Positions 1 through 60,501 of a stretch of 60,501 bases of DNA are shown here, in pieces. The DNA is from Sphingobacteriaceae bacterium (GTDB taxonomy: Bacteria; Bacteroidota; Bacteroidia; B-17B0; Aurantibacillaceae): the NCBI GenBank assembly GCA_947480015.1, contig CANKBS010000021.1, forward strand, positions 1 to 60,501. The letters run 5' to 3'. Made by a program: the position numbers and the translations under genes. Position 1 is the stretch's first letter. The number at the start of each line of letters is the position of its first letter. The notes beneath the pieces were generated by a model. It made no database searches and was not told the origin of the DNA. It saw nothing but the letters and a program-made list of their open reading frames with translations.

Positions 1-2
1 CT

Positions 3-1109
3 TTAAATGGCAATTTAAACCTGGCCAGTTTAAACTCACATCAAGAATTTAATACCGGTGTGGTACAAGATCGTGCGGGGGCAAAAACCAATAACAGTGG
101 GGCCTCTATTAATGCAGCATGGAATGTGTTTGATGGAATGCGCATGTTTGCCATTAAAAAACGTTTGGATTTAAATGAACAATTAAGTTCAATACAATTA
201 CGACAACAAATGGAAAGCACCGTGGCTGCCATTATTGTAGCCTATAACAACATTGTGCGGATAAGTGCATTGATAAAAGCGGGCAAACAAAATTTGAGTA
301 TTTATGAAGAGCGTAAAAAAATTGCGCAGTTAAAATTAGAACTGGGATCCGATTCGAAGGTGGATTACCTGCTCAGTTTAACCGATGAGAATAAAGCCAA
401 GAGTGCATTACTACAATTAGAAATAGACTTGTTAACGGCTAAAACCAACCTGAATAATTTATTGACTAAGACCGTGGATACTGATTTTAAAACCAGTGAT
501 TCTATAACGGTAAATTTTAATCCGCAGTTGGAAGACCTTAAAAAAAGTGCCATACAAAGTAACGCCTCCTTACTCATTTCAAAACAAAATGAACTTATTC
601 TTTCGCAAAGTGTAAAAGAGGCTAGGGCAGCTAACTTACCATTACTTCAACTTAACGGTGCTTATGTATATAACCGAAATCAAAGTCAGGCCGGGATTGT
701 GTTTTTAAATCGCCAAAATGGTCTTAATGCCGGTTTAACGGCTAGTTGGTTAGTGTTTAATGGTAATCGCAACAGTCGTTTGGTTCAAGAAAGAAATATT
801 TTGGCTTTGAATCAAAATTATGTGAGTCAGCAAACGCAACTTCTTATTGATGGCACTGTATTTATTAATTACCGGAGTTTTTTACTCAACAAACAAATTG
901 TTGATATGGAATTTCAAAACCTCCGTGATTCGAAGGAATTATTAACTATTTCATTGGAGCGCTACCGTGTGGGGAAGGCTAATTTATTAGAGACCATAGA
1001 GACCCAGAAGAATTTGGAAGACACGCAGGTGCGTTACATTAATGCCTTGTACGCCATGAAAGTGGCGGAAACCGAATTATTGCGTACAAATGGAAGTTTG
1101 GTGAAGTAA
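3..1109 (+). CDS. TolC-family outer membrane efflux protein (5'-truncated by window edge)
   Basis: Outer membrane channel component of a tripartite efflux or type I secretion system. The reading frame is open to the window edge (codons begin at base 3), so the signal peptide and N-terminal part lie outside. The visible 369 residues are mostly alpha-helical and coiled-coil with the internally duplicated TolC pattern: helices around the stretches KQNLSIYEERKKIAQLKLELG and LLTISLERYRVGKANLLETI, each followed by a loop and strand, and a terminal helix ending in TELLRTNGSLVK. The inner-membrane pump and adaptor are presumably upstream. The next gene is convergent, 12 bases beyond the stop. Family is confident; substrate cannot be inferred. 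Confidence 0.88.
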   Translation, partial: LNGNLNLASLNSHQEFNTGVVQDRAGAKTNNSGASINAAWNVFDGMRMFAIKKRLDLNEQLSSIQLRQQMESTVAAIIVAYNNIVRISALIKAGKQNLSIYEERKKIAQLKLELGSDSKVDYLLSLTDENKAKSALLQLEIDLLTAKTNLNNLLTKTVDTDFKTSDSITVNFNPQLEDLKKSAIQSNASLLISKQNELILSQSVKEARAANLPLLQLNGAYVYNRNQSQAGIVFLNRQNGLNAGLTASWLVFNGNRNSRLVQERNILALNQNYVSQQTQLLIDGTVFINYRSFLLNKQIVDMEFQNLRDSKELLTISLERYRVGKANLLETIETQKNLEDTQVRYINALYAMKVAETELLRTNGSLVK

Positions 1110-1121
1110 GTAATGCGGGGA

Positions 1122-1829
1122 TTAGGAAGCGAAACGCATTTGGATAACACCTAAAAAAGCTTCCTTAAAAATCTTGGTACTCATTTTACTCACGCCTAAA
1201 ATACGGTCGGTAAACATAATGGGCACTTCAGCAATTTTAAATCCTTTTTTATAAGCACGGTATTTCATTTCAATTTGAAAGGCATAACCCATAAATTTAA
1301 TTTTATCCAAATCGATGGCTTGTAAAACCTTTCGTCGGTAGCATTTAAAGCCTGCGGTGGTGTCTTTAATGGGAATCCATAAAATCATACGCACATAAAC
1401 CGAAGCGAAATAACTCATTAAAATACGGCCAAGAGGCCAGTTATTGACTTTACCACCTTTGCAATAACGTGAGCCAACGGCTACGTCGGAACCAGCTTCA
1501 CAGGATTCGAGTAAACGCACCAAATCGTTAGGATTGTGACTAAAATCGCAATCCATTTCAAAAATAAAATCGTAATCGCGAGCCAAAGCCCATTTAAAGC
1601 CGTGAATGTAAGCAGTACCCAAGCCCAGTTTGCCTTTGCGCTCTTCGATGTGCAATTTACCCTGAAATTCTTTTTGTAGTTCTTTTACACATAAGGCAGT
1701 GCCATCAGGCGAGCCGTCATCAACAATCAGTAATTCAAAATCGCGGGCTAATGAAAAAACGGTACGTACCATTTTGTCAATGTTCTCAATTTCGTTGAAA
1801 GTTGGTATGATGACTAAGTTTTTGCCCAT
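1122..1829 (-). CDS. Polyprenol-monophosphate mannosyltransferase-like GT2 (DPM1-like)
   Basis: GT-A fold glycosyltransferase that probably moves a sugar (mannose in characterised members) from a nucleotide donor to polyprenyl phosphate on the cytoplasmic face of the membrane. The N-terminus reads VIIPTFNEIENID, followed by LLIVDDGSPDGT (nucleotide-binding Asp pair) and FEMDCDFSHNP (the DxD-like metal site with the SHxP signature of the dolichyl-phosphate-mannose synthase family). The length of 235 residues, with no C-terminal membrane helices, matches the short bacterial DPM1 type. I chose the ATG at 1829, just before the conserved GKNLVIIPTFNE, over the GTG nine bases upstream. Bacteroidota genomes commonly carry one such housekeeping gene; the acceptor pathway is not visible here. 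Confidence 0.88.
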   Translation of the reverse strand: MGKNLVIIPTFNEIENIDKMVRTVFSLARDFELLIVDDGSPDGTALCVKELQKEFQGKLHIEERKGKLGLGTAYIHGFKWALARDYDFIFEMDCDFSHNPNDLVRLLESCEAGSDVAVGSRYCKGGKVNNWPLGRILMSYFASVYVRMILWIPIKDTTAGFKCYRRKVLQAIDLDKIKFMGYAFQIEMKYRAYKKGFKIAEVPIMFTDRILGVSKMSTKIFKEAFLGVIQMRFAS

Positions 1830-1943
1830 TAAAGGCACGAATATAACAGTTTTAAAAAGTAAGTAAAAATAAAATTAAATTATGAGTTCAAACCAGTTCT
1901 TAATAATTGCCAAAAAGCGTAAATTGTGGCTTAATTATTTTTT

Positions 1944-3050
1944 TTGAAGCTCCGTTACATACATTTTCTGGTTTTATTTTTGGGTTTTTTTTGCCTTCAT
2001 TTTTTAAAGGCGACTCAAGCAATTTATAGGAGTGATTCGTTTCCAAAAAAGAAACGTTTGTTTGTGAGCGGCGTGCCGGTAATGTTTTATACGCCCGAAA
2101 CCCGTTTTGCTTTTGGAGCTTCGGCCATTTCACTTTTTAATTTTAAAAACGACACCCTTAATGCCCGCCGATCAAGCATGAGTCTGGGCTTTGCTTATAC
2201 ACAAAATAAACAGGTGTTATTTTATTTGCCTTTTAACTTGTATTTAAAAAACAGACGTTATCAGGTTTATGGCGAACTGGGCTACAATAAATACCTCTAC
2301 AATTTTTATGGGTTAGGTAATAATCAAGCCGACAATTATGTGGAAAAATATGGTGTTGAATTTCCACGTTTGCGTTTAACCTTTTTAAGGAAGGTTAGCC
2401 GTCGTTTTTATGCCGGCCTGCGCTATGCCTACGATAAATTCAGTTTGTTTCAACTTGACCCCAATGGTCAGTTAGTTCAAGGGCTCATTCCGGGCTCAAA
2501 AGGCGGCCTCATATCGGGCTTTGGATTAGTGAGCGTATACGATAGCCGTGATCAAATTTTTAATCCCTCCAAAGGTTTGTTTGGTGAATTGGTGTTTTAC
2601 CGAAACGATCGGGTGTTTGGAGGAAGTTTTGATTATAACCGTGTAGCGCTTGATGTGAGCACGTATTTGAGTTACAAAAAAACTATTTTAGCTTTAAACG
2701 TATACAGTATTTACTCCAATACCGATCTTCCTTTTTTTCAAATGGCTAATTTAGGTGGACAAAAAAAGATGCGTGGTTTTTACGAAGGACGCTATCGGGA
2801 TAATAATTGCCTGGTGTTACAAGCCGAATACCGCCGGCATTTGTTTTGGCTCTTAGGCTTTACCGTTTTTGCCGATGCCGGCCAGGTAATGCATCGTTAC
2901 GAAGACCTTAGTTCGACTCACTGGCAATATACCTATGGTGCCGGACTCCGACTGATGATTGATCAATCGCAGAAATTAAATTTACGCATTGATGTGGCCG
3001 TTGGAAATAAAAAGATTCTACCTTATTTTACTGTAGCGGAAGCATTTTAA
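1944..3050 (+). CDS. BamA/D15-like outer membrane beta-barrel protein
   Basis: About 368 residues with an N-terminal hydrophobic signal (HFLVLFLGFFCLHFLKATQA) and then alternating strands rich in Tyr, Phe and Arg. The C-terminal half has features of the bacterial surface antigen (D15/Omp85) barrel: GFGLVSVYDSRDQIFNPSKG, the phrase QMANLGGQKKMRGFYEGRYRD with the conserved RG(F/Y) motif, and AEYRRHLFWLLGFTVFADAG. There is no room for POTRA domains, so it is a POTRA-less Omp85-like protein rather than BamA itself. The start is a TTG just after a T-run; no ATG precedes the signal peptide in frame, so the exact start is uncertain. A role in outer membrane insertion or secretion is inference from the family only. 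Confidence 0.75.
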   Translation: MKLRYIHFLVLFLGFFCLHFLKATQAIYRSDSFPKKKRLFVSGVPVMFYTPETRFAFGASAISLFNFKNDTLNARRSSMSLGFAYTQNKQVLFYLPFNLYLKNRRYQVYGELGYNKYLYNFYGLGNNQADNYVEKYGVEFPRLRLTFLRKVSRRFYAGLRYAYDKFSLFQLDPNGQLVQGLIPGSKGGLISGFGLVSVYDSRDQIFNPSKGLFGELVFYRNDRVFGGSFDYNRVALDVSTYLSYKKTILALNVYSIYSNTDLPFFQMANLGGQKKMRGFYEGRYRDNNCLVLQAEYRRHLFWLLGFTVFADAGQVMHRYEDLSSTHWQYTYGAGLRLMIDQSQKLNLRIDVAVGNKKILPYFTVAEAF

Positions 3051-3054
3051 TTGA

Positions 3055-3828
3055 TTAAATAATTCCGCAGCCTAATAACAATCCGAAAATTACAAGCATG
3101 CCGGCTACCAAGTAGTGCATGAATTTTACTGTTATTTTTTTAACGAGCTTATTTCCAATATAAGCTCCAACAAAAGCCGATAGCGTGGCTGCAAGTAATA
3201 AGGGTACGTTTTGTAAGGTTGATGGATTAAAAACATGTGTGGCATAAACCGATAAACGTGTAATGTCGATTACACATGCAATCACAACACCGGTAGCAAT
3301 ATAACTTTCTTTACTCAAATTAGCCTTTATTAAAAAAGCACTGCGCAAAGCACCTTGGTTGCCCGAGAGGCCGCCAAAGAAGCCGCTTAACAAGCCACCC
3401 AAGGGCAAATATTTTTTATCCAAGTGTAAATTGGCCAGTCGCGGCATAACATCCATTAAAGCAAAGAAAATAAGTAAGAGGGCAATCAAAACTTTAACCG
3501 GCATAATCATAAATTCACGCCCCATCCATTCGTAAACATAAAGCGCCTGGGCTGCACTAATACGATTGAGTATATAAGCACCAATTAAGGAAGCAAGTAG
3601 GGAAGGGAGACCAAATTTAAAAATGATTTTTTTGTTGGCGTGTTTTCCAACTAAACCTAACTTAAATAGATTAGTTAAAAAATGTACAATGGCCGTTAAC
3701 GCAATGGCAAGTTCAATAGGGAAGAAGAGGCCAAATACCGGCACCAGTATAGTACCCAGACCAAAGCCCGAAAAAAGGGTCAGTCCGGATCCAAAAAGTG
3801 CAAAAATACAAATGATAAAATAGTCCAT
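3055..3828 (-). CDS. TauE/SafE family sulfite/anion exporter-like membrane protein
   Basis: Integral inner-membrane protein of the TauE/SafE (DUF81) family, proposed to export sulfite, sulfoacetate or other small anions. The 257-residue protein has about eight hydrophobic segments. The hallmark paired motifs are visible: SGFGLGTILVPVFGLFFPIELAIALTA in the first half, with the conserved G-x-G in helix 1, and GGLLSGFFGGLSGNQGALRSAFL in the second half. I prefer the ATG at 3828 (MDYFIICIFALFGSG) to a GTG nine codons upstream, because the membrane segment starts directly after it. It is convergent with the preceding barrel gene, four bases apart. The substrate is unknown. Confidence 0.85.
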   Translation of the reverse strand: MDYFIICIFALFGSGLTLFSGFGLGTILVPVFGLFFPIELAIALTAIVHFLTNLFKLGLVGKHANKKIIFKFGLPSLLASLIGAYILNRISAAQALYVYEWMGREFMIMPVKVLIALLLIFFALMDVMPRLANLHLDKKYLPLGGLLSGFFGGLSGNQGALRSAFLIKANLSKESYIATGVVIACVIDITRLSVYATHVFNPSTLQNVPLLLAATLSAFVGAYIGNKLVKKITVKFMHYLVAGMLVIFGLLLGCGII

Positions 3829-4039
3829 AAGCCTGTCGTGCAAAAAAATAGCCACTTAAAAATAAGGATAATGTTTGATTAAACCCTATTTCATGGCAAT
3901 GCTAGCTTTTATGAATAAGGTCATTTAATAATAAATCGTGGCTTTGGTAAAAGGTATCATATAATTGATTAACTTAATTCTAATTTTAACAATTTCTGGT
4001 CAGGTATTTGATAAAGTTTAATAGAGTAAAACTACCATT

Positions 4040-7000
4040 ATGAAAAAAAACGCATTATTTCTCCTCATTCTAGTTTTCAATACTTGCATTTTTGTCGGCA
4101 ACATTATTAATCCGCCTAAGTTTATTAAGACCAAGGATGTGTTTGGCTCCCGTGCCTTTATTGAGAATAAAGGTCAGTTCGAGCGGCAACTTAAAACAGA
4201 GGATAAGATTTATTTTGCCATGGAAAATGGTTTAGAAAAAATCTATTTCACCAATAAAGGTCTGGTTTACGAATTTACCAAAGCCGAAGCCTTAACTGAA
4301 AGGCAAATGGAAGACCTTGAAAAGGGCAAGGATAATTTAAAGCCTCCAGTGAAAAAATTTGTTCAAATGAATTGGTTAGGGAGCAATGCTAACATTCAGG
4401 TTTTAGGTGATCAGCGTCAGGGCTATTATTATACGTACGGTGCAGCAGAATACAATTCATACGCCTTTAAAAAGATCACCTATTTAAATGTATATAATCA
4501 TATTGACATTGTTTACACCATACCTGAAGATAAAGAACAAGGCATTAAATACACGGTGGTGCTGCATCCCGGCGCAAATCCCAACGATATTCAAATAGCC
4601 TATACCGGTGATGTGAGTAAAATTAAATTAAACGAAGATGGGAATATCATTATTAAAACGCCTTTGGATGATTTGATGGAATATGCACCATGTTCTTTTT
4701 ATGAAGGTACTTCTGAAAACACGAAAGTAAAATCGTTTTTTACATTAAAAAAGAATGTCATCGGTTTTAATTTCCCTGAATCCTATGATCAAACTAAAAC
4801 CTTATTAATTGATCCTTGGGTTACAGCCATTGCAAGTTTAACTTCTAATCAATATGCCTATGATGTGGATTATGATTTTGGTGGAAATACTTTTATTTAT
4901 GGAGGCTATAGTCCGTTTAAAGTGGCACGTTATAGTCCGGGTGGATTATTGCAATGGGTATTTGCCGGCACGGTGGTTACGCCGGCCTGGTCAACGGCTC
5001 CCATCATTTCACAAGCTTCTAATTTTGCGGTAAATAAATTTAATAGTAAAACATATATTGGCCAGGGCTATGTAAATGGTGGTAATCGTGTAATTCGTTT
5101 AGATGCCTTAGGCAACTACGATAATTTTATCAATACGGCTAATGGTCAATTTCAGGAGGTGTGGGATATGGGATTTCATTGCACCACGGCTGATGTGTTT
5201 GTTTTGGGTGGAGGAACATCCTCCAACATTTCGGCAGTTACCATTAATCCAACTACAGCGGTTATTGGCTTAACTACTTTTCAGCCGCTTAATCTGGGTA
5301 TAGCTCAGGATGTGGTTTGCCATGCCATTGATGATGCCGGAAATATTTTCGTAAACTATGCGGGTGGCAGTTTAACCAACAAAATTTGTCTGGTTAATCC
5401 GGCATTTAATAATAACATTTGGACACAACCAAGTACCTTTGTGGTGTTTACCGAACAGGGTAATAAATCGCAGTACCAAGGTGCCGGTGCAGTTAGTTCG
5501 AATGGTTTTAACTGTTTAGCGGTAAATGCTAATTATTTATTTTATTACGATGGTTTAAATTTAGCTTCCTACAATAAGTTAACCGGTGTGTTAATTGCCT
5601 CTACCACAGTGGTTGGCGTTACCTTAAAACGTCAGGGTGGTATTAGTGTGGATGATTGTAATAATTTGTATTTAGGTGGCAATGGTAACATTATCACTTA
5701 TAATTTTAATGGCACGACCTTTAATGCGCTTACTGCAATTCCTTTAAATATTACCACTACCAATCAATATGTATACGATATACAACTTGACAAACAAACT
5801 AAAATTTTATATGTGTGTGGCAGTGGTTTTGTTGGCACTTATTCACCGGTTAACAGTTTGGCTTGCGCCACAGCATCCAGCGCCTGTTTTTTCTCTCAAA
5901 ATTTCGATTATCAAATTTGTGCAGGCGCCAGTGTAACGCTTACTGCGTCTAATTCAAATAGTTTAGCTGGTGTGAGTTATTCAGTTCAACCAAGTGGTCT
6001 TGCCAATACGAGTGGTATTTTTACAGTGAGTCCGGTTACAAATACTTCATACACCCTATTTACAACAGGAACGAATCAAGGGAATGTGGTCGTTACCCAA
6101 ACGGCGGTTTCCAATGTAACGGTTTATCCCAATCCATTGGTGGTGCCAACTTCAACACAATCTACTTGCACCAATACCATGTCCTTTATTAATTTAGGTT
6201 TATCGTTTAATCCACCGGGTTCAACACCGGGTTATACTGTTTCTTGGTCGGCTATTCCTAATGGCATATTAACCAACACACAAACTTCAGCTTCGGGCTT
6301 AATGACCCCGGGGTTTTATACAGCTTTTGTGAGCACTGCTTGGGGCTGTTCGGTAAGCACAACCTTTACCATCAACCCCCAACCCGAACAGGCGCTCTTT
6401 ACAATAAGTCCGGCCGGACCGATTTACATTCTTAATTGTTACAATCCAACACTCACGCTTAATTTCACGCCCGCAACTTTTAATTACACCACCACAAATA
6501 CGGTTGCACAAACACAATATGGGCCGCAGTGTATTTATACAAGCACCAATTCAGCCCTAACGTTTACCGCATTGGCGCAACATCCAACGTCGGGATGTAC
6601 CAGTACACAAACGTTTGTAATTAATCAAAATTTTGCTTTACCAAGTTCGGTGATTTCTCCCACCTTTCAAAACGTAACCTGTTCCTTAACATCTATTTCA
6701 ATCGTCACAGCGGCTATTTCACCAAGCATCAATGTGGTGCACCAGTGGGTGTCGCCACTTGGAGGAATCTTAACAGCAACGGCAACCACTTCCAGTTTCA
6801 TGCCGGGCACCTCCGGTACGTTTACTCACATGGCATTAAATACCTCAAATGGTTGTATGGTATCCAAAACATTTACCGTAGCTTCTAGTTCCGGATTTCC
6901 AACCTATACGGTGGTGAGTCCGCAAAACTTTACCCTAGGCTGTAATTCACATTCATTGGCTACCATTAACATCATCAATGCACAAACTACTCCAACGCCG

Positions 7001-8518
7001 GGTGGACCAACTTCTTATGTTTTTTTAGCTCCGGGCTCGGGATCCAATTATGTTACCGGTAGTATTTCCACAACGGTTGTGTCAGTGCCCGGTACATGGA
7101 CGATAATTACTAAGGATAACACCAACTTTTGCGAATCACGAGTTGAGATTTCGGTTTTACAAAATACCTTTGCTCCGGGCATTGCCGCTAATGTACCTTT
7201 TACCATATTAAGTTGTGATCGGCCAAGTGTGGTGCTTGAAGGCATCAGCACAACGCCCAATGTGTCTTACAAATGGTCATTTCCAGGCACGCCGGGTAAT
7301 TTACCAAATAGCACCATCACCATTTTAGCCAATTTTAATGCCAGCACCAATACACTCATTGCAAATTATACCTTAACCGTGGTTGATAATAATTCAACGT
7401 GTCGCAGTACATCAGTTATTCCAATGGGACAAAATTTATTCAAACCAAATGTACTCGTTTCGGGTGGCACGCAAATAACCTGCAATACACAAACCTTACA
7501 ACTTACAAATAATTGTACCAGTAATATTCCACCGGGCTTTGGCAATTCACAACCTGTGGTTGCTTATTTGTGGACAGGACCATCCCCACAAGAACCCCTT
7601 CAATTAAGTTCAACTTATATTGCGCAAATGCCGGGTACCTATACCTTATTGGCAAAAGATTCTAACAATGGCTGCTTTGCAACTGGTACCTATACGGTAG
7701 TTGATTTCAGAGATTATCCTTCGGTTAACAGACCTGATGTACATGCACCATTTGCATTAGATTGTGGTTCGGATAGTGTGGCTATTTTTCCTTTTTTACC
7801 CAGTAATATTACGAGTTATACATTTTCATGGACCGCAGTTGATGGCGCCCATGTGAGTTCGATTAATTCACCAACTTTAATTACGAATAAATTAGGCATT
7901 TATGAATTAGAAGTGGTTAATAAACTGAATGGTTGCATGACCCAGGCTTTTGTAGAAGTAGTGAGTGGCTCACTCAGTGCCGATTATACAGCCGAACCCA
8001 ATGTTGGTTATGCGCCACTTAATGTGAGTTTTATTAATCACTCGAGTTCAACTACCGGAACTACCAGTATACATGCTATTTGGAGTTTTGGTAACGGTAC
8101 ATTAATGAGTACTAATTCTGTTTCGCTTGCTGCCTTCACGACGTTTAGTTTGGCCGGTACCTATTCGATTGTGGCTTATATCAGCAAAGGTGCCTGTATT
8201 GATACCATTATTAAAACCGTGCAGGTTGAAATTCCTTCAGAGCTGGAGATTCCGAATATTTTCTCGCCAAATGGCGACAATGTAAACGATCTCTTTTTCT
8301 TAAAAGCTACCAACCTTTCAGAAATTAAAATGCTGATTTACGATCGCTGGGGTCATAAAGTTTTTGATAGCAACAGCGAAAAAGGAAACATTGCTTGGGA
8401 TGGAAAGAACCAATTGGGTAAAGAGGTGGCGGAGGGGATATACAGTTATGTGCTCACCGCTAAAGGCAAGGATGGCAATGAATTTAAAAAATCGGGCAAC
8501 ATTACGCTTGTGCGTTAA
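4040..8518 (+). CDS. Giant T9SS type B cargo protein with Cys-paired Ig-like repeats (paralogue 1)
   Basis: Secreted or surface protein of 1492 residues. In order: a signal peptide (about residues 1-20); an N-terminal domain opening FIENKGQF with HPGANPNDIQIAYTGDV, typical of a conserved Bacteroidota domain (DUF7948-like); a region of about residues 260-640 with repeated G/Y-rich strands that could be a propeller; then Ig-like repeats of about 100 residues, most with one Cys near the start (for example TCSLTS, LGCNSHS, LSCDRPS, LDCGSDS) and a second in a terminal NGC-type motif; a PKD-like domain (VGYAPLNVSFINHSS...WSFGNG); and a C-terminal type B sorting domain (IPNIFSPNGDNVNDLF, IYDRWGHKVFD, WDGKNQLGKEV, YSYVLTAKG). 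The last domain marks export through the type IX system. The following gene is a full-length tandem paralogue. Adhesion or matrix function is inferred only. Confidence 0.88.
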   Translation: MKKNALFLLILVFNTCIFVGNIINPPKFIKTKDVFGSRAFIENKGQFERQLKTEDKIYFAMENGLEKIYFTNKGLVYEFTKAEALTERQMEDLEKGKDNLKPPVKKFVQMNWLGSNANIQVLGDQRQGYYYTYGAAEYNSYAFKKITYLNVYNHIDIVYTIPEDKEQGIKYTVVLHPGANPNDIQIAYTGDVSKIKLNEDGNIIIKTPLDDLMEYAPCSFYEGTSENTKVKSFFTLKKNVIGFNFPESYDQTKTLLIDPWVTAIASLTSNQYAYDVDYDFGGNTFIYGGYSPFKVARYSPGGLLQWVFAGTVVTPAWSTAPIISQASNFAVNKFNSKTYIGQGYVNGGNRVIRLDALGNYDNFINTANGQFQEVWDMGFHCTTADVFVLGGGTSSNISAVTINPTTAVIGLTTFQPLNLGIAQDVVCHAIDDAGNIFVNYAGGSLTNKICLVNPAFNNNIWTQPSTFVVFTEQGNKSQYQGAGAVSSNGFNCLAVNANYLFYYDGLNLASYNKLTGVLIASTTVVGVTLKRQGGISVDDCNNLYLGGNGNIITYNFNGTTFNALTAIPLNITTTNQYVYDIQLDKQTKILYVCGSGFVGTYSPVNSLACATASSACFFSQNFDYQICAGASVTLTASNSNSLAGVSYSVQPSGLANTSGIFTVSPVTNTSYTLFTTGTNQGNVVVTQTAVSNVTVYPNPLVVPTSTQSTCTNTMSFINLGLSFNPPGSTPGYTVSWSAIPNGILTNTQTSASGLMTPGFYTAFVSTAWGCSVSTTFTINPQPEQALFTISPAGPIYILNCYNPTLTLNFTPATFNYTTTNTVAQTQYGPQCIYTSTNSALTFTALAQHPTSGCTSTQTFVINQNFALPSSVISPTFQNVTCSLTSISIVTAAISPSINVVHQWVSPLGGILTATATTSSFMPGTSGTFTHMALNTSNGCMVSKTFTVASSSGFPTYTVVSPQNFTLGCNSHSLATINIINAQTTPTPGGPTSYVFLAPGSGSNYVTGSISTTVVSVPGTWTIITKDNTNFCESRVEISVLQNTFAPGIAANVPFTILSCDRPSVVLEGISTTPNVSYKWSFPGTPGNLPNSTITILANFNASTNTLIANYTLTVVDNNSTCRSTSVIPMGQNLFKPNVLVSGGTQITCNTQTLQLTNNCTSNIPPGFGNSQPVVAYLWTGPSPQEPLQLSSTYIAQMPGTYTLLAKDSNNGCFATGTYTVVDFRDYPSVNRPDVHAPFALDCGSDSVAIFPFLPSNITSYTFSWTAVDGAHVSSINSPTLITNKLGIYELEVVNKLNGCMTQAFVEVVSGSLSADYTAEPNVGYAPLNVSFINHSSSTTGTTSIHAIWSFGNGTLMSTNSVSLAAFTTFSLAGTYSIVAYISKGACIDTIIKTVQVEIPSELEIPNIFSPNGDNVNDLFFLKATNLSEIKMLIYDRWGHKVFDSNSEKGNIAWDGKNQLGKEVAEGIYSYVLTAKGKDGNEFKKSGNITLVR

Positions 8519-8593
8519 GTGCTTACCGGTTAAAGATGCAATATGATTAAAGATTATTTGACTATAAAGTGAACCAAAAAACCCCTCTACCTC

Positions 8594-11500
8594 ATGAAAA
8601 AGTCCTTATTGTACCTCCTCGCCATTTGTTTTGCTTTCCTCCGGGCCCAAGCCGGTAATGGCAAACATCCCGATTTTGTTAGTAATCGCGATGTATTTGG
8701 AAGCAGTGTGTTTATCGAAAACATGGGGCAATTTGATAACGATGTAAAATCGGTTGATAAGATTTACTATGCCTTAATTAGCGATCAGGAAAAGATCTAC
8801 TTTACAAATAAAGGTGTCTTACATCAACTTATTAAAACCTATCCCTTAACCGAGCGCCAAGAAGAAGCACTTGAACAGGGGGAACATATTTTCAGGAAAG
8901 ATCCGGATGTGTTTTACGTAAAAATGACTTGGTTAAATGCAAACGCCGACATTCAAATTGAAAGCAGTCAAAAACAAAGTCATTATTTTTCATATTGGTC
9001 GGCCGATTTAATTTCACACACCTATAAAAAACTCACCTATAAAAACGTTTACAATCACATCGATATTGAGTACATCATTCCCGATGATAAAGAACAAGGC
9101 GTTAAATACACGGTGGTACTGCATCCCGGAGCCGATCCAGACGATGTGAAAATAGCCTATACCGGAGATGTTGAAAAAATAAAACTTAATAACGCGGGTG
9201 ATGTTGTTATTAAAACTCCCTTAGAAAACTTAACAGAACATAAACCGCAAAGTTTTTATATGGACAAGGAAAAGGTGAATTCTAAATTTAAATTAGAAAA
9301 TAATATTTTAAAATTTAGTTTTCCCGATAGTTACAACCCAACTAAAACCCTGTATGTTGACCCCTGGGTAACTGCAGTAAGCACCTTAAGCACTAACAAT
9401 TCGGCTTATGATGTGGATTATGATGATAACGGAAATGTTTTTGTTTACGGTGGCAGTCAATCGTGTAAAATTGCTAAGTATAGCGCAGGTGGGGTTTTAT
9501 TATGGACCTTTGCAGGAACCTTAGCCACGCCGGCTTGGAATAGTGCGGGCATAAGTAATTTTGTGGTGATGCGAAGTACCGGTAAATGTTATGCCGGACA
9601 AGGGGTGCAGAGTGGTGGAGCACGCATTATTCGATTGGATGCTAATGGTGTTTATGATAATTTAATTACTCCGGCAGCTGCAAGCTGGAATGAAGTATGG
9701 GATTTAGCCTACCACTGTTCAACAGGCAATGTTTACGGTATGGGCGGAAGTACCACCTCCAATCAATCGGCCGGAATTTTAAATCAATCAACCGGCAATT
9801 TGGTGCCGACTAATTTTATTGGACCGTTTAATACCTCGAACGTTGGTAATGATGTGGTTAATTACGCCATTGATGATGCCGGTGAATTTTTCTGGATTTA
9901 TGCCTCCAACTTTACACCAACCTTAAGTAATCAAATGGCTAAAATTAATTCAGCCTTTACAACTACAATGTGGGTAGGGCCCAGTGGCTTTAATACCTTA
10001 AACGAATACTCCAACAAAAACCAATACATCCCAAACCCGGGTAGTTCTAATGGTTATAACTGTTTGGCCGTAAATTTATCATACTTATATTTTTATGATG
10101 GCAAAAATATTGCGGCCTATAATAAAGCTACCGGTGCTCAAATAGCCAGTGCCATAGTTCCCGGTAATATTTTAAAACGACAAGGTGGTATTGCCGTAGA
10201 TGATTGTAATAATTTATATTTAGGAGGAAATGATACCATTAAATCGCTTCACTTTAACGGCACAAGTTTTACTGCCTTACCTCCAGTACTTATTGGTGTT
10301 ACAGGAACTACAAATGCTGCCGTATATGATCTCAAAATGGATCGCTTGAATGCTACCTTGTATGCTTCGGGAAAAGGCTTTGTGGGTGTTTATGGGGCGG
10401 GCAACTCAGGCACTTGCACGCCTTTAAATATTATTTGTTATAATCCCAATCCACAAGATTATGTTATTTGTGCAGGAAAAAGTTTATCACTGACTCCCGC
10501 TAATTTTTTAAATCTGCAAAATCCAACCTACTCCTTGCAACCGGGCTCTGTGAGCAGTGGCAATGGAACCTTGGTGGTGACGCCCACTGCAAATACAAAT
10601 TATACGACCTATGTTACCGGCACAACCACTAACAATGTGGTACTCACGCTTACGGCTGCCGTTAACGTTACGGTATATGCACAACCCATTACCTTTACGC
10701 AAGTAACGCAGGCAACATGTCTTAATCCTAACAATTCGTTTAATTTAAATTTAGGATTTAATCCATCCAGTCCGGCTCCTAGCTACACCATCACTTGGTC
10801 GCCTATACCCAATGGTATTGGATCTCCTACACAATTTACCTGCGCCGGAGTTATTGCCGGAGGCTCTTATACAGCAAGTATACTAGCTGCTAACGGTTGT
10901 TCAACTGCCGCAGTAGTGAACATAAATGCCCAGCCCGAACAGGCCACCTTTTCGGTATTCCCGGCGAGTGGCTACATTTTAAATTGTTATAATCCCACAC
11001 TCACCTTAAATTATAGTCCGGCTACACTTAATTACACCACAACAAATGGCTTAACGCTTGCGCAGTGCGGACCAACCACCGCTTTCACCACTACCAATGC
11101 TGCCAACGTATTTACCATTACGGCTGTGCATCCAACATCGGGTTGCATCAAAACCCAAACCTTTAGTATCGCACAAAATTTCGCTTTGCCTACTTCAGTG
11201 ATCACCCCTACTTTTCAAAATATTACCTGTTCGTTGAGTGGCATAGCTACCGTGAGTGCTACTATTAATCCGACAATTAATGTGGTGCATCAATGGTTGT
11301 CGCCTCTAGGGGGAAGTTTAAGTTTTACGTCTGCCAATTCGTATTTTACACCGGGTACACCCGGCACCTTTACACACATTGCCCTTAATAGTAGTAATGG
11401 TTGTTTTATTTCTAAAACATTTACCGTAGCATCCAGTTCAGGTTTTCCGACCTATACAGTAGTTAGTCCGCAAAATTTTACACTTGGGTGTAATACGCGA

Positions 11501-13066
11501 AGTGTGGCAACCATAAATATTGTGAACGCGCAAACCACGCCCACGCCTGGAGGAACGGTTACCTACACCATTCTAGGTCCGCCTAGCAATTCGGCTTACG
11601 TGCCAAACGGCATATCAACATTTACGATTAATACTCCTGGTACCTGGACCCTCATCACCCGTGACATGAACAGTTTATGCGAATCAAAAGTGGAAGTATC
11701 GGTGCTTCAAAATACAATTGGTCCCGATGTTTCTGTCATCATTCCATCGAGCATATTAACCTGTGATCAACCCAGTGTTACTTTACAAGGACAAAGTACA
11801 ACACCTTCAACGAGTTTCAACTGGTCATTCCCCGGCACGCCCGGAAATTTGCCAAACAGTGATATTATCGTATTGGCCAATTTTGCAAACCGAACCAACA
11901 CACTCATTGCTAATTATACGCTAACAGTTATTGATAATAACAATACTTGTATTACTCGCACCATTGTTCCTATGGTTCAAAATTTATTTGTGCCTAACGC
12001 TATTATTAGTGGTGGTAGTGAATTAACTTGTAGCACCACGTCCATATCCTTAACAAATGGTAGTTCAAGTAATGTTCCACCAATTTTCACGAATGGCTTG
12101 CCGGTGGTGGCTTATGAGTGGAACGGACCTTCACCACAAACACCATTACAAGTTAGTTCAACGTATGTAGGAACCATACCTGGAACCTATACCATATTAG
12201 TTAAAGATTTAAATAATGGTTGTTTTGCTGTTGGAACAAAAACAATTGCCGATTCGCGCGTTTACCCGAGTATTAATAAACCTAGTGCTCCCGACGCATT
12301 TATATTAGATTGTGGGGCTACAAGCAGAACCATCACCCCAAATATTACTTTCGCAAATTCTGCCTATACTTATTCGTGGGACGCTGTGCCGGGCGCTACA
12401 GTAAGTGGTACCGATAAGGCCATACTTCTTACAAACACCATTGGTCAATATGTGATAACTGTGACGGACACAAAAAATGGTTGCCAAAGTACCGGTGTGG
12501 TAGAAGTGGTTAACGGAAGTTTAAAAGGCGATTTTAGTCCTGATCATTTATACGGTTATGCACCAATGGAGGTGAAGTTTACGAATACCTCACACTCAAG
12601 CATAGATAGTTTGAATATTATTTCGGTGTGGAGTTTTGGCAATGATTTATTCAATACCACTTACTCAGCCGCAGTGAGTCCTACTACCATTTACCAATTG
12701 GCCGGCACTTATACAGTTACTATGTATACCCACAAAGGCAATTGTATGGATACCGTTGTAAAAATTATCAGTGTCGAAATTCCTTCTGATCTCGAAATCC
12801 CGAATGTGTTTACGCCGAATGGCGATGGGGTAAATGATGTGTTTTTTCTGAAGGCTAATAATTTAACCGAAATAAAATTAAGTATTTACGATCGTTGGGG
12901 ACATAAAGTATTTGACGAAACTAGCGATAAGGGAAACATTGTTTGGGACGGTAAGAACCAATTAGCGAAAGAACTTCCTGAAGGGGTTTATTCTTATATA
13001 CTTACGGCTAAAGGTAAAGATGATCAAGCCTTTAAAAAGAATGGAACGATTACCCTCATTCGGTAA
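8594..13066 (+). CDS. Giant T9SS type B cargo protein with Cys-paired Ig-like repeats (paralogue 2)
   Basis: A 1490-residue tandem paralogue of the preceding gene, 75 bases downstream, with the same domain order throughout. It has a signal peptide ending near FLRAQAG, the FIENMGQF N-terminal domain with HPGADPDDVKIAYTGDV, the presumed propeller region, and the Cys-paired Ig-like repeats (TCSLSG, LGCNTRS, LTCDQPS, LTCSTTS, LDCGATS, each closed by a later Cys, often NGC). A PKD-like domain (YGYAPMEVKFTN...WSFGND) and a type B sorting domain (IPNVFTPNGDGVNDVFF, IYDRWGHKVFD, WDGKNQLAKEL) follow. Some stretches are identical between copies (for example PTYTVVSPQNFTLGCN), so this is a duplication that has since diverged. 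No secretion genes are nearby, so the T9SS machinery must be elsewhere. Confidence 0.88.
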   Translation: MKKSLLYLLAICFAFLRAQAGNGKHPDFVSNRDVFGSSVFIENMGQFDNDVKSVDKIYYALISDQEKIYFTNKGVLHQLIKTYPLTERQEEALEQGEHIFRKDPDVFYVKMTWLNANADIQIESSQKQSHYFSYWSADLISHTYKKLTYKNVYNHIDIEYIIPDDKEQGVKYTVVLHPGADPDDVKIAYTGDVEKIKLNNAGDVVIKTPLENLTEHKPQSFYMDKEKVNSKFKLENNILKFSFPDSYNPTKTLYVDPWVTAVSTLSTNNSAYDVDYDDNGNVFVYGGSQSCKIAKYSAGGVLLWTFAGTLATPAWNSAGISNFVVMRSTGKCYAGQGVQSGGARIIRLDANGVYDNLITPAAASWNEVWDLAYHCSTGNVYGMGGSTTSNQSAGILNQSTGNLVPTNFIGPFNTSNVGNDVVNYAIDDAGEFFWIYASNFTPTLSNQMAKINSAFTTTMWVGPSGFNTLNEYSNKNQYIPNPGSSNGYNCLAVNLSYLYFYDGKNIAAYNKATGAQIASAIVPGNILKRQGGIAVDDCNNLYLGGNDTIKSLHFNGTSFTALPPVLIGVTGTTNAAVYDLKMDRLNATLYASGKGFVGVYGAGNSGTCTPLNIICYNPNPQDYVICAGKSLSLTPANFLNLQNPTYSLQPGSVSSGNGTLVVTPTANTNYTTYVTGTTTNNVVLTLTAAVNVTVYAQPITFTQVTQATCLNPNNSFNLNLGFNPSSPAPSYTITWSPIPNGIGSPTQFTCAGVIAGGSYTASILAANGCSTAAVVNINAQPEQATFSVFPASGYILNCYNPTLTLNYSPATLNYTTTNGLTLAQCGPTTAFTTTNAANVFTITAVHPTSGCIKTQTFSIAQNFALPTSVITPTFQNITCSLSGIATVSATINPTINVVHQWLSPLGGSLSFTSANSYFTPGTPGTFTHIALNSSNGCFISKTFTVASSSGFPTYTVVSPQNFTLGCNTRSVATINIVNAQTTPTPGGTVTYTILGPPSNSAYVPNGISTFTINTPGTWTLITRDMNSLCESKVEVSVLQNTIGPDVSVIIPSSILTCDQPSVTLQGQSTTPSTSFNWSFPGTPGNLPNSDIIVLANFANRTNTLIANYTLTVIDNNNTCITRTIVPMVQNLFVPNAIISGGSELTCSTTSISLTNGSSSNVPPIFTNGLPVVAYEWNGPSPQTPLQVSSTYVGTIPGTYTILVKDLNNGCFAVGTKTIADSRVYPSINKPSAPDAFILDCGATSRTITPNITFANSAYTYSWDAVPGATVSGTDKAILLTNTIGQYVITVTDTKNGCQSTGVVEVVNGSLKGDFSPDHLYGYAPMEVKFTNTSHSSIDSLNIISVWSFGNDLFNTTYSAAVSPTTIYQLAGTYTVTMYTHKGNCMDTVVKIISVEIPSDLEIPNVFTPNGDGVNDVFFLKANNLTEIKLSIYDRWGHKVFDETSDKGNIVWDGKNQLAKELPEGVYSYILTAKGKDDQAFKKNGTITLIR

Positions 13067-13079
13067 TAGTTCCCTTTAA

Positions 13080-13493
13080 TTATTTTACAATAAGCACTAT
13101 TGTTTTTTGAGTGATGTTACCATCGCGGTCAACCATAGAGAATACCCATTTTTCGCTGCCGGCCTGATCACGCGCGCCAATTTTAATGTCCTTGCTATAA
13201 CTGTTAGCTTCATCGGTTGTAAGCCAATAGTTATAAAAGGTAGTGCTTACCGTATTGCCATCGTAATAATACGACACGTTATAACTCTTTAAATTGTCTT
13301 CCGTTTTGGTGGCACTTATCCCAACTAAAATGGTGTCTTTTCTATTCACAGTTTTATCTGCATCCGTATAAGCGCCACCGCTTTTTAAGCTCACCTCGGG
13401 TGGTACATGTGGATCGGCTTTTTTCTTTTTGCAGGAAAAGGAGAGTAGTAGTGCACTGCAAATCATTACAAAGACGAGAGTGAAATTTTTCAT
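13080..13493 (-). CDS. Small Ig-like lipoprotein of unknown function
   Basis: A 137-residue predicted lipoprotein. The signal peptide MKNFTLVFVMICSALLLSFSC ends in a lipobox with the Cys followed by KKKK, a form common in Bacteroidota. The mature part (PEVSLKSGGAYTDADKTVNRKD...ILVGISATKTEDNLKSYNVSYY...DRDGNITQKTIVLIVK) looks like one small all-beta, Ig-like domain. It lies 8 bases downstream of the decayed TonB receptor fragment on the same strand, so it was probably the lipoprotein partner of that receptor. The ORF itself is intact. I do not recognise a specific function. Confidence 0.7.
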   Translation of the reverse strand: MKNFTLVFVMICSALLLSFSCKKKKADPHVPPEVSLKSGGAYTDADKTVNRKDTILVGISATKTEDNLKSYNVSYYYDGNTVSTTFYNYWLTTDEANSYSKDIKIGARDQAGSEKWVFSMVDRDGNITQKTIVLIVK

Positions 13494-13500
13494 GGTGGTT

Positions 13501-13983
13501 TTAGTTAAAGTGAAATTTTAAATTAAGATTGATCGATCGTCCGATATTGTAAATACCAAAATATTTAAAACGCGACAAGTGATCGTAATAAGCTTCATTG
13601 AGTAAATTATTTCCTGCAATGGAAATGTTGAGCAATTTATTTTTGATTGGCCAATCAGCCCCAATGCCTGCGTTTACAAGCTGATAGGCGGGTGTAGCCG
13701 TTTCAAATTGATTGGCTTTGTTTTGGGCAAATACATAAATATATACCAAACTAACATAACAGTGTTTGAGTTTTTTAAATTTATCCGTTTTAAATTTTAC
13801 TTCGTTGTTTATTTTTTGTGCCGGAATAAATGGCAAATACTCATGTGCATCGGTTTGTCCAATTATACCTGAATAAGTCGAGCTTAACTGAACAAAGGGA
13901 ATGGATCGTGGATGAAGTTTGATCCCGCCCTCTAAGCCTTACAATGTGGCATTTTTTGAATGTAGCGGTACATGTGATTCAAA
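13501..13983 (-). pseudogene. C-terminal remnant of a TonB-dependent receptor (nonsense mutation, N-terminus lost)
   Basis: The open part encodes the typical end of a ZnuD/OprC-like TonB receptor: GGIKLHPRSIPFVQLSS, EYLPFIPAQKINNEVKF, LLNISIAGNNLLNEAYYDHLSRFK, and a closing beta-signal INLNLKFHFN. Reading the same frame upstream, the coding sense continues (ESHVPLHSKNATL, then a stop, then GLEGGIKLHP). A TAA at 13939-13941 interrupts it where homologues usually have an aromatic residue (the NATxYGxEGGIK pattern). Further upstream the frame runs only to about 13983 and then meets the terminator of the next gene. Plug and most of the barrel are missing, so this is a relic rather than a gene. 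Confidence 0.75.
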
Positions 13984-14000
13984 TTTAGGGTTTTTTGAGC

Positions 14001-14036
14001 AAAAAAAATCCCTTTTACAAAAGCAAAAGGGATTTT
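14001..14036 (-). terminator. Rho-independent terminator of the heme-type TonB receptor gene
   Basis: A 12-bp perfect stem (AAAATCCCTTTT at 14005-14016 pairing with AAAAGGGATTTT at 14025-14036) with an 8-base loop. Read on the minus strand it is followed by a run of eight U. It lies 18 bases past the stop of the receptor gene that ends at 14054. Confidence 0.85.
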
Positions 14037-14053
14037 AACAGAATTAAAACAAC

Positions 14054-16471
14054 TTACATTTTGTATCGCAAACTCAAGATGAAATTTCGACCCGAGGCAT
14101 TTATTCCACTCGAAAATACACGGTAGCGATTATCGGTCATGTTTTCGCAAGAAGCGTTAATTCGAATATTTTTAGTGAGGTTGTAACCTAGTCGAATGTT
14201 AACCGTAAACCAAGCCGGCATGTAGCCTAAAACAGGGTTCGCACTGTACAAGGCATTGTCTTCGCCCGAATTACTGTAATCGGCACTCGATTTTTTTCCG
14301 TTATATCTGACAAAAAATTCGGCATCGGTGTTTTTTTCTTTAAATATCAAACTGCTCTGTCCAAACATGGGTGGGATATGATCCAATGGCACCACAGTAT
14401 CTTTATTCACATCGGCATATCGTCCGTAGGTATAATTGATCACACTTTTAAAGGAGATGTTTTTATTAAAATCAAACTGAACACCTCCGCTAAACCCGCA
14501 AATATAAGCGCGGTTTTTGTTTTGAACGGCTTGTACTTTTCTTCTGCTACCACTCACTGTGATCGAATCGGAACCATTGTATTTGAAATCGGCTAATACC
14601 AGTGCGTTTTCGAGCAAGGTATAATAAGCCGTAAAATCGAATTTGTATTTTTTATTAAGGATTTTCGTTAAACTCATTTCAACATTACTGGCGTATTCAG
14701 GTTTTAAATTGGCATTGGGCACTACCATCATATTGCCCCCACTTTCAAACACACGACTCATGTCATCAATGTTAGGTGTTCTGAAACCTGTACTGAACAA
14801 CAAACTCACTTTATAATCATCATACTCCTTCCAGGTGAATCCTAAATTACCGGTTAGGGCGCTGTTGTTTTGTTTAGCATAACTATAAGGCGATTTAAAA
14901 AGTGTGGTGTCTTTAAATTTTGATTCCAGTGTATTGGCTGTAAATCGAAGGCCATCGGTAATCACAAAATTTTTAGTCATTTCCAAGGCATGTGATACAT
15001 ATATTCCCGCGGTGCTCATGCTGTTACCACCATCACCATATCGCGTAGAGGCCGCACCTTCGGTGTTTTTCACAATGTCCTCTGTTTTAGCGGTAGAAGT
15101 TACCTGATTACTTTGTATCTCTGCACCATAACGTAATTCGTGTTTTTCTTTGATGCGTTTGTATGCATCCACATTCAGCGAAACCACGGCCACATCTTCC
15201 ATTTGGCGGGTGCGATTATTACTTCTGAATCGGCGCGAAATGCGATCCTGATCAATTTTCTGATAAGCGGCTATCACTTTAATATTGTCGCTGAGCTTGG
15301 TAAGCTTGTCAAAATTTAAAGTATAAGCCGCCAGCAAACGTTTTTGCGGACCGTAATTCCATTCAGCATATTTTAAATTGGCGCCCGAAGTTTCTGTTAA
15401 ACGATCGTAACGTGGAATGTTTGACGATTGACTGTACTGAAAATTTAAATTATGTGTCAGGTATTTTCCGCTACGGATGTTAAAGCGCTGCATGAAATCA
15501 AATTGGGTATAGGCCGAGCCCACCTGCAGATTGTTGTCACTGTTTTTTACCATACTGTCGCGATTCCCAAACCGTTTTACATAATAGTTGCGGTCCCAGG
15601 CATTGGTATAGCCATTTAATTTAGTCGTGCCGCTCATCAAGTCGCCAAATTGCGAGGAGGTGTAATTGGTCATGGACGCAAAATTTTTCCAGCCCAGATT
15701 TAGATCCAGATGTACTGTTTTTTCATCACTCGCCTTGGCCGAACGTACAAAAGCATTGGCTTTTACCAGCATTTTATCGGTACTGCTAAACTCAGCATTT
15801 TTGGTATAAAAATGCATCACGCCCCCAAGTGCATCGCTGCCATAAATGGTGGAAGCAGGTCCAAACATCACTTCTGTACGTTCAAGCATGTTGGCGTCAA
15901 TTCCTATCACATCCTGTAAATGGCCGCCACGATAAATAGCATTGTTCATACGCACACCGTCTACCACCAATAACACCTTGTTGGCTTCAAAACCACGTAG
16001 CACTGGACTTCCGCCGCCAAGCTGACTTTTTTGAACAAACACCGCACCGGTATTTTGCAACACATCGGCAGACGTTGCTTGGTTGCCGAATTCAATTTCT
16101 TTTTGTTGAATTACAGTGATGGCGTAGGGGACATCTATTTTATGTTCTTTCTGACGGTTGGCTGAGAGCACAATCTCATCCATCATCACCGTTTTTGCGG
16201 TCAAACGAATTTCTTTATTGCTGCCGTTTTTTTCTTCTTCTGTTAACTGGTAAGGTAAATACGAAAGGTGATAAACACTGATCTCGCCGGTTTTATCCAG
16301 TTCGCTGATGTCGGCCTCACCTTTATTATTGCTGCTCACCAGTTTTTCGTTCTTGTCTTTAAATAGGACATTGGAAAGCGCTTCACGCGATGAATTATCA
16401 CGTACACTGAGGGTTTGGGTATTAGCTTGTATGCATAGCAATACAAAAAGTAAAAGAAAAATTCTCTTCAT
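14054..16471 (-). CDS. TonB-dependent receptor, hemin/hemoglobin-receptor type
   Basis: Outer membrane active transporter of 805 residues. After a signal peptide (MKRIFLLLFVLLCIQANTQ) comes a carboxypeptidase-regulatory-like domain (SVRDNSSREALSNVLF...) usual in Bacteroidota receptors. Next is a plug domain (DEIVLSANRQKEHKIDVPYAI, TSADVLQNTGAVFVQKS) with the signature LRGFEANKVLLVVDGVRMNNAIYRGGHLQDV and PASTIYGSDALGGVMHFYTK, seen in hemin/hemoglobin receptors (HmuR-like). The barrel ends in FILSLRYKM. The ATG at 16471 directly precedes the signal peptide and is preferred over a TTG six bases upstream. Heme is the best guess for substrate from the plug signature, but no heme lyase or HmuY-like partner is adjacent. 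Confidence 0.85.
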   Translation of the reverse strand: MKRIFLLLFVLLCIQANTQTLSVRDNSSREALSNVLFKDKNEKLVSSNNKGEADISELDKTGEISVYHLSYLPYQLTEEEKNGSNKEIRLTAKTVMMDEIVLSANRQKEHKIDVPYAITVIQQKEIEFGNQATSADVLQNTGAVFVQKSQLGGGSPVLRGFEANKVLLVVDGVRMNNAIYRGGHLQDVIGIDANMLERTEVMFGPASTIYGSDALGGVMHFYTKNAEFSSTDKMLVKANAFVRSAKASDEKTVHLDLNLGWKNFASMTNYTSSQFGDLMSGTTKLNGYTNAWDRNYYVKRFGNRDSMVKNSDNNLQVGSAYTQFDFMQRFNIRSGKYLTHNLNFQYSQSSNIPRYDRLTETSGANLKYAEWNYGPQKRLLAAYTLNFDKLTKLSDNIKVIAAYQKIDQDRISRRFRSNNRTRQMEDVAVVSLNVDAYKRIKEKHELRYGAEIQSNQVTSTAKTEDIVKNTEGAASTRYGDGGNSMSTAGIYVSHALEMTKNFVITDGLRFTANTLESKFKDTTLFKSPYSYAKQNNSALTGNLGFTWKEYDDYKVSLLFSTGFRTPNIDDMSRVFESGGNMMVVPNANLKPEYASNVEMSLTKILNKKYKFDFTAYYTLLENALVLADFKYNGSDSITVSGSRRKVQAVQNKNRAYICGFSGGVQFDFNKNISFKSVINYTYGRYADVNKDTVVPLDHIPPMFGQSSLIFKEKNTDAEFFVRYNGKKSSADYSNSGEDNALYSANPVLGYMPAWFTVNIRLGYNLTKNIRINASCENMTDNRYRVFSSGINASGRNFILSLRYKM

Positions 16472-16534
16472 GGTCAACGTTTTTTAATGAAATAATAAAT
16501 GAATGGTTGCTAAGCTTTTTTGAATAAAAGCTTT

Positions 16535-17089
16535 TTAAGAAACACTGCTTAGCGGAGGCTTTATTATTTTATGAGCATGTCCCTGACATAGGATGGAAAG
16601 AAAGTCAGTATTTATGGGTGTTGAAGAACGACTTGGTTTAAGATTAAAAACGTTTTCACCCGGTAAATAGGTTTGATTTAAAAACTGTTGAAGCAAAGTA
16701 AAAAGTAGCTTATTACTTTTTTTATTCAGATTAAAAAAGGCCTCAAAACTTTTATTTTCTTTTTCGTCACTGCTCAGAATAACTACAATGATGCCGTTTT
16801 TTACGGCAATGCTTTTTAAGTCGTAATAAGCGCCATTTAATACTAACTCCGTATTGTTTTCTTCCCAACGCAGGCCCTCCGTGTTTTTAAAAATTTCTGA
16901 AGCTTTAAAACGGAGTGTTTTTAATTCAGCATGCCCCGAAATACTGGCTTTTCTAAATTCTGATTTTTGTGTGTCAATATAGGAAATGAATAAAATAAAA
17001 CGAGCCGAGATCAAAAACAGGATCAGGATAAAGAGAATGGGAGATATGATTTTTAGGGTTTTCAACGGATTATATAACAAAAGTAACAT
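16535..17089 (-). CDS. Unknown protein with one N-terminal membrane anchor
   Basis: A 184-residue protein I do not recognise. It has one strong hydrophobic segment near the N-terminus (about residues 14-36: ISPILFILILFLISARFILF), then a soluble part with alternating strands and a Ser/Pro-rich end containing CQGHAHK. It lies on the same strand 63 bases upstream of the TonB receptor, separated by a weak AT-rich hairpin near 16512-16535, and may be co-expressed with it. The ATG at 17089 is the only start before the membrane segment. The short His/Cys motif could bind metal, but that is speculation. Confidence 0.55.
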   Translation of the reverse strand: MLLLLYNPLKTLKIISPILFILILFLISARFILFISYIDTQKSEFRKASISGHAELKTLRFKASEIFKNTEGLRWEENNTELVLNGAYYDLKSIAVKNGIIVVILSSDEKENKSFEAFFNLNKKSNKLLFTLLQQFLNQTYLPGENVFNLKPSRSSTPINTDFLSILCQGHAHKIIKPPLSSVS

Positions 17090-17172
17090 AATTTATGAAT
17101 TTCAGGCCCCCTGCTTAACATTCATGGGGTGATAAACTCTCCACATGGCTTCCTAATCTTGCCCTTAATCTT

Positions 17173-17180
17173 TAACTTTG
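17173..17180 (+). promoter_or_regulatory. Candidate -7 element TAACTTTG of the Nudix-YidD genes
   Basis: TAACTTTG matches the Bacteroidota -7 consensus TAnnTTTG exactly. It ends four bases before the GTG start at 17185, so initiation at the usual distance would give a leaderless or nearly leaderless mRNA. No good -33 TTTG is seen at the standard spacing, which lowers confidence. Confidence 0.4.
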
Positions 17181-17184
17181 CAGG

Positions 17185-17628
17185 GTGGGAAAAAACTTTA
17201 ATGTACGTGTGTATGGCCTCTTAATTCGTGAGGGAGCTCTTTTGGTGTCGGATGAATACATTAAAAAAAACAAGATCACTAAATTTCCCGGTGGTGGATT
17301 GGAGTTTGGTGAAGGAACCCGTGATTGCCTTAAACGTGAGTTTAAAGAAGAACTTGATTTGGAGGTTAAAATAGCCGAACATTTTTATACAACCGATTTT
17401 TATGTGGCCTCTTCCTTCGATACCAGAAGTCAGGTGATTAGCATCTATTATGTGGTTGAAGCACCAAAACTACTGCCATTTAAAGTAAGCAACGAACCTC
17501 ACGATTATATTTTAAAAGAAGGAGCTCAATCTTTTCGCTGGATAAAATTAAAACAGTTGAAAGAGAGCGATTTTACGCTTATTATCGACCGGAAAGTAGG
17601 CGAACTCATTTTGAAACGTTATGCTTAA
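17185..17628 (+). CDS. Nudix hydrolase
   Basis: A 147-residue Nudix-fold pyrophosphohydrolase that would cleave a nucleoside diphosphate linked to another moiety, in the cytoplasm. The Nudix box runs from Gly37 (GGLEFGE, then GTRDCLK, then REFKEEL) and contains the metal-binding REFKEE core; the usual Gly after it is Asp here. The C-terminal part (YDPKV-type helices, FRWIKLKQL) is normal for the family. The start is a GTG at 17185 immediately behind a promoter-like motif; no in-frame ATG fits the fold. YidD follows after 9 bases, probably as a two-gene transcript. The substrate cannot be told from sequence. Confidence 0.85.
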   Translation: MGKNFNVRVYGLLIREGALLVSDEYIKKNKITKFPGGGLEFGEGTRDCLKREFKEELDLEVKIAEHFYTTDFYVASSFDTRSQVISIYYVVEAPKLLPFKVSNEPHDYILKEGAQSFRWIKLKQLKESDFTLIIDRKVGELILKRYA

Positions 17629-17637
17629 TTTCACAAG

Positions 17638-17850
17638 GTGTTAAAAAAAATCCCCATACTTTTTGTCAGGTTTTATCAAATGGCTATTCGTCCTTTGTTG
17701 CCCAATGCCTGCCGTTACACCCCTTCCTGCAGCCAATATACCATTGATGCCGTGATTAAATACGGGGCTATGAAAGGAACTTGGCTGGGATTAAAACGGA
17801 TTTCGCGCTGTCACCCCTGGGGTGGACACGGATACGATCCGGTTCCATAA
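17638..17850 (+). CDS. yidD: Membrane protein insertion efficiency factor YidD
   Basis: A 70-residue protein with the complete YidD signature: [22 protein letters not shown] (three Cys), the [25 protein letters not shown] end, and an amphipathic N-terminus. YidD assists YidC in inserting proteins into the inner membrane. The usual partners (rpmH, rnpA, yidC) are not adjacent; here it sits behind a Nudix gene, a common arrangement in Bacteroidota. The start is a GTG. Confidence 0.95.
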
Positions 17851-17865
17851 GCGCTAATTTTTTTG

Positions 17866-17873
17866 TATTTTTG
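17866..17873 (+). promoter_or_regulatory. Candidate -7 element TATTTTTG of the MbnP-like gene
   Basis: TATTTTTG matches TAnnTTTG and ends four bases before the ATGATG start at 17878, the same spacing as upstream of the Nudix gene. No -33 element is obvious at 19 bases upstream. If used, the transcript would be leaderless. Confidence 0.4.
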
Positions 17874-17877
17874 ATAC

Positions 17878-18672
17878 ATGATGAAGTCGAAATTAATTCT
17901 CATGGCATTAGTGGCCGTATTTGTGAGTACTTCCTGTAAAAAGGATACAAAAACAGAAACTCCTGTTGATCCAACTCCAACGCCGGTACCTACAAATACC
18001 CTGGCACCTTCTGTGACTTTTAATTTTAAAGCCATGGCCAATTCCCAAACCTTAACACCCGTTTCAAAACATTATGCCGGGGTTTACAGCGATTTTTATA
18101 CCGTCACCAAATTCACCTATTATATTTCGAATGTAAAATTAAAACGGGCCGATGGTTTTGTTTTTGCAGAACCCGAATCCTACCATTTAATTAAACATGT
18201 GGAAGGTGCTACCAGCTTTACATTGAACGATGTTCCCGAAGGCACATACAACCACATTGAATTTTTAATAGGGGTGGATAGTCTGCGTAACTTAAGCGGC
18301 GCCCAAAGCGGAGCCCTGGATGTGGCCAATGATATGTTCTGGGATTGGAATACAGGTTATATCTTTTTTAAACTCGAGGGTTCATATGTGAGTTCCGGTA
18401 TGCCTAATGATGCCGATTATTCGATGCACATTGGCGGCTTTAAAGGGAAGTTCTCCTGCCTGCAAAAATGCAGTTACGATCTGGCAAGTCCCATTGTGGC
18501 TCAAAAAGGAAAGCAGTCGAACGTATTTAATAATGTGATTATTGACGAGATTTTTAAAACCCCCGTTACTTTTGGCTTCGATCAGTATTATTCTTCCATC
18601 ACCGAATCAACCTTTAAACTGATTTCAGATAATTACAAAGACATGATAGTATTGGATCATGTTGAAAATTAA
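17878..18672 (+). CDS. MbnP-family lipoprotein (possible copper/metal-binding)
   Basis: A 264-residue predicted lipoprotein: the signal peptide ends at TSC (residues about 18-20) followed by KKDTKTETP and a Pro/Thr linker. The main domain matches the MbnP type: VTFNFKAMANSQTL, then YTVTKFTYYISNVKLKRADG with the family's conserved YYISN, a SFTLNDVPEGTYNHIEFLIGVD segment, DVANDMFWDWNTGYIFFKLEG and a HIGGF motif. MbnP proteins were named from methanobactin operons, where they pair with the peroxidase-like MbnH. No MbnH homologue or cytochrome is visible here. The location next to a TonB receptor region is suggestive, but on the opposite strand. Confidence 0.8.
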   Translation: MMKSKLILMALVAVFVSTSCKKDTKTETPVDPTPTPVPTNTLAPSVTFNFKAMANSQTLTPVSKHYAGVYSDFYTVTKFTYYISNVKLKRADGFVFAEPESYHLIKHVEGATSFTLNDVPEGTYNHIEFLIGVDSLRNLSGAQSGALDVANDMFWDWNTGYIFFKLEGSYVSSGMPNDADYSMHIGGFKGKFSCLQKCSYDLASPIVAQKGKQSNVFNNVIIDEIFKTPVTFGFDQYYSSITESTFKLISDNYKDMIVLDHVEN

Positions 18673-18751
18673 GCCTTCAGCTTTTTGATTTATTAATATA
18701 CTACCTATCCGTTTTTTACTCACATATTCTTTTATTATTTTCCTGGCCTCC

Positions 18752-20134
18752 ATGCTGCTGGCTCAGAATGTGCAAATCAAAGGCAGAGCGCATACTTCCT
18801 ATGCGGGTAAAGTCATTTCCCTCTATACAGCCACCGATTTTATCACCAACATCAAACAAAAAGAAACAGAAGATACGATTGCAGCCGATGGTTATTTTGA
18901 ACTGGCTTTTCAAAGCGCGTATACCCAACCTGTTTTTTTAAAGATCGGAAATGTTTCTTCGCAATTTTATGTGGAGCCCGACTTTGTATATGGCATCACC
19001 ATTCCCGAACTCGATAAACAAAACGATTACCATAACGATGCCGAACTCAGCGTTAATGTTGGCATTCTCGGGACCGACAGCACCGAACTCAATGCCCTTA
19101 CTTTCGATTATCAAGAGCAATTTAATAAATTATTTCTGGTGGAAGATAATCGCTTTTTAGGCAGAGCGGCCATGTTTAAACGGGCCGACTCCTTGCAAAA
19201 AATTTGCGATAAACGTTATGCTAAAATAACGAATGCTTATTTTAAAGCCTATGTGCAGTATTCCATTGCGGCCATTAATGCCAGTGTGTCGCGTGGAGAA
19301 AATTACCTCATTAACGGCTACATTTTAAATAAGCCCATTTTATACACACATTACGCGTACATGCAGTTTTTTAACGCGGCTTTTAAAGGATATCTGAATG
19401 CATTGGCCAGTAAACACAAAGGCCAAACCCTTTACAACATTGTAAATGTGAAGGCCAATTATAAATTGCTGGATGATTTTTTTAAACAAGAAACTTTTTT
19501 GAAAAAAGATTCTCTGCGTGAACTGGTAATTTTGCGGAACCTCTGGGACTTTTATTTTGCTTCCGATTTTGTACCCGATGCCGTTAAAAATTTGGTTTCG
19601 CAACTTCATACCAAAACACATAATAAGGAACATAAAAAGATTAGCGCCACCATGTTGGCCTATTTCAATAAAATGCAGGTGGGTTCGGCCATGCCTTCCT
19701 TTAGCGCTGTGAATAAAGCCGGAGCCATGGCGTCTTCTTCTACCTTTAAAGGAAAGTGGATTTACCTGAATTTTTTCTCCACCCAAAATATTGAGAGCTT
19801 AAAAGAAATGCCAAAACTGGCAGCCCTTAAAAAGAAATTTGGAGATAAACTGTTTTTTGTGAGCATTTGTTTGGATGATAGTTTAAAAACCTATCAAAGT
19901 TACCTTAAAGCCAATCCAAAATACGATTGGTATATTTTATATAATAACGACATAAGCATCACAAAAACAGCTAAGGATCATTTTTGTGTTACGGGCACCG
20001 AAGCTTATTTCCTGATCTCCAATTTGGGTTATCTGTCGCAATCACCGGCTCTGGCGCCTTCCAAAGGCATAGAATATAAATTCAATACCATTTTTAAGAT
20101 CCGGCAACGGACAACTAAAACCGGCATCCGCTAA
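18752..20134 (+). CDS. Thioredoxin-fold (TlpA-like) protein lacking the CxxC active site
   Basis: A periplasm-directed protein with an N-terminal beta domain of the DUF4369 kind (IKGRAHTSYAGKVISLYTATD...), a helical middle region, and a C-terminal thioredoxin-like domain (VGSAMPSFSAVNKAGAM...FKGKWIYLNFFSTQNIESLKEMPKLAALKKKFGDKLFFVSICLDD). Where TlpA/ResA proteins have WCxxC after the first strand, this one has FFSTQNIES, so it cannot act as a dithiol reductase. The first ATG is at 18752, but the open frame extends back to 18689 and encodes a convincing signal peptide (RFLLTYSFIIFLASMLLAQ) with no ATG, GTG or TTG ahead of it. The true start may be a rare codon such as ATC at 18707. It lies 79 bases past the MbnP gene. 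Confidence 0.75.
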   Translation: MLLAQNVQIKGRAHTSYAGKVISLYTATDFITNIKQKETEDTIAADGYFELAFQSAYTQPVFLKIGNVSSQFYVEPDFVYGITIPELDKQNDYHNDAELSVNVGILGTDSTELNALTFDYQEQFNKLFLVEDNRFLGRAAMFKRADSLQKICDKRYAKITNAYFKAYVQYSIAAINASVSRGENYLINGYILNKPILYTHYAYMQFFNAAFKGYLNALASKHKGQTLYNIVNVKANYKLLDDFFKQETFLKKDSLRELVILRNLWDFYFASDFVPDAVKNLVSQLHTKTHNKEHKKISATMLAYFNKMQVGSAMPSFSAVNKAGAMASSSTFKGKWIYLNFFSTQNIESLKEMPKLAALKKKFGDKLFFVSICLDDSLKTYQSYLKANPKYDWYILYNNDISITKTAKDHFCVTGTEAYFLISNLGYLSQSPALAPSKGIEYKFNTIFKIRQRTTKTGIR

Positions 20135-20138
20135 TGTT

Positions 20139-20858
20139 ATGATCGATAAAATAAACAAAGCATCTATCTGGGACGAACAAATTGTTTACGAAGACAATCA
20201 CATCATGATCGTAAATAAAATGCCTTCTGAAATTGTGCAGGGCGATAAAACCGGCGACATGCCCCTGAGCGAAAAAATAAAAAATTACATCAAAGAACGT
20301 GATCACAAACCGGGTAATGTGTTTTGTGGCGTGATACACCGTTTAGACAGGCCGGTAAGCGGACTGGTGATTTTTGCAAAAACCAGCAAAGCCTTGTCGC
20401 GCTTTAATGAATTGTTTCGCGAAAAAACCATTCATAAAGCATATTTGGCGGTGGTAAAAAATCTTCCGGCTAAAGAGTCCGACCATTTAACGCATTACCT
20501 CATTAAGAACGAAAAAACCAACATGTCGAAAGCCTTTGATAAGCCTAATAATTCGGCTTTAAAAGCTGAGTTGGAATATCAGTTAGTCGCTTCTTCAGAC
20601 AATTACCATTTATTAAAAATTAAATTGTTAACCGGTCGTCACCATCAGATCCGTTGTCAGCTTGCTGCCATTGGCTGTCCTATTAAAGGTGATCTTAAAT
20701 ATGGTTTTGGTAGAAGTAACGAAGGTGGTTTTATTCATTTGCACAGTTATCATTTAAATTTTGTGCATCCCATTAAGTTGGAAGAGTTAACAGTTACAGC
20801 CCTGCCTATCAGCAACGATCCGGTTTGGAATTATTTTAAGAAGTTGAAGATCGATTAG
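20139..20858 (+). CDS. RluA-family RNA pseudouridine synthase
   Basis: Converts uridine to pseudouridine in rRNA or tRNA. The family core is intact: VIHRLDRPVSGLVIFAKTSKAL with catalytic Asp at residue 70, then KAYLAVV, then LLTGRHHQIRCQLAAIGCPIKGD and the closing HLHSYHLNFVHP. The 239-residue length and absence of an N-terminal S4 domain place it among the short RluA/RluC-like members; the target base is not predictable. It starts four bases after the preceding stop, so the two genes are probably co-transcribed. Confidence 0.93.
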   Translation: MIDKINKASIWDEQIVYEDNHIMIVNKMPSEIVQGDKTGDMPLSEKIKNYIKERDHKPGNVFCGVIHRLDRPVSGLVIFAKTSKALSRFNELFREKTIHKAYLAVVKNLPAKESDHLTHYLIKNEKTNMSKAFDKPNNSALKAELEYQLVASSDNYHLLKIKLLTGRHHQIRCQLAAIGCPIKGDLKYGFGRSNEGGFIHLHSYHLNFVHPIKLEELTVTALPISNDPVWNYFKKLKID

Positions 20859-20869
20859 TCATGGTTCGA

Positions 20870-20990
20870 TGGTTCGACAGGCTCACCATGACTGATTAGT
20901 GGTCATCCTGAGCAAGTTTATGCTGAGCCTGTCGAAGGATGAGCCTGTCGAAGGATGAGCCTGTCGAAGGATGAACTAGTTGAAGCATGG
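20870..20990. repeat. REP-like element with three tandem 16-bp units
   Basis: The unit GAGCCTGTCGAAGGAT occurs three times head to tail at 20925-20940, 20941-20956 and 20957-20972. It is preceded by an opposed copy fragment (TTCGACAGGCTCACCATGA near 20872) and a TCATCCTGAGC segment at about 20903, so the whole forms imperfect inverted repeats. The same triplet recurs at 59976-60023 and a single copy near 31885. This is a dispersed intergenic repeat, typical of many bacterial genomes, filling the gap between two plus-strand genes. Confidence 0.85.
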
Positions 20991-21067
20991 GAGGACAAAA
21001 CAATCAGCTAAGTTAACGACTATTGTGAAAACCCTCCCCGAAAAAATCCATAACTTTATAGCCTCCA

Positions 21068-22105
21068 ATGGATATTCTAAAACCTTACAAAAACCACGAC
21101 ATACAGCGCCTTACACGACAACGTGAAGGCGAAGAAAAAATAGGTGAAGTAGTTTTGTGTGTGACAGATAACTGGAGAACGGATCTGGAACAAACCAAAG
21201 CCAAGTATGTGATTGTTGGTATACCCGAAGATATTGGTGTGCGCGCCAATTATGGCAGAGCAGGGGCAGGCAGCGCTTTTAAACCGGCCTTAGACAGTTT
21301 TTTAAATCAGCAAAACAATTCGTATTTAAACGGCGCAGCTATTTTTGTTTTGGGAGAAGTGTATGTAAGCGATCTCATGACGGCTGCTACCGAAGTGAAC
21401 TTAAAAGAGAAAAAACATCTCGCCTTGCTGCGCGATATGGTTTGCGTCATAGATGATAGAGTCACCGAAGTGATCCAACGTATTGTGGCTTTAAATAAAA
21501 TTCCGATTGTAATTGGCGGCGGGCATAACAATGCTTACGGCTGTATTAAGGGCAGTTCACTGGCTCTAAATAAAAAAATTAATGTAATCAATTGTGATCC
21601 GCATCTCGACTTTCGTCCGCTTGAAGGCCGACACAGCGGTAATGGTTTTTCTTATGCATATCACCAGGGTTATCTACAAAAGTACGCGGTGCTCGCCATG
21701 CACGAACAATACAACAATCAAGCCTCCCTCGAACAATTTAAAAAACAAGCAAACCATCTTTATTTTTCGACCTACGAATCGGTTTTTGTTCGCGAAGAAA
21801 TGGATCAACATCTGGCACTGAAACAATGTCTGGGTTTTGTAAAACAACAAGCTTGTGGGGTTGAAATCGACCTGGATGCCATTACCAATGTGCCTTCCAG
21901 CGCCAAAACCAGCAGTGGTTTATCGCCGGTGCAAGCCAGGCAGTATTTATATCAATGCGCTTTAAATTTAAACGCTTTATACCTGCACATTGCCGAAGGC
22001 GCGCCGGTATTATCACACATCAAAGCCGATAATAAAACCGGTAAACTCATTGCCTATCTGATTTCAGATTTTATTAAAGGTTGTGAAAAAAGGTTGAATG
22101 ATTAG
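21068..22105 (+). CDS. Formimidoylglutamase-type arginase/agmatinase superfamily enzyme
   Basis: A binuclear manganese ureohydrolase of 345 residues. Metal ligands are in place: GGGHNNAYG (His153), NCDPHLDFRP (Asp177, His179, Asp181) and VEIDLDAI (Asp268, Asp270). The N-terminal region (VIVGIPEDIGVRANYGRAGAGSAFKP) and the DFRP and EGAPVL motifs resemble formimidoylglutamases of histidine degradation rather than arginases. No other hut genes are adjacent, so assignment to histidine catabolism is from family resemblance only. An arginase- or agmatinase-like activity is the alternative. Confidence 0.82.
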   Translation: MDILKPYKNHDIQRLTRQREGEEKIGEVVLCVTDNWRTDLEQTKAKYVIVGIPEDIGVRANYGRAGAGSAFKPALDSFLNQQNNSYLNGAAIFVLGEVYVSDLMTAATEVNLKEKKHLALLRDMVCVIDDRVTEVIQRIVALNKIPIVIGGGHNNAYGCIKGSSLALNKKINVINCDPHLDFRPLEGRHSGNGFSYAYHQGYLQKYAVLAMHEQYNNQASLEQFKKQANHLYFSTYESVFVREEMDQHLALKQCLGFVKQQACGVEIDLDAITNVPSSAKTSSGLSPVQARQYLYQCALNLNALYLHIAEGAPVLSHIKADNKTGKLIAYLISDFIKGCEKRLND

Positions 22106-22172
22106 GGTTTGAACCTTCATGAATTTGCAATCGTAATTTCCCGCTTTACTGGCTTCGTTTAGTATTCACCTC

Positions 22173-22273
22173 TTTTAACCACAAAGCATAAAGGTTAGCA
22201 CAGAGGGCACTGTGTAACCGGGTCTAACATTGTGCTCTTTGTGCCTTTTTCTTTGTGGCCTTTGTGGTTAAAG
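22173..22273. repeat. Long imperfect inverted repeat (TTTAACCACAAAG family)
   Basis: The left arm TTTTAACCACAAAGCATAAAGG (22173-22194) pairs with the right arm CCTTTGTGGTTAAA (22259-22272), and an inner pair GCACAGAGGGCAC / GTGCTCTTTGTGC extends the structure. It lies between convergent genes and is followed by a short hairpin GTTTCGC-TT-GCGAAAC (about 22284-22299). The TTAACCACAAAG motif is a familiar dispersed intergenic sequence in this phylum. It could also act as a transcription stop, but it lacks a U-run. Confidence 0.7.
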
Positions 22274-22302
22274 GGAGCCAGACGTTTCGCTTGCGAAACT
22301 TA

Positions 22303-24006
22303 TTACATGCTTGATTTTTTTGTTTTTGTATCCATCACGAATTGGATGATCAGAGCCATCAACATTACTAATAAACAACCAATGACATTTAACCATAAAA
22401 AGGCCATCAGATTAGTAGCCCAGGCGTAAATGATAAAAGCTTCTCCAATAAGCGCTGCGTAAAATACCGCCGTGCCGCCAATATGTTTCAGGTAAAAGGC
22501 CACCAAAAAAATACCGAGAATAGTGCCATAAAAAAGTGAACCTAAAATATTCACAGCCTCAATAAGGTTGCCTAATTTCATGGCATAAAAAGCAACAACG
22601 ATGCAAAACAATCCCCACAAAACCGTCGCCCAGCGTGATGCACTTAAATATCCGGCATCGCTTTCCGATTTCCTGAAGAGTCGTTTGTAAAAATCAACCA
22701 CTGTGGTGGAGGCCAAAGCATTGAGTCCGCTTGCCATTGAGCCCATTGAAGCCAGAAAGATAATGGCTATGAGTAAACCCACCACACCAATGGGTAATTG
22801 CTGGGTTACAAAACTCAGAAAAATATAATTGCTGTCATTGGTATCGGCCTTTGGATTATTTTTTGCGATCAAAGTATTCAGGTCTTTTCTGATTGCCGTA
22901 CTTTTTTGATCGGCCTGTTTTAACGCTTCCCCTATTTTTGATATCCCGGCTTTGTCTTCCTTATGCAGAGCTTCCACCAGGGCATTCACTTTTATTTTCT
23001 TTTCTTCAAACACCACAGCATACTGTTGTTTCAGATCTTTGTAAGCTTCTTTGTAAACCGAGTTTTCAAGTTTATTGATCTCAACTTTATTAAAAAATAA
23101 TGGCGATTGATGGAACTGATAAAAGGTAAAGACTAAAACACCAATTAATAAAATAGCGAACTGCATCGGGATTTTGATGAGTCCGTTCATGAGTAAACCC
23201 AAACGACTCTGGGCAATGGAACTGCCCGTTAAATAGCGTCCCACCTGCGATTGATCGGTACCGAAATAAGAAAGTTGTAAAAAAAATCCGCCAATAATCC
23301 CCGACCAAATGTTATAGCGACTGTTCACATCAAAATGCGTGTCAATGGCATTGGTCTTATTAAATTTTCCGGCAATGTGCAAGGCATCACTAAAACTCAC
23401 ATTCTCCGGTAACAAATGCATCACCATATATACTGCTAAAAACAAACCCGAAAAAATAATACCCATTTGTAAAAGTTGGGTATACGAAACCGCCTTGGTA
23501 CCGCCATACACCGTATATAAAATTACAATGAGTCCGTTAAATACAATGGTATAAGTAATGTCGATGTTTAAAATGGTGGATAAAATAATGGAAGGCGCGT
23601 AAATGGTGATGCCTGTGGACAGGCCACGTTGTAACAAAAATAAAAAAGCGGTGAGTGAACGGGTCTTGTTATCAAAACGTTTTTCAAGGTACTCGTAAGC
23701 CGTAAATACTTTTAATTTGTGGAAGATAGGAACAAAGCTGATGCAAAGTACCACCATAGCCAAAGGCAAACCGAAATAAAATTGCACAAAACGTAAACCA
23801 TCGCTGTACCCTTGTCCCGGTGCCGATAAAAAGGTAATGGCCGAAGCCTGAGTGGCCATCACCGATAAGCCCACATGGTACCAAGGCAATTTACGATCGG
23901 CCAATAAATAACTGCTAATGGTGCGGGTACCACGACTTTTCCAAATGCCATAAGATATGATGGACACCAAAGTGAGTGCTAAGACCAACCAATCGATTAA
24001 ACTCAT
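22303..24006 (-). CDS. Sodium:solute symporter (SSS family) with a cytosolic or periplasmic insert
   Basis: A 567-residue secondary transporter of the SSS/SGLT family, expected to import a solute with Na+. The N-terminal half shows SSYLLADRKLPWYHVGLSVMATQASAITFLSAPGQGY, and the sodium-site region (SMASGLNALASTTVVDFYKRLFR) is present late in the protein. A hydrophilic, charged insert of about 100 residues (KVEINKLENSVYKEAY through DLNTLIAKNNP) sits between membrane helices in the middle, as in some Bacteroidota SSS proteins beside PIG-L genes. Its ATG overlaps the TGA of a 38-residue membrane peptide (ATGA). The substrate may be a deacetylated amino sugar given the PIG-L neighbour, but this is inference. 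Confidence 0.9.
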   Translation of the reverse strand: MSLIDWLVLALTLVSIISYGIWKSRGTRTISSYLLADRKLPWYHVGLSVMATQASAITFLSAPGQGYSDGLRFVQFYFGLPLAMVVLCISFVPIFHKLKVFTAYEYLEKRFDNKTRSLTAFLFLLQRGLSTGITIYAPSIILSTILNIDITYTIVFNGLIVILYTVYGGTKAVSYTQLLQMGIIFSGLFLAVYMVMHLLPENVSFSDALHIAGKFNKTNAIDTHFDVNSRYNIWSGIIGGFFLQLSYFGTDQSQVGRYLTGSSIAQSRLGLLMNGLIKIPMQFAILLIGVLVFTFYQFHQSPLFFNKVEINKLENSVYKEAYKDLKQQYAVVFEEKKIKVNALVEALHKEDKAGISKIGEALKQADQKSTAIRKDLNTLIAKNNPKADTNDSNYIFLSFVTQQLPIGVVGLLIAIIFLASMGSMASGLNALASTTVVDFYKRLFRKSESDAGYLSASRWATVLWGLFCIVVAFYAMKLGNLIEAVNILGSLFYGTILGIFLVAFYLKHIGGTAVFYAALIGEAFIIYAWATNLMAFLWLNVIGCLLVMLMALIIQFVMDTKTKKSSM

Positions 24007-24119
24007 TTAAAATATTCAGTAAAATAATACAGACAAATAATTACGATTACGAGTGTTCCAATAACTAAAGCATATAAATTACGCCAGCGTTTTAGTAAAG
24101 GTGGATTTTCTTCGCTCAT
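24003..24119 (-). CDS. Small membrane peptide of 38 residues co-encoded with the SSS symporter
   Basis: A short frame starting ATG at 24119 and ending TGA at 24003. It encodes MSEENPPLLKRWRN followed by one hydrophobic helix (LYALVIGTLVIVIICLYYF) and the end TEYFK. The stop overlaps the symporter start by 4 bases, a strong sign of translational coupling. The start is 18 bases past the PIG-L stop. The Lys/Arg-rich N-terminal side and single helix suggest an inner-membrane accessory subunit, as small membrane proteins often accompany SSS transporters. It is not annotated by length-limited gene finding. Confidence 0.72.
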   Translation of the reverse strand: MSEENPPLLKRWRNLYALVIGTLVIVIICLYYFTEYFK

Positions 24120-24137
24120 GGCAATTACATTTTTAAA

Positions 24138-26630
24138 CTAGTCGTTTTTTGGTAAGCTCAGTAAATTGGCAAACAAACGATAAGCCCCTGGCACGCCTGC
24201 CGGCAGCTCCCTGAAGAACACCAATCCGGTATAAACAAAATTACCTTTACCGTATTTAGCCGTGATCAAACTGCCGCTACTTGCTTTTTCACCTGGGTCG
24301 TTCATACTTAAAACAGTTTCGTAATGCGCATCCACATCCGACGCAAAATAAATACCGCGTTCCTGAACCCAACCTTCAAAATCGGCACCGCTTATTTTAT
24401 TCGGGAAATTTAAAGCCGGATGTTTTTCATTAGACAAGGTAATCACTGCTTTTTCGTCGGTGACACGGTCGCGTGAAATGGTAAAAGGGTAGGGGCCAAT
24501 CTTAGCTTGTAGCGGCCCCACACGACTATTGGTATTATATTGCACCACCAAATTGCCACCGTTTTTTACATAATCCATCAGCTTGTTATAATACACTTGT
24601 AAACGTTCGTTGGTATTGTAGGCCCGCACACCGGTAACAATGGCGCTGTATGCCGAAAGATCATCACTTTTTATCATGGCATCGGTTAAAAAAGTTAGCT
24701 CGTAACCCATTTGTTCCAAACAGCCGGCCACTTCGTCGCCCGCGCCGTTTATGTATGCAATTTTAAGACCTGCTTTTTTTACATCCACCTTTACCAAAGC
24801 CGCCTCGGCATCGCTTAAAATAAACTGAAAAGGAATGTGATCGTATTCGATGCGTTTGATGCTTTTGTTGTAAGTGTTGCCATTGCTGCTAAACGAGACT
24901 TCCAGTTTTCCTTTAGCCGCATTTGCCGTGGCGCTTACTTTTACGTCCACAATCGCTTCATCTCCTTTGTTTACGAGTGTCAGGTTACTGTCTTTAAAAC
25001 TTAAATTCCAACCCGCAGTGCTTTTTAATTGAAGTTTGCCGCTAGTGTTGGCCTTATTGGCTTTTACAATAAGCTGGATACTTTTTTCTTTGTTATCGGC
25101 AAACACAAAACTTTTTTCCGAAATGTTGATACTCACCGGTGGAAGAATTTCAAAAGGTCGGTATACCTCGCCTTTAACCGGATCGGTGTTTTTATAAATC
25201 AGATCGCGCATGATTTTTAAATCAAGGTCCTGGATACTCAAATCAAAACGTACTTTTAAAAACGGGTCGTTCTCCGGTCTTCCTTTAAGGGCTGGGTTAT
25301 TCACGGTATAACGTCCGGCTTCATGTTTTTCGTTTAACCAATAAGGATTGGAGTAGGGGCTGTTCAGCGCAATTTTTTCTTTGTGCTTAATGGTGACCAT
25401 CTCATTTTGTTTCAAAACCAAATTACAAGAGCTATCACTTTGATTAAAATAATTCAGGGCTCTTAAGGTCACCTCGTTTTTATTCCGATTCACCACCTGC
25501 ACAGTAAAAGTCGTTTCATCACCCGGAATTCCTGTGAAATCAGCGGCATAGGCTTCCAGCCATAAACCCGAACAAGCCATCAATAAATTTTCGCATTCTT
25601 TTAATTTTTGTTGTTTCCAGTAAAGCAGCTCTTTGTTTTTTGTTTCCTGTGCTTGAAGTTCTTTGTAAACGGCTATCAGATCCGTCAGACTTTTTTCCGG
25701 ATGTTGGGCATCAAATCCCGCAATGCATCTATTAAGTGTTGTTTCAATTTTATCGCCTTCCTTAAATTTTTTCCAGTTGCAATTTACACCATCCATCACA
25801 TCGCTGGTGGCGGTTTCTCCTTTTAATAATTTAAAAAACTCAATGTTAGAGCCGCGTTGGTTGGCTGAGCCAAACCCCTGACTCTTATGCATGGAGCGAC
25901 TTTCAGAGGCAATCTCACCAAAACTTTTTCCTAAAAGCGGATTGTAAACACCCACATCCATTTTTAACTGATCGGGTGCAGTGGTATTGGTTCCACCAAA
26001 ATTAAAAGTGTTCCAAAAAATGCGTTTAGCCTGCCACACCTGGGTAAAACTGAGTTGTTCAGGAAAACGAGTGGGATCGGCAGCGGCATCAAAAGCTTCT
26101 AAAGCTAAGATGGCCGATGCGGTATGGTGACCGTGTCCACCCTCACCCGTGGTTGGGAAGCGACAAATGATTACATCAGGTTTAAATTTGCGAATACATA
26201 AAACCACATCCGATAAAATACTGTCTTTGTTCCAAAACGAAAAAGTCTCATCGGGATTTTTTGAATATCCAAAATCATTGGCTCTGCTAAAAAATTGTTC
26301 GGCCCCATCTTTACGACGCGCAGCCAGCAATTCCTGAGTGCGGATCAATCCTAAAGGCGCACCTTGTTCTTTCCCAATTAAGTTTTGTCCCCCATCACCA
26401 CGGGTTAAGGAGAGATAGGCCGTACGTAATTTTTTTTCGCTGGCCAAATAAGCCAGTAATCGGGTATTTTCATCATCGGGATGGGCCGCCACATATAACA
26501 CAGAACCTACGGTGTTTAGTTTTTGTAGTCCCAGAAGTATCTCGGCCGAATTTAAAGGTTTGCTTACCTGAGCAAGACTGTTAGCGGATGCCAACAGAGC
26601 AGAGGCAAGGATTAGTAAGGTTTTTTTCAT
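24138..26630 (-). CDS. Secreted PIG-L (LmbE) family deacetylase with C-terminal ThuA-like domain
   Basis: An 830-residue exported metal-dependent N-deacetylase. Signal peptide MKKTLLILASALLASANSLAQ. The PIG-L catalytic domain has VAAHPDDENTR (His50, Asp52, Asp53 region), TRGDGGQNLIG, and the distal HGHHTASA (residues 166-169), giving the Zn ligands and catalytic Asp. A long beta-rich middle region follows, and the last 200 residues (AYINGAGDEVAGCLEQMGYELTFL, AIVTGVRAYNTNERL, NGGNLVVQYNTN) look like a class I glutaminase/ThuA-like fold. I start at ATG 26630 before the signal peptide; the open frame extends 50 codons further but overlaps the divergent helicase start. It heads an operon with the 38-residue peptide and the SSS symporter. 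Confidence 0.88.
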   Translation of the reverse strand: MKKTLLILASALLASANSLAQVSKPLNSAEILLGLQKLNTVGSVLYVAAHPDDENTRLLAYLASEKKLRTAYLSLTRGDGGQNLIGKEQGAPLGLIRTQELLAARRKDGAEQFFSRANDFGYSKNPDETFSFWNKDSILSDVVLCIRKFKPDVIICRFPTTGEGGHGHHTASAILALEAFDAAADPTRFPEQLSFTQVWQAKRIFWNTFNFGGTNTTAPDQLKMDVGVYNPLLGKSFGEIASESRSMHKSQGFGSANQRGSNIEFFKLLKGETATSDVMDGVNCNWKKFKEGDKIETTLNRCIAGFDAQHPEKSLTDLIAVYKELQAQETKNKELLYWKQQKLKECENLLMACSGLWLEAYAADFTGIPGDETTFTVQVVNRNKNEVTLRALNYFNQSDSSCNLVLKQNEMVTIKHKEKIALNSPYSNPYWLNEKHEAGRYTVNNPALKGRPENDPFLKVRFDLSIQDLDLKIMRDLIYKNTDPVKGEVYRPFEILPPVSINISEKSFVFADNKEKSIQLIVKANKANTSGKLQLKSTAGWNLSFKDSNLTLVNKGDEAIVDVKVSATANAAKGKLEVSFSSNGNTYNKSIKRIEYDHIPFQFILSDAEAALVKVDVKKAGLKIAYINGAGDEVAGCLEQMGYELTFLTDAMIKSDDLSAYSAIVTGVRAYNTNERLQVYYNKLMDYVKNGGNLVVQYNTNSRVGPLQAKIGPYPFTISRDRVTDEKAVITLSNEKHPALNFPNKISGADFEGWVQERGIYFASDVDAHYETVLSMNDPGEKASSGSLITAKYGKGNFVYTGLVFFRELPAGVPGAYRLFANLLSLPKND

Positions 26631-26778
26631 ACCTGAATTAAAATTAATTTTTGAAGTTACTGATTTATGAAGAATACGAAGTCTAATTTTGGTTAAAATC
26701 GCCTCCTTCCTTCCTATGGCATCCTCAGGAAGTCGGCTCCCTAGCAAAGATTTGTTATCTTCGCGTAAAATTAAATAC

Positions 26779-28107
26779 ATGACATCGTTTAACGACCTTA
26801 ATCTTTCGAAACCGCTTGTTAAAGCATTAAACGATATAGGGTTTGAATCGCCTACACCTGTTCAGGAAAAAGCTTACCCCGTTATTATGTCGGGTAAAGA
26901 CACCGTTGGTATTGCACAAACCGGCACGGGTAAAACCTTTGCTTACTTAATTCCCATTCTACGCCAGCTTACTTATTCCGAACAACGTCACCCCCGTGTG
27001 CTCATTGTGGTACCTACCCGCGAGTTGGTGGTGCAGGTGGTAGATGAAATTGGCAAACTGGCCAAATACATGAGTCTGCGCACGCTCGGTGTTTACGGGG
27101 CTTCCAACATTAACATCCAGAAACAAAAAGTGTACGATGGTCTCGATATTTTAGTAGCCACACCCGGACGCTTAATGGACCTTACACTCAGCCGTACCCT
27201 GCAATTGGGTTCGGTTAAAAAACTGGTTATTGATGAAGTAGATGAAATGTTGAATCTGGGTTTCCGGCCGCAACTGATGCGTATTTTGGATGTATTGCCC
27301 CCTAAACGTCAAAACTTATTGTTTTCGGCAACCTTATCAGAGGATGTAGAAGCCATTATTGAAAATTATTTTAATGCACCCGAATATGTTGAATTGATTT
27401 CGCGTGGTACACCATTAGAGAAAATCATTCAGGGCTATTACCAGGTTCCGAATTTTTATAGCAAAATCAATTTACTGAAACATTTGCTCAGTCATGATAA
27501 GAACATGAAACGTGTGTTGCTTTTTGTGAAGAATAAAAAAATTGCCGACGATATTGAAGGCGAATTAAAAGACTTTGCCGATGAGATGGGCGTTATTCAC
27601 TCCAATAAATCGCAGCCCCATCGTTTTGAAATGGTGAAACAATTTCAGGATGGTAGCATTCGTTTGTTGGTAGCAACCGATGTGATAGCCCGTGGGATAG
27701 ATATGACCGAGGTAACGCATGTGATTAATTTTGATATTGCAAAAGATCCCGATTCTTACATTCACCGCATTGGACGAACCGGACGTGCCGATAAAACAGG
27801 CATAGCCTTAAGTTTTATTACCCCTAAAGAAATGGAAGGTCGTGAAGCCATTGAAGCTTTGATGAATAAAAAAATTCCTTTAATCAAATGGCCAAAAGCG
27901 GTTGAGCTCTCAGAAGAATTAACCAAGGATGAATTACCGGTTACACGGGATAAGAACTTAAAGAAAATCAAAAAATTAGCCATTCCAACCGGCGCTTTTC
28001 ACGAGAAGAAAGAGAAAAATAAAAAAGTACAACTAGGTGGCAAACGCCGTCAGGAAAAGCAACGTCGGGCTTTGGTAAAAAGCAGGAGCAAACGCAGCGG
28101 CAGATAG
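26779..28107 (+). CDS. DEAD-box ATP-dependent RNA helicase
   Basis: A 442-residue RNA helicase with all core motifs: Q-motif (FESPTPVQEKAYP), motif I AQTGTGKT (residues 46-53), Ia PTRELVVQV, TPGRLMDL, motif II as DEVDEML (DEVD rather than DEAD), SATL, and the C-terminal ATDVIARGIDM and YIHRIGRTGRA. A Lys/Arg-rich tail (KKEKNKKVQLGGKRRQEKQ) likely binds RNA. The ATG at 26779 is preferred over an upstream in-frame GTG because the family consensus starts at MTSFNDLNL. A near-consensus -7 (TATCTTCG, 26756-26763) lies 15 bases upstream. Likely a role in ribosome assembly or cold adaptation, inferred from the family. Confidence 0.95.
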   Translation: MTSFNDLNLSKPLVKALNDIGFESPTPVQEKAYPVIMSGKDTVGIAQTGTGKTFAYLIPILRQLTYSEQRHPRVLIVVPTRELVVQVVDEIGKLAKYMSLRTLGVYGASNINIQKQKVYDGLDILVATPGRLMDLTLSRTLQLGSVKKLVIDEVDEMLNLGFRPQLMRILDVLPPKRQNLLFSATLSEDVEAIIENYFNAPEYVELISRGTPLEKIIQGYYQVPNFYSKINLLKHLLSHDKNMKRVLLFVKNKKIADDIEGELKDFADEMGVIHSNKSQPHRFEMVKQFQDGSIRLLVATDVIARGIDMTEVTHVINFDIAKDPDSYIHRIGRTGRADKTGIALSFITPKEMEGREAIEALMNKKIPLIKWPKAVELSEELTKDELPVTRDKNLKKIKKLAIPTGAFHEKKEKNKKVQLGGKRRQEKQRRALVKSRSKRSGR

Positions 28108-28115
28108 TTTGGAGC

Positions 28116-28150
28116 AAAAAAAAGGAGCGAAATTTTCGCTCCTTTTTTTT
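28116..28150. terminator. Bidirectional rho-independent terminator
   Basis: A symmetrical hairpin AAAGGAGCGAAA / TTTCGCTCCTTT flanked by A-runs on the left and a T-run on the right. It terminates the helicase transcript on the plus strand and, read in reverse, the lipoprotein transcript that ends at 28164. Confidence 0.9.
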
Positions 28151-28163
28151 GAATGACTGAATT

Positions 28164-28675
28164 TTATTGTTTAGCGTAAGTATAGGTAAAAACATAATTG
28201 GTTCCATTCGCAGTTTCTGTAACAGTACCTTTTAAAGTTGCCCCATCATTTGTAATAACGTTAATACTACTAACGACGGTGCCTTGGGTAATAGTTAAAA
28301 TAGTTTCATTAGTATTCCATAACCAGGTACCAGGAGTAGATTGTGCGCTTCCGGAACAAACCACTGTACTTTCATCCTCAATGCAAGTGCCATTAGTTTT
28401 AAAGTTTATTAAATTGTCTTTTTGACATTGTGGAAAATAACTTGAGGCATACCAATCGGTAATGGTAGCATTACCATCAAAAAAGCCCGGGTTCACCGAA
28501 ATAGCAGTTACCTTAAAGTTTTTATCACATAATTTTTGTGTATTGGTTAATGACACAGGAACAGGCGTTTCTTCGGTGGTACTGCTGCTCTTTTTCTTGC
28601 ATTAGTAAATACTAAGGAGGTACCCAGCACTGCGAATGCTACGCAGGCATAAGTGATTAGTTTTCTTGCTTTCAT
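28164..28675 (-). pseudogene. Lipocalin-like lipoprotein gene with a frameshift at the lipobox
   Basis: From the ATG at 28675 the frame gives a signal peptide (MKARKLITYACVAFAVLGTSLVFT) and then goes out of frame to an early stop. The other frame takes over as CKKKSSSTTEETPVPV, followed by an intact 140-residue beta-rich domain (SLTNTQKLCDKNFKVTAISVNP...GTWLWNTNETILTITQG...GTVTETANGTNYVFTYTYAKQ) resembling lipocalin-like small lipoproteins. The total of 512 bases is one short of a multiple of three, so a single base was lost around 28598-28606, exactly at the junction before the lipid-attached Cys. Mutation and assembly error are both possible. Confidence 0.7.
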
Positions 28676-28759
28676 GTTTTTTTATTTAGGTTAATTTATT
28701 ATAAAGATAATATATTTTTTTTGTCGATTTACAAGCAAATAAACCGATAACCTGTTCTA

Positions 28760-29644
28760 TTATTTTACTTCTATCACCAAAAATTTAGATGTACTCCAAA
28801 AATCTTCCGGTTTGGTAATGCTCAGGGTTGAATAACCATTCTCGCCTACAATCCAGCTGTATGAGCCTTCCGGATGATGCGTTACCAATTTTGGTTTTTT
28901 GCCCTGAATAGGAATTTTTTTAGCTTCACGCACATCCAGTTCGGTAAATGACGATCTGTTTTTAGTGAAGGCTGAAGCCAAAGCTTGTTTTTTACCCACA
29001 CCTAAAAATCCGCCTTTTTTCTCTACAATGCTTTTTGCCTTTAACTCTTTATAAGTGCCGTAAATAAAATAAGCTTTATTTAAATCTCTGTCCATTTGAG
29101 CATTGCTTTCAGTTAACAATACTTTTTCTGAAGTCAGAATTTCGTTCGACATCTGCACTTCATCCATTCTCTTTTCCAAATCAGCCACCTTGTATTCTTC
29201 AGCAGCTAAACGCTCCTTCAACGAAGCAATTTCTTCTTCTTGTTTTTGAATGCGTAACTTGGTTTGAGCAGCCAATTTTGTTAAAGCCGATTTTTCCTTA
29301 CCCAAACGGCGCGACTGACGGGTTAATTCCTCAATTTTCTTTTTATTGTCCTCAATCAAGGCATTAATCATGCTGATGTTCTTCAGAATCTCTTCTTTTT
29401 TAGAAATGTCCTCACCCGGCGTGCTATTAGACACAATGCCTTGTTTGTCGCGGATCATATCCAGATTCTGGTTGATCTCGTTCATGGTTTGTACCAAAGC
29501 GTTTTCAAGTGAATCTTTCGACGTACTAATCACTTCCACTTCTTTTAATGCCGCTTCTTCTTTTTCGTGATTGGTGCATGAACTAAGCATAGCACTACCT
29601 GCCAGAGCAAGACCAAGGGAATAAGTAATAATTGATTTCATCAT
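28760..29644 (-). CDS. Coiled-coil lipoprotein of unknown function
   Basis: A 294-residue predicted lipoprotein. The signal peptide ends in the lipobox LSSC (Cys at about residue 23). The mature protein is a long coiled coil (about residues 35-200, with heptad patterns such as IEDNKKKIEELTRQSRRLGKEKSALTKLA and EEEIASLKERLAAEEYKVADLEKRM) followed by a compact C-terminal domain (YGTYKELKAKSIVEKKGGFLGVGKK...YSWIVGENGYSTLSITKPEDFWSTSKFLVIEV). Proteins of this build are common in Bacteroidota without known function; the coiled coil suggests an envelope-spanning role. The upstream region contains a -7 element overlapped by an inverted repeat. Confidence 0.72.
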   Translation of the reverse strand: MMKSIITYSLGLALAGSAMLSSCTNHEKEEAALKEVEVISTSKDSLENALVQTMNEINQNLDMIRDKQGIVSNSTPGEDISKKEEILKNISMINALIEDNKKKIEELTRQSRRLGKEKSALTKLAAQTKLRIQKQEEEIASLKERLAAEEYKVADLEKRMDEVQMSNEILTSEKVLLTESNAQMDRDLNKAYFIYGTYKELKAKSIVEKKGGFLGVGKKQALASAFTKNRSSFTELDVREAKKIPIQGKKPKLVTHHPEGSYSWIVGENGYSTLSITKPEDFWSTSKFLVIEVK

Positions 29645-29704
29645 GTTTTTTTTTTGAGATTTGAACGACTAATACGTTTTAAGACAATTTTTGCTTCTTT
29701 ACCT

Positions 29705-29734
29705 CAAATATATGAGTAATTACGAACTCATTTG
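29705..29734 (-). promoter_or_regulatory. Promoter -7 element abutting a dyad (possible operator)
   Basis: On the minus strand TATATTTG (complement of 29705-29712) matches the -7 consensus about 60 bases upstream of the coiled-coil lipoprotein start. Overlapping it by one base is a perfect 6-bp inverted repeat, ATGAGT-N8-ACTCAT (29712-29731), occupying the space between -7 and -33. No -33 TTTG is seen. A dyad at this position is typical of a regulator-binding site. Confidence 0.45.
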
Positions 29735-29839
29735 AAGGAAACACTAACAATTTATTGACTTTAACTGACATGAATAAATTTAAAAACAGTCTAATTATCG
29801 CTTTTTTTAAGGCGACCAGTGCGGAAAAACCTAATCAGA

Positions 29840-31171
29840 TCACGGCTCTTTTTTGAATGGCCAGTCATGTGTGCTTTTGGCTTTTATTAAATAAACGATC
29901 AAGCCCAAAGCTATCACCAACAAGCCGGTGAGCACCATTTTAGCACCCGTTGAGATAAGGATGCCAATCCATAATAAAATGGCCAGAATCACGGGTAATG
30001 GGAAGAAGGGCATTTTATAAGGGAAGACTTCTGTTGATTTTCGTCGTCTTAACCATAATAAACCGATGGCCTGACCAATAAACTGCACCAAAATGCGCAT
30101 GGCTAAAATGGCACTGATCACATCACTTAAACGAAACAACAAACTAAACACAAAGGCAATGCCACCCAATACTAATAAGGAGATGTGAGGAAATTGTCGG
30201 GTTGGATGCAGTTTGGCAAAGACCTTAAAAAAAGCCCCGTCAACTGCAGCGGCATAAGGTATGCGACTATAACCCAGCGTAGCCGAAAATACCGAAGCAA
30301 AGGCTACCCATAATACCAAACAGGTTACCACAATGGCCGCTGTGTTACCCGCCAGATGCTGCATAAATACCGAAATCACATGTTCGCTGTTTTTAGCTTC
30401 CTGCCAGGGGATTACTGAGGTCACGCTGATATTCATGGCCAGATATAATACCGAAATACCCGCAATGGAAATGAACATGCTGCGTGGAATGTTTTTAGCA
30501 GGATGAACGATCTCTGCGCCAAGGTGACAAACGTTATAATAACCCAAATAGGAGTAAACCGTTTTAACCCCCGCAAAGCCCATGGCGGCTATAAAAGCGT
30601 AGTTCATGGTCAGGCCATCGTTCATCTGTTGTATGGGTTCGAAAAAATGTCCGTGTGCTATGCCGCCACCAATAATCCAAAGCAAGGTCAATAGTACCCC
30701 ACCCCATAAAAAAGTACTTATTTTTCCGATGGCTTCAATTTTGCGGTATAATAAAATAACAATTAAAATAACCACCCCGCCACTCACAGCCTTTGATGCT
30801 AGCGAACTCAAGGGTAGGAGGTAAGAGAGATAAGAAGCAAAACCTATGGAGGCAGAAGCAATAACTAATGGAGCTTGAATCATGGTCTGCCAAACAAATA
30901 AAAAACCCATCATTTTTCCGGCACCTTTGGGTCCGTAAGCTTCTTTCAAAAAATTGTACGAACCACCGGCCCTCGGAAAAGCCGCGCCCAGCTCACTCCA
31001 AACCATGGCATCTACAAACGATAAAAGCGCACCGGCTAACCAGGCATATAAAAAATACGGACCATTCATCATGCCTATAACCATGGGCAGGGTAATAAAT
31101 GGCCCTATACCCACCATATCAATCATGTTTATGGCCGTTGCCTGAGTTAGACTGAGTTTACGTTGCAGCAT
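29840..31171 (-). CDS. APC-family amino acid permease
   Basis: A 443-residue inner-membrane transporter of the amino acid-polyamine-organocation superfamily with about 12 hydrophobic segments. The N-terminus has the unwound-helix motif in MIDMVGIGPFITLPMVIG, followed by AFPRAGGSYNFLKEAYGPKGAG, the conserved second-helix phrase of the family. FAGVKTVYSYLGYYNVCHLGAEIVHPAKNIPRSM marks helix 6 and its loop. The protein ends in a short Lys-rich tail. It stands alone on its strand; substrate unknown. Confidence 0.9.
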   Translation of the reverse strand: MLQRKLSLTQATAINMIDMVGIGPFITLPMVIGMMNGPYFLYAWLAGALLSFVDAMVWSELGAAFPRAGGSYNFLKEAYGPKGAGKMMGFLFVWQTMIQAPLVIASASIGFASYLSYLLPLSSLASKAVSGGVVILIVILLYRKIEAIGKISTFLWGGVLLTLLWIIGGGIAHGHFFEPIQQMNDGLTMNYAFIAAMGFAGVKTVYSYLGYYNVCHLGAEIVHPAKNIPRSMFISIAGISVLYLAMNISVTSVIPWQEAKNSEHVISVFMQHLAGNTAAIVVTCLVLWVAFASVFSATLGYSRIPYAAAVDGAFFKVFAKLHPTRQFPHISLLVLGGIAFVFSLLFRLSDVISAILAMRILVQFIGQAIGLLWLRRRKSTEVFPYKMPFFPLPVILAILLWIGILISTGAKMVLTGLLVIALGLIVYLIKAKSTHDWPFKKEP

Positions 31172-31289
31172 TTTTTGAATGTGTTTTTACAAACATCGTC
31201 AATTTAAAACAAAAAGCAATGCTTGTTAATTAGGTATCAGCTGTTTTTTTTTAGGATTTAAAGTAGAAAAATGGTTTTTTTAGTTTTTT

Positions 31290-31446
31290 GGGCGCCCCAC
31301 AAGCAGGCACTTCCAAACTTTCGGAAGCCTGCTTGTAACCGGGCTGCGCCGGGCTCAAGGCACAGGCTGGCTCATCAAGCCTTAGGCTTGCTGCCCTGCT
31401 GCGGTTTTTTTGCAGCCAAAAGAGACAGGCTGCAAAAAGAACTAAA
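31290..31446. repeat. Hairpin-rich non-coding repeat element
   Basis: Contains a strong hairpin at 31299-31336 (ACAAGCAGGCacTTCC against GGAAGCCTGCTTGT), then the palindrome AAGCCTTAGGCTT (31377-31389), then GCAGCC-N10-GGCTGC (31412-31433) between T- and A-runs. GC content is clearly above that of the surroundings. The layout resembles the long dispersed palindromic elements often found between genes in Bacteroidota. The short open frames in it lack any protein-like pattern. Confidence 0.6.
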
Positions 31447-31641
31447 CCCTTTGCATCCCATGGCGCAAGAATCCGTATGATTGCATCTTCGTGAATTCAA
31501 AATAATAGCAGTATTCAGTTAAAAAAATAATAAGAATAACCCATTATGCTAATTAGTGTAGGAATTTCGAAACCGAGAATAAAGTCTAAAAGAAAGTCTC
31601 AGTCAGAACCAAACCCCGCTAGCCCATCTTGTGGTCCGGTC

Positions 31642-31852
31642 TCATGAAATTTTTCTCGACAAATCTTATTGGCTTCAAATGCAGGTCGGTAAATTCCTCC
31701 TACACTAGGCGTTATAAGGTTTCTCAAGGAATTTGCAGACAGCTTCCACGTGGAGCTTATGCTGCTCTTTCGCTACCGCGAAATTTGCTTGGCGAAAGAG
31801 CATGATCATAAGCTCAGCTTGAAGCCAATAAGATGTTCGAAAAATTTCATGA
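31642..31852. repeat. Large nested inverted repeat (about 210 bp)
   Basis: The outer arms 31642-31678 and 31819-31852 are complementary over most of their length: TCATGAAATTTTTC...ATCTTATTGGCTTCAA against TTGAAGCCAATAAGAT...GAAAAATTTCATGA. An inner stem is formed by GAGCTTATG...CTCTTTCGC (31753-31773) with GCGAAAGAG...CATAAGCTC (31792-31815). About 75 bases lie between the left outer arm and the inner stem. No protein-like frame is present. The rest of the gap from 31172 to 32080 holds the preceding repeat, a single GAGCCTGTCGAAG copy near 31885, and nothing else I can name. Confidence 0.75.
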
Positions 31853-32080
31853 AGCCTTGATTTTTTGGTTCTTTTTTAACTTGTGCTGAGCCTGTCGAAG
31901 CATCAAGAAAAAAGAACTTCCACTAATGAAGCTATTATTAAAATACCATATGATTCAGTGATTCTATCTATTAGAAATCCATCGGCACGATTTTTCGCTG
32001 CAACCCGCAACCCTATTCAAACCTTCAAAAACAAAATTCCCTTGTCATTATAACAAGAGTATTAAAAAAAAAATTAAAAT

Positions 32081-32530
32081 CTAAACCGTCACCGCGCTTT
32101 TACTCACCTGGCGGTAAATAAAAGAAGTACTGATATGTCTTCGGATAAAACGCGCCTGTGAATCGGCATTAATAAGTTTCACATAGGTATTCTCCGGTAC
32201 ACTGATGTATTCATACGAGCAACCATTATTAAAATCTATACGCAAACGTTTTGCTTTGTATTCAATGTCTTTAATACCGGCATTGGCAATGGTTTCGGCA
32301 TATTCTTCCTTATTCGATTCGTTGGTTTCGGGAGCAATGCTCACTAAACTGTGATAAGCCTCAATAATCTTTTTACTTTTTTCTTCCGCATGAATCTTAT
32401 TTTCATCGTTATCCTGAAATTTATCGGGATGAAATTCTTTCATAAAATTACGATACAGGCTTTTAAGCTCGTCTAATTTCATTTCCTTATTAGCTCCTAA
32501 TATTTTTCGGTGTTCAACTATTTTTTTCAT
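32081..32530 (-). CDS. J-domain protein with C-terminal KTSC domain
   Basis: A 149-residue two-domain protein. Residues 5-65 form a J-domain with the HPDK motif at 34-37 (MKEFHPDKFQD), which in DnaJ proteins stimulates the ATPase of Hsp70. Residues 85-145 (IANAGIKDIEYKAKRLRIDFNNGCSYEYISVPENTYVKLINADSQARFIRRHISTSFIYRQV) match the small KTSC domain (PF13619), of uncertain, possibly RNA-binding, function. There is no Gly/Phe region or zinc finger, so it is a dedicated co-chaperone rather than DnaJ. It lies just downstream of tRNA-Asp and its terminator on the same strand. Confidence 0.82.
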   Translation of the reverse strand: MKKIVEHRKILGANKEMKLDELKSLYRNFMKEFHPDKFQDNDENKIHAEEKSKKIIEAYHSLVSIAPETNESNKEEYAETIANAGIKDIEYKAKRLRIDFNNGCSYEYISVPENTYVKLINADSQARFIRRHISTSFIYRQVSKSAVTV

Positions 32531-32580
32531 GCTTTATTTTACGCTTATCTATTTTTAAAAACTTAAACCACAACCAACAA

Positions 32581-32614
32581 AAAACCCCTGTAAACACATG
32601 ATTTACAGGGGTTT
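32581..32614 (-). terminator. Rho-independent terminator of tRNA-Asp
   Basis: The stem AAACCCCTGTAAA / TTTACAGGGGTTT with a 7-base loop, followed on the minus strand by a T-run (GGGGTTTTTTG). It ends about 9 bases beyond the tRNA 3' end. Confidence 0.85.
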
Positions 32615-32622
32615 AATTTTTG

Positions 32623-32696
32623 CGGACTGGACGGGACTCGAACCCGCGACCTCCGCCGTGACAGGGCGGCATTCTAACCAGCTGAACTACCAATCC
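32623..32696 (-). tRNA. tRNA-Asp (anticodon GTC)
   Basis: On the minus strand the 74-base sequence folds as a complete cloverleaf. The acceptor is GGATTGG against CCAGTCC (one T-G pair); the D-arm contains AGCTGGTTAGA; the anticodon stem CCGCC/GGCGG encloses CTGTCAC with anticodon GTC; the T-arm is GCGGG-TTCGAGT-CCCGT. The discriminator is G; the terminal CCA is not encoded (GCA follows). A consensus promoter sits about 60 bases upstream. Confidence 0.97.
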
Positions 32697-32754
32697 ATTT
32701 CCAAATTAATAAAACATCTTTCCAATTGGCTTTCCGTTTTATTGTTTGGGAGTG

Positions 32755-32785
32755 CAAATTTAACAGTTTTATTCTTTCCAGCAAA
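32755..32785 (-). promoter_or_regulatory. Consensus Bacteroidota promoter of tRNA-Asp
   Basis: On the minus strand: TTTG (complement of 32782-32785), exactly 19 bases, then TAAATTTG (complement of 32755-32762). This is a perfect match to the primary sigma consensus TTTG-N19-TAnnTTTG. Transcription would start about 50 bases before the mature tRNA, giving a 5' leader to be removed by RNase P. It lies between the Bcp stop and the tRNA. Confidence 0.75.
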
Positions 32786-32792
32786 ATTTATT

Positions 32793-33278
32793 TTATAATT
32801 CTAAGGGTAATAGTTGTTGAGCGTGATTTTTAGTGTTCACCTCGTTTATTACTTGCTTAATAATGCCCTCCTCATCAATCACAAAACTGGTTCTTACTAT
32901 GCCATCATAATTGCGTCCAAATAACATTTTGCTACCCCACACATCATAAGCTTTTATGATTTTCATCTCGGTATCAGCTATGAGCGGGTAGGGCAGACTG
33001 TATTTAGCTGCAAACTTAACATGCGATTTTACCGGATCAGCACTCACCCCCACAATGGCATAACCTTTTTCTAACAAAAGGTTATAATCGTCTCTTAAGC
33101 TGCAGGCAGTGGCCGTGCAGGCCGGGGTATTATCTTTGGGATAAAAATAAAGCAACAACTTTTTGCCTGTAAAGTCCTTTAAACAAAGGTACCGACCATC
33201 CTGGTCGGTACCTTCAAAATTGGGAGCTTCACTAAGTGCTTGTAAGCTGCTTTGATGCGCGATAAAATTACCAGCCAC
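32793..33278 (-). CDS. bcp: Thioredoxin-dependent thiol peroxidase (Bcp/PrxQ type)
   Basis: A 161-residue atypical two-Cys peroxiredoxin that reduces peroxides with electrons from thioredoxin. The active-site motif DNTPACTATACSLRD places the peroxidatic Cys at residue 54 and the resolving Cys five residues later, the PrxQ/Bcp pattern. YFYPKDNTP and SFVIDEEGII are also typical. The start is a GTG at 33278 that overlaps the last codons of the H1-like gene by 11 bases; no ATG lies near, so coupling to the upstream gene is likely. It is the third gene of the nth operon. Confidence 0.9.
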   Translation of the reverse strand: MAGNFIAHQSSLQALSEAPNFEGTDQDGRYLCLKDFTGKKLLLYFYPKDNTPACTATACSLRDDYNLLLEKGYAIVGVSADPVKSHVKFAAKYSLPYPLIADTEMKIIKAYDVWGSKMLFGRNYDGIVRTSFVIDEEGIIKQVINEVNTKNHAQQLLPLEL

Positions 33279-33852
33279 TGTTATCGGGTTTGTTTTCTTC
33301 CGAAGAAGTATCGTTCATATCGTTCGATGCTTCATTACTTGTTGCATCATGATCATGCATCTCTTCATGTGGCGTGTTGTTTTCTTCAGGCATACTTTCT
33401 ACCGCCGGTGTATCCATAACGGGAGCGGCAATGTTACGTGTAAACTCCGATATCGTATGCGTCAACGATTCCATAAAACTTTCAGGTTTTTTTGGCGCTG
33501 CTTTTTTTATGACTTTTTTTACAATCGGTTTCTTTTTAGCAATCATTTTTTTTACAGTTTTCACTACTTTTTTAATTGTTTTTTTGACTGCTTTTTTTGG
33601 CGCGACTTTCTTTTTAACCACTGCTTTTTTAGTGGCCTTCTTTGCCACTTTTTTAACGGCTTTTTTCGTTACTTTTTTAGTCGCCTTTTTTACCGTTTTT
33701 TTGGCAGCCGCTTTTTTAGGAGCCGATTTCTTTTTGGTAGCCTTCTTTGCAGCCTTTTTAGCCGGTTTCTTGGCTGCTTTTTTGGTAGCTTTTTTTACCA
33801 CTTTTTTAGTGGATTTTTTTACTGCTTTTTTCTTACTTATTTTCTTTGCCAT
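33268..33852 (-). CDS. Lysine-rich histone H1-like protein with acidic C-terminal tail
   Basis: A 194-residue protein. Residues 1-125 are almost entirely KKAxKKxxKK-type repeats of Lys, Ala, Val, Thr and Pro, like the C-terminal domain of eukaryotic H1 and the bacterial Hc1/AlgP-type DNA-compacting proteins. Residues 126-194 switch to an acidic, Asn/Glu/Asp/His-rich tail (ESFMESLTHTIS..., PEENNTPHEEMHDHD). DNA binding through the basic half is a firm expectation; the acidic tail may tune it. The gene starts 2 bases after nth and overlaps bcp. Repetitive low-complexity sequence makes homology assignment weak. Large opposite-strand frames here are artefacts of the repeats. Confidence 0.8.
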   Translation of the reverse strand: MAKKISKKKAVKKSTKKVVKKATKKAAKKPAKKAAKKATKKKSAPKKAAAKKTVKKATKKVTKKAVKKVAKKATKKAVVKKKVAPKKAVKKTIKKVVKTVKKMIAKKKPIVKKVIKKAAPKKPESFMESLTHTISEFTRNIAAPVMDTPAVESMPEENNTPHEEMHDHDATSNEASNDMNDTSSEENKPDNSGW

Positions 33853-33854
33853 AA

Positions 33855-34538
33855 CTAGGGATGTTTAATTGTTAGATTGATTTTTTTCTTTTTTGGTTTT
33901 ATAAAATGCTTTTCAAAATACTTACAATATGCTTTTATTTTACAAAGCTCGCATTTGGGGCTTCTTGCCGTGCACACATACCTCCCATGTAAGATTAACC
34001 AATGATGTGCTTTTGAAACTAGTTCTTCAGGTATAAATTTAATTAATTGTTTTTCAGATTGCAAGGGGTTTTTAGCATTCACCGTTAAGCCTATACGATT
34101 ACTTACCCTAAACACATGGGTATCTACCGCCATGGTTGGTTTATCGTATACCACCGCGGCTATCACATTGGCGGTTTTACGGCCTACACCGGGTAATTTA
34201 ACCAAATCTTCCACCTTGCTAGGGACTATTCCCTTAAACTCTGAAATAAGCATTTTGGCCATGCCAATTAAATGTCTTGCTTTATTGTTAGGATAAGAAA
34301 TACTGCGAATGTATTCAAAAACCGTTTCCTTCTTTGCCTCTGCAAGCACTTCAGCTGTTGGAAAGGCTTCAAACAATTTGGGCGTGGTTAAATTTACCCG
34401 CTTATCGGTACACTGGGCACTTAAAATAACGGCTACCAGCAATTCGTAAGGGCTCGAATACAACAATTCGGTTTCTGCTTGTCCGACTTCCGTTTCAAAA
34501 TATTGCAGCACTTTCGTATATCGTTCTTGTTTGGTCAC
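33855..34538 (-). CDS. nth: Endonuclease III (base-excision repair glycosylase/lyase)
   Basis: A 227-residue DNA glycosylase that removes oxidised pyrimidines and nicks the abasic site. The helix-hairpin-helix LPGVGRKTANVIAAV carries the catalytic Lys (residue 121), and MAVDTHVFRVSNRIGL carries the catalytic Asp (residue 139). A [4Fe-4S] cluster is formed by Cys189, 196, 199 and 205 (spacing 6-2-5, as in E. coli Nth). The start is a GTG at 34538. It heads an operon with the H1-like gene and bcp. Confidence 0.96.
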   Translation of the reverse strand: MTKQERYTKVLQYFETEVGQAETELLYSSPYELLVAVILSAQCTDKRVNLTTPKLFEAFPTAEVLAEAKKETVFEYIRSISYPNNKARHLIGMAKMLISEFKGIVPSKVEDLVKLPGVGRKTANVIAAVVYDKPTMAVDTHVFRVSNRIGLTVNAKNPLQSEKQLIKFIPEELVSKAHHWLILHGRYVCTARSPKCELCKIKAYCKYFEKHFIKPKKKKINLTIKHP

Positions 34539-34592
34539 CGCTTATATTAATTTTAATTATTGTCTTAACAATCCTTAATTTTACTCTAAATT

Positions 34593-35132
34593 ATGATTAA
34601 ATCTTTTCTTAATCCGCTTTCCATAAGTTTTTTTTTATGTTTTGTTTCCTGTCAAGAAACACCGCAGCCATACAGGCAAGTGGCACAGGATGCCGATCAT
34701 AACAAAGAAAAAATAAAGAATCAATTTGTTCAAGCCAATCAGCAATTGATGCAAAAGGAAAACGACGAAATGGATAATTATGCCAGCTCGCACCGTTTGC
34801 CTTTTGTGCGCATGCCATCAGGTATTCGCTATTACGTTTACAAACCTTCTGCCAAAGGTGATAGTATACGCGATAGTATGCAAGTGACATTATTTTATAA
34901 ATTAAGTTTATTAGATGGTACCCTTTGTTACTCGTCTAAAATCGACGGAGTTAAAACCATACGTATTGGCATGGAAGATGCTGAAAGTGGCATACATAAA
35001 GGGTTACAGTATCTTAAACGTGGCGATAAGGCTATCTTATTAATTCCTTCACCCTTAGCGCATGGGCTGTTGGGCGACTTTAAAAAGATTCCACCTCAAA
35101 TGCCCATCGTATACGATGTGGAAGTGTATTAA
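34593..35132 (+). CDS. FKBP-type peptidyl-prolyl isomerase lipoprotein (GldI-like)
   Basis: A 179-residue predicted lipoprotein: the signal peptide ends with the lipobox FVSC (residue about 20) before QETPQPY. The C-terminal 100 residues form an FKBP domain (DSMQVTLFYKLSLLDGTLCYSS, GIHKGLQYLKRGDKAILLIPSPLAHGLLG, PPQMPIVYDVEVY), though several active-site aromatic residues differ from classic FKBPs. It resembles GldI, an FKBP lipoprotein needed for gliding in Flavobacterium, but I cannot separate GldI from other Bacteroidota FKBP lipoproteins by eye. It is divergent from nth, 54 bases apart. Confidence 0.78.
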   Translation: MIKSFLNPLSISFFLCFVSCQETPQPYRQVAQDADHNKEKIKNQFVQANQQLMQKENDEMDNYASSHRLPFVRMPSGIRYYVYKPSAKGDSIRDSMQVTLFYKLSLLDGTLCYSSKIDGVKTIRIGMEDAESGIHKGLQYLKRGDKAILLIPSPLAHGLLGDFKKIPPQMPIVYDVEVY

Positions 35133-35151
35133 TAAAAATGAGTGTGAATTA

Positions 35152-36933
35152 CTAGGCTCTTACGCCCATTACCAGCACGTCATCCACTTGTTCCAGACTG
35201 CCTTTCCAATCTTCAAAACGTTGTTCGATGATGACTTTTTGCGTTTCTATCGATAATTCAGAAACCTCGCATAAGATATCTCTGAGTTTTTTATGTTTGA
35301 GTTTTTTGCCTTCCGGACCACCGAACTGATCACCATACCCATCGGTAAAGGTGTAAATCATATCGCCTTTTTCGAGTGCAACTTCATTAAAGGTAAACAC
35401 TCCCGAATCGTCGTGCGATTTACCTACCGGCATTTTATCGGCTTTACAAGTTATCTGTTCGCGGTTACGAATAATACAGAAACTATTGTTGGCGGCAGCA
35501 AATTGTAATTTCATATTCGCGAAATCAATACGACATAGAATGGCATCCATACCATCTTTACTCTCTTCTTTACTGCCTTCGGGATTTAAAGCCCTGATGA
35601 TACCTGTTTTTACCGCGTTGAGCACTAAATCTGGACGGGTAATGTTTTGGTTAATGGCGTCGTTAAGTTTACTAATAATAAGCAAACTCATAAAAGCTCC
35701 CGGAACCCCATGACCCGTTGAATCGGCAGTAATGTATATAAAGGTTTTATCCGGCAATGGAACTGCCCAGTAAAAGTCACCGGCCACAATATCTTTGGGT
35801 TTAAAAACTAAAAAGTGTTCAGGTAAATTATCGTTTAGCAATTTGCTATTGGCCATTAAAGCGGTTTGAATACGCTTCGCATAATTAATACTGTCTAATA
35901 TTTCTTTCTGCTTCTCATCCACCAAATGCTTTTGTTTTTCAATTTCATTTTTTTGTTCAGAGAGTAATTTGTTGGCCTTGCGCCTTTGATTATTACTTCT
36001 AATAGTGAATAACAATAAAATAATACCAACGGTAGACAATAAAGCAATAATGGAAATTACATTTTTTTGTTTACCAATAGTCCCTTCACGTTTTTTAATA
36101 TCCAGATCACGTTCGGCAATTTTTTTTCCTTGTTCATTCATGAGTTCCTTTTGTTCTTGCACGCGACGACTCACTTGCTCGTATTCATGCATTTTAGCTT
36201 TCACACGCTGTTCTTTAGCATTCAAACTGTCTTCCATTTGAACAATCATTGTTTCCTTAACTTTCTTTTCTTCTTCCAAATTTTTGTACAAGGAAACCAT
36301 TTGTTTGAGGTCGCTTTTATTCACTTTCACATCGGTGCCACCACTTGTTATGAGTGAATTAAACTTGTCAAAAATAGATTTCCATTCGCCTTCTTTAACA
36401 ATGGCAGCTTTATAGAGATAGTCATTCACGACCAAATTGGATTCATCCATTTTAGCCTTGTTAATAATGAACTTCATTCGACCATTAATCTCGGCAAATG
36501 AAATCATCGATTTTTTATAGTCTACCAGGTTTTCAGCTACCATTAATACACTTTTACCGCGAATTTTAGAGTACACCGACCAGATATTGTCATTTTTTGC
36601 CCCATCAATAACAAGCATGTGACAGTTTTTAATGTCATTAACCGTTTTACAGGAAATTACTTTAATGGGGATTTTGTTTCTGAATTTAGCAACAATGGTA
36701 AGTGCTTTTAAATACTTACTCATTTCTTCTGAACTGATCACACAGATAACAAACTCAGACAATTTATCTTCATTTGGCCAAGTTACATAATTCGTAAATT
36801 TAAAAATGTAGGCTGTTTTTAACCTGGCTTTGTTTTGGACCTCATTTGTGGTTACTGTGCTTTGCGAAAGCAAGGAATTTGAAATAAAAACACACAGGGT
36901 TAGGAGGTAAAATATCTTGAGTTTTAATCCCAC
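35152..36933 (-). CDS. YfiR-like sensor fused to SpoIIE serine phosphatase
   Basis: A 593-residue membrane protein. A signal sequence is followed by a YfiR/HmsC-like (DUF4154) periplasmic domain (about residues 30-180: KTAYIFKFTNYVTWPNE, FVICVISSEEMSKYL, HMLVIDGAKN, FIINKAKMDESNLVVNDYLYKAA). Then come a coiled coil (about 205-285), one membrane helix (about 293-312), a short second coiled coil, and a SpoIIE/PP2C phosphatase domain with the metal-binding motifs VAGDFYW, TADSTGHGVPGAFMS, KDGMDAIL and TDGYGDQFGG. The phosphatase would act in the cytoplasm on a phosphoserine partner such as an anti-sigma antagonist. The start is a GTG. The divergent neighbour is an unknown gene. Confidence 0.88.
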   Translation of the reverse strand: MGLKLKIFYLLTLCVFISNSLLSQSTVTTNEVQNKARLKTAYIFKFTNYVTWPNEDKLSEFVICVISSEEMSKYLKALTIVAKFRNKIPIKVISCKTVNDIKNCHMLVIDGAKNDNIWSVYSKIRGKSVLMVAENLVDYKKSMISFAEINGRMKFIINKAKMDESNLVVNDYLYKAAIVKEGEWKSIFDKFNSLITSGGTDVKVNKSDLKQMVSLYKNLEEEKKVKETMIVQMEDSLNAKEQRVKAKMHEYEQVSRRVQEQKELMNEQGKKIAERDLDIKKREGTIGKQKNVISIIALLSTVGIILLLFTIRSNNQRRKANKLLSEQKNEIEKQKHLVDEKQKEILDSINYAKRIQTALMANSKLLNDNLPEHFLVFKPKDIVAGDFYWAVPLPDKTFIYITADSTGHGVPGAFMSLLIISKLNDAINQNITRPDLVLNAVKTGIIRALNPEGSKEESKDGMDAILCRIDFANMKLQFAAANNSFCIIRNREQITCKADKMPVGKSHDDSGVFTFNEVALEKGDMIYTFTDGYGDQFGGPEGKKLKHKKLRDILCEVSELSIETQKVIIEQRFEDWKGSLEQVDDVLVMGVRA

Positions 36934-37292
36934 AGGCTTGATCTTTTTTAGGTTTGCTAGCGAATTCGAATGCTAATATACATTTTTCAATTACAAATCG
37001 TGTACTCATAAGAGGGTAGATAGATAATAATATCTAAAATATTTAGGAAAAAAGGTTTTTTTCATTAAAAATGGTAAAAACAACCATCTTTCGATAAGTT
37101 TCAAAAAAATAACGACGAATGGTAGTTATTTAATCCTGAGCGCGCTTTTTGATTTTTTTATATGCCTTAAAATGTCTAAAACCCACAGCTAGTCTTGAAT
37201 GAGTATAAACATGGAGTGTTTTTTTAAGTATTTTTGTTTTAAACATAAAAGACTCCTCACGAATAGTTGCCGAGAAATTAGTTGAAACAATC
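36934..37292. other. Divergent intergenic region with a candidate promoter
   Basis: A 359-base AT-rich gap between the YfiR-SpoIIE gene and the unknown plus-strand gene. It contains a -7-like TATTTTTG at 37229-37236 (plus strand) about 57 bases before the ATG at 37293, and a CGAATTCG palindrome at 36961-36968 inside a longer imperfect dyad near the phosphatase start. A TATATTAG on the minus strand is a one-mismatch -7 candidate for the phosphatase. I see no open frame or RNA gene here. Confidence 0.45.
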
Positions 37293-37991
37293 ATGAGTCA
37301 AAGATTTAGTTTATTTTACGCCGGATTTACTGCAAATACACCAGCTATGTATTTTGAGAAAATGTCGTTTTTAAAAGAGCATGAACTGGAGCCTAATGAC
37401 CTCATTCATAATTGCATTATTCGTTTGTCTGGCGAAATTATAGCACGACAGGAAGAGTTTACCTCCTATTTAAAAATAGCAAATAGTTTGGCTGCTAGAT
37501 TTGATTTTGGAGGCATGCCTGAACCGTCCGATGCCGAGGCTTATACCAAATGGTTATCCAATTACATTCAAATCTTTGAAAATGAATTTCCGATGAACCG
37601 CATCGATCATTATTATTTTCATTATGCCCGTAAAATTTCCGAAATAATTGGTAATATGGGTTTGGCCAAATGCTTTACCGAGTTAACCTTGGCTACCGAA
37701 AGGCAAATGGACATGAGTCATAAAATTGAAAAGTATATTAAAGATACCGATTATATTTTGTTTAAACTCATGGCTTCTGCGGCGTTATTAGCAAGTGAAC
37801 CGCGACAAAATTATTTTAATGTGTTTTATAAGAATATGACCAATGAGTTTAGTTGCTTTAAAAATTTGCAGCCGCAAACCATGCCTGAAGCCGAGTTAAA
37901 ACAGTTGGTTGAAAATCTCGATACTTACTCGTGTTCGGTAATGGACGGTTTTAAAAAGTGCATTGGCATGCTCAAAGAATTGCAGGTGTAG
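37293..37991 (+). CDS. Unknown 232-residue helical protein between two SpoIIE phosphatases
   Basis: I do not recognise this protein. It is soluble, with no signal peptide or membrane helix, and mostly helical: FEKMSFLKEHELEPNDLIHNCIIRLSGEIIARQEEF, IDHYYFHYARKISEIIGNMGLAKCF, ERQMDMSHKIEKYIKDTDYILFKLMASAALL. Aromatic and Met residues are frequent. It stands alone on the plus strand, divergent from one SpoIIE phosphatase and convergent with another (3 bases between stops). Position suggests a shared signalling role, perhaps as a phosphoprotein target, but nothing in the sequence shows a STAS or anti-sigma fold. Confidence 0.6.
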   Translation: MSQRFSLFYAGFTANTPAMYFEKMSFLKEHELEPNDLIHNCIIRLSGEIIARQEEFTSYLKIANSLAARFDFGGMPEPSDAEAYTKWLSNYIQIFENEFPMNRIDHYYFHYARKISEIIGNMGLAKCFTELTLATERQMDMSHKIEKYIKDTDYILFKLMASAALLASEPRQNYFNVFYKNMTNEFSCFKNLQPQTMPEAELKQLVENLDTYSCSVMDGFKKCIGMLKELQV

Positions 37992-37994
37992 TCT

Positions 37995-40900
37995 TTAGCC
38001 TATTTTAAATCCTATTACAAGGATATCATCCACCTGTTCATTTTCCATTTTCCAGTCTAGATGTGCCTGTTTAAGTGATTGTTCCTGCTTATTAAAATCT
38101 AGCTCTGAGGCTTGTTTCACCAATTCCTTAAAACGGCCGGTACTTAATTTTTTGTCTTTTGGTCCGCCAAACTGATCGGCATAACCATCGGTGAAAATAT
38201 AAAACGTATCGCCTTTTTCCATTGGTATAAGCTGAGTGGTATACGCTATGTTTTCAGTCCGATCTTTTTGTTTGGTGCCAATCGGAATTTTATCGGCCTT
38301 AATTTCACGCAATTCATTATTGTTCACAATCCATAAAGGCCGCATGGCGCCTGCATATTCGAGGCTATCCTGTTTATGATTGATTTTACAAATAGCAATG
38401 TCCATGCCGTCTTTCGATTCCGATTCGTTGCGATGCAAAACTGCTAACACCCCATTATTTAATTCAAGGAGTATTTCTTTTGGATCACTAATCTTCCTTT
38501 CATTAATGATACGATTCAATAAATTATAACCAATCAAACTCATAAAAGCTCCCGGAACGCCGTGTCCGGTGCAATCTACAGCGGCAATGATACTAAAATC
38601 ATCAAAATGCCCGAACCAATAAAAATCACCGCTCACAATGTCTTTGGTCATGTATAACACGAACGAATTGGGCAGATGTGTTTTTATTAAGGCATCACTT
38701 GGTAAAATGGCATGTTGTATTTTACGGGCATAAGAAATACTATCGGTAATGTCTTTGTTTTTTTGTACGATGATCTGTTCCTGCCTTTTGCGTTCGGTGA
38801 CATCGGTGTCAATGATGATGATTTTTTTTAACTGACCGTGTTCATCAAAAATAGGGGTGAGGGTGCTCGATTCCCAGATCTCTACGCCGGTTTCTACTTT
38901 TTTGTTTAGTGACTCGTAATGCACCGATCGTTTGTCGTTGATGGCCTCTTCAATAATACGCCGTATGTTAGGGTTATTACTAATCTCATAAATGGTTTCA
39001 CCGTATCTGGCTTTTATCTCCTCCAAATTCATTTGATTTTGTTTTACAAAACTTTCGTTGATGTATTCGAGTTTACCTTGGGGATCAAGAATGAGGACCA
39101 CATTGTCGGTTTTACTGGCTACCAGAGAGAGTTGTTCGAGTTCAGTATTTTTTGCCTCTATTATTTTTGATTGTTTTTCAATTTGAAAGGTGCGTTCTTT
39201 AACACGACTTTCGAGTATGAGGTTTTCGCGTTGCAAGCGACGTAAACGCCAACTGAAGAAAACATACAAAGCAGTACTGAAACTGGCAACAATCAAAAGC
39301 CAGAACCACCAACGTTTCCAGATGGGTGTGTGAATGACAAAAGCATATTGGGTGTAATCACTCCACACATCCTCTTCATTCTTTACCTGCAGCATAAACA
39401 AGTAATTACCTGCAGCCAGGTTGTTGTAATTGATTGTTTTCCCTTCATCGGCCGTTTGCCAGTTTTCTTCCAAGCCATTTAAGCGATAACGGAACAATAA
39501 TTTATTAGGACTCTTAAGCCAGATGCCGTTGAAGCTAATGGCAAAATTGTTTTGGTTATAATTAAATTCAAAAACCGAATCAAGGGCAATGGGTTTAAAG
39601 TTTACTTGTACTGATTTAATAAATACCAAGGGTTTAATAGAATCACCATGTTCGTTGCCGCTGCGGTAACACAAAATACCGTTATTGGTTCCTGAATACA
39701 ATTTGTTGCCATTTAAGAAAATGGCATTTAAGTTCGGTTCTAAATCTCCATCAAACAGGTCAAAATAACTCATTGAATTATCAATGCAATTAATCCGATC
39801 AATACCCTTGGCATTCAACGCATAAACAACAGTTCCTGAAGCTATGAGTTGCTGCGGTTGTTCATCTCTTAAACCTTTAAATGCATTAATACTTTGCATG
39901 GTTTTGCCATCGTATTTAATAATACCATTGGCATTGCTGGTTGCCCATATGGTATTCATTTTATCTCGACAAAGTGAGTAGATGGTGTTGGAAACAAGGC
40001 CGTATTTTTTGGTAAGATTACTGAAACTGCCGTTCAATAGCAGCTCCAATCCGCCCCCATCGGTGGCCACATATAAGTTGGCATTGGTGTCGGTTATAGC
40101 AGCGTAAATATAATTACTACCTAAACCATCGGCTTCGGTGTACGTTCTTTCAATTTCAAAACTTTTTTCTCGGCCCTCTAATTGCACCTTGGCTTTAATA
40201 ATGCCACTTCCCAGCGTTGAAATATAAACCGTATGATCGTCAGCAAAATAAATATTCGAAATGTTATTATCAGCCAAATGATCTTCACTTGAATTTAAAA
40301 TAACCGATTTGTTGGTTTCTGAGCTTAATATGATTATGCCATTGCCATAGGTGCCAAACCAAATATTGCCATCGGGTGCTTTTGTTGCACATGAAATGGT
40401 GTATTTGGTGAGATCGTTAATTTTATTCACAACGATCTTCCCTTCTTCATCGCGCATAATTTTAGAAATACCATTACTGGTTCCTATCCAAATGCCATTG
40501 TCGTTATCGGCTGCTATGGCAAGGACTTTGTCGTCTTTTAAACCATTAGTGCTGTTAATAAAGGTAAATCTCCGTTCACTGAATTGTGAAATGCCTTTTT
40601 TAGAGGCAAGCCAAATTTGGTTTTCACGATCAATGAAAACCTGATTAATAGTGGAGCATTGAATGTATTTTTGATAATTATAAATATTAATGCTTCCCTT
40701 ATCAAATTGAATTAAACCGTTTGATTCAGTACCCAATACAATTTTATGTTGTTGTTGTGTAAACGCATTCAGCACTGCACCCTGTGTCCAGTTGGAGAAA
40801 AATGGATGTTTTTGAATTTCTTTTTTCGCGATGTTATAATAACAAAGCCCCGAATCCTGCATGGCAATAAGTAAATGATTGTTTTCAAAAACCAGGTCGC

Positions 40901-41522
40901 GTACGATGTTATCGGGCAGACCGGTTTTATTGGAAATAATATGACAATTGGGTTTTGAATTTTGTACATTTAATTCACTAATTCCCGCATCGGTGGCACA
41001 CCAGATAGTGTTTTTACCATTACCGGCAATTTTATAAATCACATTGTCACTTAATCCTTGTTCCGTTGTAAAGTGGCTCAGTTTACTGTTCGTATAAACA
41101 TATAAACCGTTTCCATAGGATCCAACATATAAACGCCCATTGAGTTCGTAAAAGGAGGTGATTTTTTCATGGTTTGGAAAAGCAGAGAAATTAAGGGAAT
41201 CGATTTTGTTTTTTTGAATACTAAATACCTGACCTTCTTTGGTCCCAATCCAGATGTTATCGTGACTATCAATAAATAAGGCACTAATTTCTTTGCGAAG
41301 GAGGTTATTTTCACGAGCAACACCCACCGAATTTCTGCCATCGAATTTGAATAAGCCATCGGAGCTGCCCAATAATAAATTACCTTCATTATCTTGCACG
41401 ATAACATTTACGGGCACATCTTTTTTACCGGTAAGTGAAAAGAAATTTTTTACCTGTAATTGCGAATACAGTAGGGAGCTGCAAATAAAGAGTGCAAACG
41501 ATATGGAAATTCGTTTTAACAC
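37995..41522 (-). CDS. Two-component-propeller sensor with PAS and SpoIIE phosphatase domains
   Basis: A 1175-residue membrane sensor. After a signal peptide, about 640 residues form a beta-propeller of the ligand-sensing two-component-regulator type, with repeats such as NIWIGTKEGQVFSI, NDNGIWIGTSNGISKI and NIWFGTYGNGIIIL. A Y_Y_Y domain (about 640-725: FAISFNGIWLKSPNKLLFRYRLNGLEENWQ) follows, then one membrane helix (WWFWLLIVASFSTALYVFF), a coiled coil, a PAS domain (DNVVLILDPQGKLEYINESF, ITDTDVTERKRQE-like end) and a SpoIIE phosphatase (VSGDFYWFG, VDCTGHGVPGAFMS, KDGMDIAIC, TDGYADQFGG). The histidine kinase usual for this architecture is replaced by the phosphatase. The start is a GTG, 9 bases after yceI. 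Confidence 0.9.
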   Translation of the reverse strand: MLKRISISFALFICSSLLYSQLQVKNFFSLTGKKDVPVNVIVQDNEGNLLLGSSDGLFKFDGRNSVGVARENNLLRKEISALFIDSHDNIWIGTKEGQVFSIQKNKIDSLNFSAFPNHEKITSFYELNGRLYVGSYGNGLYVYTNSKLSHFTTEQGLSDNVIYKIAGNGKNTIWCATDAGISELNVQNSKPNCHIISNKTGLPDNIVRDLVFENNHLLIAMQDSGLCYYNIAKKEIQKHPFFSNWTQGAVLNAFTQQQHKIVLGTESNGLIQFDKGSINIYNYQKYIQCSTINQVFIDRENQIWLASKKGISQFSERRFTFINSTNGLKDDKVLAIAADNDNGIWIGTSNGISKIMRDEEGKIVVNKINDLTKYTISCATKAPDGNIWFGTYGNGIIILSSETNKSVILNSSEDHLADNNISNIYFADDHTVYISTLGSGIIKAKVQLEGREKSFEIERTYTEADGLGSNYIYAAITDTNANLYVATDGGGLELLLNGSFSNLTKKYGLVSNTIYSLCRDKMNTIWATSNANGIIKYDGKTMQSINAFKGLRDEQPQQLIASGTVVYALNAKGIDRINCIDNSMSYFDLFDGDLEPNLNAIFLNGNKLYSGTNNGILCYRSGNEHGDSIKPLVFIKSVQVNFKPIALDSVFEFNYNQNNFAISFNGIWLKSPNKLLFRYRLNGLEENWQTADEGKTINYNNLAAGNYLFMLQVKNEEDVWSDYTQYAFVIHTPIWKRWWFWLLIVASFSTALYVFFSWRLRRLQRENLILESRVKERTFQIEKQSKIIEAKNTELEQLSLVASKTDNVVLILDPQGKLEYINESFVKQNQMNLEEIKARYGETIYEISNNPNIRRIIEEAINDKRSVHYESLNKKVETGVEIWESSTLTPIFDEHGQLKKIIIIDTDVTERKRQEQIIVQKNKDITDSISYARKIQHAILPSDALIKTHLPNSFVLYMTKDIVSGDFYWFGHFDDFSIIAAVDCTGHGVPGAFMSLIGYNLLNRIINERKISDPKEILLELNNGVLAVLHRNESESKDGMDIAICKINHKQDSLEYAGAMRPLWIVNNNELREIKADKIPIGTKQKDRTENIAYTTQLIPMEKGDTFYIFTDGYADQFGGPKDKKLSTGRFKELVKQASELDFNKQEQSLKQAHLDWKMENEQVDDILVIGFKIG

Positions 41523-41531
41523 CTTATTGCT

Positions 41532-42074
41532 TTATACTTTGGGTTTGAGTGTGGCTTTTACTTCCACCATAATAACAGAGGCTATTTTTTGATTCACAAC
41601 CTTTGGGATTTTAATGTTGTGGTCTTCAAGTGGCACTTCAAAACTAGTTTCCACATATATTTCTTTGTCCTTTACGATAATTTTAACCTTTACAATTTTT
41701 TCTTTTTCGGTGCCATGAATGCTAAACACCCCTTTGGCTCTAATCATGGTAGTACCGGGCTTCTTAAAATCAATGTCTTCAATTAATTTACCTTTAAACG
41801 TGGCTTTCTGAAATTTGCCGGTCTCCATGTAATTTTCACGAAAGTGTTCTTTTTGCAAGCCACTGTTAAAGCCGTCAAACGAATCAATGTCCACCGAAAA
41901 AGCCACATTTTTACTGGCACAGTCAATTACCCCGTTGGTTTTATTCGACTGGGCCTTTATTAACTCTAATGGTGCTTCAGAGGTGAATTTTGTATTCCCA
42001 TCTTTACATATTAGAATCTGAGCATTTAGAGCATTCAGACCAAGAAATAGAAAAACTACAAGTAACTTATTCAT
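41532..42074 (-). CDS. YceI-family periplasmic protein
   Basis: A 180-residue exported protein with a signal peptide (MNKLLVVFLFLGLNALNAQ) and a YceI-like lipocalin fold: AFSVDIDSFDGFNSGLQKEHFRENYMET (the family's DxxxFxSGxxxxHxxEN region), KATFKGKLI, and FSIHGTEKEKIVKVKI. YceI proteins bind isoprenoid or other hydrophobic molecules in the periplasm. The stop lies 9 bases before the large propeller-SpoIIE gene, so the two probably form an operon, which may link a ligand-binding protein to the sensor. Confidence 0.88.
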   Translation of the reverse strand: MNKLLVVFLFLGLNALNAQILICKDGNTKFTSEAPLELIKAQSNKTNGVIDCASKNVAFSVDIDSFDGFNSGLQKEHFRENYMETGKFQKATFKGKLIEDIDFKKPGTTMIRAKGVFSIHGTEKEKIVKVKIIVKDKEIYVETSFEVPLEDHNIKIPKVVNQKIASVIMVEVKATLKPKV

Positions 42075-42157
42075 AATTTAATTGATAGATAAAGGTATGA
42101 ATTTTGATGAACAATTACCATGATAAGCTCATAGTAACAGTTCATTTACCAATATGT

Positions 42158-43315
42158 TTAACCAAGTGCCTGTTTGAGGTCATCAATCAGATCCTCAATG
42201 TCTTCAACCCCCACACTTAAACGTAATAAATTATCCACAACGCCGGCCTTTTCACGTTCTGCTTTTGGTATAGAAGCGTGGGTCATAGTAGCCGGATGAT
42301 TGATGAGTGATTCAACACCGCCCAGACTTTCGGCCAATGAAAATACCTTAAAGGATGAAGCCAATTTAAAGGTGTTTTCTACATTTTTATCTTTTAAAAC
42401 AATCGATATCATTCCGCCAAAATCGCGCATTTGTTTTTTAGCAATCTCGTGATTTGGATGCTCTGGAAAGCCGGGCCAGTAAACCTTTTCAATCTTCGGG
42501 TGATTTTTTAAAAACTCGGCAATTTTACGACCATTAAAACAATGACGTTCCATACGCAAATGCAAGGTTTTTATGCCACGCATTACTAAAAAACTATCCA
42601 TTGGTCCGGGTGTAGCCCCACAACTGTTATGAATAAAAGCCAACTGCTCATAAATTTTATCATCATCCATTACCAAGGCACCCATTACCACATCACTATG
42701 CCCGCCTAAATACTTGGTTACACTGTGCATCACTATGTCGGCACCCAAAGCCAGTGGGTTTTGTAAATAAGGAGAAGCAAAGGTATTATCAACAGCTAAC
42801 ATGATCTTGTGGGCTTTTGCAATTTTAGAACAAGCCGCTATGTCGATGATTTGCATGGTAGGATTGGTAGGTGTTTCTACCCAAATGAGTTTGGTATTTG
42901 TGTTCATATAGCTCTCAATGTTTGAGGCATTGGTCATATCAATAAAATGAAACGTAATGCCAAAATTGGCAAACACCTTGGTAAACATGCGGTAACTACC
43001 GCCATATAAATCATCTCCGGTAATGACTTCATCACCCGGACGTAACATTTTAATAATAGCATCAATAGAACCCATACCGCTGCTAAAGCATAAACAGTAC
43101 TTTCCTTTTTCTAAAGAAGCAATGTTTTTTTGCAAGGCTTCACGGGTTGGATTTTTACCACGGGCATAGGCATAGCCTTTATGTTTACCGGGATATTCCT
43201 GAGTAAATGTAGAGGTTTGAAAAATAGGAGTCATGATGGCACCAGTACTTGGATCGGGCTCGGCACCGGCATGAATGGCACGGGTACCAAATTTATGATT
43301 TGAAAAATCAGACAT
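42158..43315 (-). CDS. Cystathionine gamma-synthase/lyase (PLP-dependent Cys/Met metabolism enzyme)
   Basis: A 385-residue PLP enzyme of the Cys/Met metabolism family. Visible motifs: FGTRAIHAGAEPDPSTGAIMTPIFQTSTF, YAYARGKNPTREALQKNIA, the substrate and PLP region YGGSYRMF, DNTFASPYLQNPLALGADIVMHSVTKYLGGHSDVVMG (Lys in SVTKYLGGH forms the Schiff base), and SLGGVESLINHPATMTHASIP near the end. This matches MetB/MetC-type proteins; synthase and lyase cannot be separated by eye. The ATG at 43315 fits the family start better than one 48 bases upstream. A consensus promoter sits 46-75 bases upstream. Confidence 0.92.
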   Translation of the reverse strand: MSDFSNHKFGTRAIHAGAEPDPSTGAIMTPIFQTSTFTQEYPGKHKGYAYARGKNPTREALQKNIASLEKGKYCLCFSSGMGSIDAIIKMLRPGDEVITGDDLYGGSYRMFTKVFANFGITFHFIDMTNASNIESYMNTNTKLIWVETPTNPTMQIIDIAACSKIAKAHKIMLAVDNTFASPYLQNPLALGADIVMHSVTKYLGGHSDVVMGALVMDDDKIYEQLAFIHNSCGATPGPMDSFLVMRGIKTLHLRMERHCFNGRKIAEFLKNHPKIEKVYWPGFPEHPNHEIAKKQMRDFGGMISIVLKDKNVENTFKLASSFKVFSLAESLGGVESLINHPATMTHASIPKAEREKAGVVDNLLRLSVGVEDIEDLIDDLKQALG

Positions 43316-43360
43316 ATTTTTTGATTTTAAATGAAATTGAAAACGGCTTAATACAACACA

Positions 43361-43390
43361 CAAAGTTAGTATTAAAAACAGGCTTACAAA
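43361..43390 (-). promoter_or_regulatory. Promoter of the cystathionine gamma-synthase-type gene
   Basis: On the minus strand: TTTG (complement of 43387-43390), 18 bases, TAACTTTG (complement of 43361-43368). This is one base short of the optimal 19-base spacing of the Bacteroidota consensus. Its distance from the ATG leaves a leader of about 40 bases. No sulfur-responsive riboswitch structure is seen in that leader. Confidence 0.65.
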
Positions 43391-43414
43391 AATTAAGAAT
43401 GAAGGAATAAGGGC

Positions 43415-44266
43415 TTAGTTCTTGACTTTTTTTATAAAAAAAACATAAAAAAGATTGCGGGCAATTTCCAATAAAAAGGAGTTAATGCTGGCTGTTATGA
43501 CCCAAAAAAAGGAGAGGTGATAACGTTTGTCGCGGTAAAGGGCCATGGCATATTCTCTGAATAATCTGGCTTGGGCAAAACGCAGTTCTTTTTTACTGGT
43601 AGATTGTGCCGAAATACGGAACTTACCTAAGGGTTCGGGAATAATATAGAGCTTGCCTTGCAACAGTAATTCACAAAGCATATCCACATCAAAGGTCCAA
43701 TTGTTACCTTTTTCAAATTTCGGTTCGGGAATCTTGTCGTACGCTTCTTTTTTGAAGAGGGCCCCATTGGGTTCGCCAATGATATTAGAGCCGTATAAGA
43801 GATTGGAACGGATGCCCCAATAAGAAGAAAAGCAACCGCCACCAAAAATAAATTTCTTCAAATAAACACGTTTGCTTTCTTCATTAATGATCGAGATATA
43901 ACCATTAACCAGCGACACGTCCCGGTATTTTTCCGATTCAAGAATGGCCACACCCTTTTCAATGGTCGTGAGTTCCATGCCATCGTCGGCACCCATAAAC
44001 GACAGATATTTTCCCGTTGCATACGTAAATACCTTCAAGTAATTGTACTTTATGCCCATGTTCTTTTCGTTTGAAAAGATTTTCACCCTCGGGTCGGCAT
44101 ACGCTCTTATTAACTCAAGTGTATTATCGGTAGAACAATTGTCGGAAATAATGAGCTCGATGTTTTTATAGGTTTGGCCTAAAACACAATCGAGGGTTTC
44201 ATTAATATACTTGGCACCATTGTAAACGGGTATACACACGCTTACCAACGGTTGTGACAATGACAT
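43415..44266 (-). CDS. GT2 glycosyltransferase of the surface-glycan cluster
   Basis: A 283-residue inverting glycosyltransferase of GT-A fold. The N-terminus VSVCIPVYNGAKYINETLDCVLGQTYKNIELIISDNCSTDNT and the metal-site region FMGADDGM are typical of GT2. The C-terminal part (about residues 250-275) is hydrophobic and may associate with the membrane. It is the last gene of the minus-strand cluster beginning with RfbF, and is the natural candidate to transfer the finished CDP-sugar to an acceptor. Specificity is not predictable. Confidence 0.88.
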   Translation of the reverse strand: MSLSQPLVSVCIPVYNGAKYINETLDCVLGQTYKNIELIISDNCSTDNTLELIRAYADPRVKIFSNEKNMGIKYNYLKVFTYATGKYLSFMGADDGMELTTIEKGVAILESEKYRDVSLVNGYISIINEESKRVYLKKFIFGGGCFSSYWGIRSNLLYGSNIIGEPNGALFKKEAYDKIPEPKFEKGNNWTFDVDMLCELLLQGKLYIIPEPLGKFRISAQSTSKKELRFAQARLFREYAMALYRDKRYHLSFFWVITASINSFLLEIARNLFYVFFIKKVKN

Positions 44267-44269
44267 GTG

Positions 44270-45001
44270 TTATTTAATTCTTTTTAAATATCCGTCAGGA
44301 GCAACGCTGATCAGGATTTTGTTATCAATACTCTTATCAATAACAAAATCGGAAGTGGTTTTTAAAAATTCAAACACCGCTGTTTTTGGGTTGCTACCAA
44401 CATCCCATGGACGATCGTTGTATTTACCTTTTGGTAAATCTTCTACCACGGTATCAAAAACCACACAATAAGAACCTACGGTGGTTAAGCCTGAATAATG
44501 CGCTAATTCCTGAGCCACATGGTCGTGGGTGTGGTTCGAATCCAAACATACCATAACCGTTTGTTTGCCTTTGGCATGTTGTTTTACCTGATCAACAATA
44601 GCTTGATCAACAGCCGAACCTTGAATCATTTTAATGCGTTTTGACATGGGGTGAGATTCAATTTCCTTGCGGTTATGATCTCTAATATCGATGTCAATTC
44701 CTAACACTTCTCCTTTGCCAATTAATTCAAGTATGGAAGCATAAAAAATAAGTGATCCACCATGTGCAATACCGGTTTCAATAATTAAATCGGGTTTAAT
44801 GTCCCAAATTAACTCTTGCATAATTACCATGTCTTGTGGATACTGGATAATGGGTCTGCCCATCCAGGTAAAGTTATAGGAGTATCTTGAATCGATGGAT
44901 TCTTTTAGAAATTCAGTGGTTGCTTTTTGTAAACTGCTGTTTTTTCCTTGTAATTCAATGCTTTCTTTACATTCAAGTTTGAATTTTTCTATTTCGTTCA
45001 T
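44270..45001 (-). CDS. CmcI-like (cephalosporin hydroxylase family) methyltransferase-fold enzyme
   Basis: A 243-residue protein of the cephalosporin hydroxylase (CmcI) family, which has a Rossmann SAM-methyltransferase fold. Motifs seen: YNFTWMGRPIIQYPQDMVIMQELIWDIKPDLIIETGIAHGGSLIFYASILEL, VLGIDIDIRDHN, IQGSAVD, and VMVCLDSNHTHDHVAQEL. In glycan clusters these enzymes act as sugar O-methyltransferases or hydroxylases. It starts 9 bases after the preceding gene and its stop is 3 bases from the GT2 start, consistent with one transcript. Confidence 0.85.
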   Translation of the reverse strand: MNEIEKFKLECKESIELQGKNSSLQKATTEFLKESIDSRYSYNFTWMGRPIIQYPQDMVIMQELIWDIKPDLIIETGIAHGGSLIFYASILELIGKGEVLGIDIDIRDHNRKEIESHPMSKRIKMIQGSAVDQAIVDQVKQHAKGKQTVMVCLDSNHTHDHVAQELAHYSGLTTVGSYCVVFDTVVEDLPKGKYNDRPWDVGSNPKTAVFEFLKTTSDFVIDKSIDNKILISVAPDGYLKRIK

Positions 45002-45010
45002 GAGCTTATG

Positions 45011-46087
45011 TTATAGTGTTATTAATTTAATTTTTAATGGATCGGTAAACTTTTTAATTTCATCAATGTAATTCACATTCATCACAATTACAGTGTCAAT
45101 TCCGTAATTAGCAAGGTTTTCAGGTTTAATAATGGGGTGACCGGTTCCACCAAGAAACTGATTTTGTTTTTTTGGATTAATATCAATCACACATGTTACT
45201 CGGGTAGCTTCTTTATCAATAAGATTCAAAAAGGTTGAGCCCTTAGCGCCTGCGCCCCAAATGGCAATATTTTTATTTGCCGCCAGTAATTCCTGATAAG
45301 CCGTAATTTTATCTTTAAACTTAATGGTATAGGTTTTAAAGTCTCTTTTTTCAAGTTTTTGTTTCACCTTACTTAAATCGGCAATGACATAAATGTATTG
45401 TCCGTTAAAGAAATGGCCACCAACACTTTCGGTAAAAAACTGTTGCAAGGTTTCAAGGGTAAAGTAATTGCAATGTTCGTAAAATACATCTTCTGAGGCA
45501 TTATTGTTTACAATCCACTCAAAGGTAGGCACCTCAATATAAATAAAACCTTTGTTATTATTGGCCTTAGCAATGGTTTGAATAAAGTCAAATGGTTTTG
45601 AAATATGTTCAAGGGTATGACGAAGAATGATGCTTTCAGCGGCAATATCTGAATATTTTTCAGAGAAAAAGTCCTTTACTACCCGTGGCGAATTGCCTTC
45701 ATAAGTAGGGTCGAAGCCGGTAATGTATTCACCTTTTTCGGCCAACATATCCAGAAAAAAAGCTTTTCCGCAACCAATTTCTACAATTTTTTTACCCAGC
45801 ATATGGTTTTTTTCCATAATGGAAATCACATTATACAAATGGTCTTTAAAATAATTGGAATTACTTTGTTCGTTTTGATAATGCTGATCATAATCAATTA
45901 TCGAATCATCAAAATTTGCACTAAACACAAAGCCATTTTCGAGCGATTGCGCCAAGGTGACATTAATTTTTTTAGCACTTTTAGCCTCTTCAGCCGTTGG
46001 GTACACTTTATTTTGAATCAGCGGAACACCTTGCTGTTCGTATATTATAGCGGTATTGGTACTATCTGTAAGCGGACATTTAATCAT
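45011..46087 (-). CDS. SAM-dependent methyltransferase with sugar-reductase-like C-terminal domain
   Basis: A 358-residue protein. A short N-terminal segment with Cys at residue 4 is followed by a class I SAM-binding domain (KKIVEIGCGKAFFLDML, GFDPTYEGNS, LRHTLEHISKPF, YIEVPTFEWI), the layout of C-methyltransferases of deoxysugars. The final 100 residues (NKNIAIWGAGAKGSTFLNLI, VTCVIDINPKKQNQFLGG) match the C-terminal Rossmann half of that family. The N-terminal zinc-binding Cys cluster of the classic form is reduced. It overlaps the upstream gene by 8 bases. Methylation of a sugar carbon or oxygen is expected; the position is unknown. Confidence 0.82.
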   Translation of the reverse strand: MIKCPLTDSTNTAIIYEQQGVPLIQNKVYPTAEEAKSAKKINVTLAQSLENGFVFSANFDDSIIDYDQHYQNEQSNSNYFKDHLYNVISIMEKNHMLGKKIVEIGCGKAFFLDMLAEKGEYITGFDPTYEGNSPRVVKDFFSEKYSDIAAESIILRHTLEHISKPFDFIQTIAKANNNKGFIYIEVPTFEWIVNNNASEDVFYEHCNYFTLETLQQFFTESVGGHFFNGQYIYVIADLSKVKQKLEKRDFKTYTIKFKDKITAYQELLAANKNIAIWGAGAKGSTFLNLIDKEATRVTCVIDINPKKQNQFLGGTGHPIIKPENLANYGIDTVIVMNVNYIDEIKKFTDPLKIKLITL

Positions 46088-46928
46088 TTAACACGGTTTT
46101 TAGTTTACTGTTTCTTCCCCAAAATTTCATCGGCTCATAATCGGTGTAAGGATAATAGCCCAAATTAAGGTGAATGGTTTTGTTTTTTTCTTTGAGGTAG
46201 TTTTTAACCAGGTCAACAATTTTTATGGGTTCGTTACTACAACAATTTATAATTCCTTCTACTTTTTTTTGTAGGGCGAATATAATAATATTTTCTGAAA
46301 CCTTATTTACCGGTAAATAATCGCGAACCTGCTCTCCGTAACTCATATTGAAGCTTGGCTCATTGGCTTGAAGGGCTTTTTCGAGTAAAGATAAAATGGA
46401 CTTAGGACTTTGCCCTTTGCCATACATATAAAACAAACGTACCCACTTAAAAGAGAAGTGTTGTGTTTTTTGAAGCTCCTCCAAATACAAGCGTAATTGG
46501 TTTTTTGCAATGGGGTAGGCAATGGTAGGTTGCGAGGGCAATTTTTCCGTCAATTCACCTTCCTGCATGCCATATTCGAGACAGGTGCCGGTTACCGTAA
46601 GGTCGTTTAATCCGTTCGAAATTAAATTCCTTAAAAAAGCTTTATGAAAACCTAAAACCACATCCACATGTATCTGATCTTTAAAGTTAGATAAATTGGC
46701 CCAAGCCAGGTGGATGAGTATATCGGGATTTTGAAATTTCTCAATTAAATTTTCATCACTCTCCACATGAATGTTATGTTCAACATAACTTACCTTATCA
46801 AACCAGTCTTCAAGACGAGCCTTTTCGATACTCGTAGAAGTTGCAATAACAGTGTGCTTTTGTTTCAGTAATTCATTGATTACATAATGACCAATAAAAC
46901 CTGTTGCACCGGTGACAAGTATTTTCAT
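46080..46928 (-). CDS. NAD-dependent epimerase/reductase (SDR) of the CDP-sugar pathway
   Basis: A 282-residue extended short-chain dehydrogenase. The nucleotide-binding motif is TGATGFIGHYVI and the catalytic Tyr-x3-Lys pair is in IAYPIAKNQLRLY. WVRLFYMYGKGQSPKSIL and the later VRDYLPVNKVSENII are usual in sugar epimerases and 4-ketoreductases. In this cluster a 4-ketoreductase that finishes the CDP-deoxysugar is the likeliest role; an epimerase is the alternative. Confidence 0.88.
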   Translation of the reverse strand: MKILVTGATGFIGHYVINELLKQKHTVIATSTSIEKARLEDWFDKVSYVEHNIHVESDENLIEKFQNPDILIHLAWANLSNFKDQIHVDVVLGFHKAFLRNLISNGLNDLTVTGTCLEYGMQEGELTEKLPSQPTIAYPIAKNQLRLYLEELQKTQHFSFKWVRLFYMYGKGQSPKSILSLLEKALQANEPSFNMSYGEQVRDYLPVNKVSENIIIFALQKKVEGIINCCSNEPIKIVDLVKNYLKEKNKTIHLNLGYYPYTDYEPMKFWGRNSKLKTVLND

Positions 46929-46960
46929 TGTTTTTAGCCGGAAAATTTTTGTTCGGGGAT

Positions 46961-48190
46961 TTATGAAAAAACCTCGAGTTTTGGCACCGGCACCACAAAT
47001 TTACAATTCCAATCCTTTACATAAGCCAGTTGTTTACTTATTTCCTCTTTTAAATTCCAAGGCAGAATAAGGATGAAATCGGGTTTTGTTTCTTTAATAC
47101 GGTTTTCGGCACAAATGGGAATATGACTGGCCGGCATAAATTTGTTTTGTTTGTGTGGATTAGCATCCACCACAAATGAAATCAAGTCTTTTTTTACACC
47201 ACAGTAATTAAGTAAGGTATTGCCTTTGGCTGCTGCACCATAGGCAGCCACCGTTTTACCGTTTTTCTTTTGAGCCAGTAAAAACTCAAGTAAATCGGTT
47301 TTAATTATCTCAATTTTATCCTGAAAGTTTTTATAATAGTCGATGCTTAACATGCCCGCATCTTTTTCTTTTTTGAGCATGGTTGCAACCCTTTCGCCAA
47401 CCGCCTTTGCACCGTCATCGTTGTGTTTCGCGAAAATACGCAATGATCCTCCATGGGTGGTTACTTCTTCCACATCAAACATCACCAAGCCCTGCGCTTC
47501 AAATATTTTTTGAACGGTTGTAAAGGATAAATATGAAAAATGTTCGTGGTAAATGGTATCAAACTGATTGTTTAAAACCAATTGGAATAAGTGAGGAAAC
47601 TCCATGGTAATAACGCCTTCCGGCTTCAATAGTACTTTCATACCGCCCACAAAATCGTTAATGTCGGGTACATGTGCTAACACATTATTGCCTAAAAGTA
47701 AATCGGCTTTTTTGCCTTCTTTTACTAATTGTGTGGCCAAACGCACACCAAAAAAATCAACTACCGAAGGAATGCCTTTTTTAATGGCCACCGCTGCCGT
47801 GTTGGCGGTTGGCTCAACACCCAATACCGGAATTTTTTTCTCGTTAAAATACTGCAACAAATAACCATCGTTAGAAGCTATTTCAACCACCAGTGAATTG
47901 CTATTAAAACCAAAACGCTCGGTCATCATATCGGCATACCTTTTGCAGTGTGCCAACCAGCTGGTTGAGAAGGATGAGAAATAAGCGTAATCCTGATTAA
48001 AAATATCGGACGATTTTTTATACTCATCAACCTGCACTAAAAAACACGATTCACAAACCATCACCTTTAATGGAAAAAAAGTTTCAGGTTCGTTTAATTG
48101 TTCTTCGGTTAAATAAGAGTTAGAAGCCGGACTGTTAACCAGGTCGGCAAATTCGGTGTTTACGGCTTTGTTGCAAAAACGGCAATTCAT
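46961..48190 (-). CDS. Sugar C-methyltransferase (TylC3-like, zinc-binding)
   Basis: A 409-residue three-part enzyme: an N-terminal zinc-binding domain with two CxxC pairs (CRFCNKA, VCESCFLVQ), a central SAM-dependent methyltransferase (VVEIASNDGYLLQYFNEKKIPVLGVEP, NVLAHVPDINDFV, MEFPHLFQLV, DTIYHEHFSYLS with the family YHEH motif), and a C-terminal domain (VAAYGAAAKGNTLLNYCGV, SFVVDANPHKQNKFMP). This is the architecture of TylC3/NovU-type enzymes that put a methyl group on C-3 of 4-keto-sugar nucleotides. Directly downstream of the RfbC-type gene, it points to a branched sugar. Confidence 0.93.
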   Translation of the reverse strand: MNCRFCNKAVNTEFADLVNSPASNSYLTEEQLNEPETFFPLKVMVCESCFLVQVDEYKKSSDIFNQDYAYFSSFSTSWLAHCKRYADMMTERFGFNSNSLVVEIASNDGYLLQYFNEKKIPVLGVEPTANTAAVAIKKGIPSVVDFFGVRLATQLVKEGKKADLLLGNNVLAHVPDINDFVGGMKVLLKPEGVITMEFPHLFQLVLNNQFDTIYHEHFSYLSFTTVQKIFEAQGLVMFDVEEVTTHGGSLRIFAKHNDDGAKAVGERVATMLKKEKDAGMLSIDYYKNFQDKIEIIKTDLLEFLLAQKKNGKTVAAYGAAAKGNTLLNYCGVKKDLISFVVDANPHKQNKFMPASHIPICAENRIKETKPDFILILPWNLKEEISKQLAYVKDWNCKFVVPVPKLEVFS

Positions 48191-48193
48191 AAG

Positions 48194-48739
48194 TTAGATT
48201 CCTTTGTAATCGTTAGTTAATAAGGGGTGATTTTTATCCCGTTCAGATATTACCTCAATGGGAAGAGGCCAATTAATTTTTAAAGCTGGGTCGTTATACC
48301 GTATACCACCTTCGGCATTGGGCACGTAAAATTCGGTATGATGATAAACTAATTCGCTATTGTCTTTTATGGATTGAAAGCCATGAGCAAATCCTTCAGG
48401 CACATAAATCATTTTTTTGTTTTCTTCCGATAGCTCCAGCATCACATGCTGTAAAAAACTAGGCGAATCTTTTCTTAAATCCACTATCACATCCATTACT
48501 GCACCTTTAATACAACGGATGAGCTTTATTTCTTGAAAGGGTGGAATTTGAAAATGTAAACCGCGAAGGGTGCCTTTTTTAGTATTCCACGATTGATTAA
48601 GCTGCACAAATTCTTTAAGATGCCCAATGGCTTCAAATTCTTTTTTACAAAAAGTACGAGCAAATCCGCCTCTTTCATCTTGTAAAAAGTTTAATTCAAC
48701 ACTATAAGCACCCGCTAAAGGCAGCGCAGTAAATTTCAT
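48194..48739 (-). CDS. dTDP-4-dehydrorhamnose 3,5-epimerase-family enzyme
   Basis: A 181-residue cupin of the RfbC/RmlC family. Conserved parts: DERGGFARTFCKKEFE, LRGLHFQIPPFQEIKLIRCIKGAVMDVIVDLRKDSPSF, with the catalytic His in RGLHFQ, and YVPEGFAHGFQSI. It normally epimerises C-3 and C-5 of a 4-keto-6-deoxy sugar nucleotide. Because its neighbours make CDP-4-keto-6-deoxyglucose rather than the dTDP form, it may act on a CDP-sugar. Its start overlaps the RfbG stop by 4 bases (ATGA). Confidence 0.92.
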   Translation of the reverse strand: MKFTALPLAGAYSVELNFLQDERGGFARTFCKKEFEAIGHLKEFVQLNQSWNTKKGTLRGLHFQIPPFQEIKLIRCIKGAVMDVIVDLRKDSPSFLQHVMLELSEENKKMIYVPEGFAHGFQSIKDNSELVYHHTEFYVPNAEGGIRYNDPALKINWPLPIEVISERDKNHPLLTNDYKGI

Positions 48740-49821
48740 TTGTTTAAATAGTCATTAATTTGTGAAAAGGTAAAATCCACTTTATTTTTTTCTTCTTCTT
48801 TGTACCAGTTAATCGTCCATGAAATGGCCGTAGCAGCTGTTAATTTGGGCACCCAATGTAATTCTTTTCCTGCCTTCGAAATATCTAATTTAAGTAAACC
48901 CGCTTCGTGATGCTGACCGGAACTAGAGGCGTCTTTCCATTTACCTAAACCCCAAATTTGAATGGCACTTTCAACCAATTCTTTTACCGTTAAATGATCG
49001 TTTGGTAAAGGACCAAAATTGTAAGCCTTTGAATACAAAGCATGATCAGTATCGAGCAAGGCACCCAGCATTAAATAACCACCTAATGGTTCCAGCACGT
49101 GTTGCCATGGACGCACCGAGGCGGGATTGCGGACTTCAATTTCTTTTTGGTTTTGTAAGGAGCGCACAATATCTGGAATGATGCGGTCTTCACTAAAATC
49201 ACCTCCCCCAATCACATTACCGGCTCTGGCACTGGCCAAGGCTTTGTGGTGATTAGAAAATGTTGCTACATTAAAAAAAGAATTGCGGAAGGAATCAATA
49301 ACCAGTTCGGCGCAGGCTTTGCTGGCGCTGTAAGGGTCGTAACCACCCAAGGTATCGTCTTCTTTGTATAAAATATTTTGCTCCTTGTTATGGTAAACTT
49401 TGTCGGTAGTAATGGCTACCACCGTGCATTTGTGATCTAATTTCGAAACGGCTTCCAACACATTAGCAGTTCCCGTTACATTTACATCAAAGGTTTCGGA
49501 AGGAATGGCGTAGGAGCGGCGCACCAAAGGTTGGGCGGCTAAATGAAATATAAAATCAGGTTTGAAGTCCTTAACGGTTTGAATTAAAAGCTCATGGTTG
49601 CGAATATCGGCGATTACCGAATCGATCATTTTTTTTGGTTCAAGCAATGAAAATAAACCATTGGGATATTCGGGAGCCAGGGCATAACCTTTTGTTTGAG
49701 CACCCAGCAAATGTAACCAAGCAGCTAACCACGACCCTTTAAAGCCGGTATGGCCGGTAACCAATACTTTTTTACCCTGATATGTTTTTTGTAGTGTATT
49801 TAGATTTACCATATTTTCCAT
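48736..49821 (-). CDS. rfbG: CDP-glucose 4,6-dehydratase
   Basis: Converts CDP-glucose to CDP-4-keto-6-deoxyglucose using bound NAD. It has 361 residues. VLVTGHTGFKGSWLAAWLHLLGA is the family-specific nucleotide-binding motif (GFKGSWL distinguishes RfbG from RmlB). FIFHLAAQPLVRRSYA, the active-site ITTDKVY and YDPYSASKACAELV (Tyr and Lys) are present, as is VRPWQHVLEPLGGYL. Two ATGs are possible, at 49821 or 49812. It overlaps rfbF by up to 16 bases, so the two enzymes of this pathway step are translationally linked. Confidence 0.95.
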   Translation of the reverse strand: MENMVNLNTLQKTYQGKKVLVTGHTGFKGSWLAAWLHLLGAQTKGYALAPEYPNGLFSLLEPKKMIDSVIADIRNHELLIQTVKDFKPDFIFHLAAQPLVRRSYAIPSETFDVNVTGTANVLEAVSKLDHKCTVVAITTDKVYHNKEQNILYKEDDTLGGYDPYSASKACAELVIDSFRNSFFNVATFSNHHKALASARAGNVIGGGDFSEDRIIPDIVRSLQNQKEIEVRNPASVRPWQHVLEPLGGYLMLGALLDTDHALYSKAYNFGPLPNDHLTVKELVESAIQIWGLGKWKDASSSGQHHEAGLLKLDISKAGKELHWVPKLTAATAISWTINWYKEEEKNKVDFTFSQINDYLNK

Positions 49822-50582
49822 GGTGCGTCATTCGTTTTCCAAAGTTCTTCTAGTTCAATTTTATCACGCATGGCATCCATGCATTTCCAAAAACCAACAT
49901 GTTTAAATGCTGCGAGTTGACCGTCGTTAGCAATTTCAATCAATGGTTTTTTCTCCCATTGCACTTCTTCTACATCGCCTTCTAAATAATCAAAAATACC
50001 GGGTTCAAGCACAAAAAAACCGCCATTTATCCAAACGCCATCCCCTTCAGGTTTTTCCTGAAAACGGGTTACAATGCCCGAATCCGTGCTTTCAATATTT
50101 CCAAATCGTCCGGGTAATTGAATGGAAGTTAAGGTGGCCATTTTGCCACTGGCTTTATGAAATTTAATCAAATCGCCAATGTTTAAATCGGCAACCCCAT
50201 CACCATATGTCAACATAAAGGTTTCGTCCTTTACGTATTTTTGAATTTTTTTAATACGGCCCGCTGTATTGGTTTCTAAACCAGTATCCACTAAGGTCAC
50301 CTTAAACGATTCGGTGTTCGTAAAATGCACATCGATCACGTTTTTTTCCAATTCCACGGTAACATCCGAATTGTACAAAAAATAATTGATAAAATACTCT
50401 TTTAGCAAATACCCCTTGTAGCCTAAACATACCACAAACTCATTGTAGCCATAGTGCGAATAAATCTTCATGATATGCCAGATAATTGGTTTGCCACCAA
50501 TTTCAATCATGGGCTTTGGTTTTATAACGGTTTCCTCTGAGATTCGAGTTCCTAAACCCCCTGCTAGTATTACAACTTTCAT
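49806..50582 (-). CDS. rfbF: Glucose-1-phosphate cytidylyltransferase
   Basis: Makes CDP-glucose from glucose-1-phosphate and CTP. At 258 residues it has the RfbF hallmarks: VILAGGLGTRISEETVIKPKPMIEIGGKPIIWHIMKIY at the N-terminus, YGDGVADLNIGDLI around the metal site, and GGFFVLEPGIFDYL with WEKKPLIEIANDGQLAAFKHVGFWKCMDAMRDK at the end. It is the first gene of the minus-strand cluster and commits glucose-1-phosphate to the CDP-sugar route. A TATTTTTG -7 element lies about 65 bases upstream. Confidence 0.96.
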   Translation of the reverse strand: MKVVILAGGLGTRISEETVIKPKPMIEIGGKPIIWHIMKIYSHYGYNEFVVCLGYKGYLLKEYFINYFLYNSDVTVELEKNVIDVHFTNTESFKVTLVDTGLETNTAGRIKKIQKYVKDETFMLTYGDGVADLNIGDLIKFHKASGKMATLTSIQLPGRFGNIESTDSGIVTRFQEKPEGDGVWINGGFFVLEPGIFDYLEGDVEEVQWEKKPLIEIANDGQLAAFKHVGFWKCMDAMRDKIELEELWKTNDAPWKIW

Positions 50583-50647
50583 CTGATTATAAAAAAAATA
50601 AGAGTGACGAATTTAAAGTTTTTTTTTTAATTAATTGGCCCTTACTT

Positions 50648-50655
50648 CAAAAATA
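50648..50655 (-). promoter_or_regulatory. Candidate -7 element TATTTTTG of the CDP-sugar operon
   Basis: The complement of 50648-50655 reads TATTTTTG, matching TAnnTTTG, 66 bases upstream of the rfbF ATG. No clear -33 is present. On the other strand TATATTAG (50662-50669), one base off consensus, could serve the divergent GT2 gene. Confidence 0.38.
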
Positions 50656-50681
50656 TTAAAGTATATTAGCCTCTTGTTTTG

Positions 50682-51608
50682 ATGAGTCAGAAAATTTCAA
50701 TATTAGTACCGGTCTATAACTCTGCGGCGTTTATGGACAAGCTTTTAGAAGCCATTGATGCCCAGAAAAAATTATCACATTGGGAACTTGAACTCATTTT
50801 GGTTGACGATGGCAGTCGTGATAAGAGCTACGAAAAGATAGAAGAGTTTTCAAAGGTTTATCCCTATATCAAGGGCGTTAAATTATCTAAAAATTTCGGA
50901 CATCAAATTGCCGTTAAAACAGCCCTGAGTCATTGTACTGGCGATTATATCGCCATTATTGATGACGATTTACAGGACCCGCCTTCCTTACTACCCGTGT
51001 TTTTTGAGTACCTCGATAAAGGTTACGATGTGGCCTATGGGGTGCGTAAAAAAAGAAAAGAATCTATTATTAAGCGCATGAGTTACTCGGCCTTTTACCG
51101 CATTTTAAAGGGCATGAGCGATATTTACATTCCTATTGACAGCGGTGATTTTTGCGTGATGAAAAGACACGTGGTCGATAATATGCTTAAGTTACAGGAA
51201 CAAAATCCGTTCTTACGTGGTATCAGGGCCTGGGTTGGATTTAAACAAATAGGCGTGGAATACGAACGCCACGCACGTTTACAGGGTGAATCGGGTTACA
51301 CGCTTAAAAAACTTTTAAAAATAGCCATCGACGGCATTTTTTCCTTTTCGTCGGCTCCCATCCGTTTAATAACCATTTTAGGACTTTTGGGTTTTAGTTT
51401 CGCCTTTATTTACACCGTTTTACTTATTTACAATTATTTTATTCATGGCATGGAGGTAAAAGGTTTTGCCACCTTGGCCATTATCACCTCATTTTTTGGC
51501 TCACTCATACTCATTTGCTTAGGTATTATAGGCGAATACATTGTGCGTATATACGATGAAGTGCGAAATAGACCTTATGTTGTCATTGAAAAAACCATTA
51601 ATGTATAA
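50682..51608 (+). CDS. GtrB/ArnC-like GT2 polyprenyl-phosphate glycosyltransferase
   Basis: A 308-residue GT2 enzyme with two C-terminal membrane helices (LITILGLLGFSFAFIYTVLLIYNYF and GFATLAIITSFFGSLILICLGIIGEYIVRIYDEV). N-terminal motifs are ISILVPVYNSAAF, LILVDDGSRDKSYEK, AIIDDDLQDPP and RGIRAWVGFKQIGVEYERHAR, all typical of the ArnC/GtrB group that transfers a sugar from UDP-sugar or similar to undecaprenyl phosphate. I prefer the ATG at 50682 over the TTG before it. It opens a plus-strand operon with an epimerase and a GT39-like transferase. Confidence 0.92.
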   Translation: MSQKISILVPVYNSAAFMDKLLEAIDAQKKLSHWELELILVDDGSRDKSYEKIEEFSKVYPYIKGVKLSKNFGHQIAVKTALSHCTGDYIAIIDDDLQDPPSLLPVFFEYLDKGYDVAYGVRKKRKESIIKRMSYSAFYRILKGMSDIYIPIDSGDFCVMKRHVVDNMLKLQEQNPFLRGIRAWVGFKQIGVEYERHARLQGESGYTLKKLLKIAIDGIFSFSSAPIRLITILGLLGFSFAFIYTVLLIYNYFIHGMEVKGFATLAIITSFFGSLILICLGIIGEYIVRIYDEVRNRPYVVIEKTINV

Positions 51609-51611
51609 ACC

Positions 51612-52535
51612 ATGATAAATGTTGCCATAATTGGTTCTAATGGTTTTATTGGCAGACATCTCACTCAAAGACTTCTGAAAGAAACGGATACCTCGCTTTT
51701 TTTATTTGGCCGCAGTGAGGAAGGTTATTCGGAAGCCGGTACCTCCTATAAAAAAATTGATTTTTTCGATAACGAAAGTCTGAGCCTTGATTTTAAACAT
51801 ATTGATCTGGTATATTATCTTGTTTCTGAAACCATTCCGGCTACCAGTTGGTTAGATCCCAATATCGAAATCCAGAAAAACCTAAATCCTTTCATTAATT
51901 TTTTGGAAGTGATTTCAAAACTAAAGGTTAAAAAAATTGCCTTTGTTTCGAGTGCGGGCACAGTGTATGGTGCTACCAGCGGTAAGGTGCAAGAAGATTC
52001 AGATAAGAAGCCCTTTTCTCCTTATGGCATCATTAAACTTGCTATGGAGAATTTTTTGAATTATTACAAAGCCAAATACAACATGGAATACGATATTTAT
52101 CGGGTTTCTAATGTTTACGGCGAAGGGCAGAATACAGGCAAAGGACTGGGATTAATAAATACCTTTCTTGAAAAAATTCTGCTTGAAAATAAGGTGGAGA
52201 TTTTTGGCGATGGGGCAAGCACCCGCAATTATATTTATGTGAAGGATGTGGCCGAATTGCTGACCCATTCGTTACGATCGCTGCAAAGTTCCGACATTTA
52301 TAATATTTCATCTAACAGCACACTCAGTATTAATGAGGTGGTAGCCATTATGAAAAAAAAGGTGGACGAAAATTTTGACGTGATCTATAAGGAAAGCAGA
52401 CAAAGTGATAATTCGTATATCGACCTGATAAACACCAAAATATTGACTAATTTTAATAAGTTTAATTTTACCGCCATTGACGAGGGTATTGAAAAAACAT
52501 ACCATTCGTTAAAAGCCATTCATACAAAAAGTTAA
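51612..52535 (+). CDS. NAD-dependent sugar-nucleotide epimerase (SDR)
   Basis: A 307-residue extended short-chain dehydrogenase with nucleotide motif AIIGSNGFIGRHLTQ and active-site Tyr/Lys in SPYGIIKLAMENFLNYY. VSNVYGEGQNTGKGLGLINTFLEKI and DGASTRNYIYVKDVAELLTHSL are like those of UDP-glucose 4-epimerase relatives. It starts 4 bases after the GtrB-like gene and probably supplies or modifies the sugar nucleotide used by that enzyme. Confidence 0.88.
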   Translation: MINVAIIGSNGFIGRHLTQRLLKETDTSLFLFGRSEEGYSEAGTSYKKIDFFDNESLSLDFKHIDLVYYLVSETIPATSWLDPNIEIQKNLNPFINFLEVISKLKVKKIAFVSSAGTVYGATSGKVQEDSDKKPFSPYGIIKLAMENFLNYYKAKYNMEYDIYRVSNVYGEGQNTGKGLGLINTFLEKILLENKVEIFGDGASTRNYIYVKDVAELLTHSLRSLQSSDIYNISSNSTLSINEVVAIMKKKVDENFDVIYKESRQSDNSYIDLINTKILTNFNKFNFTAIDEGIEKTYHSLKAIHTKS

Positions 52536-52543
52536 TAGCGCTC

Positions 52544-54241
52544 ATGTCTAAAAAGGCCTCAACTAAAACAGCAGTTACCGAAAAAACAGCTCATCCGGCA
52601 GAAACAAAGTCGGGTAAAAAATTATTTAATTTAAATCAGGAAGAAAAAATTAGTTACGGCATACTCCTTGTTCTGCTATTGGTGGTAGCTTTAATCCGAT
52701 CTAAGTTTTTTAATATTCCATTCGAGCGTGACGAAGGTGCTTATGGTTATTACGGTAAATTATTACTCGAAGGTAAAATTCCCTACAAAGATTTTTACGA
52801 ACAAAAGTTTCCGGGCATATTCTACTTCTATGCCTTTATGGTAGGGGTGTTTGGCGATACGGTTAAGTCTATTCACATGGGATTTATGTTTTTAAACATG
52901 GCCAGCATTGTATTGGTATTTGCCGGTTCACGTCGTTTATTTTCACCACTGGCTGGTGTTATTTCGGCCATTACGTTTGCCATTGTTTCGCTTACACCTT
53001 CATTAAGTGGCTTTACCATTCAAGGTGAACATGGTGTTGCCTTTTTTATCAGTTTGGGCATTTATGCTTATTCTTATTGCGCACGAAGTACCAACTGGAA
53101 ATATTATTTTCTTACCGGTATTGCTTTAGGTTGTGCCTTTATGGTGAAAACAAGTGGTTTGTTTTTGGTGCTTTGGGGTGGCATTGCCATTGTGATTGAC
53201 TTTTTTCCGGATGGCAACAAACGCAGTGTGAAAGAATTTTTTAGAAGAACGCTCATTTATTCGGGAGGTGTGTTTTTAGTGGTAGGCATTTTGTTTCTCA
53301 TCATTGCCATGAAGGGCTCGTTTAATGAAATGATCTACTGGTCATACGAGATTCCGAAAAAATACGTGGGTCAAATAAAATGGGAAGATGGTAAAACCTA
53401 TCTCGAATACACCTATAAAGCCATTACCAACGATTACAAGTTTTTTTGGATGCATGCGGCCTTAGCGCTGTCAGTGGTGTTTTTAAAGAATATTCCATGG
53501 CGATTAAAACTGGTTTCTATTTCTCTGGTCGGTTTTTCAACCATGACTATTTTTCCGGGTTATTATTTTTATGGACATTATTGGATTCAAATATTACCGG
53601 GACTTTCTATCATGGCCGGTTTAACTTTTTATTCAATCAACGATCTTTTAAAGAATCGTCTAGGAATTAAAACTGATAAAATGAAATATGCCTATGTAAG
53701 TTTGTTTATCATTCTTAGTTTGATGCATTTGAATAAATTAAAGGATTATTACTTTAATCCAAATTACGATCGAATTTTAAGAACTGTGTACGGAAACAAT
53801 CCTTTTCCGGAAACCATGCGCATTGCCGATTTTATTAATGCTAACAGCAAACCCGAAGATAATATCGTATCCATTGGTTCGGAGCCCGAGATTTATTTTT
53901 ACACCAAAAAGAATTGCCCATCGCGACATGCTTATTTCTCGGCATTGGTGGTAGATGTGCCTGAACACAAAGAGTGGCAACGTGAATTTGTAAGGGATGT
54001 GGAAAAAGCTAAACCAAGGTATATCATTTTTTACAATCACTCCATTTCATTAATGGTGCAACCCAATACCGATCGTTATATTTGGGAATGGTACGACAAG
54101 TACATTAAAGATTATAACATGATAGGTTGTGTTGATATGATTGACGGTTACATGGTAGCCAATTATGTGTGGCGCGAAAAATTAGCCGGGTATCAGCCTC
54201 AAGGCAAAAACCTGATCTACATTTACGAACGTAAATCGTAG
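52544..54241 (+). CDS. GT39/ArnT-like multi-pass membrane glycosyltransferase
   Basis: A 565-residue membrane protein with about ten hydrophobic helices and a soluble C-terminal part. After a Lys/Thr/Ala-rich N-terminus, the first periplasmic loop carries FERDEGAYGYYGKLLLEGKIPYKDFYEQKFPGIFYFYAFM, the acidic DE motif of the PMT/ArnT (GT39, GT83) superfamily. These enzymes use polyprenyl-phosphate sugars as donors outside the cytoplasm. With the GtrB-like GT2 and epimerase just upstream it completes a plausible lipid-linked sugar transfer pathway. The acceptor (lipid, protein or polysaccharide) is unknown. Confidence 0.85.
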   Translation: MSKKASTKTAVTEKTAHPAETKSGKKLFNLNQEEKISYGILLVLLLVVALIRSKFFNIPFERDEGAYGYYGKLLLEGKIPYKDFYEQKFPGIFYFYAFMVGVFGDTVKSIHMGFMFLNMASIVLVFAGSRRLFSPLAGVISAITFAIVSLTPSLSGFTIQGEHGVAFFISLGIYAYSYCARSTNWKYYFLTGIALGCAFMVKTSGLFLVLWGGIAIVIDFFPDGNKRSVKEFFRRTLIYSGGVFLVVGILFLIIAMKGSFNEMIYWSYEIPKKYVGQIKWEDGKTYLEYTYKAITNDYKFFWMHAALALSVVFLKNIPWRLKLVSISLVGFSTMTIFPGYYFYGHYWIQILPGLSIMAGLTFYSINDLLKNRLGIKTDKMKYAYVSLFIILSLMHLNKLKDYYFNPNYDRILRTVYGNNPFPETMRIADFINANSKPEDNIVSIGSEPEIYFYTKKNCPSRHAYFSALVVDVPEHKEWQREFVRDVEKAKPRYIIFYNHSISLMVQPNTDRYIWEWYDKYIKDYNMIGCVDMIDGYMVANYVWREKLAGYQPQGKNLIYIYERKS

Positions 54242-54253
54242 TTATCGTTTAAC

Positions 54254-55144
54254 TTATAAATTGTCGGGACGCTTGTGTTTCCAACGGCGGTGACTCCATA
54301 ACCAAATGGTTGGCTGATCACGAATATTTTGTTCGAGATGGCGGGTATGCAATTCAGAGATTTGACCCTCAGCTAAGGATTTTGGATCGGACGTTAAAAG
54401 TGAAGCACTTAATTGATAATAACCGCGTTTGGCTTTCTTTACATTTAAAAATACCACCGGGTAATTAAATTTACGGGCCAATTTTTCGGTCCCATTAAAA
54501 ACAGGGGTATCTTGATTCAGAAATCTTGTCCAGTACGCACTTTCGGGTGGAGGCGTTTGATCGGCAATTAAACCAATGGTGGTAGAAATATTTTGTTGTT
54601 TTAAAGTCAGCAAACGTTTGTACAAAGCCTGCATGGCCACAATGTCGCCCCCAAACCGACCACGTAATTTCAACATAAAAGCATCGAAATCTTTATTGCT
54701 TAACGGATGATATACGCCGGTAATCATGCGTTTAAAATAAACCTGATGGGCAATGGCGCCCCATTCCCAGTTGCCACAATGGCCCATGACTCCTATGATG
54801 CTTTGGTTATTGGCAAAGTAAGCTTCAAACAATTGAATTGATGCTTCATCTAAGACACAGCGTTTTTTAAATTCAGATTTTGAGATTGTCAGTAATTTCA
54901 GTGTTTCAAAAATAACATCACAAAAATTCAAGTAAAACTGTTTGCATATTTTTTGAATCTCGGGGTCACTTTTTTCGGGGAAAGAGTTTCTTAAATTTTG
55001 AAGCACCACTGTTTTGCGATAGCCCAACACATAAAAAACCAGAAGATAAAAAAAGTTACTTAAGCTATAAAGCAGCCAAAATGGTAAAATAGAAATGAAG
55101 TAGAGCAGGGGTAGGACAAGTATTTTAAACAACCACTTGCTCAA
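54254..55144 (-). CDS. LpxL/HtrB-family lauroyl-type acyltransferase
   Basis: A 296-residue lipid A secondary acyltransferase-like enzyme. An N-terminal membrane helix (FKILVLPLLYFISILPFWLLYSL) is followed by the catalytic HX4E motif in VMGHCGNWEWGAIAH (His122, Glu127). TTIGLIADQTPPPESAYWTRFLNQDTPVFNGTEKLARKF holds the second conserved block and IWLWSHRRWKHKRP the third. The start is a TTG directly after the stop of the upstream LOG-like gene, with zero bases between, implying reinitiation. It acylates lipid A in the inner membrane; the position is uncertain. Confidence 0.92.
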   Translation of the reverse strand: MSKWLFKILVLPLLYFISILPFWLLYSLSNFFYLLVFYVLGYRKTVVLQNLRNSFPEKSDPEIQKICKQFYLNFCDVIFETLKLLTISKSEFKKRCVLDEASIQLFEAYFANNQSIIGVMGHCGNWEWGAIAHQVYFKRMITGVYHPLSNKDFDAFMLKLRGRFGGDIVAMQALYKRLLTLKQQNISTTIGLIADQTPPPESAYWTRFLNQDTPVFNGTEKLARKFNYPVVFLNVKKAKRGYYQLSASLLTSDPKSLAEGQISELHTRHLEQNIRDQPTIWLWSHRRWKHKRPDNL

Positions 55145-55858
55145 TTAGAAATTTGGTTTTAATAAATATTTGGAATAAAAATCTACAATGTGTTTCACTG
55201 CATCTTCGGCAGTATCAACTAGTTTAAATAAATCCAGATCAATGGGATTAATATTTTTTTCATCCTGAAGCATACTAGTTTTCATCCATTCAATCATGCC
55301 TTTCCAGTATTCGGTACCAACTAACACAACCGGAAACTGAGCAATTTTATTGGTTTGCACCAAGGTTAAGGACTCGAACAATTCGTCCATCGTACCAAAA
55401 CCCCCGGGCATCCCAATAAAGCCTTGCGAGTATTTTAAGAAAATGGTTTTACGTACAAAAAAATAATCGAAGTTAATTGATTTGTCTTTATCCAGATAAT
55501 CGTTGTGTTTTTGTTCGAAGGGTAATTCAATGTTTAAACCAACCGATTTACCATTACCCCGTTTGGCACCTTTGTTAGCCGCTTCCATAATACCCGGACC
55601 ACCACCGGTAATGATGCCGTAACCCTCATTTACTAATCGAAAAGCAATTTCTTCGGCTAGTAGGTAATAGTTGTTTTCAGGTTTGGTACGCGCGCTTCCA
55701 AATATTGAAACACAGGGCCCGATGCGTGACATTTTTTCAAAACCCTCCACAAACTCACTCATGATCTTAAAAATCTGCCAGCTGTTTTGTGCTTTAATGT
55801 CGTTCCAATCCTTATTTGCAAAGGCATTCCTAATTTTATCTTCTCCTTCTGGCGTCAT
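55145..55858 (-). CDS. LOG family (TIGR00730-like) Rossmann-fold protein
   Basis: A 237-residue protein with the paired signature GGGPGIMEAANKGAKRGNGKSVGLNIELPFEQ and GFIGMPGGFGTMDELFESLTLVQTNK. The PGGxGTxxE motif defines the LOG family, whose characterised members hydrolyse the N-glycosidic bond of nucleoside 5'-monophosphates, including cytokinin precursors. FGSAR near the start supports this. It is probably transcribed with the acyltransferase that follows directly. The physiological substrate here is unknown. Confidence 0.92.
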   Translation of the reverse strand: MTPEGEDKIRNAFANKDWNDIKAQNSWQIFKIMSEFVEGFEKMSRIGPCVSIFGSARTKPENNYYLLAEEIAFRLVNEGYGIITGGGPGIMEAANKGAKRGNGKSVGLNIELPFEQKHNDYLDKDKSINFDYFFVRKTIFLKYSQGFIGMPGGFGTMDELFESLTLVQTNKIAQFPVVLVGTEYWKGMIEWMKTSMLQDEKNINPIDLDLFKLVDTAEDAVKHIVDFYSKYLLKPNF

Positions 55859-55978
55859 TTGATGTGGTGCTTTTAAATTTCATCTATTTTCCCAAAACTA
55901 TAGCTATATATCAGTTATTAGTTTTTAGTGCTTAGTTTTTAATATTTAGTAGTGTTTCTTGACTCTTGTTTCTTGCTT

Positions 55979-56050
55979 CAACCTTAGCCTCTCCCTCAAC
56001 ATCTCCCTCAACCTTAACATCTCCCTCAACCTTAACATCTCCCTCAACCT
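55979..56050. repeat. 18-bp tandem repeat (CTCCCTCAACCTTAACAT)
   Basis: Two full 18-bp units at 56003-56020 and 56021-56038, flanked by partial copies on each side (CTCCCTCAACAT at 55991, CTCCCTCAACCT to 56050, and CAACCTTAGCCT at 55979). The spacer between prfA and the LOG gene also has two AGTTTTTAGTGCTTAG-like copies at about 55919-55950. It looks like neutral repeat expansion; no frame or stem structure. Confidence 0.8.
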
Positions 56051-56071
56051 GCAATCTTTAATTTTTAATCC

Positions 56072-57142
56072 CTACAATCCCCCTTCTTTAAGCCTTTCAG
56101 CGTTTTCGGCGAATTGTAATTTATCAATCATTTCTTGAATATCACCATTCATAAAATTGGTAAGATCATATAGGGTTACATTAATACGGTGATCGGTAAT
56201 TCTGTTTTGCGGATAATTATACGTTCTAATCTTCGCACTTCTGTCACCAGTGCTCACCATGGTTTTTCTTCTCTTAGTAACTTCTTCCAACCGTTTTTGA
56301 TATTCAATATCGTAAATTTTTGAACGCAACATTTGCATGGCCTTTTCACGGTTCCCCAATTGATTTCGTTCGGTTTGGCAGGTCACCACTATGCCCGAAG
56401 GCTTGTGAGTTAAAATCACCTTACTTTCTACTTTGTTTACATTTTGACCGCCGGCTCCACCACTTCGGGCGGTAGCCATGTCAATGTCCGAATCTTTAAT
56501 GTCCACGTCTAGTTCTTCTGCTTCAGGCAGCACCACCAGAGAGGCCGCCGAGGTATGTACGCGCCCTTGTGCTTCAGTAGCCGGCACACGCTGTACACGA
56601 TGCACCCCGCTTTCAAATTTCATGGTGCCATAAGCCCCATTGCCTTTTAGGTTAAACACAATTTCTTTAAAGCCACCCATGGTACCCGGACTCGAGTCAA
56701 CCACTTCCAGCTGATATCCTTTCTTCTCACAAAAACGCGAGTACATTTCAAATAAATTGCCGGCAAAAATAGCCGCTTCGTCGCCACCCGTACCACCACG
56801 TAATTCCATCACACAGTTCTTTATGTCTTCCGGATCTTTGGGTATTAAAAGCAAACGAATTTCTTCGGTTAATTTTCCTTCCTTCTCTCTGTTCTCCTCC
56901 AGTTCGGCCTTGGCCATGTCTAAAAAATCTTTATCCTTTTCGGTGGCCAATACTTCCTTAGCTCCCTCAATATTCGATAATACCTTTTTGTATTCGTTTA
57001 TGTGATGAACAATTTCACCTAATTCTTTGTATTCGATGTTTAATTTTTTAAACAATTTCATATCGCCAATTACCTTCGGATCAGATAATTTTAATTCAAC
57101 ATCTTCGTAACGGCGTTTTATTTCTTCCAGTTTTTCTAACAT
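56072..57142 (-). CDS. prfA: Peptide chain release factor 1
   Basis: A class I release factor of 356 residues that reads UAG and UAA and releases the finished protein. The stop-codon-recognition tripeptide PAT is at residues 187-189 ([15 protein letters not shown]), which identifies RF1 rather than RF2. The catalytic GGQ is at 231-233 ([14 protein letters not shown]). The N-terminal coiled region and [22 protein letters not shown] are typical. It stands alone on its strand, divergent from the OmpA-like gene. Confidence 0.97.
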
Positions 57143-57386
57143 AGTATTTTAAGGAGGCTAAAGATAAGAAATTGATTTTTGTTTTAAGGACTTTGGCAAA
57201 AAATTAAGGCTTTTAATGCGTGGGGGTATTTTACAGCCATTGGATCCAAGGCTACTTGTTTCCCTTATTTAAGATACTGTTGCGAAAATTAGGTTAAATC
57301 ATAATAATCTAAATCCAATTAGTAGCCGCTTCTTCTTTCAAATTCAATTCCGCATCGAAATCCTAAAAACGGTTTATTTATTTAAC

Positions 57387-57394
57387 TATATTTG
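57387..57394 (+). promoter_or_regulatory. Candidate -7 element TATATTTG of the OmpA-like gene
   Basis: TATATTTG fits TAnnTTTG and lies 24 bases upstream of the ATG at 57418, leaving a short leader. No -33 at 19 bases is seen; the region is AT-rich, so chance matches are possible. The rest of the 275-base gap to prfA shows no further signal I can name. Confidence 0.38.
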
Positions 57395-57417
57395 TTATAT
57401 TAATTAGAGGATTAAAA

Positions 57418-59871
57418 ATGAGAAAAATTATACCCTTACTAATTTTCGGCTTCCTTAGCTTAACTTTTAAAGCACAAGATTTTCTAGGCCTTCAAAGCAG
57501 CAATTACGCAGGTGTTTTAGGCGCTTTTAGTAATCCGGCCAACATTGTTGATAGCCGTTTTGTTGTTGATGTGGCCCTAGTAGGCCTGCATACAACCATC
57601 GATAATAACTACATTGGTGTGAAACGCTCGGCTTTAAAATATACCGGCAATTTAGGTAATTCAAATACCATTAAATTTCCCGATTCATGGAATAATAACG
57701 ACCCCACTTCGCCCAACTATTTTAAAAATAATTTTAATCTGGTAAATAATGGCAAGGATAAATCCATTTACATTACTAACCGCATTGTACTGCCTTCGTT
57801 TATGATTTCGCTTAACCGTAAAAATGCCATAGCCTTTAACTGGAGCGTTCGTAATTATGCCAATGTGGATGGCATCTCTCAGCAAATGGCCGATCTGGCG
57901 TATGGCGAATTTAATATCCCTAGCTTACTGAACCGTGAACTCAGTACCAAAAATTTAAGCGTGCAACAAATGGCATGGGCCGAATACGGTGTTTCTTATG
58001 CCCGTGTTTTAAAGGAAAATGGCGAACATTTTTTTAAAGCCGGTGTCACCGTTAAATTATTGCAGGGGTTAGAAGCTGCTTATTTTAATGTTAACGATTT
58101 TAAATTCAGAGTAAGCACCAAAGACACCTTTAGTTTTATTAATGCTGCCGTGGCATACGGTCACTCCGATAACCTCAATCTTAGCGGTAGCAAACCAAAA
58201 GACTTATATAAATTCACCTCTTCGCCGGGTTTTGGTTTTGATATTGGCGGGGTTTACGAATGGCGACCAAAATACTTCGATTACAAGTATAACATGGATG
58301 GCAAGACCGATTTGTGGCGAAAAGATAAAAATAAATACAAATTAAAAACCAGTTTTGCAGTAAATGATATTGGTGGTATTCGCTTTAAAAAAGGCGGACT
58401 CTCAAATGATTTTGTAGCCAACATCGATCGGTTTAATGTGAATAAATTCGCCAATCTCAACGATATTAATGGTGTAGATTCTGTATTAAAAGCAAACTTT
58501 GTAGATAAAAACACCAAAAAGAATTTTACGGTTTATTTGCCAACATCTATCAATACCCAAGTTGATTATAATATCTGGAAACCTTTTTACATTAATTTCG
58601 GCGTGAACCTTTGTAATTTTTACAAAAGTAAAGATGCCAAGGTACACGATTTTACAACCCTTAGCATTGCACCAAGGGTAGAGGGTAAGTGGTTTGGATT
58701 AACGGTGCCGGTATCGTATAATACGCTGGCCGGAAGAAGAGGCGATAACATGTTGGTTGGTGCTACCGTGCGCTTAGGGCCTATCATTGTTGGGTCGAAC
58801 GACATCTTTAATTATTTTAGTAAAGATGTGTTTGGTGCTAATTTGTATTTTCTTTTAAAAGTGCCAATACCATACGGACATAAAAGCGATCGTGATAAAG
58901 ACGGTATTAGCGATAAAAAAGATAAGTGTGTGGATGTGCCGGGTGTTTGGGAATTTAAAGGATGCCCTGATAGAGACGGGGATCATGTGCAGGATAAAGA
59001 TGACAAATGTCCTGATGAACCCGGTGTTAAAGAATTACAAGGTTGTCCTGATAAAGATGGTGATGGTATTATGGATATGGAAGATGCCTGTCCTGATTCG
59101 GCCGGAACAGCTGAGTTTAAAGGATGTCGGGATACAGATGGTGATAAAATTATTGACCGTTTGGATGAATGTCCGCTCATATCGGGTATTGCTGAGTTTA
59201 AAGGTTGTCCGGATAAAGATGCAGATGGCACACCTGATAAGGATGATGGTTGTCCGGATGCCTTTGGTCCGAAAGATTTAAAGGGTTGTCCGGATAAAGA
59301 TGCCGATGGTATTATTGACCGTGATGATCTTTGCCCTGATCAGGCCGGACCAAAAGAGAACAAAGGTTGTCCATGGCCGGATACCGATAAAGATGGTGTA
59401 TTGGATAAGGATGATAATTGTCCACAAGTACCGGGATTAGTGGAATTAAAAGGATGTCCGATTCCAAAAGCCACTGAGCCAGCGCCACAGGAAGTACCGA
59501 TGAAAGCAGCTGAGAAGAAAATTATAGAAAAAGCTTTTGCCACTTTAGAATTTGCTTCTGCTAAAGACATCATCAAACCTAAGTCCTTACCGGCTTTGGC
59601 TGATTTAGCAAAATTATTATTGGCTCATCAAGCCGACTGGAAATTAAAACTTTCGGGTCATACCGATAATCAAGGAACAGAAGCCGGCAATTTATTGTTG
59701 TCAGAAAAACGTGCCACTGCGGTGAAAAATTTCTTGATGAAAAAAGGAGTAAAAGACGAGCAGGTAATAGCCGAATGGTTCGGACAAAGCATGCCTATTG
59801 ACGATAATAAGACGCCTAAAGGAAGACAGAAGAACAGAAGGGTAGAGATGAAGATCTTACTGAAGGAATAA
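57418..59871 (+). CDS. OmpA-family outer membrane protein with seven TSP3 repeats
   Basis: An 817-residue outer-membrane protein. A signal peptide (MRKIIPLLIFGFLSLTFKAQ) is followed by an N-terminal beta-rich region of about 460 residues with LGLQSSNYAGVLGAFSNPANIVDSR at its start, like the DUF5723 porin-type domain. About residues 490-680 form seven calcium-binding thrombospondin type 3 repeats (DKDGISDKKDKC..., DRDGDHVQDKDDKC and so on), each with an Asp-rich loop and a KGCP ending. The C-terminal 110 residues are an OmpA peptidoglycan-binding domain (LKLSGHTDNQGTEAGNLLLSEKRATAVKNFL, GRQKNRRVEMKI). It likely anchors the outer membrane to the cell wall. A terminator follows after 16 bases. 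Confidence 0.9.
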   Translation: MRKIIPLLIFGFLSLTFKAQDFLGLQSSNYAGVLGAFSNPANIVDSRFVVDVALVGLHTTIDNNYIGVKRSALKYTGNLGNSNTIKFPDSWNNNDPTSPNYFKNNFNLVNNGKDKSIYITNRIVLPSFMISLNRKNAIAFNWSVRNYANVDGISQQMADLAYGEFNIPSLLNRELSTKNLSVQQMAWAEYGVSYARVLKENGEHFFKAGVTVKLLQGLEAAYFNVNDFKFRVSTKDTFSFINAAVAYGHSDNLNLSGSKPKDLYKFTSSPGFGFDIGGVYEWRPKYFDYKYNMDGKTDLWRKDKNKYKLKTSFAVNDIGGIRFKKGGLSNDFVANIDRFNVNKFANLNDINGVDSVLKANFVDKNTKKNFTVYLPTSINTQVDYNIWKPFYINFGVNLCNFYKSKDAKVHDFTTLSIAPRVEGKWFGLTVPVSYNTLAGRRGDNMLVGATVRLGPIIVGSNDIFNYFSKDVFGANLYFLLKVPIPYGHKSDRDKDGISDKKDKCVDVPGVWEFKGCPDRDGDHVQDKDDKCPDEPGVKELQGCPDKDGDGIMDMEDACPDSAGTAEFKGCRDTDGDKIIDRLDECPLISGIAEFKGCPDKDADGTPDKDDGCPDAFGPKDLKGCPDKDADGIIDRDDLCPDQAGPKENKGCPWPDTDKDGVLDKDDNCPQVPGLVELKGCPIPKATEPAPQEVPMKAAEKKIIEKAFATLEFASAKDIIKPKSLPALADLAKLLLAHQADWKLKLSGHTDNQGTEAGNLLLSEKRATAVKNFLMKKGVKDEQVIAEWFGQSMPIDDNKTPKGRQKNRRVEMKILLKE

Positions 59872-59887
59872 CTCTAGTAAAACAATT

Positions 59888-59917
59888 AAAAAAGGCCGAC
59901 ATATGTTGGCCTTTTTT
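59888..59917 (+). terminator. Rho-independent terminator of the OmpA-like gene
   Basis: The stem AAAAAGGCCGAC / GTTGGCCTTTTT with a 4-base loop ATAT (one G-T pair), followed by a T-rich tail. It begins 16 bases after the TAA at 59871. Confidence 0.88.
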
Positions 59918-59949
59918 GTTTTTTGCAAGGCATTAGCTTTCGAAGGCTG

Positions 59950-60025
59950 GTCATCCTGAGCCTGTCGGTCATCCTGAGCCTGTCGAAGGATGAGCCTGTC
60001 GAAGGATGAGCCTGTCGAAGGATGA
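59950..60025. repeat. REP-like element with three tandem 16-bp units (second locus)
   Basis: The unit GAGCCTGTCGAAGGAT occurs at 59976-59991, 59992-60007 and 60008-60023, preceded by GAGCCTGTCG and GTCATCCT (59958-59975). The triplet is identical to that at 20925-20972. It lies between the OmpA terminator and the long tandem repeat. Confidence 0.88.
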
Positions 60026-60026
60026 C

Positions 60027-60501
60027 GGCCTGAAGAGTCTGCCCTTGCAGTATGGCTAGCAGCCCCATAGTGCAGATTCTTCCGCCGCCTTCGAAATCGC
60101 TCCCATGCGGTGTCTGAATGACGTGATCCTTTAATACCTAAGTCACTCTGAGGGCATAGGAAAATTAACCTGGCCTGAAGAGTCCGCACTAGCCGGATGC
60201 TAAAGTTCAACAGACATCATGGATACATGGTGGAATCTAAAGGCTACCGTCACTCAGAGGGCACACATCGATAACCGCTGGCCTGAAGAGTCCGCCCCAG
60301 CCGTATGGCTAGCAACCCCCTAGTGCAGATTCTTCCACCGCCTTCGAAATCGCTCCCATGCGGTGTCTGAATGACGTGATCCTTTAATACCTAAGTCACT
60401 CTGAGGGCATAGGAAAATTAACGTGGCCTGAAGAGTCCGCACTAGCCGGATGCTAAAGTTCAACAGACATCATGGATACATGGTGGAATCTAAAGGCTAC
60501 C
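60027..60501. repeat. 253-bp tandem repeat running past the window end
   Basis: The block from 60027 to 60279 is repeated from 60280 to at least 60501 with the same 253-base spacing throughout. By eye there are about eight differences over the 222 bases that can be compared, most near the left end. Inside each unit a conserved segment (GTCACTC-[T/A]-GAGGGCA, then GGCCTGAAGAGTCCGC, then AGCCG-[G/T]-ATG) occurs twice, with spacings of 145 and 108 bases, separated by two different spacers. No protein-like frame is continuous through it. The left spacer holds an opposed GTCATTCAGACACC...GAAGAATCTGC segment on the other strand. Confidence 0.88.

Follow-up and report, generated by a model that had tools for sequence, protein, structure and literature searches.

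Contig C21 of this Sphingobacteriaceae genome runs out in a tandem repeat, and the question that the locus raises is what kind of element the repeat is and what has multiplied it. The window analysed here is the entire contig, 60,501 bases long, in a genome of 3.77 Mb in 66 contigs. A first-pass annotation, made from the sequence alone, described a 253-bp tandem repeat in which a conserved core alternates with two spacers, cut at its second copy and lying next to a separate REP triplet, and offered a repeat expansion, a structured RNA array or a recombination-site cluster as possible explanations. We consider it probable that the feature is a tandem array of head-to-head dimers of long-loop, GTC-tagged, REP-like hairpins, and that these form a two-part system with a nuclease as partner.

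The tandem repeat is real. It extends over 60027–60501 with a period of 253, 1.9 copies and a TRF score of 894, and its units, 60027–60279 and 60280–60501, are 96% identical over the 222 bases of the second. The conserved core holds up as well: the REP1-type core, GTCACTCwGAGGGC..GGCCTGAAGAGTCCGC..AGCCGxATG, starts at 60142, 60249 and 60395. These starts are 107 and 146 bases apart, which add up to 253, and therefore the two spacers are about 50 and 88 bases. The description as two spacers is correct but incomplete, as the longer one contains an inverted third hairpin; each 253-bp unit has three REP-like hairpins, two with the core and one inverted. Likewise, the second unit is cut, as annotated, but the window edge coincides with the end of contig C21, where the array stops, and is therefore an assembly break; the first unit is itself truncated on its 5′ side by the small-REP cluster. 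The features are listed in Table 1.

Table 1. Features of the contig-end array and of the adjoining small REPs.
Position	Strand	Feature	Remark
59949..60025	+	Small CGTC-type REP cluster (GTCATCCTGAGCCTGTCGAAGGATGA), partly amplified in 18- and 16-bp steps	
60027..60041	+	Truncated first long-loop hairpin (REP1), 3′ arm only	5′ arm cut by small REPs
60072..60123	-	REP2, inverted hairpin; minus strand reads GTCATTCAGACaCCGC...GGCGGAAGAATCTGC	Outward tag
60142..60187	+	REP1 copy: GTC tag, ACTCT/AGAGT outer stem, GA/TGA internal loop, GGC/GCC inner stem	
60188..60247	+	Alternative tail replacing REP2, with 7-bp hairpin CATCATG-GATA-CATGGTG at 60215–60232	Pairing by eye
60249..60295	+	REP1 copy, left half of head-to-head dimer	Tag from 60248
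60325..60376	-	REP2, right half of dimer with REP1 at 60249..60295	Outer arms can pair with those of REP1
60395..60440	+	REP1 copy of second 253-bp unit	
60441..60501	+	Second alternative tail	Cut by contig end

The annotated REP triplet is a 16-bp unit repeated 3.2 times at 59975–60025, after an 18-bp unit repeated 2.1 times at 59949–59985. These small REPs are a second, separate REP family of the genome, of the type that flanks a GIY-YIG gene on contig C12; both here and at 20924–20974, small CGTC-type REPs are amplified in 16- or 18-bp steps within the hairpin. Further upstream is an 817-aa gene with DUF5723, thrombospondin type 3 and OmpA domains, separated from the small REPs by a terminator-like inverted repeat at 59881–59924.

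The stems of REP1 enclose a loop of about 15–20 bases. Some copies of REP1 have ACTCA as their 5′ arm, which leaves only four outer pairs, and the tag of the copy at 60141 in the window is AGTC. REP1 and REP2 point towards each other, tags on the outside, in a head-to-head dimer, and the 107-base step consists of a REP1 followed by a different tail with a small hairpin of its own. Folded as DNA, the dimer has an outer helix between the two tags and three branches. This folding beats that of shuffled sequences only modestly (−19.8 kcal/mol, z −1.54, 13 of 200 shuffles as good), as does that of the 253-base unit (z −1.81, 11 of 200 as good). The stretches between the hairpins are themselves repeated within the 253-bp unit, on which ground a CRISPR array was rejected.

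Across relatives, the hairpin arms covary. In 56 of the 78 loci searched, 282 tagged 5′ arms were found by a search in which pairing was not required for detection, and 167 of these have their own complement, preceded by GA, at most 75 bases away; shuffled arms give 21.3 on average and 33 at most, and a different arm fits in 1.2%. Thus the structured array of the first-pass annotation is structured as DNA hairpins, but there is no RNA family to go with it: an Rfam search of 58500–60501 gave 19 weak matches, none at the gathering score. Given that result, we regard it as very unlikely that the hairpins act as RNA downstream of genes, in a structured RNA array or as an element of transcription or mRNA stability, even though the C21 array lies downstream of the OmpA-domain gene, the array at the start of C9 follows a recQ-like gene end (by eye), and many REPs are called plausibly transcribed in the accessible text of PMC3733652.

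The core is a dispersed repeat. The repeat stretch of the window finds 24 matching pieces in its own genome, window included, and the same elements are located at the ends of contigs C7, C9 (both ends), C21, C30, C32, C39, C50 and C55 and inside C6. Allowing up to three mismatches, ten stretches hold 22 5′ arms and 24 3′ arms of REP1 and 21 5′ arms and 20 3′ arms of REP2, totals that may count hairpins twice where contig ends overlap. Such overlaps are found pairwise: the last 83 bases of C21 match the inward-read end of C9 at 98.8%, C39 overlaps C50 over 176 bases (97.2%), C55 overlaps C7 over 167 bases (99.4%), and C32 overlaps C30 over 135 bases (100%). It follows that the genome probably holds about six arrays, mostly at contig ends, that broke the assembly, the adjacency of the contigs being judged from these overlaps. 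If C21 does join C9, the array continues with a third copy of the period and then gives way to unique sequence. The C9-start array begins shortly after a gene end that, by eye, resembles the recQ C-terminus.

The suspicion that the core might be a common dispersed repeat is borne out within this genome but not beyond it, where the exact sequence is nearly private. By DNA similarity, the repeat stretch matches none of 59 other genomes, its own being the only one of 60, and the exact 14-base arm occurs in one of 39 others. The genome G017 has the same kind of hairpin, with eight exact arms. Since DNA similarity found only the own genome, homology was traced by hairpin architecture and nuclease. 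A scan with a 16-base core across 257 billion bases, which gave 94 stretches from many phyla with a single match per row shown, was set aside; by our estimate, the yield is at about chance level.

The near-identical tandem units, and the 16- and 18-bp step duplications beside the array, are what passive tandem duplication would produce, that is, slippage or unequal recombination with no enzyme partner or function. Yet the same hairpins are at several separate loci, their arms covary, and in G017 the inner stems are, by eye, altered on both sides and still complementary, and we think this explanation unlikely. The annotated repeat expansion stands as an expansion of REP dimers in tandem. The recombination-site cluster, taken as an integron array, gains little support. 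Like an attC array, the repeat is tandem and palindromic, of similar unit length and with a site able to fold as a single strand, but a profile search of the genome for integron integrases gave eight matches, none over the curated cut-off (best 114.6 bits versus 265). The best of these, a tyrosine-recombinase-like match below the cut-off, is on C50 but at the far end from that contig's array, about 11 kb away. In the arrays examined, moreover, the stretches between the units are short repeated linkers, with the exception of C39, where a GIY-YIG gene intervenes. We consider an attC-like array the least credible of the explanations.

Tagged hairpins in inverted pairs have published counterparts. 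The CGTC-tagged REPs, as far as the accessible text of Di Nocera et al. (2013, PMC3733652) goes, occur in several phyla, with Bacteroidetes among five, and were reported without a dedicated transposase. Their stems are 8–9 bp, their loops are 4–5 bp and clusters of them are rare; they form head-to-head dimers with tags outside and structured spacers, and the Neisseria dRS3 repeat is a CGTC-1 REP. The array hairpins share with this superfamily, as described in that text, an unpaired CGTC/TGTC tag at one end, a palindromic body, structured spacers and head-to-head dimers with the tags outside. They differ in their stem, which here is 5 bp (4 in some) plus GA/GA plus 3–6 bp, in their loops of about 15–20 bases rather than 4–5, in the tandem arrangement of the dimers, and in being associated with a GIY-YIG gene, where the published REPs were without associated transposase genes. 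Because the stem and loop lengths depart from 8–9 bp and 4–5 bases, we file the array hairpins as a variant of the CGTC-tagged REPs and not as a strict member. As in the REP/RAYT systems (REPtron, BIME, REPIN), to the extent of the accessible account (PMC6006769), there are inverted REP pairs, the enzyme gene is flanked by its own REPs, and the types of enzyme and REP go together. In contrast to those systems, the enzyme here is a GIY-YIG nuclease and not an HUH Y1 transposase, the tag is GTC with no GTAG, and the only Y1 gene found is not flanked by the same REP. As far as we have compared them with the accessible parts of the two sources, three features have no counterpart there: the long loop with its GA/GA internal loop, the arrangement of the dimers in tandem arrays, and a GIY-YIG partner matched by lineage.

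Does the genome encode an enzyme that would go with these hairpins? The first-pass annotation had suggested looking for a nearby transposase or recombinase. An enzyme gene does lie within the sister array on C39, but it is a 100-aa GIY-YIG gene (C39:298-600), placed between two hairpin dimers. The only Y1_Tnp gene found (L040:434-895) is flanked by different repeats, for which reason Y1/RAYT was rejected as the partner of the array hairpins; by eye, it is bracketed by GCTCC...GGAGC and GTCCC...GGGAC hairpins. The C39 protein scores 55.2 bits against PF01541 (gathering score 22.6), the sole family passing its cut-off; NCBIfam gave no match above cut-off, and the nearest solved chain is a weak match, 1zg2 of UPF0213 (E 0.0078). 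All 20 aligned proteins keep residues Y10, Y21, G23, R31 and E69, which we take to be the GIY-YIG catalytic residues. A second small GIY-YIG gene of the genome, on C12, has small REPs of the 59949–60025 type on both sides, and the core of this type has 41 occurrences in the genome. The two remaining PF01541 matches sit in long frames of 613 and 470 aa. These placements suggest a two-part system of long-loop hairpins and the single-domain nuclease of C39.

The Ssn family comprises GIY-YIG site-specific single-strand nucleases, with the Neisseria NTS repeat, which we assume to correspond to dRS3. As in Ssn, there is here a small GIY-YIG protein of a single domain, and a dispersed repeat of high copy number surrounds its gene. 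Unlike in Ssn, the hairpins are long-loop dimers in tandem, the gene is embedded in the array, and single-strand cutting is presumed. A search for literature linking GIY-YIG enzymes to REPs, in which GIY-YIG or single-strand nucleases were combined with repeats, REPs and Neisseria under partial journal coverage, found none among the papers listed.

If the pairing is general, hairpins should gather at small GIY-YIG genes elsewhere. An initial, permissive definition of the hairpin also picked up tRNA T-arms and chance matches, and rules requiring the GA/GA loop took its place. The stringent rule, GTC-A-N3-N-GA...GA-N-complement, finds 98 hairpins in 214.6 kb around 71 small GIY-YIG loci of the genus, versus 6 in 383.7 kb of 20 control stretches, drawn from genomes of the same genus and unmatched in intergenic content. 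The association is non-random: tagged hairpins are about 29-fold denser at the small GIY-YIG genes, and 25 of the 71 loci are positive versus 6 of 400 overlapping 3.2-kb control windows. Five of the six control hairpins belong to one G017 array of the same architecture. The genes came from the PF01541 matches listed (L150, L151, L154–L182 and 40 more in list order). Four genes adjoining sampled ones (one with a stop), two others with internal stops and long UvrC-type frames were left out (L156 has a long frame), and L264–L268 of G017 were read but enter no count. L270, L271, L272, L275, L278, L281, L295 and L297 were added for the tree. With the looser rule, only 32 of 79 genus genes in both clades have a hairpin, 20 of them on both sides; in the 383.7 kb of genus controls the count is 7, with 10 of 209 windows positive. 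Tagged hairpins are also visible, by eye, on both sides of the gene in the eight close relatives of the C39 protein whose flanks were read.

A better control, though an imperfect one, is provided by the GIY-YIG genes beside tRNA genes. A pair of same-stem hairpins no more than 1 kb apart is found at 29 of 49 REP-clade genes, among which L219 (AAATG) looks like chance and the hairpins of L197 are of another kind, at none of 30 tRNA-clade genes and in none of 306 overlapping 2.3-kb control windows. In the tRNA clade, 23 of the 30 are labelled as beside tRNA genes; under the strict rule, 30 of the 79 genus genes are labelled neither REP nor tRNA, and the clade label of L278 rests on a chance-like element, true hairpins being visible there nonetheless. 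The tRNA-side genes have a character of their own: 22 of 30 lie on the 3′ side of a tRNA gene of the same strand, no more than 400 bp away, and in 12 of these 22 a second copy of the tRNA 3′ end follows the GIY-YIG gene (L154, L166, L175, L179, L187, L199, L203, L206, L212, L215, L220 and L297). These second tRNA 3′ ends make it look as if each such gene were a tiny element, a few hundred bases in size, that had gone into a tRNA gene. At L175 (G001), tRNA T-arm copies spaced by about 360 bases lie between consecutive GIY-YIG genes.

Of the 247 genomes searched across the phylum, 147 encode a relative of the C39 protein, own genome included. At the 29 phylum loci among the matches listed, own genome excluded, the looser rule finds tagged hairpins at 23, on both sides at 18, and none at 6; the density is 0.98 per kb (91 in 92.8 kb) versus 0.047 per kb (18 in 380 kb) in 19 phylum control stretches, where 24 of 209 windows have a hairpin. 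The hairpin type, moreover, matches the nuclease lineage, strongly, although the types were defined after viewing the data and the comparison is not blind. Four hairpin types in 28 genes need three changes on the nuclease tree, the fewest possible, as against a minimum of 9 and a mean of 12.8 in 300 shuffles of the types. The 28 are the 30 of 79 genes with a tagged hairpin in their flanks, less L170 and L200, whose commonest type is "other"; the tree, of 79 genus proteins, was built by a quick method with SH-aLRT support only, and 29 of 75 inner branches are open. Several lineages, each with its own hairpin type, coexist in single genomes: G000 (C12, C39) and G035 (L165, L192, L281).

It could still be that these are orphan REP- or BIME-like repeats moved by RAYT or host factors, and that GIY-YIG genes merely tolerate the same intergenic places. 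The genome has a Y1 transposase gene, and inverted REP dimers are, in the accessible part of PMC6006769, the classical RAYT pattern. G017, too, fits such repeats: it has hairpins on its contigs C29, C45 and C47, and the clusters read adjoin no small GIY-YIG gene among the matches listed, the nearest on C47 being about 12 kb from the hairpins. Its three small GIY-YIG loci that were read have other neighbours (5 of its 6 PF01541 matches being among those listed), so that hairpins of this kind can be present with no partner gene nearby. In G017, the nearest relative of the C39 protein is only 42% identical. At one of its loci (L264:2300-3400), two tandem GIY-YIG genes lie in near-identical direct repeats that include the upstream sequence. 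Against orphan repeats, the Y1 gene is flanked by other repeats, the array hairpins carry no GTAG tag, hairpin type tracks the GIY-YIG tree, and the tRNA-side GIY-YIG genes, also intergenic, have no repeated hairpins under the same rule. We hold this explanation to be improbable, though less so than passive duplication, and the evidence suggests that a GIY-YIG enzyme, rather than a REP transposase, partners these hairpins.

Most likely, by analogy, the nuclease recognises its own hairpins and cuts them in single-stranded form, and they are multiplied by repair. For the cutting step, the model is the Neisseria Ssn nuclease. When DNA becomes single-stranded, as in replication lag, repair or DNA uptake, the hairpins would fold; the nuclease would recognise its own hairpin type and make its cut in the single strand, at the tag or close to it. 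Copies of the dimers may then reach new sites, and arrays may expand, through repair or through template switching from one repeat to another, and such copying could carry the nuclease gene along. The anatomy of the array, the covarying arms, the non-random association and the match between hairpin type and nuclease lineage are observations; we infer the recognition step, the cutting of single strands, the spreading through repair and whatever use the host may have of the system.

More broadly, and more tentatively, with a confidence somewhat short of even, we propose that CGTC-type REP hairpins have single-domain GIY-YIG nucleases as their dedicated enzymes. The two would make up a second kind of REP system, one free of transposases, whose single-strand nuclease, specific to its hairpins, would coevolve and spread with them and build up dimers in tandem. 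If this is true, dedicated GIY-YIG nucleases would explain what moves REPs that were reported without a transposase, and the lineage-matched pairing with a nuclease of 100 residues would name a partner enzyme for the CGTC-type REPs. It would also give many natural enzyme and hairpin pairs for probing single-strand DNA specificity, and the pairing would make the origin of such repeats directly testable.
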